In this document: piece after piece, positions 1-35,509 of the stretch
Layout of the letters: each line of letters begins with the position of its first letter
How positions within the stretch are numbered: the first letter of the stretch is position 1
From: a virus
IMG/VR virus record: IMGVR_UViG_3300035661_000188
Coordinates: 1 to 35,509 of that record
DNA length: 35,509 bases
Direction: 5' to 3' (one strand)
Notes under the pieces: generated by a model
The model's database searches: none
What the model was told of the DNA's origin: nothing
Seen by the model: only the letters and a program-made list of their open reading frames with translations
Translations under genes and position numbers: made by a program

Positions 1-1003
1 TTCCTACTTCTGTAAAACTTGATGCATAATCTGCATTAATAATTTTAGATACTTGGAAGTTATTTGTAATATCAAATTCAAAATCTTCAAATGATTTTAG
101 GAACTGAATACACTTCATATGATCACCGGTTTCAGATGTATTAATAATAAACTTTACCTTGTGATCCTCTAAAGACTCTTTCATTCCAAGGAATTCTTCG
201 AGTGATACTGAAATTTCTGAAGTCTGAACTCCGTGTAGTGATATAGGACAAGCAGGATTTTGAACATCATCATAAATAATTTTAATATGTTTATATGATA
301 TTAAATTCTCATAAAACAAATCTTCTCCAATAAAATCTGTTACCCAAAAACCTCTTCGTTCTTTATAACATCCCCAATCAAATTGATAAGGAGAACCAGC
401 GTATAAAATATTTCCTTTCCTTTGCATATTATGAAAGTGTCCAGAATAAACCTTGGCTCCTCCAAAAACTTCAACTTCTAGTCCGTGAGACGACTCTACT
501 CCTTTAACAACTTCGAAGTTTTTAATTCCAAAATGTCCTAATACAACGTCTGCTGTCTTTACTTTTTCACTGACTTTCATTCCTTCTGTCAACCAAGGTA
601 CAAATACTACTTGCTTTGAGTTAATATTAAAAAAAGTTTCTTCTGTTATTATAGTAAAAATATCAGGATAAATTCTTTTTAAAATATCAGAAAGATGAAT
701 TTCTAATGACTCTCTCCAGTATATGTCGTGATTGCCAAGAGGGAAAATAATCTTTATTTTATTTTCCCTAAGAGTATCACATAAAGTAATAAGATTTGAA
801 TACACGTATCCATCAATTGTTTTGCGATTATCTAAAAAATCACCTAATTGAAAGATAGTGTCAATATTATTCTTTAACATAAACGGAATTAGCTGAGTAT
901 TAAAAAAATCCATCTGATTTTGTAAAAATTTTGGACTTCCTTTTGATTTGCCAAAATGTGTATCTCCTAAAATAATGTACTTTTTATTTATGGCTTCTAA
1001 CAA
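1..1003 (-). CDS. 47: SbcD/Mre11-type recombination nuclease subunit, T4 gp47-like (3' end beyond window)
   Basis: Calcineurin-like metallophosphoesterase subunit of the phage Mre11-Rad50-type complex, which processes DNA ends for recombination-dependent replication with a gp46-like ATPase. The conserved phosphoesterase motifs appear in order in the translation: GDTHFG (about residue 13), GDFLD (54), GNHD (90), a GHF motif and SGHFH, which supply the two-metal site. About 334 codons lie inside the window and T4 gp47 is about 340 residues, so only the last few codons can be missing. The frame has no ATG before the first motif. TTG at 1003 is the best start because AAAGGAAA lies just upstream, and the next ATG would remove GDTHFG. 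The start overlaps the end of the gp55-like gene by 20 nt, which suggests translational coupling. T4 also keeps genes 55 and 47 in the same region. Confidence 0.88.
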   Translation of the reverse strand, partial: MLEAINKKYIILGDTHFGKSKGSPKFLQNQMDFFNTQLIPFMLKNNIDTIFQLGDFLDNRKTIDGYVYSNLITLCDTLRENKIKIIFPLGNHDIYWRESLEIHLSDILKRIYPDIFTIITEETFFNINSKQVVFVPWLTEGMKVSEKVKTADVVLGHFGIKNFEVVKGVESSHGLEVEVFGGAKVYSGHFHNMQRKGNILYAGSPYQFDWGCYKERRGFWVTDFIGEDLFYENLISYKHIKIIYDDVQNPACPISLHGVQTSEISVSLEEFLGMKESLEDHKVKFIINTSETGDHMKCIQFLKSFEDFEFDITNNFQVSKIINADYASSFTEVG

Positions 1004-1874
1004 TATTAATGTTTCCTTTCAATAATGGTTTAATTATGTCATACTCATCGAATGTTATTAAATAAGAATTTGGATATTCGATAGTGAACTGTGTTTTTGA
1101 AAGCTCTTTATCTCCTTTAACTTCAGAATGAATTTCTTTTATTATATCTGATAATGATGTATCATCAAGAGAATCAACTTTAATTTTTACTTGTTCTAGT
1201 TCTTCAATTTGAGAGTGTTTTACAGCATCTGTCTTTTTATGAATACTCCTTAAATCAATTTCTCCATAAATTATTTCTAGTGAAATAACATCTTTAATAT
1301 TATCTTGCTCTTTGGCTTTTTGCTTAATAATATAAATGATTGAGTTATGTATAACCTGAGAAATATAAGCAAATGCATTGACTTCAGTTCCAGTGCGTTC
1401 AGAAATAAGCTTATGATTAAAATTATGACAATATTTCAAGACTTTGTGAATACTATCTGAATAAAAATCATCTTTATATGAATAACCAGAGAAATTTGGT
1501 TTTTTAAGAATATTTTTAATCATAAGCATAAGGATACTTCCGAACATTTCATAAGATTCTTTATTAATAGGCGTCTGTTCTGAAATGGTAACTATTGTTT
1601 CTTTTAGTTTTCTCTTTAATGAAGTTAATCTTTGTTTATAATCTTTTTCAAATATTTCTTGGATATTATTAATCTTTGTATGCAGAATAATATATCTGTT
1701 AATTTTATTATTTTTCCTTTCATCGGATGGACTAAGCTTATGAATACCTGGGGTTAACATTTTAATTCTGTTCCAGTTATTTAAACGAATTAAAAGACTT
1801 TTTAACTCTAATTCTGTGGTATAGTCGTGCTTTTGTCTTGCTGGTTTTGCAAACAGCGATTGCTCAATATTCAT
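984..1874 (-). CDS. 55: T4 gp55-like late-transcription sigma factor
   Basis: Predicted small sigma factor that redirects host RNA polymerase to late promoters of the TATAAATA type. The middle of the protein (about residues 115-190) has the gp55/sigma region 2 pattern: a F-S-G-Y-S-Y-K-D-D-F stretch, then a helix with KVLKYCHNF, then the NAFAYISQVIHNSIIYIIKQ helix that corresponds to the gp55 NPFAY-x-Q-I segment. The 296 residues are longer than T4 gp55 (about 185), with a basic N-terminal extension of about 110 residues. Function is supported independently by the TATAAATA octamers at many gene starts in this window. The ATG at 1874 has an AAAGGA ribosome site, and a host-type promoter lies at 1902-1923, as expected for a gene needed before late transcription. 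Confidence 0.82.
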   Translation of the reverse strand: MNIEQSLFAKPARQKHDYTTELELKSLLIRLNNWNRIKMLTPGIHKLSPSDERKNNKINRYIILHTKINNIQEIFEKDYKQRLTSLKRKLKETIVTISEQTPINKESYEMFGSILMLMIKNILKKPNFSGYSYKDDFYSDSIHKVLKYCHNFNHKLISERTGTEVNAFAYISQVIHNSIIYIIKQKAKEQDNIKDVISLEIIYGEIDLRSIHKKTDAVKHSQIEELEQVKIKVDSLDDTSLSDIIKEIHSEVKGDKELSKTQFTIEYPNSYLITFDEYDIIKPLLKGNINIVRSHK

Positions 1875-1901
1875 ATATTATATCCTTTGTTTTAATATAT
1901 A

Positions 1902-1923
1902 ATTATACTTAAATTGTACTTAA
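1902..1923 (-). promoter_or_regulatory. Host-type promoter for gp55-like/gp47-like operon
   Basis: On the minus strand TTAAGT (1923-1918) is followed after exactly 10 nt by TATAAT (1907-1902), about 28 nt before the gp55-like start. The same TTAAGT-N10-TATAAT arrangement occurs at three other places in the window. Confidence 0.75.
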
Positions 1924-1946
1924 AATTTTAAAATATCCTTAATTTT

Positions 1947-1954
1947 TATAAATA
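1947..1954 (+). promoter_or_regulatory. T4-type late promoter (TATAAATA)
   Basis: Exact T4 late promoter octamer TATAAATA, ending 21 nt before the start codon of the plus-strand tail-tube-fold gene. It is back to back with the host-type promoter of the gp55-like gene, so the intergenic region holds divergent early and late promoters. Confidence 0.85.
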
Positions 1955-1975
1955 GGTACAAATTAAGGACTTTTA

Positions 1976-2473
1976 ATGAATACAGTAAATTATGCTCAAA
2001 CAACAAATATTATGGCTGGAAGTGATGTTTTTACAAATGTTCCATTTTATTTACAAACACTATCTATTCCTGGTGTAACTTTCTCTCATCCAGAAATGGG
2101 CGGGAGATTAGGTTCAAAATTTCATTTAACAGCAGATAATGTAACATATGGCTCATTGACTTTTACTGTTATAATGGACGAGAACTTTTTAGTTTATAAT
2201 GAACTACTTGACCTGGCAAAATCTCAAATGGATTTTACTACAGGTAGTTTTACAGATAAAACTTTTGATTTCTGGGTAGCTGTGACAGATTCTTCAGGAC
2301 ACGATGTTATGAAGTGGACATATCATAACACAAGATTAGAAAGTATTGCTGATATGCAGTATGATTACACTACAGACGAAACACATTTTACTTTAGATAT
2401 TACCCTATCTTTTGATCACTTCGACTATCAAAATATAAAAATGCCATCTGTTAAACCATCATTAAAAATATGA
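1976..2473 (+). CDS. Tail tube-fold protein (T4 gp19/gp54-like)
   Basis: A 165-residue protein with the size and layout of T4 gp19-type tail tube proteins. It has an N-terminal PGV/PxMGGRLG strand region, a central SLTFTVIMDENF segment (gp19 has WTVTVMNDE), and a C-terminal FTLDITLSFDHFDY strand (gp19 has FEVTLALDYWE). It would form, cap or start the tube through which DNA passes. It stands alone on the plus strand, away from the minus-strand tail and baseplate cluster, directly behind an exact late promoter and with an AAGGA ribosome site. The gp48-like gene of this phage is not followed by a gp54-like gene, so this could be the displaced tube initiator (gp54) instead of the major tube protein. 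The family fold is more secure than the exact role. Confidence 0.7.
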   Translation: MNTVNYAQTTNIMAGSDVFTNVPFYLQTLSIPGVTFSHPEMGGRLGSKFHLTADNVTYGSLTFTVIMDENFLVYNELLDLAKSQMDFTTGSFTDKTFDFWVAVTDSSGHDVMKWTYHNTRLESIADMQYDYTTDETHFTLDITLSFDHFDYQNIKMPSVKPSLKI

Positions 2474-2479
2474 TTTTAA

Positions 2480-2557
2480 ATTTTAAAGTAAAAATATTAA
2501 AGTAAAAATATTAAAATGTTGAATTAACTTTAACATATTTCAGATTTTAAAGTAAAA
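2480..2557 (+). repeat. 14-bp AT-rich iterons between tail tube and spanin genes
   Basis: The 14-mer ATTTTAAAGTAAAA occurs at 2480-2493, follows immediately with one mismatch at 2494-2507, and recurs exactly at 2544-2557. The last copy ends 5 nt before the late promoter octamer at 2563. The same 14-mer occurs in the intergenic region at 26623-26734. The role is unknown: a protein binding site, a terminator-like structure or an upstream promoter element are all possible. Confidence 0.7.
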
Positions 2558-2562
2558 ATTAA

Positions 2563-2570
2563 TATAAATA
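2563..2570 (+). promoter_or_regulatory. T4-type late promoter for spanin genes
   Basis: Exact TATAAATA octamer ending 28 nt before the ATG of the inner-membrane spanin gene. It sits just downstream of the third copy of the 14-bp repeat. Confidence 0.82.
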
Positions 2571-2598
2571 GAATTAATTAAACTTAAAGGATGTATAG

Positions 2599-3030
2599 AT
2601 GCCTATTTCTATGTATTTCCAGATGTATTGGAAATTTTTTGTTATTGGAGTTGTCGGAGCTGTCAGTATTTTTATTGCTTTTCTTTATTATAATATTTAC
2701 TCTTTAAAACAAGATATTAATGTTTTAAAGATAAATAATGTAAAATTAGATGATGACAACAGAAATCTTATTGGTATTAATGAAAAAAACCAATTAGCTA
2801 TTAAAAATTTAGAAGAAGATGCTAAAAAATCAATTGATCTTATTTCTGAATTAAATGATATTAATAACAAAGGGGTATCTGATATTAAACGTCTAATGGC
2901 AGAACTCCAGAAAAAAAATATAAACCCAGCTGCTACTGTTATTAAAGATTGTAACTGTACAAATGTTAAAATTATTCCAACAGAAGGAGATTTTATTTAT
3001 GAAACAATTTCTAATATTGGCGGCTTGTAG
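2599..3030 (+). CDS. Inner-membrane spanin (Rz-like)
   Basis: A 143-residue protein predicted to span the periplasm from the inner membrane and to fuse it with the outer membrane in the last step of lysis of a Gram-negative cell. Residues about 10-32 form one hydrophobic membrane segment (FFVIGVVGAVSIFIAFLYY). Residues about 35-110 are charged and heptad-like, consistent with a periplasmic coiled coil, and a CNC motif follows near residue 118. The downstream lipoprotein gene starts inside the 3' end of this gene in another frame, which is the classic Rz/Rz1 overlap. The identification rests on topology and gene arrangement, as spanins are poorly conserved in sequence. It has an AAAGGA ribosome site and a late promoter, which suits a lysis gene. 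Confidence 0.78.
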   Translation: MPISMYFQMYWKFFVIGVVGAVSIFIAFLYYNIYSLKQDINVLKINNVKLDDDNRNLIGINEKNQLAIKNLEEDAKKSIDLISELNDINNKGVSDIKRLMAELQKKNINPAATVIKDCNCTNVKIIPTEGDFIYETISNIGGL

Positions 3031-3304
3031 TATATTATTTTTAGGATGTGCTTGTCAACCGGACATCAGATATGAAACAAAATATGTTTATCAACAAGTT
3101 CCAGAACTTCCTCAAGAACCATCATTTACAAAATATCAGATTGAAAAGATTAATTTCAATGGTAAAGAGTTCTATATGATTTCACCCGAATCTGCAGCTA
3201 TTTTAGGAGCAAATTATATAAGTACAAAAACTTATGCGAACTCTTTAAAAGCTATACTTGTAAATTTAAAATCTCACGATCAAAATTCTTCAGTACCAAG
3301 ATAG
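2999..3304 (+). CDS. Outer-membrane spanin lipoprotein (Rz1-like)
   Basis: Predicted lipoprotein of 101 residues that would pair with the inner-membrane spanin. The ATG at 2999 has a strong AAGGAG ribosome site and gives a short lipoprotein signal peptide ending in a lipobox-like LFLGC, with Cys17 as the lipidated residue. A longer frame from 2963 would put extra charged residues before the signal and lacks such a site, so 2999 is preferred. The mature part holds the proline-containing stretch VPELPQEPS, common in o-spanins. The first 32 nt overlap the i-spanin gene in a different frame. The 3' end overlaps the convergent minus-strand gene by 15 nt. Confidence 0.78.
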   Translation: MKQFLILAACSILFLGCACQPDIRYETKYVYQQVPELPQEPSFTKYQIEKINFNGKEFYMISPESAAILGANYISTKTYANSLKAILVNLKSHDQNSSVPR

Positions 3305-3784
3305 GAACTTTCCTTTCTTGATCTTAAATCCCCCATCAATATCTCCAGCTTTTAAACAACTGTTAAAATCTTCTTCAGTAAGAATATACCAAGTGGATTT
3401 TTTCATTCTTTCTGCAAATTCTTTTGGAAAGACTGCAAATTGTTTCCCTGCAATCTCTTGAATAGAAACATTAATGCCTTCTTTTTTAAATCCTTCTTGA
3501 ATATCTTTAAAAGGAACTCCTAATTCTGCTTGTAAAAAAGTAACAGGAAGTTTATTAGAGAAGTCTGTAAAAGTCCATCTAGGATTATGAATATAATTTT
3601 TTAAATATGTTGGAAGATTTTTTGCATATTTATTTAAAAAAGTACAATTCCCATACTTTACAACAGAGCCTGCCGTCGAATTTGAATCCTCAAGAAGTTT
3701 TATTCCCATTGAAATATTTGCAATATGAATACCTGATTTCTCAACAATCTCATTTGATAGTACATAGTCGTTAGTTAAAAACAT
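3290..3784 (-). CDS. Hypothetical protein
   Basis: Unrecognised 164-residue protein. The start is set at ATG 3784 (MFLTNDYVL), which has an AAGGA ribosome site 7 nt upstream. A longer frame to 3877 would run back over the end of the preceding gene and has no ribosome site. The sequence is mixed alpha/beta in character, with no membrane segment, signal peptide or recognisable catalytic motif. It is the last gene of the minus-strand cluster of small genes that begins at 4741. Its 3' end overlaps the convergent spanin gene by 15 nt, so the two transcripts are antisense there. Confidence 0.7.
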   Translation of the reverse strand: MFLTNDYVLSNEIVEKSGIHIANISMGIKLLEDSNSTAGSVVKYGNCTFLNKYAKNLPTYLKNYIHNPRWTFTDFSNKLPVTFLQAELGVPFKDIQEGFKKEGINVSIQEIAGKQFAVFPKEFAERMKKSTWYILTEEDFNSCLKAGDIDGGFKIKKGKFLSWY

Positions 3785-3812
3785 TTTTGTTCCTTGTTTA
3801 TATAATATATTG

Positions 3813-4076
3813 TTAAATAAAAAATTCTGGATAATCTTTCTTATAAGCATTGATTGAAGGATACTCATCGGTATCAAAATAACCTAATTTTTGTATTCCG
3901 CATTCTACCCATTTTTCTATCCATTTTTCTATCCATTTTTGGTATTCATAAACTTCTAAAGTTTCAAATTTATCACCAATTATTTCTGAAGTATCTTCTG
4001 TCCAATAAAATTTATTATCATCTGTCGTTAAAATATAGGAATTATTTTTTAAAGATTGTCCTAAATGTACTTTCAT
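3813..4076 (-). CDS. Small hypothetical protein, copy 2 of a tandem duplicated pair
   Basis: An 87-residue protein, clearly paralogous to the next gene upstream (4102-4362). Both begin MKV-x-LG, share the blocks YIL-x-TDD and FYW-x-[ED]DT, and end in the same 16 residues except for one substitution (TDEYPS[IN/ID]AYKKDYPEFFI). No known domain is recognised, and the Trp/Tyr-rich, acidic composition suggests a small folded cytoplasmic protein. Copy 2 has a three-fold WIEK/WIEK/WVE stretch made by a 12-bp tandem repeat at 3909-3940. The two genes lie 25 nt apart and are probably cotranscribed. Confidence 0.72.
   Translation of the reverse strand: MKVHLGQSLKNNSYILTTDDNKFYWTEDTSEIIGDKFETLEVYEYQKWIEKWIEKWVECGIQKLGYFDTDEYPSINAYKKDYPEFFI
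3909..3940. repeat. 12-bp tandem repeat inside the 87-residue gene
   Basis: The unit CCATTTTTCTAT occurs at 3909-3920 and 3921-3932, with a partial third copy at 3933-3940. It encodes in-frame repeats of the four residues WIEK, consistent with replication slippage that keeps the frame. Confidence 0.8.
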
Positions 4077-4101
4077 ATTATTCCCTTATTTAAAATGAAA
4101 A

Positions 4102-4362
4102 TTAAATAAAAAATTCTGGATAATCTTTCTTATAAGCATCGATTGAAGGATACTCATCAGTATTGAAACAACCTAAGTATTTTATTCCATTTGATGTACA
4201 GTTTTTTACCCATTTTTGAATAATCTTTGACCCAGGACCAAATGGATTTTCAAATTTATTATAATTTATTGCTGTAGTGTCTTTTGTCCAATAAAATGTC
4301 ATATCATCTGTTACAAGAATATAGTAATTGTCGTTTAAATTTCTACCTAAATAGACTTTCAA
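4102..4362 (-). CDS. Small hypothetical protein, copy 1 of a tandem duplicated pair
   Basis: An 86-residue paralog of the gene at 3813-4076, with the same MKV-x-LG start, TDD...FYW core and YPEFFI end. The middle (about residues 35-60) differs: this copy has GPGSKIIQKWVKN where the other has the WIEK repeat. The start codon is TTG at 4362, one base after the TAG stop of the gene upstream, so translation is probably coupled to that gene. The start is chosen by alignment with the paralog, which has ATG at the same place. Function unknown. Confidence 0.7.
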   Translation of the reverse strand: MKVYLGRNLNDNYYILVTDDMTFYWTKDTTAINYNKFENPFGPGSKIIQKWVKNCTSNGIKYLGCFNTDEYPSIDAYKKDYPEFFI

Positions 4363-4363
4363 A

Positions 4364-4741
4364 CTATTCTTCTATATGAAAAGGACTAGCTTTTTCAAGA
4401 ATTTTTTTATTAAATTCTTCTGCTCTATCTTCTGAATAAATCAGAATATCTGCAATTAACATATCGAGATGTTCAATTTTCTTTGTCTTAGTGATTCTAT
4501 CAAGAGTTTTAGTATGATTCATATATGTGAGAGCTTCGAGTGCTATAACAATTGCCATTTTCTTTTCAGTAACAGTAGTAATGTTCCAAAGTGCGTGAGC
4601 TTGTTCTTTTGAAAGTGGTTTAAGCAATTGAATTTCCTCTTTTTTGATTAATTCAATACCATTTGGTTCTGTAACATCTGTATATACAGCTTTTGTTGTT
4701 TCTCTTGGTTGATTGTGTTTATGTAGTGTAACTTTAGTCAT
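4364..4741 (-). CDS. Hypothetical protein
   Basis: Unrecognised 125-residue, mainly helical, charged protein without membrane segments or known motifs. The ATG at 4741 is preceded by an AAAAAGG ribosome site and by a -10 like TATAAT at 4779-4774. It is the first gene of a set of four small genes (4741 down to 3290) that overlap or lie close together and probably form one early transcription unit. Early phage genes of this kind often encode host-modulating proteins, but nothing in this sequence shows which. Confidence 0.68.
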   Translation of the reverse strand: MTKVTLHKHNQPRETTKAVYTDVTEPNGIELIKKEEIQLLKPLSKEQAHALWNITTVTEKKMAIVIALEALTYMNHTKTLDRITKTKKIEHLDMLIADILIYSEDRAEEFNKKILEKASPFHIEE

Positions 4742-4773
4742 TTTAAGCCTTTTTAGTTATTTTTTATAAGTAT

Positions 4774-4779
4774 ATTATA
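4774..4779 (-). promoter_or_regulatory. Probable -10 element for the small-gene operon
   Basis: TATAAT on the minus strand with a T-rich run (TTTTTTATAG) directly upstream, about 33 nt before the ATG at 4741. It lacks the TTAAGT element found 10 nt upstream of the other host-type -10 boxes, so it is less certain. Confidence 0.5.
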
Positions 4780-4840
4780 CTATAAAAAATTATATTGGAG
4801 ATTAAAATATTGAATTAGTTTAGAAGTGTAAGGAGGAATT

Positions 4841-4860
4841 AAGAAGCGGTTAAGCTTCTT
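4841..4860. terminator. Hairpin overlapping the stop codon of the ClpP-like gene
   Basis: A perfect 7-bp inverted repeat AAGAAGC / GCTTCTT (4841-4847 and 4854-4860) with a 6-nt loop. It overlaps the TAA of the ClpP-like gene. On the plus strand it is followed by TCTTTTTT, which looks like an intrinsic terminator, but the genes here run on the minus strand, where the 3' flank is not T-rich. It may limit minus-strand read-through weakly, block antisense transcription, or be chance. Confidence 0.4.
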
Positions 4861-5764
4861 TCTTTTTTCGAGGGGATTTAGGGGATTTTGTAGGGGTTCT
4901 TTCTGGAATTGATTCTACTTGCATAAGTTCTTTAGGAGCTTTTGCTGGTTTTGCTGGTTTTGAGGTTTTTGATACTTTAGGTTCAATTGGTTTTAAACTT
5001 TCGAGATATGCATCTGCAGAAATTGTCCCTATTCTTGTTTTAACGTGAGTAGCAATTCCTCTTTTACACATTTCTTCAGTATCCATCCAAAATTCTTTTC
5101 CAATGGTTAACAGATTAAATTCTTCTTGCGATAAGAATCCTTTATCTAATGTTAAACGTTTAAAAAAGTTTCTTAAATGTGAAGAGTTATGTTTATGAGA
5201 TGATTCAATATCTCCTGCTTTACCAGAAATTACTCCTGAATAATCGTGAAACATTAAATCAGAAAATTCATTAACAATACGAATGTCAGGCATACAGAAT
5301 AACAAGGCACCCATTGAATAACCAGAAGATAGCACTGCTGCAACATTTTCTTTATTGAAGTTATTAATTGCATTAAAGAACAACTTTCCTTCATTTGATG
5401 ACCCTCCATTGGAATCAATATGTAATTCTAAACAATCATCTGGCTCTGCTTTTTCAAGAGTATTAAAAAATGGGTGAAGTTGATTAGATTCTTCGAAAAA
5501 ATCTCCAACATATAATTTATAAATTTTAAAAGGATCTGCATCTGAGTATATTCCTTCTAAGTATTCTCCATTTTCATCCTGTACTGACATTTTCTCTCCA
5601 GGCACTTCTTCAATAAATAGGGTGTGAAAATCTGATCTATGAACCAATTCATCATCATCATCTATTGGATTAAAAAATGGCATTGGAGGAGTTGTTGTAA
5701 TTTTTGCAAATTTCTTTGTATGTCTTGTTTGTCTTGTGTATCTTGTTGGATTAATTAGTCTCAT
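4850..5764 (-). CDS. ClpP-like (S14 family) serine protease with basic C-terminal tail
   Basis: The central region (about residues 80-245) has the ClpP/crotonase protease fold signature. It shows an ELHIDSNGGSSNEG strand-turn (ClpP has xINSPGGxxxxG), the nucleophile elbow SSGYSMGALLF with Ser150, and LMFHDYSG with His173 (ClpP has MIHQP). The segment KEFWMDTEEMCKRGIATHV matches the ClpP segment that carries the catalytic Asp (D-R-x-F-x-S-A-x-E-A), but the Asp position appears to be Lys223. Flanking parts are unusual: a basic N-terminus of about 35 residues, and a C-terminal tail of about 45 residues rich in Lys, Pro and Ser. Phages use such proteases as head maturation enzymes, but this gene lies among early-type genes, so host targeting is also possible. 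It overlaps the preceding 70-residue gene by 14 nt and has an AAAGGA ribosome site. Confidence 0.8.
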   Translation of the reverse strand: MRLINPTRYTRQTRHTKKFAKITTTPPMPFFNPIDDDDELVHRSDFHTLFIEEVPGEKMSVQDENGEYLEGIYSDADPFKIYKLYVGDFFEESNQLHPFFNTLEKAEPDDCLELHIDSNGGSSNEGKLFFNAINNFNKENVAAVLSSGYSMGALLFCMPDIRIVNEFSDLMFHDYSGVISGKAGDIESSHKHNSSHLRNFFKRLTLDKGFLSQEEFNLLTIGKEFWMDTEEMCKRGIATHVKTRIGTISADAYLESLKPIEPKVSKTSKPAKPAKAPKELMQVESIPERTPTKSPKSPRKKKEA

Positions 5765-5963
5765 TATTTTCCTTTTTTAAATAGTATTCCATTATTTCTT
5801 CAACAAGTTCAGAAACAATTTCTTCAATCTCTTTCTCTGTATATTTTTCTGTATCATAATTCACATCTGCAGTAAATTTGTCTCCTTCAACAAACTTTAC
5901 TTCTATATCTTCATTTACAATAAACCAGCCCGTCTGATTAGATGTTTCTATACTTTTTATCAT
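5751..5963 (-). CDS. Small acidic hypothetical protein
   Basis: A 70-residue, strongly acidic protein with no recognised domain. The N-terminal half is strand-like (TGWFIVNEDIEVKFVEGDKF) and the C-terminal half is a helix rich in Glu (KEIEEIVSELVEEIMEYY). It is the first gene behind the host-type promoter at 5992-6013 and overlaps the ClpP-like gene start by 14 nt, so the two proteins are probably made together. A role as regulator or partner of the protease is only a guess from position. Confidence 0.7.
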   Translation of the reverse strand: MIKSIETSNQTGWFIVNEDIEVKFVEGDKFTADVNYDTEKYTEKEIEEIVSELVEEIMEYYLKKENNETN

Positions 5964-5991
5964 ATTATTACCTTTACCTTTGTATGTTTTT

Positions 5992-6013
5992 ATTATATAA
6001 CAATATTACTTAA
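5992..6013 (-). promoter_or_regulatory. Host-type promoter for the acidic protein and ClpP-like protease
   Basis: TTAAGT (6013-6008), exactly 10 nt, then TATAAT (5997-5992) on the minus strand, about 28 nt before the ATG at 5963. It matches the promoters at 1902, 7132 and 10737. Confidence 0.75.
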
Positions 6014-6035
6014 TAATATTTTTACTTGTAATTAC

Positions 6036-7112
6036 TCATTTTGCAAAGCCTTTTTCAAATACCAATAATTTCTCCTTGTAGTATTTTAATAGCTCCAATC
6101 TGGATTCTTCTGGAATAGGTGTATTAACAAATAATGGTGTAAAGTCTACATCAAAAGATTTTTCTACATCTTCAACATAACATTCTGGGTGTAACAGAGG
6201 CAAACAATCTAAATCAATTGCTTCTACAAATCTATATAAAGAAAAACACATATTATCATATGATGGTAATATATAAGTGAACTTACTTTTTTCAATTAGT
6301 TTTAAATATTCTGGAATAGGTATTGAATTGTCAATATTCTTAACTTTATCTTTAGTAAAAAGATTAACTGATTTGAATTGACCAGCTATTTCTGTAATTT
6401 TTTCAGAAAATTTTGATCTGTTTCCATTTGGAAACACTGTCCACCCCATTGTAAAATCGTACTGTTTATCTTCAAAATCATCAAACAAATCCACTGTAGT
6501 TTTTGCTTTATTAAGAAGATAATAGTTAAACACATCTAATCTGGATTTTCCAGCTGAAGGCATATCATAAATATGATATGTGAAGTATTTTTCTGGATTT
6601 TGTTTAACATCAAACAGATTAGAACTTAATTCATCAGTATCTAAAGAAAATTCGTGTAACGGTATATCATATAATACGTGAGCTTTATGCATTGCAATAA
6701 TATGTAAAATATGTATACCAACAGATACCCATTTTAAACAAATTTTACCAGCAAGAACACTGGAAGCATTTTTGCTGTATCTAGTTAAACCAGATGCAGG
6801 AAATAATAAACCACCCATTATGTAAAGTCTTTTATACTCCTTCAAGTGTGAAACATCAATATCATCGTACACTTCTTGCCATGATGCCATATTCTTAGCT
6901 TTTTTATCATAATAATCAGCGTACAAATTTCTCTGTTCATTAATATTTAAGCCTGATACTTCTTTAATATATTTTGAATGAGATTTTGTTTTGACTGGTG
7001 TTAAAAAGTCAATCTTGTTATTATCAACCTCTAAAACTTTCAGACATTTTACTAACAATACAGCAAATGTCCCTGTTACTGACCTACTCGTATAAAATAA
7101 ACAATTTTCCAT
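6036..7112 (-). CDS. Putative GT-B-like glycosyltransferase (weak)
   Basis: A 358-residue protein with no firm family match by eye. The best clue is the segment from about residue 270: PEYLKLIEKSKFTYILPSY, then FSLYRFVEAIDLDCLPLLH. This resembles the nucleotide-sugar binding region of GT-B glycosyltransferases, where a conserved Glu (E-A-x-x-x-x-x-P) contacts the sugar donor. The N-terminus (CLFYTSRSVTGTFAVLLVKCL) could be the first Rossmann-like unit. T4 encodes glucosyltransferases that modify its DNA bases, so base modification is one possibility; surface sugar transfer is another. It has its own host-type promoter (7132-7153) and an AAAGGA ribosome site, and lies between the nrd genes and the protease gene. 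Confidence 0.5.
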   Translation of the reverse strand: MENCLFYTSRSVTGTFAVLLVKCLKVLEVDNNKIDFLTPVKTKSHSKYIKEVSGLNINEQRNLYADYYDKKAKNMASWQEVYDDIDVSHLKEYKRLYIMGGLLFPASGLTRYSKNASSVLAGKICLKWVSVGIHILHIIAMHKAHVLYDIPLHEFSLDTDELSSNLFDVKQNPEKYFTYHIYDMPSAGKSRLDVFNYYLLNKAKTTVDLFDDFEDKQYDFTMGWTVFPNGNRSKFSEKITEIAGQFKSVNLFTKDKVKNIDNSIPIPEYLKLIEKSKFTYILPSYDNMCFSLYRFVEAIDLDCLPLLHPECYVEDVEKSFDVDFTPLFVNTPIPEESRLELLKYYKEKLLVFEKGFAK

Positions 7113-7131
7113 TTATATCCTTTATGGTTAT

Positions 7132-7153
7132 ATTATATCAAAATTGTACTTAA
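7132..7153 (-). promoter_or_regulatory. Host-type promoter for the putative glycosyltransferase
   Basis: TTAAGT (7153-7148), 10 nt containing TTTTG, then TATAAT (7137-7132) on the minus strand. The ATG at 7112 lies 19 nt after the -10 box, so the leader is very short. Confidence 0.75.
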
Positions 7154-7173
7154 ATTAAAATTAAAATAGTTTT

Positions 7174-7359
7174 TTAAAAAAATTCCCATGTATTTTTATT
7201 TTCTAATGCCAAAATATTCCAGTTTAATTGGACTCCATCTTGAGAAACAATAAATCCTACATCATTTAATTGTATAAAAGCATCTTTATTCCAATTCTTA
7301 GAACGAATTTTATCAAAATCTGCAAGCGCACGAAGCGCTTCTGAATTACTTAGTGTCAT
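7174..7359 (-). CDS. Small protein downstream of nrdB
   Basis: A 61-residue unrecognised protein. The start is set at ATG 7359, separated by a single base from the TAA stop of nrdB, so it is likely translated by coupling. A longer frame beginning at 7404 would overlap nrdB by over 40 nt. It is helical at the start (SEALRALADFDKIRSK) with a short strand region later, and has no metal-binding Cys pairs, so it is not an obvious glutaredoxin or NrdH. Being the last gene of the nrd operon suggests a link to nucleotide metabolism, but nothing in the protein shows this. Confidence 0.62.
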   Translation of the reverse strand: MTLSNSEALRALADFDKIRSKNWNKDAFIQLNDVGFIVSQDGVQLNWNILALENKNTWEFF

Positions 7360-7360
7360 T

Positions 7361-8467
7361 TTATGCCCAATCTGTTTCGTGAATATCTGTTGAAGTTTTT
7401 CCAATAATATAAGCAGTGATTTCTGTTTCTTGAGGCAGAACTTCTACTGACCCTTGTCCTAACCAATGATCAATCCAAGGTAAAGGATTGTTTGAACCAA
7501 TCGATGTAAAAACCTTAGGTAATCCAATAGCTCTTGTTCTAACATTTGTTAAATACATCATATAGTTCTTTAACATCTCAGCAGTCAGACCAATAATTGA
7601 ACCATCTTTAAATAGATATTCAGCCCATTCTATTTCATCTTCTGCAGCCATTCTGTAAAGTTCAATTGCTTCCTCTTCACATTCTTTTGCAATATCAATA
7701 AAGTCTTCGGACTCATCTTTACGAAGTTTATTAATTGCAAATTGAGTACCAGCTACGTGTACATTCTCATCTCTGGCAATAAGTTTAATTTCTTTGGCAT
7801 TTCCTTCCATTTTCTTATTTTCAGAAAATGCAAAAGTACAAGCAAATGAAACATAAAATCTTACTCCTTCAAGAATATTCCAAGCTATTAGTGCTAAGTA
7901 AGTAGCTTTTTTTAACTCTCTTAAAGTTTCTGGTGTTCTATATTCAGGACCAAATGCTTCCCATTTATTAATTAAATCATAAAGAATCTCATATTTGTTT
8001 GCAATATTTCTTGAATGTTTAGTGATAATCTCATCATCAAGAATGTCATCAAACACTTTTGTTGCATCAGTATAAACATTTTTAAGAATATAAGCATATG
8101 TATCAGAATGATTTGTTTCTTGAAAACCAACACGAGTAACCCAATATTCAAACTCTGGTAGAGTACAAATTCTGCCAAATGTTAGAATAGGTGCCCTACC
8201 CTGAAGAGAATCAATAATCTCTTGTCTTTTAAGATTAAGGGTAAATATTCTGTCCTCGTGAGAATCTAAATTTTTAAAGTCTAATACATCCTTAAATAAA
8301 GATACCTCTCCTGGTTTCCAAAACTGAGAATCCATCTTTTGTCCTTGATCATAAAAGAATTTATACTTAAATCGATCATATCTTTGAAGATTCCTTGCTC
8401 CATTCTCAAAGTCAAAGAGTTTTCCTTGACTAAAATTTACTTTTGTATCACAATCATATAATTTCAT
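7361..8467 (-). CDS. nrdB: Ribonucleoside-diphosphate reductase class Ia, small (beta) subunit
   Basis: Provides the tyrosyl radical and di-iron centre for reduction of ribonucleotides to deoxyribonucleotides, together with NrdA. The expected ligands can be read off against E. coli NrdB: Asp86 (IIDSLQGR), Glu117 and His120 with radical Tyr124 (ETNHSDTY), Glu200 (ILEGVRFYVSFAC), and Glu234 and His237 (LIARDENVH). The 368-residue length is normal for the family (E. coli 376). The C-terminal end, needed to dock on NrdA, is intact. It starts 12 nt after nrdA with an AAAGGA ribosome site, in one operon. All key residues are present, so the enzyme should be active. Confidence 0.97.
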   Translation of the reverse strand: MKLYDCDTKVNFSQGKLFDFENGARNLQRYDRFKYKFFYDQGQKMDSQFWKPGEVSLFKDVLDFKNLDSHEDRIFTLNLKRQEIIDSLQGRAPILTFGRICTLPEFEYWVTRVGFQETNHSDTYAYILKNVYTDATKVFDDILDDEIITKHSRNIANKYEILYDLINKWEAFGPEYRTPETLRELKKATYLALIAWNILEGVRFYVSFACTFAFSENKKMEGNAKEIKLIARDENVHVAGTQFAINKLRKDESEDFIDIAKECEEEAIELYRMAAEDEIEWAEYLFKDGSIIGLTAEMLKNYMMYLTNVRTRAIGLPKVFTSIGSNNPLPWIDHWLGQGSVEVLPQETEITAYIIGKTSTDIHETDWA

Positions 8468-8479
8468 TTTTGTCCTTTA

Positions 8480-10696
8480 TTAAACACTACAGCCACCACC
8501 AGAACAGCTTTCATCAACTTTATCAAGACTTACGTCCTCTTCTAAAAAGTTACTATAATACATTGTTTTTAACCCTAATTTATGAGCAGTAACAATAGCT
8601 TTAATTAATTTTCCAATTGGAAAGTTTCCATCTTTATCAAAATCAGAAGCTGACCACCATACATTTGTACTAATTGACTGGTCCACATATAATTGAAATT
8701 TAGAAATCATTTCTAAATATTTTAAATTATCAACCTCTTTGGCCAATGTATAGTAAGAGCTTCCTTTGCTAAAGTTCGGAACAATTTGTTTAACTGGTCC
8801 ATATTTAGATGACTTACTAACTAAGAAATCCCTAGGCATATCAACTCCAGATGTAGAACCAGATACATCAGAAGAAGTACCAGCAGGAGGAATAGCAGAA
8901 AGAGTCAGATTCCTTAAGCCGTATTTTATAATATCAGCTCTTAGTGCTTCCCAATCTTCGTGTGAAATAAATCTCCATTTTCCATCGTTTGGTAACCAAC
9001 CATCTGCATATTTTGATCGTTCTCTAAACCAAGGAGCTTCTCCTCGTTCTTTTGCTAGTTTTACAGATGCTTTTAATAAATTGAATTGCATATGTTCTGA
9101 GAACTCTTCCGCTAAATCTAGTGCTTCTTGAGTATTATATCTGACTTTATTTTTTGTTAAATAATGAGCCCAATCAGATGTTCCAACTCCAACATATCTA
9201 GCATTAATAGTTGCATTTTCTGCAGCTGGTAATGGATACTCTTGAATATCAATAATATTGTCAAGACCTTTAAGTATCTTATAAGTTAAATCTGGTAATT
9301 GATCTATACTTTTTAATTTTCCTGCATTTATATTACTTAAAATACAAAGAGCAATTTCTCCATTTTCATCATAAAGATGTTCTAATGGTTTTACTGCAAG
9401 AAGAATCTCTGCGCATAAATTTGACATCTTAATAACAGATTTTAAAGGGCCTTTATTTGCTGTAGAGACGAATAAAGGATAAATTCTACCAGTTTCAAAA
9501 TATTGAGTAGCATAATCTTTAAAAAACTCTCGAGCAGAAATTTTTTTCTTTCTAATTCCTTTTTTATTTTCATAATCAATATATGTTTTTTCCCATAATT
9601 GAGTATCATATAAATTAGTAATTAAATCTTGTGTTTCTTCTGAACTAAATAATGTCCATTCTTTGTTTTCTTCTAAACGCTTAAAAAATAAATCAGGGAA
9701 TCCTATACCATAATCAAGCCCTTTTGCAGAATTTTCTTCTGTTGACTTATTAGACTTTAGGTTAATAATCTTTTCAATTTCCCAGTTCCAACACATATGA
9801 TATGATGTTGCTCCACCACCTCGAGAACCCTGAGAAAATGCTTTAACAGCACTTTGAAACCATTGAAGCATCTTAACAATACCAGTATGAATAACAGTAC
9901 CATTGGCAACTGGAGCACCTATTCCTCTAATACTAGAATTGGAAAGTCCAATACCAGCTTTAATAGTTGTCATTACTACAGCTGCAGAAGTAGCAGAAGT
10001 TAAAGATTTTGTTGTATCGTCAGAATCTATCAAACAACAGCTTGAATAGCCTTTAATAGGAGTTCTTAAGCCTGACATAATTGGACTTGGTAAAGAAATA
10101 TAAAAATCTGATAAATCATTATAGTAAGAAACAACTTGTTTAAGTCTATCTTCTTTTTCATTTTTAAACATAATAGCAGGAACAAGCATAAATAACATTT
10201 GAGGAGATTCTAATAATGTATTGGTAACCCTGTCTTGAACAATGAATTTATCAACTACTGTTCGTAAACCTGAATATGTGAAAGTAAAATCTTTATCGTG
10301 GTTTATTTTAGAATCCAAATAATTAATTTCTTCTTCTGTATAGTAAGCAAGAATATTTTCATAATGTTTGGTTTTAATATTTCTTTTAACTATTTCTAAT
10401 AATGGTTTTGGTTTAAATGTTCCAAAAAGTTCTTTTCTAATATCCATAAGAAGTGATCTTGCCGCAGCATATTGATAATTAGGAGAGCGCTCTGAAATTA
10501 AGTCAGCAATTGCTTTGGTAGTTATTTTATGAATATCTGAAGTACTGACACCATCTACAAATTGAATCTTAGAGCTAATTTCAATTTCTGAAGGAGATAC
10601 ATTATTCAGTCCTTCACAAACCCATTCTACCATTTTATGATATTTTTCTAAATCTAATGGGACTATATCCCCATTTCTTTTTTTAACTGTTTTCAA
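8480..10696 (-). CDS. nrdA: Ribonucleoside-diphosphate reductase class Ia, large (alpha) subunit
   Basis: Catalytic subunit making deoxynucleotides for phage DNA synthesis. The N-terminal 90 residues form an ATP-cone (VKKRNGDIVPLDLEKYHKMV), the allosteric activity site. Active-site motifs follow: GYSSCCLI with the first redox Cys, SNLCAEI with the thiyl-radical Cys plus Asn and Glu, IALCILSNIN with the second redox Cys, and the Tyr pair in LKTMYYSN that relays the radical from NrdB. The C-terminus ends CSGGGCSV, giving the thioredoxin/glutaredoxin-accessible Cys pair. The 738 residues are normal length. The start codon is TTG at 10696, set by an AAAGGA ribosome site and the conserved N-terminus. 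Upstream lie both a late octamer and a host-type promoter. Confidence 0.97.
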   Translation of the reverse strand: MKTVKKRNGDIVPLDLEKYHKMVEWVCEGLNNVSPSEIEISSKIQFVDGVSTSDIHKITTKAIADLISERSPNYQYAAARSLLMDIRKELFGTFKPKPLLEIVKRNIKTKHYENILAYYTEEEINYLDSKINHDKDFTFTYSGLRTVVDKFIVQDRVTNTLLESPQMLFMLVPAIMFKNEKEDRLKQVVSYYNDLSDFYISLPSPIMSGLRTPIKGYSSCCLIDSDDTTKSLTSATSAAVVMTTIKAGIGLSNSSIRGIGAPVANGTVIHTGIVKMLQWFQSAVKAFSQGSRGGGATSYHMCWNWEIEKIINLKSNKSTEENSAKGLDYGIGFPDLFFKRLEENKEWTLFSSEETQDLITNLYDTQLWEKTYIDYENKKGIRKKKISAREFFKDYATQYFETGRIYPLFVSTANKGPLKSVIKMSNLCAEILLAVKPLEHLYDENGEIALCILSNINAGKLKSIDQLPDLTYKILKGLDNIIDIQEYPLPAAENATINARYVGVGTSDWAHYLTKNKVRYNTQEALDLAEEFSEHMQFNLLKASVKLAKERGEAPWFRERSKYADGWLPNDGKWRFISHEDWEALRADIIKYGLRNLTLSAIPPAGTSSDVSGSTSGVDMPRDFLVSKSSKYGPVKQIVPNFSKGSSYYTLAKEVDNLKYLEMISKFQLYVDQSISTNVWWSASDFDKDGNFPIGKLIKAIVTAHKLGLKTMYYSNFLEEDVSLDKVDESCSGGGCSV

Positions 10697-10723
10697 ATAT
10701 ATCCTTTAAATATTGACTTTATA

Positions 10724-10731
10724 TATTTATA
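10724..10731 (-). promoter_or_regulatory. T4-type late promoter upstream of nrdA
   Basis: Exact TATAAATA octamer on the minus strand, ending 27 nt before the nrdA start codon, which is the same spacing as at the structural genes. It lies just downstream of a host-type promoter for the same gene. Confidence 0.75.
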
Positions 10732-10736
10732 AGGTA

Positions 10737-10758
10737 ATTATAACCAAAAAGCACTTAA
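10737..10758 (-). promoter_or_regulatory. Host-type promoter upstream of nrdAB
   Basis: TTAAGT (10758-10753), 10 nt (GCTTTTTGGT), then TATAAT (10742-10737) on the minus strand. The T-rich spacer before the -10 box resembles promoters of Campylobacter-type bacteria. It should drive nrdAB before the gp55-like factor is available. Confidence 0.75.
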
Positions 10759-10782
10759 CTAAATTTATGGCGATATATTTAC

Positions 10783-11319
10783 TTACTTGTAAATATCTTG
10801 TATATAATCAAGAGAAACTTTTGAATAATTATGGATTGAATCTTTTAATTTTAAAGTTTTAAGTTTGGAGTTACTTCTAAAAGCGACATGAACCCAACCA
10901 GCATGTGGCTCATCTTTAACAAAGAACTCTGCAATAAGTTCATGAAAAATCAAATTACTATTAATATATTCTAAAAGCATTAAATTAGTTATTTTATCAT
11001 CAACACATTCAATGTCTGATGCTTCGCCTCTACAGTGATTAGAAGAAGTTGAACTACCAACAAGTGCAGATAAAATAGGAGTTCTGAACCCAGAAGAAAT
11101 TTTAAGCTCACCAAATTTATCTCGTAATGGCTGCAAAACCTTTTGGCAAAGAAGTTCAATACTCTTCCATTGATCTTCATTTGGAATATTTTTAATCAAA
11201 TGTCTAACAGCTGTTTCAGATGATACAAATTCCCAGTATTGAAAGTCTTTTACTCCCGAAACAGTTGCATTTAAATCTCTGCCATAATTTACACCAGCAA
11301 GAATATATTTATTTGTCAT
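10783..11319 (-). CDS. M15 family zinc peptidase, probable endolysin
   Basis: A 178-residue D-Ala-D-Ala carboxypeptidase-type (Peptidase M15A) protein predicted to cut peptide bonds in peptidoglycan. It shows the family order SSGFRTP (residues 75-81), then SSNHCRGEASDIE with zinc ligands His95 and Asp102, then GWVHVAF with His144. It has no signal peptide or membrane segment, so it would need a holin or similar to reach the wall. It is the last gene of the tail-fibre transcription unit, 2 nt after the 109-residue gene. A virion role is possible, but the small single-domain form is typical of endolysins. No holin is obvious nearby. Confidence 0.85.
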   Translation of the reverse strand: MTNKYILAGVNYGRDLNATVSGVKDFQYWEFVSSETAVRHLIKNIPNEDQWKSIELLCQKVLQPLRDKFGELKISSGFRTPILSALVGSSTSSNHCRGEASDIECVDDKITNLMLLEYINSNLIFHELIAEFFVKDEPHAGWVHVAFRSNSKLKTLKLKDSIHNYSKVSLDYIQDIYK

Positions 11320-11321
11320 TT

Positions 11322-11651
11322 TTAAACCTTTGAGTATTTTCTTATAGAATCTCTCGCTTCTTTGCGAGCTTTAATCAAATCTTCTAAATTTTCGTCAGTA
11401 TCAAATTCATAATCGATACCCATCTTATGTTGTGTTTTGTTTAAAAATTTTCTATAATTCTGTATTTTTTCTTCTTGAAGTTCTTTTTCTGATTTAGCAT
11501 CAAAATACATTTCAAGAGTTTCTTTATTAAATACTTTACCCAAATCTTGAAAAGTTGCATCTGCTTCAAATAATTCAAAATCTGACTGTGAAGGACGATC
11601 AGAATGAATTCCAATAATTTTATTTTCAGTATTTAGTTCTATCCAACTCAT
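11322..11651 (-). CDS. Probable tail-fibre-associated small protein (chaperone-like)
   Basis: A 109-residue protein that begins MSWIELNTENKIIGIHSDRP, a pattern like the N-terminus of phage tail-fibre assembly proteins (short beta-hairpin with N-x-x-I-x-G-x-x-x-D). It ends with a charged helical region. The start is set at ATG 11651, which forms an ATGA overlap with the stop of the preceding fibre-like gene and has AGGAG 11 nt upstream. A GTG at 11660 is too close to that site. As with the other small genes in this cluster, it directly follows a fibre-type gene, which supports a chaperone role but does not prove it. Confidence 0.6.
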   Translation of the reverse strand: MSWIELNTENKIIGIHSDRPSQSDFELFEADATFQDLGKVFNKETLEMYFDAKSEKELQEEKIQNYRKFLNKTQHKMGIDYEFDTDENLEDLIKARKEARDSIRKYSKV

Positions 11652-12121
11652 TTTTGCCACACTCCTAAATAATTTGCATAACCAGGAGCACGCTGTTCTG
11701 AGTTACCTGCTTGAACCAAAATATAACCATTAGCATAATCTACAGTATGTCTACAATAAAGAATATCATCACCATTAACTCCACCAGCAAAATAAACCAA
11801 ATGATGAGAAGGTATAAAAGCAACTAAATTGTTTATAGTAAATCCAGCTGGTGGATAAACTTTAAAAGTATTATATGGAAATGGATTAACTACTCCAATT
11901 TGAGATACAAATGATGTATCAATAATATGAGTTCCTGAAACAAATTTTAAATTGTCTAATAAAATTGAATTAGTTGCCCATGTATTAAAAAGAGTATTTG
12001 CTTGATCGGTTGTCAATAATGTACCTGTTGAATTTGGTAACGTTAACGTAAAATCATTTAATGGATTATCTGTAACTAATGTTATTGATCCATTTTGACT
12101 GCTTAATTTTGTTCCTGCCAT
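11648..12121 (-). CDS. Short tail-fibre/receptor-binding-type protein, copy 2 of twin genes
   Basis: A 157-residue paralog of the gene directly upstream. The N-terminal part has the usual fibre motif TLTLPNSTGTLLTTDQA. The C-terminal 65 residues match the twin closely: INNLVAFIPSHHLVYFAGG, DILYCRHT-x-DYAN, and VQAGNSEQRA-x-GY-x-NYLG-x-W. The start is ATG 12121, sharing one base with the TAA of the twin and preceded by GGAG. The strongly conserved C-terminal domain with a variable middle suggests a binding tip, but no ligand can be named. Confidence 0.68.
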   Translation of the reverse strand: MAGTKLSSQNGSITLVTDNPLNDFTLTLPNSTGTLLTTDQANTLFNTWATNSILLDNLKFVSGTHIIDTSFVSQIGVVNPFPYNTFKVYPPAGFTINNLVAFIPSHHLVYFAGGVNGDDILYCRHTVDYANGYILVQAGNSEQRAPGYANYLGVWQK

Positions 12122-12594
12122 TATCTTCTCCAAATTCCTAAGTAATTTACATATCCGTTTGCTCTTTGTTCTGAGTTACCTACTTGAACAATAACTCGAT
12201 TGTTAGCATAATCAATCGTATGTCTACAAAAAAGTATATCATTTCCATCAACTCCTCCAGCAAAATACACTAAATGAATAGATGGGAAAAATTCAACTAA
12301 ATTGTTTATATTAAAACCTTCAGGAGGATATATAAAAGCAATAGAGTGTTGGAATTGATCATCTATACGCCCAACAATATTTTGAAAAGCTTGAACAGCT
12401 GTTGTTCCAGAAACAATTTTTAAATTGCTCTTAGTATAGTATTTTCCTGATATAAATGCTTTTTCTAGTTGTATAAAATCATCAGAAGTTAATAAAGTAC
12501 CATTGGTGTTCGGATAATATAAATTAAAATCCTTTAGAGGGTTTGAACACACAAACTCGTGTGTTCCACGTGCTGAATTAATTTTAAATCCCAT
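12121..12594 (-). CDS. Short tail-fibre/receptor-binding-type protein, copy 1 of twin genes
   Basis: A 157-residue protein, first gene behind the late promoter at 12620-12627. It has the fibre-type strand LYYPNTNGTLLTSDD near residue 27 and the same C-terminal domain as its twin (FPSIHLVYFAGG, DILFCRHT, SEQRANGYVNYLGIW). Middle parts (residues about 40-85) differ between the twins. It is presumably a virion surface protein, given its place between the tail-collar protein and a small chaperone-like gene. The ATG at 12594 follows an AAAGG site. Confidence 0.68.
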   Translation of the reverse strand: MGFKINSARGTHEFVCSNPLKDFNLYYPNTNGTLLTSDDFIQLEKAFISGKYYTKSNLKIVSGTTAVQAFQNIVGRIDDQFQHSIAFIYPPEGFNINNLVEFFPSIHLVYFAGGVDGNDILFCRHTIDYANNRVIVQVGNSEQRANGYVNYLGIWRR

Positions 12595-12619
12595 TTTTTA
12601 CCTTTCTTATTTTATAATT

Positions 12620-12627
12620 TATTTATA
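12620..12627 (-). promoter_or_regulatory. T4-type late promoter for twin fibre genes
   Basis: Exact TATAAATA octamer on the minus strand, ending 25 nt before the ATG at 12594. It overlaps the last codons of the tail-collar gene. Confidence 0.8.
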
Positions 12628-13159
12628 TCTTTATACAAGGCAAAAGTGCAATATTTCTTGGACGAGTTTCTGAACCTGCTTTTCCAGAATTAGGACCTTG
12701 TACATTTACATATGTATCGCCTCTTGGACCAGATGTTAGCCAACCGGCCCATCCCCATCCCCATCCACCCCAAGTTCCCAAATGAGCTCCATCAGTGTTA
12801 CTATCAGCGAAAGCAACAACATCATTTAAAACACCACTTTGACCACTAATATTATGCTTATGAGTTTCAAATTGGTCTAGTTGTTCAGAAGCAAACGCTC
12901 TATTAACATCTATACCTCTAGTATTATCAATACCCCTAATAAATTCTCCACGAAGATCAGGGATTCTAAAAGTTGTTGTCCCATCTCCAGCCCCATGCCA
13001 TGTTCCAATATTATTAAATAAATCGGCATAAGCTGTTCGCGAAAGTGTGCGACCGTCTGCTATTAAAAATCCTATTGGTGCGTCTGGACCAGCAAAGTAA
13101 ATTACACTTCCAGCTGGAAGTAATGAAGAGCTTGAGTTACCTGTTATTCTTGTTGACAT
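12623..13159 (-). CDS. Tail collar domain protein (short tail fibre type)
   Basis: A 178-residue protein with the phage Tail Collar domain found in T4 gp12-like and related tip proteins. It shows AGSVIYFAGPDAPIGFLIADG (residues about 17-37), LSRTAYADLFNNIGT, GDGTTTFRIPDLRGEFIRG, and the usual end ETRPRNIALLPCIKI. The HKHN motif near residue 101 may bind metal, as in gp12 trimers. A Gly/Trp-rich loop (WGGWGWGWAGW, about residue 130) is a likely exposed receptor-contact region. It has a GGAG ribosome site and follows the large fibre gene after 10 nt. Confidence 0.88.
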   Translation of the reverse strand: MSTRITGNSSSSLLPAGSVIYFAGPDAPIGFLIADGRTLSRTAYADLFNNIGTWHGAGDGTTTFRIPDLRGEFIRGIDNTRGIDVNRAFASEQLDQFETHKHNISGQSGVLNDVVAFADSNTDGAHLGTWGGWGWGWAGWLTSGPRGDTYVNVQGPNSGKAGSETRPRNIALLPCIKI

Positions 13160-13169
13160 AATTATCTCC

Positions 13170-15338
13170 TTAAACGATTGACCAGTTTGAATTTGTTGGA
13201 ATTGTTATAATAACATCAGGGTCAATAATAAGTGGTCCAGCAGACATTGCATTTTGTCCGTCTGGTATAGTGTATGACTGTGTTACGTGAATATCATTAA
13301 GATAGAAAACTTTATCTTGACCTCCACCAACTGCACCACCACCAAAAGGATTCCAAGTAGCATAATTTGAATTATATCCTTCATATACGTGAATATCTGT
13401 GTTATATCTAATAAGCCCATTTATATTATCTGAAGGTCTTTGTAAAGTTGTTCCAACAGGGATAAATGATGCTCCAGTTGAGCTTGTTCTTGGAGTTGCA
13501 AATGCTGTTGTAGCAATTGAGGTATAGTTGTCAGTATAAGTTGCCGTAACTGCTGTACTTGTACTATCTAAATTAGCAACCAATTTAGAATTTGCTGCAC
13601 CATTAGCATTTATTCCAATACTAACATCTCCAGTAGCAAGATTGAGTGCCAATGGTCTAAAGTCATTAAAAGCCCCTGCTGAATCCCCTACATTTGTGGA
13701 AAGAATATGGAAGTATCCACTATTTACTTGCTGAATAACTCCATAATCAAGAGTTCCTCCATTATTTCGTAATGTTATACCATTTGAAGCTGTGAATAAT
13801 GCATTTTTGGCAAACATTGAACCAGTTGCTGTAAAATTTCCATTTACAGATGTTCCAGATGGTGTAAAAGTTGCTACAGGAATAGCATTACAGGTAACAC
13901 CAAAAGAGCCATCTGAAATATGATATAATCCACTATCTGTTGCTCCATCATTTTGGAATCCTATTCCTGGCTTAGATGCTGTTCCTTCTGGTATAAGAAT
14001 TTGACCAGCTTGAATATTTAGTGTTGCTGTCCCTGTTCCATTTCCACCGGTGGAGATTATTCTTGCTGAATAATCTCCAGAATTAGAACCAGAATGAAAA
14101 TCAATAGATGGTGTTGCTCCATCTGTACCTAACTCTATTGAGTCAGCAAAAGCATGTCCTAAAATAGGAGAAACCAATGTTGGCGATGTACTTAGAACAA
14201 CATTCCCAGAACCATTAGTAGAAGCCCACCCTGTATTAGTTACAGCTGTGCCATTTCCTATCTGTGTAAGAATTTTTAAAGTTGATGTTTTATTTGGCGA
14301 AACAAATGTTGTTGAACCTGCAGATAGTTGTATAGGAACTGAACCCAATTCGCCTAAATTTAAGTTACTTGCTTTTTGTACAGGGACTATACCAATAGTT
14401 GATACTAAATCATTTGCATCAGCATAGCTTAAAGGAGAAGTGCCATTACCTTTTAGAATTTTACTTTCAAGAGTTGATAGTCCTGTTCCTCCATTAGTGA
14501 CGTTTAATAATCCTAATGTTCCAGAAGAAAGTGTAATTTCTGACCAAATAGGTAAGCCATTTGAAGCAACAGATAAGAATTTACCATTTTTATTTTGAGT
14601 TGATAATGTTTGAATAACTGGTGCAGAATTTACTATATTACCAAAAAGCAAATCCCCTGCATTATAAGAAGTTAAACCAGTTCCACCTTTATCTGGTGTC
14701 AGTGTTGTATAAAGTGATGTTGCATTACCTATAAATTTTGATGCTGTTATTTCATTTGCATTAAAACTTCCTGTTGAGCTTCTTAGAACAACTGTATTTG
14801 CGGTATTTTCTACAGCAGGAGTATATCCTTGAAGTTTATCAGCATCTAAACCAGAACCTACACCATCATTTCCTTCATGCCAAACTGTTCCAGATACTAA
14901 TGAGTTATTAAATTTTATTTTTACAGCATTTTTATCAGTAACTGAAAGCCATAACTCATCTTCTGTATCCTTGCCAACTTTTATTTTTAGTCGTTGATTT
15001 GAAGAAGTTTGAGTGGTTTCAACTTCGGATGTTATCATTGCAAAATCAGTAATATCTCCAACGGTAAATACGATACCATTTTCTGAACCTGTGGCTGGTT
15101 TAAGTTTATTAGTTAGGATTAAATCCTGTTTAATAGTTTGAGTGGTTAGATTTTTTTTAGATGGATCAGAATAAATTGCATTATCTTTAATGTTCTCAGC
15201 AAAATCAGCAACAGTGTTTACTGCGCGATTTAATGTAGATTCTGTAATATCTTCATTATCTTGAATCCAAGTCCCATTAGAAATATCAGCTTTTTTCTGA
15301 ATATTTGTATTTGTGTTAGCAAGTGTTACATATGACAT
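13170..15338 (-). CDS. Long tail fibre protein
   Basis: A 722-residue, Gly/Ser/Thr/Asn-rich beta-structured fibre. Typical repeats include the GTVWHEGNDGVGSGLDADKLQGY block (about residue 155), GGTGLTSYNAGDLLFGN and GGTGLSTLESKILKGNG (phage fibre repeat type), a GLYHISDGSFG-x-TCN block, and a C-terminal tip with QRPSDNINGLIRYNTD. The N-terminal block WIQDNEDITESTLNRAVN likely attaches to the baseplate or a neighbouring fibre. The start is ATG 15338 with AAGGA 6 nt upstream; the TTG just before it is rejected. It is driven by the late promoter at 15364-15371. The C-terminal 100 residues are related to the separate 123-residue gene at 19961-20332. Confidence 0.85.
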   Translation of the reverse strand: MSYVTLANTNTNIQKKADISNGTWIQDNEDITESTLNRAVNTVADFAENIKDNAIYSDPSKKNLTTQTIKQDLILTNKLKPATGSENGIVFTVGDITDFAMITSEVETTQTSSNQRLKIKVGKDTEDELWLSVTDKNAVKIKFNNSLVSGTVWHEGNDGVGSGLDADKLQGYTPAVENTANTVVLRSSTGSFNANEITASKFIGNATSLYTTLTPDKGGTGLTSYNAGDLLFGNIVNSAPVIQTLSTQNKNGKFLSVASNGLPIWSEITLSSGTLGLLNVTNGGTGLSTLESKILKGNGTSPLSYADANDLVSTIGIVPVQKASNLNLGELGSVPIQLSAGSTTFVSPNKTSTLKILTQIGNGTAVTNTGWASTNGSGNVVLSTSPTLVSPILGHAFADSIELGTDGATPSIDFHSGSNSGDYSARIISTGGNGTGTATLNIQAGQILIPEGTASKPGIGFQNDGATDSGLYHISDGSFGVTCNAIPVATFTPSGTSVNGNFTATGSMFAKNALFTASNGITLRNNGGTLDYGVIQQVNSGYFHILSTNVGDSAGAFNDFRPLALNLATGDVSIGINANGAANSKLVANLDSTSTAVTATYTDNYTSIATTAFATPRTSSTGASFIPVGTTLQRPSDNINGLIRYNTDIHVYEGYNSNYATWNPFGGGAVGGGQDKVFYLNDIHVTQSYTIPDGQNAMSAGPLIIDPDVIITIPTNSNWSIV

Positions 15339-15363
15339 CAAAAGTCCTTATATTATTATAATC

Positions 15364-15371
15364 TATTTATA
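15364..15371 (-). promoter_or_regulatory. T4-type late promoter for long tail fibre gene
   Basis: Exact TATAAATA on the minus strand, 25 nt before the fibre ATG at 15338, in the 80-bp intergenic region. Confidence 0.83.
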
Positions 15372-15378
15372 AGAAAAT

Positions 15379-15420
15379 TTATTTTATTCTTAAGCTAATC
15401 ATTCCTAGTTCATTTTGCAT
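15379..15420 (-). CDS. 13-codon mini-ORF after a fibre chaperone gene
   Basis: The ATG shares a base with the TAA of the 152-residue gene (TAATG) and the frame reads MQNELGMISLRIK before TAA. It ends just before the late promoter. It is too short to assign. It may be a truncated relic of a once longer gene or a chance frame, but the coupled start is notable. Confidence 0.3.
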   Translation of the reverse strand: MQNELGMISLRIK

Positions 15421-15878
15421 TAGAAAGAAACTCCATCAAGTACAGCTTGAAATTCTGCATCTGTTAGAATAGTTGTAGAATTTTTTTGATATTCTCTGAC
15501 TCTTTTCCAAATATTTGCAGCGTATGCTATAAATTTAATTGCATCAGCATTATATTCACTTGATGTATTTATAGCATACTTGGCAAAAGAGTCAATATTT
15601 TTAAACTTTACTCCATTTGCTAAATTATACACATCTATTTTATTTTGAATATAAGTGTCTGTTGTGCTTTCTTGGATGGCGATTGATTGTTCTAGTGTTA
15701 TAGGTGCTACATAAGAACCTAAAGTGCCATTAACAAACTGTCTTGCTCCTGAGTTATTGATACATTCAATCCATTGCTCATCTGTAATCTCGATAGCATC
15801 TGTTGGAATATTCTCGTGAATGTCATCTGAATAAAAACCTGTTGGAAGTCCATTTTTGTCAAGTGTTGCGTATTTCAT
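15420..15878 (-). CDS. Tail fibre assembly (chaperone) protein
   Basis: A 152-residue protein with the typical N-terminus of tail fibre assembly proteins: YATLDKNGLPTGFYSDDIHE, then IPTDAIEITDEQWIECI (compare the common I-P-x-D-A-x-E-I-T-D-E-Q). A polar linker and a C-terminal helical region follow. Such proteins help fold and trimerise the adjacent fibre and are not found in the virion. It lies 16 nt downstream of the short gp53-like fibre gene and just upstream of the long fibre, so it could serve either. It has an AAGGA ribosome site. Confidence 0.78.
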   Translation of the reverse strand: MKYATLDKNGLPTGFYSDDIHENIPTDAIEITDEQWIECINNSGARQFVNGTLGSYVAPITLEQSIAIQESTTDTYIQNKIDVYNLANGVKFKNIDSFAKYAINTSSEYNADAIKFIAYAANIWKRVREYQKNSTTILTDAEFQAVLDGVSF

Positions 15879-15894
15879 TTTATTTCCTTAATTC

Positions 15895-16350
15895 TTAATA
15901 ACCTATAGCTATCATTCTGATTGTCCAACCATTTCCCCCAGATGTTCCCACTCTGTATGAAGTTGCAGTTAATGAAGAAACAGTGGTAACAGAACTTGAT
16001 ATAACCTCACTACCTATTTTACCCATAGAGTGTGAAAATGATAAACAGGCATTTGGAAAGGCTATTGGAAAGTTAAATGTAGTCCATAATCCAGTATCTA
16101 CCCATGTTGCCCATTGAATAATCAACCCACTAGGTAGTTTTTGATACCCATTAGCGGATAGAAGAGATACATCCCCTGATACTAAAGCTGTAACAAAAGC
16201 AGTAGTAGCCAACTGAGTAGTGCTTGTACCAGGTGTAGCAGTTGGAGCAGTTGGTGTTCCTGTTAAAGCAATAGATGTTGCTAAATCATTACTCATTACC
16301 ATACCATTTTGAATTGTATCAACTCCTGTATTGCCATCTATTTTTACCAT
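15895..16350 (-). CDS. Short tail fibre with gp53-like receptor-binding C-terminus
   Basis: A 151-residue fibre. The first 60 residues are the attachment/recombination module also seen in other genes here (DLATSIALTGTPTAPTAT, then TTQLATTAFV). The C-terminal 90 residues have the form of the tail fibre gp53-like C-terminal domain: GYQKLPSGLIIQWATW, a FPIAFPNACLSFS strand, a variable TTVSSLTATSYRVGT part, and the end GWTIRMIAIGY. That domain is a known fibre tip of many phages. Ribosome site TAGGAG. It is preceded by a 33-codon ORF and followed by an assembly chaperone gene. Confidence 0.8.
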   Translation of the reverse strand: MVKIDGNTGVDTIQNGMVMSNDLATSIALTGTPTAPTATPGTSTTQLATTAFVTALVSGDVSLLSANGYQKLPSGLIIQWATWVDTGLWTTFNFPIAFPNACLSFSHSMGKIGSEVISSSVTTVSSLTATSYRVGTSGGNGWTIRMIAIGY

Positions 16351-16362
16351 TTTGTGCTCCTA

Positions 16363-16464
16363 TTATAATTTTGCCAATAGCTTGAAAATCCAACTTCTAT
16401 CAGTGATATTAGCTTTCAAAATATTTTGGTCTTCGAGTTGAACATCTCCATAAAATGATTTCAT
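16363..16464 (-). CDS. 33-residue small ORF in a fibre-gene junction
   Basis: Starts with an ATGA overlap at the stop of the 143-residue gene and reads 33 codons (MKSFYGDVQLEDQ ... LLAKL). The start position suggests translational coupling. Its last 20 nt (16367-16386) are identical to the 3' end of the 112-residue chaperone gene (18932-18951) but in another frame. The small ORF therefore probably runs into a relic of a duplicated chaperone gene. Function doubtful. Confidence 0.4.
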   Translation of the reverse strand: MKSFYGDVQLEDQNILKANITDRSWIFKLLAKL

Positions 16465-16892
16465 AATAAAGATGCCTGATTAAATAACTCATCGAACTTC
16501 TCAGTAGTTAAATTAAGTTTAGGAATAAGCATTAGTACAAATTCACTATTACGATTGAGTTCTATAGTTAAATCCCATTCATCCTGAGCATCTTGATCAG
16601 ATGCTAATATATTCTTAAATGTTTCCCATATTCCAATATTTTTCATAGCTTTCATTGCCTGAATCCTTGTAATACTTTGTGGAACTATAGGTACTATTGA
16701 TGGAGTTATAAATTTTCCATCAATATAATCATCACCTATTCTAGCAACTAATGTATCATCTTCATGAGACTCATAGTACTCAAAACATTCGCCTATATGG
16801 TCAGGCGATGCTGTATACATCTGTGCAAAGTCATCATCTGCTATAATTACATTTATTACTATATTATTATCTACAACTGCAAAATTTTTCAT
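16461..16892 (-). CDS. Probable tail fibre assembly chaperone
   Basis: A 143-residue protein that begins MKNFAVVDNNIVINVIIADD, the pattern of short fibre assembly proteins, with a C-terminal helical part. The region IQAMKAMKNIGIWETFKNIL followed by FVLMLIPKLNL resembles the last part of such chaperones, which often have a two-helix end. It follows the Gly-rich fibre gene by 13 nt, which fits a dedicated chaperone for that fibre. Ribosome site GGGAG. The exact family is uncertain. Confidence 0.62.
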   Translation of the reverse strand: MKNFAVVDNNIVINVIIADDDFAQMYTASPDHIGECFEYYESHEDDTLVARIGDDYIDGKFITPSIVPIVPQSITRIQAMKAMKNIGIWETFKNILASDQDAQDEWDLTIELNRNSEFVLMLIPKLNLTTEKFDELFNQASLL

Positions 16893-16905
16893 TTAATTTC
16901 TCCCA

Positions 16906-17874
16906 TTACCAATAAACTATTATCTTACCTGAGCCGCCACCCCCGCCAGCTACACCACCACTAACAGTCCCACCAGCCCCGCCTCCGGCACCTGTGTTAG
17001 CAGAACCGGATACACCAGTTGAACCAGATCCACCTGCTCCGCCAGCTCCAAAAGCTCCTCCTCCGCCACCACCCCCACTTCCCGCAGCACCGCCCGGAAA
17101 TGATGAGCTTCTACCTCCTCTAGACGCCCCACCACCACCACTACCGCCAGCTCCTGAGTTCGCGGGTGCACCTACACTAACACTATTATCGGCACCACCT
17201 CCGGTGCCACCACCGCCATAACCACCTTGTAAAGTTAATGAGCCGAATGCTGATGAGCCCCCATCACCGCCATTAGTACCGGTGTTATTGCCTCCGGCTC
17301 CACCTCCACCTATTGTGACTGTTACCCCATTACCCGGAGTAACAGTGACAATATTAGGAGTTATTTCTGACCCAGATCCACCCGCTCCATAGTGTATATT
17401 AGGTGAATTTGCATCGGACGCGCCCCCGCCGCCACCCCCGCCGCCACAGCCAACTACCATAACTTTAGTAATACCCGCAGGAACTGTAAAAGTTCCGCTT
17501 GAAGTGAATGTTTGTGAATTTTGTGGAACTTTACCTGAAGATGTAGTCGAAGATGTGACAAAAGCGGTAGTGGCCAATTGAGTAGAATTATCTCCAACTG
17601 TAGCAGTTGGAGCTGTTGGAACACCAGTAAAAGCTGGTGAAGCCAAAGGAGCTTTCAAGTTATCAGCTGTTGTAACAAAAGCAGTAGTTGCCAATTGAGT
17701 TGTACTTGTACCAGCTGTAGCAGTTGGAGCAGTTGGTGTTCCAGTGAATGCTTGAGAATCAACTAAAGCCAATGTGCCACTAATGTCAGGTATTGTTATA
17801 GTTCTATTAGCTGTTGGTTGAGCACTTAAAGTAGTGCTAAAAGTTCCAGCATCATTATATTGTTTTATACTCAT
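16906..17874 (-). CDS. Glycine-rich tail fibre adhesin
   Basis: A 322-residue fibre. Residues 1-110 carry two fibre modules (LVDSQAFTGTPTAPTAT ... TTQLATTAFVTTADNLKA, and VPTAPTATVGDNSTQLAT). Residues about 125-150 form the strand SSGTFTVPAGITKVMVVGCG typical of phage Gly-rich tip domains. Residues about 145-322 are nearly all Gly with Ser, Ala and Asn, ending GSGKIIVYW. Gly-rich adhesins such as gp38 of T-even relatives fold into packed polyglycine-II helices whose loops bind the receptor, and the same is likely here. The GC content of the Gly-rich part (about 16920-17450) is far above the rest of the window, mostly because Gly codons are GC-rich. A late octamer lies upstream at 17920-17927. 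Confidence 0.82.
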   Translation of the reverse strand: MSIKQYNDAGTFSTTLSAQPTANRTITIPDISGTLALVDSQAFTGTPTAPTATAGTSTTQLATTAFVTTADNLKAPLASPAFTGVPTAPTATVGDNSTQLATTAFVTSSTTSSGKVPQNSQTFTSSGTFTVPAGITKVMVVGCGGGGGGGGASDANSPNIHYGAGGSGSEITPNIVTVTPGNGVTVTIGGGGAGGNNTGTNGGDGGSSAFGSLTLQGGYGGGGTGGGADNSVSVGAPANSGAGGSGGGGASRGGRSSSFPGGAAGSGGGGGGGAFGAGGAGGSGSTGVSGSANTGAGGGAGGTVSGGVAGGGGGSGKIIVYW

Positions 17875-17884
17875 ATTTAATCCT

Positions 17885-18280
17885 TTAAAGTGATTGAACT
17901 TTGGATACAGTTGTTGCTGTATTTATAGATATTTTCTGTGCTTGTAAATTATCGAAATTTACTTGATTACGTTCCAGTAATAGTACTGCTAAACCTTGTA
18001 ATTGAGAATATGTCATAGGAACCTTAATATTACTAATATCTAGCCAATAGAAATCAGATGGAACTGCTCCAACTGTTAGAACTTTTGATATCATATCTTG
18101 AGATTTGTAATCTGCTTGAAATGTTGTACCCATATATGCTATATTATTTTGATTAGAAGCATTATATGCTTCTGTTACTTCTGCTAGTTTAGTATATTGT
18201 GATTGTTCCAGTGTAATAGGAACTATTGGAGCATCAGCGTGTTCTGTTATATTTCCATCTATATCTATTTCTATTCTCAT
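17885..18280 (-). CDS. Tail fibre chaperone, DUF4376-like
   Basis: A 131-residue protein. The first 20 residues (MRIEIDIDGNITEHADAPI) are almost the same as in the 112-residue gene at 18917-19255. The C-terminal 90 residues (AYNASNQNNIAYMGTTFQAD, DMISKVLT, FYWLDISNIKVPMTYSQLQGL) have the pattern of the DUF4376 domain found in phage fibre-assembly proteins. It follows the 210-residue fibre gene by 2 nt and precedes the Gly-rich fibre. Ribosome site AAGGA. Assembly role is inferred from family and place. Confidence 0.72.
   Translation of the reverse strand: MRIEIDIDGNITEHADAPIVPITLEQSQYTKLAEVTEAYNASNQNNIAYMGTTFQADYKSQDMISKVLTVGAVPSDFYWLDISNIKVPMTYSQLQGLAVLLLERNQVNFDNLQAQKISINTATTVSKVQSL
17920..17927 (-). 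promoter_or_regulatory. Possible late promoter for Gly-rich fibre
   Basis: Exact TATAAATA on the minus strand, inside the end of the upstream chaperone gene and 45 nt before the ATG at 17874. Plausible but inside a coding region. Confidence 0.5.
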
Positions 18281-18282
18281 TT

Positions 18283-18915
18283 TTATCCTTCGTACATTAT
18301 ATTTATTGAACCAGCATCAACTGTGTCAGTTCCGTTTACGGTAGTTAGTCTAATTCTATCTATTACTCCATTTGCTGTAACAGTACCTCCACCTCCACCA
18401 TGGTAATTACTATCTGAATATCCAGTAGTGTGAGATGAAGTGTATGTATTTCCTGTAAATAAAGTTATTGTCATATGTCCGTGAATTACATGTGATGCAC
18501 TTGCACCAGCAAGTATCCCAAAACCAGTGGTCGAATTATACCCAGCAGTTCCTGCGCCTCCGATACCGTGACCACTTGCATAACCAGTTGTAACCAGAGA
18601 ACCAGAACCTATTTGTACTATTACTATACTTGTTCCATTTGTACTAACTCCATTAAACATTACTGTAATTCTCTTAACCCAACTAGGTATCCCAGTAAAG
18701 TCAATAGAAGTTCCACTTGTTGTTGCTACAGAAGTGCTAAGTACCATTTTTCCATCTACATAAGCAGTCGTAGCCAACTGAGTATTGTTTGTTCTAGCTG
18801 TAGCAGTTGGAGCAGTTGGAGTTCCAGTTAAAGCAATAGATGTCGCTAAATCACTACTTGTTACAGTACCATCTTGAATTGTATTTATTCCTGTATCGCC
18901 GCTTATTATTACCAT
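18283..18915 (-). CDS. Short tail fibre, paralog of the 19260 gene
   Basis: A 210-residue fibre. N-terminal residues 1-30 (GDTGINTIQDGTVTSSDLATSIAL) match the 151-residue fibre at 15895. The next 65 residues include LTGTPTAPTATARTNNTQLA and DFTGIPSWVKRITVMFNGVS, and are encoded by a 201-bp stretch identical to that in the gene at 19260. The centre (about 97-185, Gly/Ser/His-rich) is unique. The end, DRIRLTTVNGTDTVDAG ... NIMYEG, is again shared. Conserved flanks around a variable core suggest exchangeable receptor-binding tips. It lies 2 nt downstream of a chaperone gene and is followed by another. Confidence 0.8.
   Translation of the reverse strand: MVIISGDTGINTIQDGTVTSSDLATSIALTGTPTAPTATARTNNTQLATTAYVDGKMVLSTSVATTSGTSIDFTGIPSWVKRITVMFNGVSTNGTSIVIVQIGSGSLVTTGYASGHGIGGAGTAGYNSTTGFGILAGASASHVIHGHMTITLFTGNTYTSSHTTGYSDSNYHGGGGGTVTANGVIDRIRLTTVNGTDTVDAGSINIMYEG
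18628..18828. repeat. 201-bp exact direct repeat, copy A
   Basis: Identical to 19608-19808 (offset 980 bp) in the neighbouring paralogous fibre gene, in the same orientation. It encodes the TPTAPTATARTNNTQLAT module and the segment up to STNGTS. Identity stops sharply on both sides. Confidence 0.93.
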
Positions 18916-18916
18916 C

Positions 18917-19255
18917 TTATTCTCCTATAACAATTTTGCCAATAGCTTGAATACTCAATGCCAATGCTTCTTTAAGTTCGTCTATAGTTACAGTAACCCT
19001 AGAATTATCTGCTAGTTTCCATTCGGTTTCTGTAATATTTATAACACTTGATGATAAGATTGCTGATACCATTCTTTGTTGGTCAATATCTCTTCCGTCA
19101 AATGTGTTACCAGAAGTAGTAGTGACTTTGACAGATGCTAAAGCTTCAATCTTTTCTTGTTGAGCTAATTGCTGTATTTGCTCAGGAGTAATAGGAGTTA
19201 TCGGAGCATCTTCATGTTCTGTTATATTTCCATCTATATCTATTTCTATTCTCAT
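18917..19255 (-). CDS. Tail fibre chaperone, related to 17885 gene at the N-terminus
   Basis: A 112-residue protein sharing MRIEIDIDGNITEH-x-DAPI with the 131-residue chaperone. The rest (LASVKVTTTSGNTFDGRDID, then MVSAIL and VTVTIDELKEALALSIQAIG) matches the C-terminal part of DUF4376-type fibre assembly proteins. It lies 4 nt after the 233-residue fibre gene and 2 nt before the 210-residue one. Ribosome site AAGGA. The last 20 nt recur in the junction at 16367-16386. Confidence 0.75.
   Translation of the reverse strand: MRIEIDIDGNITEHEDAPITPITPEQIQQLAQQEKIEALASVKVTTTSGNTFDGRDIDQQRMVSAILSSSVINITETEWKLADNSRVTVTIDELKEALALSIQAIGKIVIGE
19036..19043 (-). promoter_or_regulatory. Possible late promoter inside chaperone gene
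   Basis: Exact TATAAATA on the minus strand, 120 nt before the start of the 210-residue fibre gene. Because the spacing is long and it lies within a coding region it may be chance. Confidence 0.3.
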
Positions 19256-19259
19256 TTTT

Positions 19260-19961
19260 TTATCCTTCGTACATAATATTAACTAAACCAGCATCAAAAG
19301 CATCAGTTCCATTTACTGTTGTAATTCTTATTCTATCTAATGTTCCAGATAGAGTTTTAGACCCAGCTACAAAGCCAAAGAAGTTAGTATCACTTCTTCC
19401 CATAATTCCATTAGCTACCCAGATATTTCCTGATATATTTGATATAACAACTTGTCCTTGCTGTACAACTGTTGCTAATCCAGTTTGTATTGTCTCAAAG
19501 CCAGTAGATAGATTAGAGTAGCTTGCAGAACCTCCGATGTTTCCGCATGCACCAGCATATGAAGTAGATTCTATTCCTCCAGCAGTACCTACTCTTATTG
19601 CTGTATCACTTGTTCCATTTGTACTAACTCCATTAAACATTACTGTAATTCTCTTAACCCAACTAGGTATCCCAGTAAAGTCAATAGAAGTTCCACTTGT
19701 TGTTGCTACAGAAGTGCTAAGTACCATTTTTCCATCTACATAAGCAGTCGTAGCCAACTGAGTATTGTTTGTTCTAGCTGTAGCAGTTGGAGCAGTTGGA
19801 GTTCCAGTAAATGCTTGAGAATCTACTAAAGCTACCGAACCACTGACATTAGGAATAGTTAAAGTATAATTAGCAGAAGTATTATTAACAGGAGCTATTG
19901 TTACGCTACCACCTAAAGTATTTCCAAATACCATTGTTCCATTTGAATTTATTGTTGACAT
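19260..19961 (-). CDS. Short tail fibre, paralog of the 18283 gene
   Basis: A 233-residue fibre. Residues 1-55 (TLGGSVTIAPVNNTSANYTL ... VSGSVALVDSQAFTGT) are like the N-terminus of the Gly-rich fibre. The next block is the 201-bp-encoded module shared with the 210-residue fibre. The centre is different, and the C-terminal end (DRIRITTVNGTDAFDAG ... NIMYEG) is again shared. The start is ATG 19961, overlapping the TAA of the gene upstream by one base (TAATG). A longer start at 19976 has no support. Confidence 0.8.
   Translation of the reverse strand: MSTINSNGTMVFGNTLGGSVTIAPVNNTSANYTLTIPNVSGSVALVDSQAFTGTPTAPTATARTNNTQLATTAYVDGKMVLSTSVATTSGTSIDFTGIPSWVKRITVMFNGVSTNGTSDTAIRVGTAGGIESTSYAGACGNIGGSASYSNLSTGFETIQTGLATVVQQGQVVISNISGNIWVANGIMGRSDTNFFGFVAGSKTLSGTLDRIRITTVNGTDAFDAGLVNIMYEG
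19608..19808. repeat. 201-bp exact direct repeat, copy B
   Basis: Identical to 18628-18828. Recombination between the copies would delete or duplicate 980 bp, including the 112-residue chaperone gene, and would fuse the two fibres in frame. Confidence 0.93.
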
Positions 19962-20332
19962 TATAATACCACCCATCGTGAACCAGAAGATACAGTGACT
20001 GTTACACCACTATTTATTGTTACATTTCCATTTGAATCACCTACAGTTACAGCAGACATTCCAGAAGGAATTACATAGTTTGAAGTGACTGTAAAACCAT
20101 TATTGTTGAATACTTTGTCAGTCCCTCCACCTGTTGCTCCACCACCAACTGAACCCCAAGCTCCATTTACATAAGCTTCCATTGCTAATAAATCAGAGTT
20201 ATATCTCATATATCCATTAACAGGAGATGCTGGTCTTTGAGCTGTTGTACCAGATGGCATAAATGCAGCACCCGTATCTGAGTCTTTACTTACTTTTATA
20301 ACATTTATTTGGTCAAGTGAATATTCGATCAT
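19961..20332 (-). CDS. Detached fibre-tip-like protein related to the long fibre C-terminus
   Basis: A 123-residue protein. Residues about 18-123 align with the last 100 residues of the long fibre at 13170: TGAAFMPSGTTAQRP (long fibre TGASFIPVGTTLQRP), NGYMRYNSD (NGLIRYNTD), GGGATGGGTDKVF (GGGAVGGGQDKVF), and a final strand ending RWVVL. It lacks a shaft, so it may be a separate tip subunit or a fragment left by recombination. It starts in an ATGA-type overlap with the 120-residue gene and runs directly into the next fibre gene. Confidence 0.7.
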   Translation of the reverse strand: MIEYSLDQINVIKVSKDSDTGAAFMPSGTTAQRPASPVNGYMRYNSDLLAMEAYVNGAWGSVGGGATGGGTDKVFNNNGFTVTSNYVIPSGMSAVTVGDSNGNVTINSGVTVTVSSGSRWVVL

Positions 20333-20691
20333 AGTGCGAATTCTCCTATTTTTTGAGGTCTTAAGTATTCTTTAGTAGTCCCATCCATATCTACATAACT
20401 CACTGGTACATCATATGGATATACCGATTTATATAAAGCCAGAGATACTTCATTAGCAAACAGCTCCTCATAAGTACCAAGTGATTGTATGGACTTCAGA
20501 GTACCTATAAATGCTAATTCCTCATCTGTAAGGATAGACATTGCTAAACTACCATTTTTATTTTTAATAACTGGGGTGGTTTGGATAGTCCATCCAGTTA
20601 CAACTCCATCTATATCTTTTGTTTTATAGCTATCAGGAAGTTCGTTCATAAAAGCTATAGTATCTTTACAATATGTAATAACATAATTCAT
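20329..20691 (-). CDS. Small protein in fibre cluster, possible chaperone
   Basis: A 120-residue protein with no recognised domain. It follows the large fibre gene at 20726 by about 34 nt and overlaps the fibre-tip gene by 4 nt. It has strand-like ends (NYVITYCKDTIAFM at the start, PVSYVDMDGTTKEYLRPQKIG at the end) and a helical middle. By position it may assist fibre assembly, as the other small genes here do. The ATG at 20691 follows a GGAGATAATAA ribosome site. Confidence 0.6.
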   Translation of the reverse strand: MNYVITYCKDTIAFMNELPDSYKTKDIDGVVTGWTIQTTPVIKNKNGSLAMSILTDEELAFIGTLKSIQSLGTYEELFANEVSLALYKSVYPYDVPVSYVDMDGTTKEYLRPQKIGEFAL

Positions 20692-20725
20692 TTATTATCT
20701 CCATTTCTTTTGATTATTTATTAAG

Positions 20726-22432
20726 TTATGCAAGTGCTACCTCATAAGCTGTCAAGGCTCTGTCATAAATACGGAAGTTCGAGTAGTGTCCATAGGTTTT
20801 ACTCCCAGCGTCATTACTAACATTTGAACCTATTATAATAGCTGTACTTGGTACTAAAGAATTAGAAGTTCCTGAACTTCCTGAGTATTTGTATACTCCA
20901 TTCATATATGACTTAGTAACTCCAAGATTATTGTGTGATAGGGAATATCTTGTCATTACATTTAGAGTAGCATTACCTACGCCAATTTGCGACCCACTAA
21001 CTGCGTCTGACCCATATTGTAGTGTCATGCTTGATGCTGATGTATTATAGAACGCTCTATATGCAGTAGTCTGCCCATTAAATTCAAAGACAGCTCTATA
21101 ATAGTTTTCACTACCACCTAGTGTTGCAAAGTCTACAATTAATGTTTCCTCTGAAAATCTATTAGTTACACCATTTGAATTACCTATAGAAGTTATACTA
21201 AAATTATCAACAGCTCTAGTGACAGTACTAGCAACAGTAGGAATATACGATGAAGCAAAAGGTAAAGCTTCTAGTTGTGGAGCTACACAATACCAAGTGT
21301 CATTGACTACTGGGGCCACACCATCTATAGAAATGTTGAAGTCAACATTTGAAGTAGAACCTGTTGTTATAGTTAGCGTAGATGTAGCTCTTGCCCATGC
21401 CCCAGTTGGGTAAGTATTAGTATTTCCATTATCCGTGCCAGAAAAATCTACCTTAAAAGAGAATGTTGAGCCATATGTAGATGGAACATACATAAATACA
21501 GATGCGGTGTAGGTAGTTGAAGAAGTTAGGTTTAGTGCTTGACTTGAAAATCGTATATTTGGTGTTGAAGTAGCAATAAACTTAGTCACATTTAACCCTA
21601 TTGCTACATCAGATGAAAAGGGTACTGTACTATTATCAGTAGTCTGCGTTACATATCCACCTAAACCACTGCTCCATGGGAATGTCATCATATTATTTGA
21701 TTGTAAAAGTAAGTTTGTACTAGCACCCTCATTCAGATACCCTTCTTTTTCAAATCTTGGAGTATCTACAGCGGAAGTTTGTAGAACACCATATCTATCA
21801 ATATATGTAGCAGTAGAAGTTCTTGTGAATGTAGCACTACCAACACCAGATTTCATAGCTAATGAATTTTTTAAAGGCATATCCAATAGTGGAGCATTAA
21901 TATTACCGATAGCCATTAACAAATCTGAATTATTAGCTTTCAAGTTATCAGCTGTTGTAACAAAAGCAGTAGTAGCCAACTGAGTAGTGCTTGTTCCTGC
22001 TGTAGCAGTTGGAGCAGTTGGTGTTAGAAGTAAGTTTACACCAGATGTTGTAAAAGTTGCTACAGGCTGAGTATTACAAGTAGCGCCAAAAGAGCCATCT
22101 GCAATATGGTACAACCCAGTATCTGGTGCTCCATCATTTGTAAATGTTAATCCTGGAGCAGAAGCTGTTCCTTCTGGAACAGTCACCTGCCCAGTGAATG
22201 TTGGTGAAGCAATAGTTGATTTTAAATTAAGAGCAGATTGAGTTGCAGTAGATATTGGCAATGCCGATGCTTGATAGCCGCCCAGTAAGTTAGCATTTAA
22301 ATTAGTTACAACAGTAGTAGATGCTACAGTTAATGGAGCAGTTCCAGTTGTTACAGTTGAGTTAAATACAGGAGCATTGACAATATCTCCAGCATCTATT
22401 CCTTTCCTGACTTTAAAGTTTTGGTTTGACAT
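20726..22432 (-). CDS. Large tail fibre with probable lectin-like (ConA-type) C-terminal domains
   Basis: A 568-residue fibre. Residues 1-130 are fibre modules (NANLLGGYQASALP, ASPTFTGQVTVPEG, GLYHIADGSFGATCN shared with the long fibre). The middle has the TPTAPTATAGTSTTQLATT module. From about residue 215 a beta-sandwich pattern follows (LQSNNMMTFPWS, YTASVFMYVP, WYCVAPQLEALPFASSYIPT) as in carbohydrate-binding modules of fibres. The last 150 residues (FNGQTTAYRAFYN ... HYSNFRIYDRALTAYEVALA) have the LamG/ConA-like ending in which N-F-R-I-Y-D-R-A-L-T is typical. It probably binds surface sugar. Late promoter at 22476. Confidence 0.82.
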   Translation of the reverse strand: MSNQNFKVRKGIDAGDIVNAPVFNSTVTTGTAPLTVASTTVVTNLNANLLGGYQASALPISTATQSALNLKSTIASPTFTGQVTVPEGTASAPGLTFTNDGAPDTGLYHIADGSFGATCNTQPVATFTTSGVNLLLTPTAPTATAGTSTTQLATTAFVTTADNLKANNSDLLMAIGNINAPLLDMPLKNSLAMKSGVGSATFTRTSTATYIDRYGVLQTSAVDTPRFEKEGYLNEGASTNLLLQSNNMMTFPWSSGLGGYVTQTTDNSTVPFSSDVAIGLNVTKFIATSTPNIRFSSQALNLTSSTTYTASVFMYVPSTYGSTFSFKVDFSGTDNGNTNTYPTGAWARATSTLTITTGSTSNVDFNISIDGVAPVVNDTWYCVAPQLEALPFASSYIPTVASTVTRAVDNFSITSIGNSNGVTNRFSEETLIVDFATLGGSENYYRAVFEFNGQTTAYRAFYNTSASSMTLQYGSDAVSGSQIGVGNATLNVMTRYSLSHNNLGVTKSYMNGVYKYSGSSGTSNSLVPSTAIIIGSNVSNDAGSKTYGHYSNFRIYDRALTAYEVALA

Positions 22433-22475
22433 AGGTTCACTTTCCCCTTTGTTTTAATTTTGTTTTACTTTGGAG

Positions 22476-22483
22476 TATTTATA
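22476..22483 (-). promoter_or_regulatory. T4-type late promoter for large lectin-like fibre and downstream genes
   Basis: Exact TATAAATA on the minus strand, 43 nt before the ATG at 22432, between the two genes. Confidence 0.8.
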
Positions 22484-22485
22484 AC

Positions 22486-23118
22486 CTAAAAAGAAAGAGT
22501 CCAAGTAATCACTAATGTAGATGTATTATCTTTTTTAATTCCTTGGAATGTTTTAATATTAAATAAACGAGTACCAGCATAAAATCCAGCTTCAGAATAA
22601 TAAATTCCATTAGTACCATCTCCATAATTAGCCACGGTTGGTGGAATAGTTACAACATAAGTTACAGTTTTTGTGTCTGTATTTGCTGTTATTGAAACAC
22701 CCGAAACCACAGCAGTAGTAATTTTTGTTGTACTAGAAGCTACTACACCAGAATTAAATTCTTCTTCACGAGAAACAGCCCTAGTTCCAGTATTATTTCC
22801 AGAACCAGCGAATGTAATAGCATAGCTTGTTCCACCATCAACAGTTTCTTCAGCAAATAGTTTAGTTCTTGTTGAATCAAGTCCAGAAGAAATACTTTTT
22901 GCAACAGCTATATTATTATTAACAACACCTTCTGTTCCAATAACAAATTTATTAATAGGGACTCCTGATGAAACTCCTGCAATTAATTCAGCTATGTTTG
23001 GTCTGGCTGTATCAACAATTAAGTTTTCCTCTTCAAAAGTTTCTAAAAGATTATTTTTATAATCAAAACTTTCTACTTTAAAATACCCTTTAATTGGTTG
23101 TGTGTAAGAATCTTTCAT
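22486..23118 (-). CDS. Baseplate/tail fibre-linking structural protein
   Basis: A 210-residue, beta-rich protein. The N-terminus IKGYFKVESFDYKNNLLETFEEENLIV and the end NGIYYSEAGFYAG, LFNIKTFQGIKK, TLVITWTLSF follow a pattern common in phage tail proteins found between baseplate and fibre genes (E-A-G-x-x-x-x-x-x-L-F ... F ... I-x-K ... L-x-I-x-W). It likely lies at the baseplate edge or connects fibres. It sits between the 422-residue baseplate gene and the first fibre. No exact T4 counterpart can be named. AAAGGA ribosome site. Confidence 0.65.
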   Translation of the reverse strand: MKDSYTQPIKGYFKVESFDYKNNLLETFEEENLIVDTARPNIAELIAGVSSGVPINKFVIGTEGVVNNNIAVAKSISSGLDSTRTKLFAEETVDGGTSYAITFAGSGNNTGTRAVSREEEFNSGVVASSTTKITTAVVSGVSITANTDTKTVTYVVTIPPTVANYGDGTNGIYYSEAGFYAGTRLFNIKTFQGIKKDNTSTLVITWTLSF

Positions 23119-23147
23119 TTTATTTCCTTTGTGTTTTAAGATTTAGT

Positions 23148-24416
23148 TTAAGCAATGGTTTTAATTATCTGGATCGATAAATTTTCTGTTGCGTACTTTC
23201 GTATATTTATATGATCATCTGTTGCAAAATTTCCAGAAGCTATATTATCAATACTGGTAAAATGTGTACCAATACCAACTTTAGGAGTACAAATATGAAA
23301 AGTTGCTGTTTTTTGAGCTTTTTCTGCAATAAGTACATCATCTAATATAATAGCATCTGACAAAATAGTTTTGCCTACTTTTAAACCAGCATAACCAACC
23401 CTAGAAACTTTCTGATAATCTATGTATACATAGTCATACAATTGTCTAGTGATATCATATTTGGTTGCGTACTGCAAATTTTTATCAATATTATTAGAAT
23501 AATCAACTATATAAGCAAGATTTAATTCTGCTACATCACTTATTAATGTGAAGTCAGTAATTAAAACATCTAAGTTATTAAATATTTTTAAAGATTTTTT
23601 ATTGTTCTGATATGTTATTTCTCTAATATAAGAGCCATCTAAAAAATAAACTACAACCCAGCGTTCATTCTCAAGTTTTCCATCTGCTATAATACTAATA
23701 TTACTGATGTTAGATACTGAAACATCTTCTGAAATAATTTTCTTAACTTTATTGTTAGCTAATAAATTAATATTTGAAATATTTGACTTATTGAAATTAA
23801 CTTCACATTTAGTTACATTATAATCTCCAGGTAATTCATAATGATCAGTAAAAGCATCATTATTTGTTATATATCCACCTTGAATATAGTCATAAATAAA
23901 TCCAACAGGATGAGCTAAAGGTTTTACAAATCTGTCATAAGCTTCCCGAGTTAAATTTCCATGAATACCAAAATAAAATAATCCAAGTTCATCTATATAG
24001 AACTCTTGAAATTTTTTCTGAAGAACTCCTTTATTTAAACTTTCGACAAGATTATTTGCATATTCGATAGCAACTTTAGAACCTTTGTTTTCAGAGAATC
24101 TTTTAATATTTGAAATATGCTCAAAAGTAAAGAACTCTTCAATACTAGGAACAATAAATTGTTCTGACTGAAAATCTGGCTGTCCAACTAGATTTAAATG
24201 TTCCATTCTACTTAGAACACTAAAGTATGATGCAGCGTACATTTTAATAAATTGTTGCATCATAACTGCATCAGTGTTTCTAAATGTATTATTCATATTT
24301 ATAGAAATTTTACATTTTTCTTCTAAAACAGAAATAAAAACAGGTATTAATTTTGAATAAAGAGGATTATTTAAAATAGATTCTGGTGTTATTGTTTCAA
24401 AAATTCCATTAAGCAT
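23148..24416 (-). CDS. Baseplate-associated structural protein downstream of gp6-like gene
   Basis: A 422-residue protein that starts inside the end of the gp6-like gene (8-nt overlap), so the two are translated together. Residues about 1-220 are helical and include LVGQPDFQSEQFIVPSIEEFF and LTREAYDRFVKPLAHPVGFIYDY. The rest is beta-rich (NINLLANNKVKKIISEDVSV). Position right after gp6/gpJ corresponds to T4 gp7/gp8 or the P2 tail protein I slot, and GYITNNDAF ... HPVGF-like text is seen in tail proteins that join wedge to fibre. Which of these it replaces cannot be settled by eye. Confidence 0.65.
   Translation of the reverse strand: MLNGIFETITPESILNNPLYSKLIPVFISVLEEKCKISINMNNTFRNTDAVMMQQFIKMYAASYFSVLSRMEHLNLVGQPDFQSEQFIVPSIEEFFTFEHISNIKRFSENKGSKVAIEYANNLVESLNKGVLQKKFQEFYIDELGLFYFGIHGNLTREAYDRFVKPLAHPVGFIYDYIQGGYITNNDAFTDHYELPGDYNVTKCEVNFNKSNISNINLLANNKVKKIISEDVSVSNISNISIIADGKLENERWVVVYFLDGSYIREITYQNNKKSLKIFNNLDVLITDFTLISDVAELNLAYIVDYSNNIDKNLQYATKYDITRQLYDYVYIDYQKVSRVGYAGLKVGKTILSDAIILDDVLIAEKAQKTATFHICTPKVGIGTHFTSIDNIASGNFATDDHINIRKYATENLSIQIIKTIA
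23204..23211 (-). promoter_or_regulatory. Possible late promoter inside 422-residue gene
   Basis: Exact TATAAATA on the minus strand near the end of the gene, 85 nt before the start of the 210-residue gene. Confidence 0.4.
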
Positions 24417-26550
24417 AGAACTCTACCTTGCGCAATCTAGGAATAGTCCCGTGTTGTACTTTAAAGTTAGGAGTATAAAAACTTACTGGTATTTCTACAG
24501 ATGACTCTTGAAGAGATGTTCTGGTTAAAGTTGTTGTTGCAAATTGTCCTGTTGGTAATTCACCATTTGCATCTAATGTGTCATCTATAAAGAAAAGAGT
24601 AATAACAATTTTTCTTCTATAATCATTGAACAATTCATATTTTCCAACAACAGCAGTACCTAATTTAATATCAGCATAAATATAATCAGTGTATCTATAA
24701 TCTGTTGAAGTTTTCCCTGTCCAATCGACTGCCAAAGCACCAGAAACAATATGTGAAGTACCAATTGAAAAAGTCGGATAATCAATATTTGGAAGTCTAT
24801 CTGTTAAAAGATAACCATTTGTTCCTAAAATTCCTTCTTTAGGAAATTCTAAATTTAAAAAGAACGATGCATTTGCTTTACTATAAGTCTTATATGCAGT
24901 TATACTTTCTTTTGAAAGATGCTCATCCAAAACTTGAACAGAATTTTTCATAGAAATAGTAAAACCAGAAGAGTCATTGATGGCTGCTTCAATTCTTTGT
25001 GTAAGTGTTGACATATAAAATTCTGAATTGTACTGCTCTAAAAAATTAGAATTTTGATCTAGGACATTATATAACCCAGAAGCAGTATAAAATAAAGCAT
25101 CTACAATATTAAAAACATCATTATGAACATCCGATTTTGTTTTAAGATTAGAATATTTAAGAATTTGAATTGAAAAATCACAATTTAAACTTACAGGATT
25201 TCTGTGAATAAGTTGTAATGTTGGAATTTTATAATAATCTAAAATTTGGAAAATTCCAGGAAAGTTCAAATCGATATTTGAAATTTCGGCCGGCTCTAAA
25301 AATAGATTTAATGAATTAGTCTGATTATCTAGGTATCTGCTCCAAATTACAGGTGCAGTTAAAACTGTGCTGTCAGTAAAAGTTCTGGTTCTGTTAGATG
25401 GGAATAGAGAAAGCCAAACTTCTCCAGGTCTCAATGGATATTCTTCATCTCCACCCCAAACTTCTGATACTGATATATTTGATTGTCTATTACAGAAAGT
25501 TTCATAATCTAATGATGTTATAACTCTACTTCCAGTATTGTAGAATAATGGAGCTGTTTGTTGAATTTTATTGATAGGCTCTGAATCAGAACCCTGTGCA
25601 ATAATTTTTGGATATTGTTTAGTTAGATCAGGTTCTGATATTGTATTATTGGTTATAGAAAATGCTTTATTAAGATCAACTCCAGAAGGTAATAAAACAG
25701 TATTTCCATAAACAGAATCTTTAAATTCTATCTTTTGTGTAAAATCGATTGCTCCATTAATGCCTTGAGTTACAATAGCATTAATTTTTACAACAGAAGA
25801 TACTGGCAAAACATTACCAATACCAGCATATGAAAAGTATATTTTTGCTGTTTTATAATTAATATCATCCTTTCTTAAAAATTCTTTTTTCATTAAATAA
25901 TCTTTATCTAAAAGGAATAAATCAGATTTTGTCCATTTTTCATCAATAATTTGAGTTCCATTTTTGTTTACATATGAAACAAAAATCTCAATACCATCTT
26001 CTTCTACATTAACAAATGGAATGTTTACTTCTGGGTTTGGCTCAATTGCACCAGTAAGTGTATTTTTTCTTGAACCAATAGTAAAATTTAAAGAGTCATA
26101 TTCTGTATAAGACTTTAGAATTCCTTCAATAACTTCTATATAAACTTTAGAACCAGCAGCTCCAGAAATAATATAATCATCCAATAAGAGGTAATTGTTC
26201 AAAGCATTTTTAATCTGCATATTCTTTTTAATAGTAATAGGAGTTAAAGCAGAAATATCAGCTAACAAAACTAATTCGAGTGTATAACGATAACTTGTTT
26301 GTTTCTGCTCTTCATAACCAAATAATCTGGCTCCTTCAAGAACATTTTCATCCTTTCTTGCAATAGGAAGAAATGATTCATTAATATTTGCCGCTGTATT
26401 TGCATTTAACATAGAAATCATATAACTCATAGAAGTAATTAATTGAGCTAAATTTGATCCCTCATACACAGCATCGTTGCCTAATTGATTAACAAAAGTT
26501 GAATAGATTTCGTCAAAGTTAAATGGAACTGTTGGAATAATATCTGCCAT
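24409..26550 (-). CDS. 6: Baseplate wedge protein, T4 gp6-like (P2 gpJ family)
   Basis: A 713-residue wedge protein that forms the ring clamping the baseplate around the hub. Evidence is the overall domain order: an N-terminal helical start (NFDEIYSTFVNQLGNDAVYEGSNLAQLITSMSYMISMLNANT), the wedge core with RKDENVLEGARLFGYEEQ, the gpJ/gp6 segment SRVITSLDYETFCNRQ, and a C-terminal FPKEGILGTNGYL region. T4 gp6 is about 660 residues. It follows the gp25-like gene as in T4 (25-6), with its own late promoter between. Ribosome site AAGGAC. Confidence 0.85.
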   Translation of the reverse strand: MADIIPTVPFNFDEIYSTFVNQLGNDAVYEGSNLAQLITSMSYMISMLNANTAANINESFLPIARKDENVLEGARLFGYEEQKQTSYRYTLELVLLADISALTPITIKKNMQIKNALNNYLLLDDYIISGAAGSKVYIEVIEGILKSYTEYDSLNFTIGSRKNTLTGAIEPNPEVNIPFVNVEEDGIEIFVSYVNKNGTQIIDEKWTKSDLFLLDKDYLMKKEFLRKDDINYKTAKIYFSYAGIGNVLPVSSVVKINAIVTQGINGAIDFTQKIEFKDSVYGNTVLLPSGVDLNKAFSITNNTISEPDLTKQYPKIIAQGSDSEPINKIQQTAPLFYNTGSRVITSLDYETFCNRQSNISVSEVWGGDEEYPLRPGEVWLSLFPSNRTRTFTDSTVLTAPVIWSRYLDNQTNSLNLFLEPAEISNIDLNFPGIFQILDYYKIPTLQLIHRNPVSLNCDFSIQILKYSNLKTKSDVHNDVFNIVDALFYTASGLYNVLDQNSNFLEQYNSEFYMSTLTQRIEAAINDSSGFTISMKNSVQVLDEHLSKESITAYKTYSKANASFFLNLEFPKEGILGTNGYLLTDRLPNIDYPTFSIGTSHIVSGALAVDWTGKTSTDYRYTDYIYADIKLGTAVVGKYELFNDYRRKIVITLFFIDDTLDANGELPTGQFATTTLTRTSLQESSVEIPVSFYTPNFKVQHGTIPRLRKVEFYA

Positions 26551-26576
26551 TTTTTGTCCTTGTATAATATTAAATC

Positions 26577-26584
26577 TATTTATA
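26577..26584 (-). promoter_or_regulatory. T4-type late promoter for gp6-like gene
   Basis: Exact TATAAATA on the minus strand, 26 nt before the gp6-like ATG at 26550. Confidence 0.83.
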
Positions 26585-26622
26585 AGAATTTTCCATAGGT
26601 ATGGGCAATTAATGAAGGTAAA

Positions 26623-26734
26623 ATTTTAAAGTAAAAATAAAAAACTTTAATATTTAAACTTTAAAATTTTACTTTAAAATCTCCTCTTATATAGAACAAA
26701 GACAAAATTTTAAAGTAAAAATTTTAAAGTAAAA
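26623..26734. repeat. 14-bp AT-rich iterons and inverted repeat between gp25-like and gp6-like genes
   Basis: The 14-mer ATTTTAAAGTAAAA occurs at 26623-26636, 26707-26720 and 26721-26734 (the last two head to tail), and inverted at 26667-26680. The first and inverted copies can form a 14-bp stem with a 30-nt loop. It is the same 14-mer as at 2480-2557, almost 24 kb away. It lies between the stop of one minus-strand gene and the late promoter of the next, so it could act as a terminator-like or regulatory element. Confidence 0.75.
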
Positions 26735-26759
26735 ATTTTAAAATTATTTATTTAATATT

Positions 26760-27440
26760 TTACAGATTCAAAGATATTTTAGCTGTTGAACTTTTTATTT
26801 TTTCAAAAATTCTATAATTATAAGTGATTTCTACAAGCATTTTATTATATTCAGGAACGTCTGTTACATCTATAACAAATTTTAAAACTCTTGGTTCAAA
26901 TTTTAAAATCTCTTCTGAAATTAAACTTTTTAACAAAACCTCAGTTGCAAAATCTAATTGACTAAAAATCACTTGAAAAATTTTAGAACCGTATTCAGGT
27001 TTTCCAGGAACAGACCCATATGGTGTAGAAAAAATATTATGTAACGCATTATTAATAGATATATCATCATACAATTCATCGATCATATATGATTGAGGAG
27101 GAATAACAAATTTTAATAAATCACTAGTTAAATCAATAAATGTTAGTTCATCATTAATAGCTACTAATTTTTCCCCGAAAAATAATTTCCCCTTATCAGG
27201 TAGAGATATTATTTGTATTTTATCTTGTTCATATGATACACCAAAATCCAAATAATTAAATTTAAACTCCTGTGAAACTGTTGTATTACTTGTAAAGTGT
27301 AAATCGAATGTATTTACTACACCATCATATAGATTAGTAGTATTATTAAAATTCTTAAAAGTAAAACTTGTAGAACTAACAATTGTTCCAGAGCCAGGAA
27401 TAATAGGGACGAATAAATCTATATATGTTGGAGTTGCCAT
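26760..27440 (-). CDS. 25: Baseplate wedge protein, T4 gp25-like, with N-terminal extension
   Basis: A 226-residue protein. The C-terminal half (about 118-222) is the GPW/gp25 domain: SINNALHNIFSTPYGSVPGKPEYGSKIFQVIF, then LLKSLISEEILKFEPRVLKFVIDV with the family EPR motif. The N-terminal 115 residues are a beta-rich addition (FDLHFTSNTTVSQEFKFNY, then LPDKGKLFFG); T4 gp25 has only about 130 residues. gp25 links the sheath and wedge to trigger contraction. It is followed by the repeat-rich intergenic region and the gp6-like gene. Confidence 0.83.
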   Translation of the reverse strand: MATPTYIDLFVPIIPGSGTIVSSTSFTFKNFNNTTNLYDGVVNTFDLHFTSNTTVSQEFKFNYLDFGVSYEQDKIQIISLPDKGKLFFGEKLVAINDELTFIDLTSDLLKFVIPPQSYMIDELYDDISINNALHNIFSTPYGSVPGKPEYGSKIFQVIFSQLDFATEVLLKSLISEEILKFEPRVLKFVIDVTDVPEYNKMLVEITYNYRIFEKIKSSTAKISLNL

Positions 27441-27449
27441 TTTGTTTCC

Positions 27450-27731
27450 TTAATTGATTGATAGAGAGCTAGATGATGTTGCAGTATCTCCACAAGATAT
27501 CGGGTCACCACCAAGAATAATTTTTAAACCATTTATAGTAACAGATGATGTACCTGCAATTGGTGGCATTGTGTGTGTTACACCAGAAGAGTTCGTATGA
27601 GAACTATATTTATCTCCTGATAGTGCGAGTTTTGTTCCATTTAAAGTAACAGAAGAAGATGCATGAATTGGAACAGCTGGCCAAGACCCGTGTCCAGTAG
27701 ACATATTTCCATCAATAACTATATTTGCCAT
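27450..27731 (-). CDS. PAAR-type spike tip protein
   Basis: A 93-residue PAAR-repeat protein predicted to sharpen the tip of the central spike. It has the family pattern DGNMSTGHGSWPAVPIHASSSVT, a repeat of the form VTLNG-x-K-x-ALSGD and VTINGLKI-x-LGGDPISCGD, and His14, His23, His45, His53 and Cys80 as candidate metal ligands. The small size is usual. It lies between the 435-residue gene and the gp25-like gene; such a tip is expected close to the gp5-like spike gene (29048-30007). Ribosome site AGGAG. Confidence 0.86.
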   Translation of the reverse strand: MANIVIDGNMSTGHGSWPAVPIHASSSVTLNGTKLALSGDKYSSHTNSSGVTHTMPPIAGTSSVTINGLKIILGGDPISCGDTATSSSSLSIN

Positions 27732-27739
27732 TTTTTCTC

Positions 27740-29047
27740 CTATTTATCTGGAAGTGTTGCTTGAAGTCGTGTAATAGTAATGTTTATTACTTCGTGGTGC
27801 TTTCTTGCATATAAATTTACATATGTATCAGTAATACTTTCATTAGTTATACTATCTGTAAATGTAGCATTGGATTGAAGCACAGACCAATATTTTTTTG
27901 CCAGAACAGCCCAATCCAAGTCAGTGTCATATCCTTTCCATTGGGCATACCCAAATTTTTCTATTGAATTTTGAATATTAGGAATTACAGAGTCACACAA
28001 ATTATTATAAAACTCCAAATTTGTAGAACTTATAAAAGTTCCCAGTTTTTTTGTAATAGATGCAACCGAATTCATCAAAGGAGATGTTTTTTGATTATAA
28101 AGACTAACAGTGGAATCTACTGAGTTCGGGTCAATACAGTAATCGTGATATATTCCAGATACAGCATCAGAAATAGGGTCTGATGCTGTATAAACTGCAA
28201 GAACACTTGTTTGTAAATCATCTAATGTTGTTTTCCACGTAGCTTCATCAGTTCCTAAATTTGCTTTATCTGTCATTACATAAATTTTTCCTGAGAAATC
28301 TTGCATCTTTGCATTAATATCATCACACACAGGAATAATTGCTGTCAATTTAACAATAATTTCATTAACCATTCTTTGTCTTTCTATTTCTCCAATAATA
28401 GCTAACTGTGCCTTTTTATTAATATTTTGATCATCCATTGGAGTTTTAATAACAGCTGCAACAGCTGCAACAGCTGCAGTTTTTAGTGTTGCTGGTATTG
28501 CAGCAATTGCTTGTTTAACAACAGTTGGCATTAATGTTTTGGCTTCTGGAGCTTCTGGAGGTGGAGCGCATAAAGTCTTAACAATAGATTGCAATGCTGG
28601 CATTGGTGGAATTGGTGGAATTGGAGGCAACGATGAAACCAAATGAGTTTTTAATGTTTCTACATCAGTTTGTGCTAAATTAATATTTTTTCTAACATCT
28701 ACCGGCAACATTTTCCAAATATCTTCTTTTGTTGGTACAGAAAGAATAGATGAAAGTGGTGGAGTTTTAAAAGTTGGCAAAAGTTTAGTAACATTAGAGA
28801 TACTAGGTATTGGTGGAATATCATGTTTTATTTGAGCAGTAAGTGCATTAATATCTGGTAAACAAACTTTAATACTTGGTATTGATGGAACACCTGGTAT
28901 TGCTGGTATTTTATTTAAAGGCAGAACAGAACGAATTCCATCTGCATTTAATGGAGGTAATTTTGCATTTATAGTTGCCAATGCTTTTGCTGAGTATTGT
29001 GCGATTTGTTTGTCTAAATCGGCTTTAATTTTGTCTTGATATCCCAT
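27740..29047 (-). CDS. Proline-rich hypothetical baseplate/spike-associated protein
   Basis: A 435-residue protein, not recognised. Residues about 40-180 are unusually rich in Pro and Ile (IPAIPGVPSIPSI, PPIPPIPPMP), with LLP/MLP motifs, and one Ala-rich stretch (KTAAVAAVAAVIKTP). The C-terminal 240 residues look helical. The start codon ATG follows the TAA of the gp5-like gene with no gap, so translation is coupled. The place between spike and PAAR suggests a hub/spike partner or an assembly factor, and no known counterpart was recognised. Confidence 0.55.
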   Translation of the reverse strand: MGYQDKIKADLDKQIAQYSAKALATINAKLPPLNADGIRSVLPLNKIPAIPGVPSIPSIKVCLPDINALTAQIKHDIPPIPSISNVTKLLPTFKTPPLSSILSVPTKEDIWKMLPVDVRKNINLAQTDVETLKTHLVSSLPPIPPIPPMPALQSIVKTLCAPPPEAPEAKTLMPTVVKQAIAAIPATLKTAAVAAVAAVIKTPMDDQNINKKAQLAIIGEIERQRMVNEIIVKLTAIIPVCDDINAKMQDFSGKIYVMTDKANLGTDEATWKTTLDDLQTSVLAVYTASDPISDAVSGIYHDYCIDPNSVDSTVSLYNQKTSPLMNSVASITKKLGTFISSTNLEFYNNLCDSVIPNIQNSIEKFGYAQWKGYDTDLDWAVLAKKYWSVLQSNATFTDSITNESITDTYVNLYARKHHEVINITITRLQATLPDK

Positions 29048-30007
29048 TTAAATCACCATTGTATTTGAAGCAGATTTTAAAGTTATTGCTGCACCAGAAG
29101 TTATATTTACAGCACCCGAAGATTGCAGAGTAGATGCACCTGTAGAAAAAATATTTGATGTACCTGTTGTTTTAATATCAAGAAGTCCAGTAATAACAGA
29201 ATTAACATTTCCAACTACATTTAGTTTTGCGTTTCCATCAACTGATATATTTGTATCAGCGTTAGAAGTTATATTGATATTACTATTTGCTAAAATATTC
29301 AAATCATTATTTGTTTTAATAATAGCAGGACCATTTGAAGTAATATTTATTGATTCTGATGTATTAATTTGTATTGCTCCAGTAACACTCATTGTAAATG
29401 TATTTAAAACAGTTCCGGTAAATTTACCAGCTGTCAACTCTGTTCTATCTTTAACAGAACTTACGTGAATGCCTTCATTATTTAATAGAACTTCATTTCC
29501 ATTAGTGTGACAAATTCTTATTCTTTCATTTCCAGCACTATCATCAATTTCTATAATATGACCGGCTAAAGTTTCAATTACATGATTATCAGGATATCCT
29601 GGAATTGCCAAGTCATTAACATCTGACTGTCCAAGTCTTGAAGCAACTGGCAAGTCATATTCTCCGGCTTGTGTTGGTGTTCCTGAAACTGCGCCTATAA
29701 CAATTGGCTGATTTGGATTATCATTATCTAAAATAACAAGAACCCACGTGCCTGTTCTAGGAATAGATGTTTCACCTATTCCTGTTCCAAATCCAAATGC
29801 CAAAGATTGCATTACTTCTGCCCAAGGCAAAGTTGAAGTAGGAACTAAAGTTTTGTCTTGTGAATGAATTCCAAAAATTCTTACTTGTACTCTTCCATCT
29901 TTTTTAGGAGAATCATTATCTTCTATAATTCCTCTATACATTTTAAATAAATTATTAATACTTTTTAATTCATCTATTGTCGGAGTTGATTTAGCTTCTT
30001 TTTCCAT
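29048..30007 (-). CDS. Baseplate spike protein, gp5-like OB-fold and beta-helix, no lysozyme domain
   Basis: A 319-residue spike protein. Residues about 20-120 are the OB-fold seen in gp5/gpV/VgrG (MYRGIIEDNDSPKKDGRVQVRIFG, then GTGIGETSIPRTGTWVLVILDNDNPNQPIVIGAV). Residues about 125-319 are a repeated TxNIxSxGxAxIxTx pattern that forms the triple beta-helix needle. T4 gp5 has a lysozyme domain between the two, and here none is present. A wall-degrading role appears to be moved to the large protein at 32666. It follows the gp27-like hub gene by 1 nt. Confidence 0.86.
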   Translation of the reverse strand: MEKEAKSTPTIDELKSINNLFKMYRGIIEDNDSPKKDGRVQVRIFGIHSQDKTLVPTSTLPWAEVMQSLAFGFGTGIGETSIPRTGTWVLVILDNDNPNQPIVIGAVSGTPTQAGEYDLPVASRLGQSDVNDLAIPGYPDNHVIETLAGHIIEIDDSAGNERIRICHTNGNEVLLNNEGIHVSSVKDRTELTAGKFTGTVLNTFTMSVTGAIQINTSESINITSNGPAIIKTNNDLNILANSNINITSNADTNISVDGNAKLNVVGNVNSVITGLLDIKTTGTSNIFSTGASTLQSSGAVNITSGAAITLKSASNTMVI

Positions 30008-30008
30008 A

Positions 30009-31175
30009 TTAAACCTTTTTCTTGTCTGTGTTATTTACTCTTCCTACACTAATCTTTTGAATCATTTTTGTACCAGCTATCTTATCGTGAATAGATAAAA
30101 CCAAATAATCTCCGTTTAATATCTCATCTCCAGATTTTAACTCTTCTGTGTGTATTGTAGAACCAATAATCTTTACTCCTCTTCTTTCAAATAGAACATT
30201 ATCAAGGACTCCAGGAACAAATAGTTCTAAAGTTGTATTCTGAATATAATTAAAAAATGTTTCTTTTGAAAGCATATCAACACCACTATTAACTTCATCA
30301 TATGACTGCTGAACACCATTTGTATTTTGAATATAAAGCTCTTTTGATAATGACATATTCATATCATCGTACAAATCGGATAAATTTGATTTATTTTCGA
30401 TTATTTTTTTATTTAAAGGATCATAAACCCACGTGCTTTTTATAGGTACTCTCAAATTGTCATAAGTATTATTAAAATCTGTTGTAACATCTAGTATTTT
30501 ATAAAGATATTTAGGATTTTCAACATCTTGTGAAAAATTCCTTTCTGGCTTTGTTTCTGACGCTGAAGGATATAAAGATTTTATATGTTTAATTTCATAT
30601 GAGTTTTTTTGTTGAAACCAAACAAATCCTTCTTGATTTAGCTGATACTCAATAAAGTCATAAAGACATCTGTCTCCAGGAATTACAAAGTTTTCATATG
30701 TTGTATTTGTTTGAGCAAAGTTTCTTTTAATTTTTGATGTATCATAAGAGCTGTCTATTTTGAAAATACTAAAAATATCTTCAATAATTGCACTTAATTT
30801 AATATTTGAATAACCTTTTGAATAAAAAGTATTTTTTAATATATAAGAAACAGTATCAATTAAATTTATATTTAGGACTCTTATATTTTCATCTGATAAT
30901 TTTGTTGTTTTGATTTGCATAATATGAAATTCTCTTTCAAAATGAACATCCGATAAATCAGTAACTTGTAGTTTTACTTTTTTTTCTTTAAAATCTGTGA
31001 ATAGATTCATTACATTGGCATTATCAACGATCATCATTGTTGCTTGAACTTCAAATTTATTAAAATTCCAATGAATCTCAATATCTTGCATATTTTCATT
31101 TAATACTTCATTATCATCGATAAAAACTTTAACTAATTTTAAATCGGACGAGGCGTCAAATAATCCTTGTTTCAT
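30009..31175 (-). CDS. Baseplate hub protein, T4 gp27/P2 gpD-like
   Basis: A 388-residue hub protein, the trimeric base on which the spike stands. It has the gpD/gp27 pattern: N-terminal beta domain (VKVFIDDNEVLNENMQDIEIHW, KVKLQVTDLSDV), the segment IVKNT-like ILKNTFYSKGYSNIKLSAIIEDIF, the central QTNTTYENFVIPGDRCLYDFIEYQLNQEGFVWFQ typical of tail tube/hub proteins, and a C-terminal barrel. It lies next to the spike gene, as expected for gp27-gp5 partners. The start ATG is preceded by AAGG. Confidence 0.82.
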   Translation of the reverse strand: MKQGLFDASSDLKLVKVFIDDNEVLNENMQDIEIHWNFNKFEVQATMMIVDNANVMNLFTDFKEKKVKLQVTDLSDVHFEREFHIMQIKTTKLSDENIRVLNINLIDTVSYILKNTFYSKGYSNIKLSAIIEDIFSIFKIDSSYDTSKIKRNFAQTNTTYENFVIPGDRCLYDFIEYQLNQEGFVWFQQKNSYEIKHIKSLYPSASETKPERNFSQDVENPKYLYKILDVTTDFNNTYDNLRVPIKSTWVYDPLNKKIIENKSNLSDLYDDMNMSLSKELYIQNTNGVQQSYDEVNSGVDMLSKETFFNYIQNTTLELFVPGVLDNVLFERRGVKIIGSTIHTEELKSGDEILNGDYLVLSIHDKIAGTKMIQKISVGRVNNTDKKKV

Positions 31176-31177
31176 AA

Positions 31178-31654
31178 TTAACCTTTATAACCATATTGTT
31201 TCATTATAACCAAAAATTCGTTAAGTTTAAATGGTTTAATGATTTTTAAGACTCTATTATTGTCATTAGAAGTAGTAATTTGTTCTAACCAAAATTCTGA
31301 AAGTTCTTCTCTTTCTTTTGAAGGAATAACAGATTTATATACATTTGATTCATAACTATTAATAATTTCATCTGAAAAATCTGTCATTAATATGTCACTA
31401 TAAAACATATCAAACAATGGGTCACGATTATTTAACAATACTAATAAGTCCCAGTATTTTGTAGAACCATAAAGATCATATGCAATTGATTCTATCGTTT
31501 GATTTTGAATAATCTGAATGTACGTAATAAAAGTTAAATCACTTGCTTCAGGAATATCGTACACCTTTGTACGTTTATCTCCAGCGAAATATTTAATATT
31601 AATTCCTCCAACTTCTTCTGTTGGAAAAACTAATTGAGAATTTGTCATAAACAT
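31178..31654 (-). CDS. 53: Baseplate wedge protein, T4 gp53-like
   Basis: A 158-residue protein. The central block TIESIAYDLYGSTKYWDLLVLLNNRDPLFDMF is typical of gp53-type wedge proteins (E-x-I-A-Y-x-L-Y-G ... W-x-x-L-x-L-N-N-x-x-D-P) and has the LysM-like flavour of this family. It would fix the wedges together around the hub. It lies between gp48-like and hub genes. Ribosome site AAGGAC, start ATG 31654. Confidence 0.8.
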   Translation of the reverse strand: MFMTNSQLVFPTEEVGGINIKYFAGDKRTKVYDIPEASDLTFITYIQIIQNQTIESIAYDLYGSTKYWDLLVLLNNRDPLFDMFYSDILMTDFSDEIINSYESNVYKSVIPSKEREELSEFWLEQITTSNDNNRVLKIIKPFKLNEFLVIMKQYGYKG

Positions 31655-31663
31655 TTTAAGTCC

Positions 31664-32656
31664 TTATTTTGCAGCTGGGTCTGCAGCTGGGTCTGGAGTA
31701 AGTAAACCTGTTATTCCTTTGCCCGCACTTACAGCCGCGTCTTCAATGAAATTTCCCCCAGCCTTTATAGCATTTGTCATACCAGTTGAAGCTACGTCTA
31801 AGGCATCCAATGAATCAGTAGTTGGATCATATTTTTCCTTTCCGAACAATTGTTTAGTCATTGCCGAAATTTCTGAACAAGCCACAGTTAATTTTAAATA
31901 TTTTGGAGTTCCATCAAAATATAAATCCATCATACCAGAACCAGCATAATCAACTGTTACAGCAGTAATAACTACTGGCTGAAAATGAATAGATTTCAGC
32001 TTAGGATTGGACACATCAATTAACCAAAAATTTGGTGCTTCAAGAATCGCATTTGTTATTACTTGATCTGGAGAAGAATATATCTTGAAATTATTAATTG
32101 CAGTAAAAATATCTCTAGCCATTAAATCTGATTCTATAATTAAATCCCAAGAAAATGAAAAAGTTCTACACTCTGTTCCACTATATTTTTGAAAATATCC
32201 CGGGTCTGCCCCTGGTACACGTGTACCAGATTTTGCTGCCGTTTCTTGAAGAGCTTTCATTGCAACATCTCCAGCTCCGCCACCGTATTTGCCTAATACA
32301 GAACCTAATTTTGATGCCGCATCTTTTGCTATTCCTGTTTCTTTTGCCCATTCGTGTCTAAGGTCTTCACTAAATGCATTTGGTAAAGGCATACCTATAA
32401 CAATTTGTGATCTTTTATTTTGTAAAAGATTTTCTGCGAGTGTCTTATGAGTCGTAGCTTCATCTGATGTTAAATTTTTATTTTTTGCATCTTCTGCATT
32501 TTTAGACTTATCTGCAATACAAGCAGTAAATGTAATAATCATATTTGGTGAAAGATTTCTAAAACTATAAACAGAAGGAGACTTTTCATTAGCAAATGTT
32601 TTCGATGTTTGAGTTGTATCTGGTAAATTACTTGTTTGTTTGTTTGATTTGCTCAC
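31664..32656 (-). CDS. 48: Baseplate tail-tube cap, T4 gp48-like
   Basis: A 330-residue protein predicted to cap the hub and start tail tube assembly. The C-terminal half has the gp48 pattern: ECRTFSFSWDLIIESDLMARDIFTAINNFK, then NFWLIDVSNPKLKSIHFQPVVITAVTVDYAGSG, then YFDGTPKYLKLTVACSEISAM. The N-terminal 140 residues are polar and Ala/Gly/Lys-rich with a loop KYGGGAGD. The start is GTG at 32656 behind AAGGAG. It directly follows the large tail protein, as gp48 follows the tape measure gp29 in T4. Confidence 0.8.
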   Translation of the reverse strand: MSKSNKQTSNLPDTTQTSKTFANEKSPSVYSFRNLSPNMIITFTACIADKSKNAEDAKNKNLTSDEATTHKTLAENLLQNKRSQIVIGMPLPNAFSEDLRHEWAKETGIAKDAASKLGSVLGKYGGGAGDVAMKALQETAAKSGTRVPGADPGYFQKYSGTECRTFSFSWDLIIESDLMARDIFTAINNFKIYSSPDQVITNAILEAPNFWLIDVSNPKLKSIHFQPVVITAVTVDYAGSGMMDLYFDGTPKYLKLTVACSEISAMTKQLFGKEKYDPTTDSLDALDVASTGMTNAIKAGGNFIEDAAVSAGKGITGLLTPDPAADPAAK

Positions 32657-32665
32657 CGAAACTCC

Positions 32666-35509
32666 TTATAAAATGGTACTTCTAAACAGATCACTTGGGT
32701 GATATTGATCAGCTTCTTGTGGACTATTTATATTATTATTAGAAATATTTGTTGTTGTTTGTCCTCTATCTTGAGACATAGATGAGTCTTTTTCTTTAGT
32801 TGATTTAACAATATCTTCAGAAGCTTGTTTTACTATATCTTCTTTAGGTTTTTTAGAAACTTCTGGAGTGGCAGTATCATCATTGTCATCATCGGAATCA
32901 TCCACATCTTTATTAATTTCATCTTCAGACACAGTTGGTTTTGTCATATCCCCTTTTGGTTGAACTTTCTGAGAAGTTTTCTTAACTGATGCTGCAGCTG
33001 ATGTATCTCTGGCAGGAGCATTGACACCATCTCCCACAACAGGAACTTTTGCAAGTGCTCCTTTTCTATCTCCAATTGGCTCAACGTGCCAAGGCTCATT
33101 GCTCAATGGACGATATAAACCATATTTTGCTAATAAACCCATTTGGGCAGCTTCATTCACTGGACCAACATCTGATTTATTTAAGTCAACAGCTAAGCCT
33201 TTTTCGTGGAAAGACCTTCCAGGAGGTGCAACATTTTTACCAGCTTTGACAGCATCTCCACCATCTTTTTTTAGTTCAGCTGCATAAAGGGCAGCTTGTT
33301 GAGCTGTACTTCTATAACCAGAAGTCATAGTGATAGTTTTTTTAGTTCTTTGATTATATTCTCTTGCCATTGCACCAATATTTCCCATCAGTGCTTTATT
33401 AACATGTTCTGTATCAATTGTTCCTGCTGGTTTAAGCCCAACAGCGCTTTTAAACCCATCCCAGACTCCACCAATAGCACTAGATGCTTTTCCTGCCAAT
33501 GAGTCATCTACAGTAGGAAGGGCTTGTCCACCACTTGCAGTATATTTTTGCATTCTTGAATTAGTTTCTGCTTGTCTTCCGTCAGCATTATTATATGCTA
33601 CATTAGCACCAGAATGTCCAGCATTAATAGTCTGACCAAGTGCTTTTGTATTTCCTGCTTGAGCTAAATCCATAGCTGATTTTTTTGTTGTCGGATCAAT
33701 ATGAGTTTTTAACCACACGAGTGTTGCTTGAGCTGCAATATTTTCATTTGTTGCCAACAAATCAGGATTGTTCTCTAAGTCTACACCAATTTTTTTACCA
33801 ATATCTCTATAATTAGCACGACCGGTAATTTGAATAAATCCACGACCTTTGTATTTTTGTCCATCACCTGGTTGGGTATTTCCAAGTTCTCTGGCTTTAC
33901 CAGGACTATATTGAGGGTCGTATCTATTAAAATAAGGGTCAATGCCTGTTGCTGGATTAGGACCATTACCCTGTTCTGTCATTCTCTTAAACCCAGTCTC
34001 TGCAGCAACTTGTCCAGTAATATTAGCTATTGTTTTAGGGTCAGTAACTCCGGCAGCTCTGATATTATTAACAAATCTTGCTTCTCGTTCTTGAGCTTCC
34101 TTTGTTCCAAGGACTGCTTCTTTAGCAGAATTCCAAACATTTTGAATACCTTGTCCAGCTGCTCCTGCAGCATTTCCAATAGTAGATGCTAATTTTCCAA
34201 AAAATCCTTGTGGAGATTGAGAAGGAGATTTTGGTGGAGGAGGTACTGGTGCTTTTTTATTGTTTGATTCTTCTTTGGCTTTGGCTGCATCTTTTGCGTC
34301 TTTTTGCTTTTTTAGGTTTTCTTCAGAAGATGATTTTACTTTTTTTGATTTTTCATCATCTGTATTCTCTTTAAAGTATGCTAAAATTAAACCTTTAATA
34401 TGTTCTAGTCTTTCTTTGGCATCAGGGTCTTTTTCAGGGTACACATTATAAACAGCTTGATAAACATCTCTAGCAATAATAACAATATCAATTGCAGCTG
34501 AAGCAGCCGTGCCAACAACTGGGAACATTGCCGCCCCACCAGAAGCAATACTTAAAGCTGCCCCTGTTGTATCTCCTTGCATATATGAAAATGCTCCAGA
34601 AACAGCAGCGAAGGCTAAACCAAGAACAGGTACTTTTCTAATACCAGCACTTATTAATGACTTTGCCATAATTTTTTTAATAGCTGTCATAACAACACTT
34701 CTTGATGCTAATTTGCCTGCTTTTGAAACAAGGTTTGCTTTAAGCGTTACTTTAGGAGAAAAAAATAATTTCTTAGCTCCTGATATAACAGATTTTACTC
34801 CATCTTTAGCTGAGTTATATATTGATTTAGCTTTTGAACCAACTTTTTCGGCAACAGATTTTACTCCATCTTTAGCTGAGTTATATATTGATTTAGCTTT
34901 TGAACCAACTTTTTCAGCAACAGATTTTACTCCATCTTTAGCTGAGTTATATATTGATTTAGCTTTTGAACCAACTTTTTCAGCAACAGATTTTACTCCA
35001 TCTTTAGCTGATGTAAATATTGATTTAGCTTTTGAACCAACCTTTTCAGCAACAGATTTTACTCCATCTTTAGCTGATGTTATTTTGGAAACAATATTTT
35101 TTTTAATTAATTCTTTTGCACTTTTAAATTTTTCAGCTAATTTAACAAATGGCCTTTTTACAGCTCTTCCAAATTTAGAAGCAATTCTTTTCATCACTGA
35201 GACACCTAGGAGATTAGCTAAACCACCAAGAATAAAGTCAAACATTGAACCTGTTCCACCATCATCTTTTGTACTCGACTTTACATCACCAGGAATTTTT
35301 AAACCGGCTTCTTGCTGTTTTTTTACTTCCTTATATTTAGTGTCTTGTTCATCAATTAAATCATCTGCTAATTTTTTAAGAAATTCTGAAGTTTTTTTAG
35401 ATTCTTCTAAATTTTCTTTATTAACTTCAAGAATTTGATCTGATGTTTTAATAAGTTTTTCTGCTTGTTCTTCAGCTTTATTTTGAGCATCAAGCCCAAT
35501 TGAACTTGA
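32666..35509 (-). CDS. Large tail protein in tape-measure position with GH19 and M15 cell-wall domains (5' end beyond window)
   Basis: The frame stays open to the window edge, so the first Met at 35245 is probably internal; at least 947 residues are encoded. The 88 residues before it are coiled-coil-like and charged ([17 protein letters not shown] type). Then come basic N-terminal helices, four and a half copies of a 22-residue repeat (34787-35085), a hydrophobic region (about 34480-34650, likely membrane or tail lumen), a Lys/Glu linker, a GH19 lysozyme-like domain (about 33530-34110, [11 protein letters not shown] and [13 protein letters not shown]), and an M15B VanY-type peptidase domain (about 33060-33430, [24 protein letters not shown]). 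The end is acidic and Asp-rich. The position before gp48 matches the T4 tape measure gp29, so it may set tail length and digest peptidoglycan at infection. A structural lysozyme outside the tube is the alternative. Confidence 0.8.
32725..32732 (-). promoter_or_regulatory. Possible late promoter for gp48-like and baseplate genes
   Basis: Exact TATAAATA on the minus strand near the 3' end of the large tail protein gene, 68 nt before the gp48-like start. Plausible internal promoter. Confidence 0.55.
34787..35085. repeat. 66-bp tandem repeats encoding 22-residue units
   Basis: Five anchor copies of CATCTTTAGC at 34801, 34867, 34933, 34999 and 35065, exactly 66 bp apart, mark about four and a half near-identical units. 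Each encodes a 22-residue unit of two 11-residue halves ([11 protein letters not shown] and [11 protein letters not shown]). The copies differ by only a few bases. The array lies in the large tail protein gene. Confidence 0.95.

Follow-up and report, generated by a model that had tools for sequence, protein, structure and literature searches.

A tape-measure-like tail protein with GH19 and M15 domains encoded among T4-like baseplate genes

The window analysed here spans an entire IMG/VR contig (35,509 bases) and ends within a long gene that directly precedes a baseplate tube cap gene, the place of the tape measure gene 29 in T4 (gene order 51-27-28-29-48-54). The encoded chain contains two domains of peptidoglycan-cleaving families. 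The locus raises the question of what kind of protein occupies this position (hereafter the slot), and whether the two domains belong to a tape measure, to a tail lysin, or to an endolysin.

Full-length gene and its neighborhood

The initial annotation had described a chain of at least 947 residues that ends 9 nt before a gp48-like gene. Indeed, the reading frame is open at the right end of the window, comprises 947 aa within it, and has its stop 9 nt ahead of the next gene, which matches a tail tube cap PHROG (Table 1). A second contig (L001, IMGVR_UViG_3300036715_003528) overlaps the window and encodes the identical 947 residues plus 123 further N-terminal residues. Upstream extension through this overlap leads to the true start, and the complete gene runs from ATG to stop.

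Table 1. Features of the tape-measure-like gene and its neighbors in the window (residue numbers refer to the full-length protein)
Feature	Position	Strand	Remarks
Gene for tape-measure-like tail protein, truncated 5' by window	32666..35509	-	full length 1070 aa in L001:9632-12844
Core motif, residues 151-182	35333..35428	-	also in relatives' slot proteins, enzyme-bearing or enzyme-free
66-bp tandem repeat (22-residue repeats)	34787..35083	-	4.5 copies, 96% matches
Hydrophobic segments rich in glycine and alanine, residues 408-473	34460..34657	-	part aligned to phrog_23178
GH19 domain, residues 595-795	33494..34096	-	Glu627 at 33998-34000, Glu635 at 33974-33976
VanY / M15 peptidase domain, residues 815-946	33041..33436	-	His891, Asp898, Glu928, His931
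Low-complexity C-terminal tail	32669..33040	-	last residues DLFRSTIL
Baseplate tail tube cap (gp48/54-like), next gene after slot	31664..32656	-	PHROG match 1.1e-16
gp53-like baseplate wedge protein	31178..31654	-
gp27-like hub protein	30009..31175	-	assigned from position and a weak match to the "late control gene D" protein of a Vibrio phage
gp5-like spike with OB fold and needle	29048..30007	-	no lysozyme domain
PAAR spike tip	27450..27731	-

The protein begins with a helix-prone N-terminal core, helix being judged by composition only, which agrees with the coiled-coil-like N-terminal part noted before. The 22-residue repeats and the hydrophobic stretch described initially are also present, the latter being the strongest of the full 1070-aa protein. 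Two relatives show how this layout varies. L002 (1023 aa, 88% identity) has 2.6 copies of the 66-bp repeat, and the slot protein of L034 (862 aa, 49% identity) was found to have none. A 309-aa reading frame on the opposite strand, 34509-35438 (+), spans the repeats and was taken as an antisense artefact of the array rather than as a gene.

In L001, two gp26/gp51-like baseplate hub proteins are encoded directly before the slot gene, and the cap and gp53 genes follow it. Farther upstream lie genes for tail tube paralogues, a DNA end protector, a protease, a scaffold protein, and the major capsid protein. A separate long helical tape measure gene just upstream would compete with the assignment of the slot protein as tape measure; no second long helical reading frame was found upstream in L001 up to the contig end, and the tail regions of L001 and the window contain no other one either. 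Just upstream of the slot, L001:5494-8093 encodes three gp19-like paralogues of the tail tube protein on one strand and, adjoining them on the opposite strand, a fourth, more divergent one.

The order hub-slot-cap-gp53-gp27-gp5 is repeated in Vibrio phage phiKT1024 and in many viral contigs (seen in L093, L096, L109, L116, and L120), and with two extra genes in Campylobacter phage F207. By major capsid protein, the closest cultured relatives belong to the Va1/phiKT1024 group of Vibrio phages (59%), and Campylobacter phages reach about 51%. The same slot encodes an 878-aa protein in phiKT1024 and an 888-aa protein in F207.

Elsewhere in the window we observed genes for the small and large subunits of ribonucleotide reductase (7364-10696), a 304-aa protein with a Clp-protease domain (4853-5764), and, amid baseplate and tail genes, a protein of 568 aa that contains a LamG-like lectin domain (20729-22432).

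Two predicted wall-cutting domains

The initial annotation had recognized two different peptidoglycan-cleaving domains in one chain, a GH19 muramidase-like domain and a VanY-like M15B domain. Both assignments hold at the level of sequence, with the catalytic residues of both domains present. The GH19 domain matches PF00182 with 42.4 bits against a curated cut-off of 25.5 (Pfam, E=9.3e-11). Glu627 and Glu635 are unchanged in 38 aligned GH19 domains and line up with the catalytic pair of the SPN1S endolysin, also in the 4ok7 alignment. A prediction of GH19 folded alone from 35 sequences (three phage-collection rows were left out) reached a mean pLDDT of 87.1, and the best named PDB matches of the model are GH19 endolysins and chitinases. 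An earlier prediction of both domains together, made from 4 sequences, had a mean pLDDT of 39 and was set aside.

The VanY match (Pfam, E=2.6e-10) likewise lies above the curated cut-off. The domain features the M15B motifs SxHxxGxAxD and ExWH, whose His, Asp, Glu, and His, the zinc and catalytic residues, are unchanged in 8 slot proteins. Among the relatives found with the M15 profile are solved DD- and LD-carboxypeptidases and an L-Ala-D-Glu peptidase, and several bond specificities are possible for the domain.

Comparison of L001 with L002 gave dN/dS values of 0.10 for GH19, 0.15 for M15, 0.21 for the core, and 0.47 for the tail; by this measure, both enzyme domains are under purifying selection. 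One substitution beside the first GH19 glutamate suggests that one or both domains might no longer cut and might serve in wall binding or as structural elements. The histidine preceding the first catalytic glutamate, which is 93% conserved among GH19 endolysins (PMC8547705), is replaced by alanine in the window protein, L002, and L034. The window protein therefore lacks a residue that is typical, though not strictly defining, of GH19 domains of the endolysin type. A loss of cutting activity is nevertheless highly unlikely, because even L034, at 72% identity, retains both GH19 glutamates and the M15 residues, with dN/dS values of 0.19 and 0.24.

Slot proteins of relatives and the tape-measure assignment

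We searched viral contigs with the neighboring hub protein and with the enzyme domains, read the next gene, and scanned a selection of the slot proteins by Pfam. GH19 together with VanY occurs in the slot in the window, L002, and L034/L032, SLT with VanY in L012, and a VgrG3-like muramidase with M15 in L093 and L014 (VanY match just below the cut-off in the latter). VanY is the only enzyme domain in phiKT1024, F207, L024, L026, L039 (partial), L116, L120, L109, and L096, phage lysozyme the only one in L023, and M23 is found in L041 and L044. The Pfam scan detected no enzyme domain in the slot proteins of L027, L028, L033, and L040. Counting only contigs found via the hub protein, and excluding those found via M15 itself, complete slot proteins contain M15 in about half of the cases. 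Among these relatives M15 recurs, whereas its glycan-cutting partner varies between GH19, SLT, a VgrG3-like muramidase, or none, as judged by domain matches; the tree of M15 domains is too poorly resolved to count changes of partner.

Related arrangements exist outside this gene order. L188 encodes GH19 and VanY in one 1168-aa protein within a different gene order, and Vibrio phage Va2 and the cyanophages S-CREM2 and S-B68 encode a long, similarly placed protein that contains GH19. In the two cyanophages, this protein is followed by another long one with a phage lysozyme domain (L010:8711-10627 for S-B68, L009:8721-13088 for S-CREM2). In L231 (4723-9221), GH19 and a weak M15 match are split over two adjacent long proteins that follow a weakly hub-like gene. 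A profile scan of genome contigs with the two-domain alignment returned no bacterial relative.

Slot proteins with and without enzymes have the motif ILxVLxKIxxDxIDEQDTSIK in common. When profiles of the window family and of three enzyme-free slot proteins were compared, 137 core columns aligned (E=1.7e-7, probability 93.8). A core-motif profile built without the window family ranked slot proteins on top and matched the window protein with E=8e-4 for the whole chain and 0.013 for the domain. By these scores, the link of the window protein to the core motif is weak but real. Because the motif is common to enzyme-bearing and enzyme-free slot proteins, the enzymes look like plug-ins on one tape-measure-like protein family.

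The C terminus provides a further hint. A (L/I/V/S)F motif lies at most 14 residues from the end in 11 of 18 slot proteins, compared with 5% in their C-terminal regions; the 18 proteins are related, so that the probability of this terminal motif does not count as independent evidence. The motif recalls the tape measure of phage 80alpha, whose last residues hold the chain in the tail tip (PMC7048315).

The slot protein thus lies between hub-assembly and tube cap genes, is a long and, by composition, helical chain, and has no nearby rival. Together with the core motif of the enzyme-free slot proteins and the lack of an upstream candidate in L001, this position supports the tape-measure role well, which had initially been derived from position. 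Matches of the repeat region to PHROG tape-measure profiles were left out of the evidence, because many profiles of this kind are hit by repetitive helical sequence. We conclude that the protein is probably the tape measure of a T4-like contractile tail, consisting of a helical core, a hydrophobic segment, GH19, M15, and a short C-terminal hub anchor.

Alternatively, the slot might be occupied by a hub-attached tail lysin or plug that does not set length, with another protein serving as the ruler. Consistent with this, homology to gp29 was not detected: the T4 gp29 family (phrog_1283) had no match in G000 or in the contig of L001, while the T4 control was detected, and no gp29 homologue was found in the complete phiKT1024 and F207 genomes. 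In addition, slot proteins vary in length from 545 to over 1200 aa, and in S-CREM2 and S-B68 two long proteins, both bearing a wall-cutting domain, are encoded between the gp26-like and spike genes. In phiKT1024, one long hypothetical reading frame without an assigned role (19947-22637) might be a tape measure. However, neither the window nor L001 offers a second long helical frame in the tail region as the ruler, and a pure lysin would hardly require the core that the slot protein has in common with enzyme-free ones. We therefore regard this alternative as unlikely.

Slot proteins of relatives have been annotated as endolysin or peptidase. The best PHROG match of the slot protein is named endolysin, and the homologous M15 protein was called endolysin in the Pv27 paper (PMC12063606). 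It is extremely improbable, however, that the protein serves to burst the cell when infection ends, although some of these annotations imply this. The gene lies within the baseplate operon and encodes a long chain with a core common to enzyme-free proteins. Furthermore, phiKT1024 encodes GH19 separately in a 294-aa frame, the size of an endolysin, F207 encodes SLT separately in a 202-aa frame, and a study of Fletchervirus lysis named the SLT protein as the endolysin, excluding the virion-associated hydrolase (PMC7692668). The tape-measure reading suggests that the endolysin-annotated slot proteins of relatives are tape measures as well.

The gp5-like spike of the window matches OB-fold and spike models only (Pfam, PHROG), so the initial statement that it lacks a lysozyme domain stands. 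The accompanying proposal, that wall digestion moved from the spike to the slot protein, is only partly supported and too simple. The spikes of L028, L033, and L040 also lack a lysozyme domain, and the slot proteins of these contigs contain no Pfam-detectable enzyme. Conversely, the spike of L035 contains a CHAP domain (Pfam scan of the spike, not of the L035 slot protein), the gp5-like spike of cyanophage BUCT-ZZ01 contains GH19 and a weak, below-cut-off M15 match, and the spike-type protein L206 contains GH19 together with an M15 match seen by profile but not by Pfam. Because the BUCT-ZZ01 and L206 spikes carry GH19 and M15 matches, wall cutters appear to occur in either the spike or the slot.

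Proposed mechanism and comparison with known systems

By analogy with 80alpha and diffocin, the core would lie in the lumen of the tail tube and the C-terminal end would be held in the hub; the length of the core would help to set tail length. For comparison, the tail of Pv27 measures 103 nm (PMC12063606); arithmetic from this value and the chain lengths before the enzymes is too loose and was not used. Upon sheath contraction, the spike would open the outer layer, and the chain would then leave the tube C-terminal end first. GH19 would cut the sugar strands and M15 the stem peptides, creating a local hole in the wall. Subsequently, the hydrophobic segment might help the tube or the DNA across the inner membrane, a role that has been proposed for T4 gp29 (as cited in PMC11948020). 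We infer virion presence, orientation, enzyme activity, and order of action from the anatomy of the protein. Folded GH19 is perhaps too bulky for the tube lumen, in which case the enzymes may sit in the hub.

Hydrolase-bearing tape measures and tail lysins with two blades, such as CwlP and diffocin, are already known. Single wall-cutting domains are established in the tape measures of T5, TM4, and phiIPLA35 (PMC6116005), and according to a 2017 review all virion-associated lysins reported with two lytic domains came from phages of Gram-positive bacteria (PMC5380687). The cultured relatives in the T4-like clade considered here infect Gram-negative Vibrio and Campylobacter; if the host of the window virus is Gram-negative like theirs, the slot protein would be an exception to that review. 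In a limited check of the open-access literature, we found no description of a T4-like tape-measure slot that combines GH19 and M15, and no report of a recurrent M15 domain with a changing glycan partner. The chances seem evenly balanced that the tape measure of this clade is a delivery rod with a recurrent M15 domain and an exchangeable glycan cutter, or none, which would extend two-blade cutting beyond tails directed at Gram-positive bacteria. One slot with zero, one, or two cutters forms a natural series that could show what such enzymes add to entry.

Among the known systems, the slot proteins of phiKT1024/Pv27 and of the Fletchervirus F207 are alike in slot and M15 domain, but by Pfam possess no glycan-cutting domain in the same chain. 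Cyanophage BUCT-ZZ01 also combines GH19 and an M15 match in one chain, which is, however, the gp5-like spike and not a protein in the tape-measure slot. In T4, the gp29 gene likewise precedes the cap gene, and the wall is digested locally at entry; in that phage the cutter resides on the spike gp5, whereas gp29 has no known enzyme and no sequence match to the slot protein. CwlP (YomI) of the Bacillus prophage SP-beta resembles the slot protein in carrying two wall cutters, of the SLT-type and M23 families, in one tail-type chain. These are a muramidase and a DD-endopeptidase domain within one large protein (PMC5380687). In contrast to the GH19 plus M15 pair among T4-like baseplate genes, CwlP belongs to a siphovirus of a Gram-positive host and uses other families. 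At the tip of a contractile tail, the diffocin hub-hydrolase CD1368 likewise unites cutters for glycan and peptide in a single chain, which has been likened to a "pair of scissors" (PMC10996793), but its MltA-like and NlpC/P60 domains are mounted on a gp27-like hub rather than on a tape measure and are directed at a Gram-positive target.

Follow-up and report, generated by a model that had tools for sequence, protein, structure and literature searches.

A lysine-rich 22-residue tandem repeat, probably a helical spacer, in a putative tape measure protein of a marine T4-like phage

The window, by which we mean the whole 35,509-nucleotide stretch analysed (IMG/VR record IMGVR_UViG_3300035661_000188, positions 1 to 35,509), closes on a minus-strand gene whose start codon lies past the window end. 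Contig L002 supplied the full-length product, of 1070 residues. On the coding strand, gp26-like and gp51/26-like hub genes precede this gene, and a gp48/54-like tube cap gene and a gp53-like gene follow it; after these come a gene for a protein at the gp27 position, a gp5-like hub gene and genes for gp25-like and gp6-like wedge proteins (Table 1). From its position and size we infer that the protein at the gp27 position is the counterpart of gp27. The order in T4 is 26/51-27-28-29-48-54, and the gene preceding 48 is 29, that of the tape measure (PMC3004832). With hub-assembly genes on one side and the tail-tube cap gene on the other, the array gene occupies the place of T4 gene 29. This setting bears out the assignment to a tail protein made in an earlier, sequence-only reading of the window.

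Table 1. Features of the array gene and of the tail genes downstream of it (window coordinates).
Feature	Position	Strand	Residues	Basis
Tape-measure-position tail protein with lytic domains	32666..35509	minus	124-1070 within window	
DEQDT motif, N-terminal border of the variable linker, common to the family	35339..35353	minus		alignments
First hydrophobic segment	35192..35248	minus		hydropathy scan
66-bp / 22-residue tandem array	34787..35080 (34787-35083 by Tandem Repeats Finder)	minus	267-364 (98 residues)	Tandem Repeats Finder and unit reading
Second hydrophobic domain	34439..34636	minus	415-480	hydropathy and moment scans
GH19 chitinase/lysozyme-type domain (PF00182)	33671..33880	minus		E 9e-11
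VanY / M15 D-Ala-D-Ala carboxypeptidase domain (PF02557)	33161..33403	minus		E 3e-10
C-terminal tail, conserved with distant family members	32675..32875	minus		profile-profile match, 67 columns, E 4e-5
Tail tube cap, gp48/54-like, directly downstream of the array gene	31664..32656	minus		phrog_230
Baseplate wedge, gp53-like	31178..31654	minus		PF11246 just below cut-off; phrog_232 E 7e-4
Protein at hub position, gp27-like by place and size	30009..31175	minus		PHROG matches are unnamed families
gp5-like hub / spike protein	29048..30007	minus		phrog_430, PF04717

Two Vibrio phages, Va1 and pv27, have the same gene order, and Campylobacter phage CPt10 and Vibrio phage Va2 have it in a less complete form. 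The syntenic genes of these four phages are annotated as endolysin, peptidase or glycoside hydrolase; in the pv27 paper the list of tail genes contains no tape measure, and the gene syntenic to the array gene is labelled endolysin (PMC12063606). A T4 gp29 profile, which found T4's own protein, had no match in Va1, CPt10, Va2 or G001. That no gp29 homolog was found elsewhere in these genomes supports, without proving, the view that the syntenic gene may encode the tape measure. When the array protein itself was compared with gp29 by hhalign, the probability was 0.5% for the single sequence and 0.2% for a profile of six gp29 proteins, and no homology to the T4 gp29 family (phrog_1283) was detected. 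The two proteins are alike in their place between the hub genes and gp48, in a hydrophobic middle and, by eye, in an Asn-rich C-terminal end. In contrast to the array protein, gp29 has no lytic domain and, by eye, no array of this kind, and its N-terminal half is net negative.

Within the array protein, the strongest amphipathic, Lys/Arg-rich stretch detected in a moment scan is unrepeated and comes after the first hydrophobic segment. The second hydrophobic domain is present in most of the family members checked and, by profile search, also in Va1 and Va2. A glycine zipper was sought in this domain and only one GxxxG was found; a zipper like that of Tde1 (PMC10240207) is not claimed. The GH19 domain also matches solved GH19 endolysins and chitinases in the PDB. 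The best PHROG match of the protein is the 'endolysin' family phrog_181, and several PHROG tape measure families match the repeat and hydrophobic part (E 1e-11 to 1e-5). An AlphaFold model of residues 129-541 was all-helical, but its low confidence (pLDDT 46) means that helicity is not established thereby, and the model was left out of the fold searches.

When Tandem Repeats Finder was applied to the whole window, the array proved to be by far the strongest tandem array in it (score 550, period 66, 4.5 copies, 96% matches). Reading of the units on the minus strand gave four complete 22-residue units and a half unit, with few sites differing among them; the fifth unit departs from the pattern after SAKDGVKSV. 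The 66-bp array of 22-residue units described in the sequence-only reading was therefore confirmed, and its proposed recent expansion agrees with the near-identity of the units. The same reading had divided each unit into two 11-residue halves. This division holds as a common hydrophobic pattern, at positions 3, 7, 10 and 11, but not as sequence, as only 2 of the 11 residues are identical.

As a DNA pattern the repeat occurred, among all viral contigs, only in L002 and L003; in genomes from 84,980 species of bacteria and archaea it had no match. A search for closer relatives through the gp53-like and gp5-like neighbours returned the same two contigs and distant loci only. Over 4437 bp L002 and the window are 100% identical, so L002 gives no independent count of copy number. 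L003, the only close relative (88% identity), carries 2.6 copies by Tandem Repeats Finder compared with 4.5 in the window, that is, two units fewer, so that in this one comparison repeat number varies between related phages, as had been expected. The two full units of L003 have in common Q for K and GGT for GGA. The units of the window lack these changes, an indication that units have been homogenised within each lineage.

In a search of phage records with the array alone, 266 records matched at E<0.1, tape measures among them with E down to 3e-7. Sixty rows sampled evenly down this ranking were annotated as tape measure (57), hypothetical (2) or 'FELS-2 protein' (1). Two scrambled 22-mers of equal composition, repeated in the same manner, matched 1 and 3 records and no tape measure, so the likeness of the array to tape measures exceeds composition. 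The alignments to the tape measures of one Blautia and one Leuconostoc phage were largely gap-free and kept a common 22-residue register with Y opposite W; in this register the array unit pairs with SVWNGIKSVTSSVFNAV without gaps. The tape measure of TP901-1 has 11-residue, aromatic-marked repeats and hydrophobic regions, and deletion of its repeats shortens the tail (PMC5099701); 11-residue tape measure repeat units have also been described in PMC3271669. The array protein resembles these and other Gram-positive phage tape measures (PMC5099701, PMC3271669) in the 11/22-residue register, the hydrophobic regions and the variable copy number, as well as in an aromatic residue at a fixed position of the repeat (Y/F in the array, W/F in TP901-1-type tape measures). 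Unlike them, it lies in a contractile, T4-like gene order and carries two lytic domains, and its array is lysine-rich, has Y/F and not W, is short (98 residues) and consists of near-identical units. The likeness to siphophage tape measure repeats may reflect convergence of helical 11-residue patterns; homology would be equally compatible. The earlier suggestion that the segment could be a length-adjusting ruler fits the gene order and the closest matches of the array, which are tape measure proteins; of the two functions proposed in the sequence-only reading it is the better supported.

Distant members of the family were found via the tube cap gene and via a family profile, with DEQDT used as a search pattern. 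They have in common the DEQDT motif, the hydrophobic domain and the C-terminal tail, while their lytic domains differ or were undetected. The linker was taken as the segment between the DEQDT motif and the hydrophobic domain, with borders set by position and hydropathy and not by lysine content. It is lysine-rich in 18 of the 19 members, the window included (Lys 17-27%, compared with 8-15% in the rest of each protein); the exception is Va1, whose linker borders are uncertain. A tandem array is found in the linker of 14 of the 19, with units of 3, 4, 5, 6, 8, 9, 11, 12 or 22 residues. The 33-bp array of L018 (4479-4796; 11 residues, EKDSRKSEKDL/H, 9.6 copies), which sits in the linker position matching that of the window array, is far more hydrophilic than the 22-residue array. 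Between L016 and L024, two near-identical contigs from different samples, there is a length difference of 192 bp in a 45-bp repeat located after the hydrophobic domain of the array-gene counterpart; this could possibly stem from repeat collapse in metagenome assembly. The near-identical contigs also include L022, L050-L052 and L056.

Among the annotated phages, the 'endolysin/peptidase' genes of Vibrio phages Va1, pv27 and phiKT1024 and of Campylobacter phage CPt10 also adjoin the tube cap gene. A lytic domain is present in the three Vibrio-phage counterparts as well, and Va1 matches the family profile. All four genes differ from the array gene in lacking the 22-residue array and in being annotated as lysis proteins. 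The CPt10 gene has no family-profile match; only its position and a DNQDT motif place it here.

The hydrophobic moment of the unit at the 11/3 helix angle is 0.43, compared with 0.19 +/- 0.09 for shuffled units on the Eisenberg scale; 0.8% of 5000 shuffles reach this value, and the Fauchere scale agrees (0.6%). The peak of the moment at 98 degrees is a consequence of the 22-residue period itself. On a helical wheel, V/I/A/Y cover an arc of ~100 degrees with flanking lysines, and D/E/S/T lie on the opposite side, so the Lys/Ala/Val amphipathic pattern seen in the sequence-only reading is sustained, Lys being found beside the hydrophobic face. The clear hydrophobic face, a moment above 99% of shuffles, a mean of 1.2 for the array in a simple lipid-binding discriminant and a Pfam apolipoprotein match that is weak (E 2e-4, but 21.8 bits where the cut-off is 90) all speak for a membrane-active helix, whose Lys-flanked repeats would, after ejection, lie on the inner membrane in a synuclein- or apolipoprotein-like manner and aid DNA crossing. 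We nevertheless find this explanation improbable. Synucleins share with the array an 11-residue amphipathic pattern and Lys beside the hydrophobic face, but the proposed likeness to synucleins, perilipins and LEA proteins does not extend to sequence. No synuclein, perilipin or LEA model was among the Pfam matches listed at E up to 10, and a PDB search with the array gave no significant match, synuclein appearing only at E 2-9, below a tail tape measure and designed helices; such kinship was rejected. Neither the setting of the array nor its conservation points to lipid binding. The fraction of 18-mers with a moment >0.4 is <=0.10 in 12 of the 19 linkers, in which charge is kept, and only the window, L003, L018/L064, L067 and, to a lesser degree, L060 have many such 18-mers. 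A conserved role as a membrane-active helix is thus at odds with the relatives, in most of which the matching segment is lysine-rich and non-amphipathic. The stretch ahead of the array, which is not repeated, equals or exceeds it in amphipathicity and is more basic. The adjoining hydrophobic domain is a better membrane candidate, and membrane action is more likely to reside there than in the repeat itself; an adjustable spacer is the more likely reading of the array.

Neutral slippage, where the linker need only exist and arrays arise and are tolerated with length and sequence being functionless, would account for a unit that differs in almost every lineage and for length variants (192 bp) in near-identical contigs, and the coding sequence is AT-rich. 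However, 18 of 19 members retain the lysine enrichment and the positive charge despite the change of unit, the reading frame is kept in the arrays read, and scrambled repeats fail to match tape measures, all of which leave this account with a slim chance of being correct. The protein might also be a tail-tip lysin and not a tape measure, with the repeat as a tether letting the two enzyme domains reach the wall; the GH19 and VanY domains and the annotations of the syntenic genes agree with this. Yet the syntenic L016 and L021 have no lytic domain in their PHROG matches and keep the N-terminal motif, linker, hydrophobic domain and C-terminal tail, the T4-type order puts the tape measure at this very place, and elsewhere in the genomes tested there is no match to the gp29 profile. 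We consider the lysin explanation unlikely.

The observed place of the gene, the architecture of the protein, the specific likeness of the array to tape measure repeats and the change of linker unit and length between relatives make the following reading reasonably probable: in a marine T4-like contractile phage, the gene product is the tape measure protein, and the array is a fast-evolving helical spacer within it that expanded recently. As such a spacer, the segment would lie as a helix inside the tail tube, with its V/I/Y face contacting neighbours and its lysines facing a negatively charged lumen; lumens of this kind have been reported in some phages (PMC8718954), other than the one studied here. 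Slippage or unequal recombination would add and remove units, and this would be tolerated because only length, charge and helicity would matter. During infection the protein would exit the tube, the hydrophobic domain would contact the inner membrane and the GH19 and M15 domains would open the wall, the repeat serving to set reach or length. Each unit would add ~3.3 nm of helix and two units ~6.6 nm, which is not a whole number of ~4-nm tube rings and counts against this reading. In contig 3300037400_005024, unlike in the other relatives, the DEQDT-family gene (L071) lies ~80 kb from the gp48-like gene (L023), a rearrangement that is a point against the tape measure reading and is not explained by it. 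The DEQDT-family gene of L071 holds several different lysine-rich arrays. The pv27 tail measures 103 +/- 11 nm and its syntenic protein has 878 residues (PMC12063606), values compatible with a length rule; for the related Vibrio phage phiTY18 a tail of 66.7 nm has been reported. As the published lengths disagree, we drew no tail-length correlation.

Repeats of 11 residues in tape measure proteins were already known, and the variant described here is a lysine-rich array in a T4-like lytic tail protein. Our results suggest that in a group of marine and Vibrio T4-like phages the genes usually labelled 'endolysin' encode the missing tape measures, and that one segment of these proteins is selected for charge and length rather than sequence. 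A bolder and doubtful extension is that copy number within populations shifts in a hypervariable, lysine-rich repeat cassette of this clade's tape measure, slippage tuning tail length, or the reach of the lytic and membrane domains, like the contingency loci of surface proteins. The natural variants (4.5 and 2.6 units, and the 192-bp variant) would allow the tape measure rule to be tested without engineering.

The phage has at least four tail-tube-like genes (phrog_45): one in the window (1976-2473, plus strand) and three consecutive ones beside the hub genes in L002 (1491-2006, 2046-2864 and 2879-3478, minus strand). Four tail tube proteins have likewise been reported for pv27 (PMC12063606). 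Elsewhere in the window (15895-20691), the tail-fibre-type open reading frames have repeated modules in common, with five copies of a TPTAPTATAGTSTTQLATTAFVT motif at the DNA level and a 232-bp duplication at 94%.
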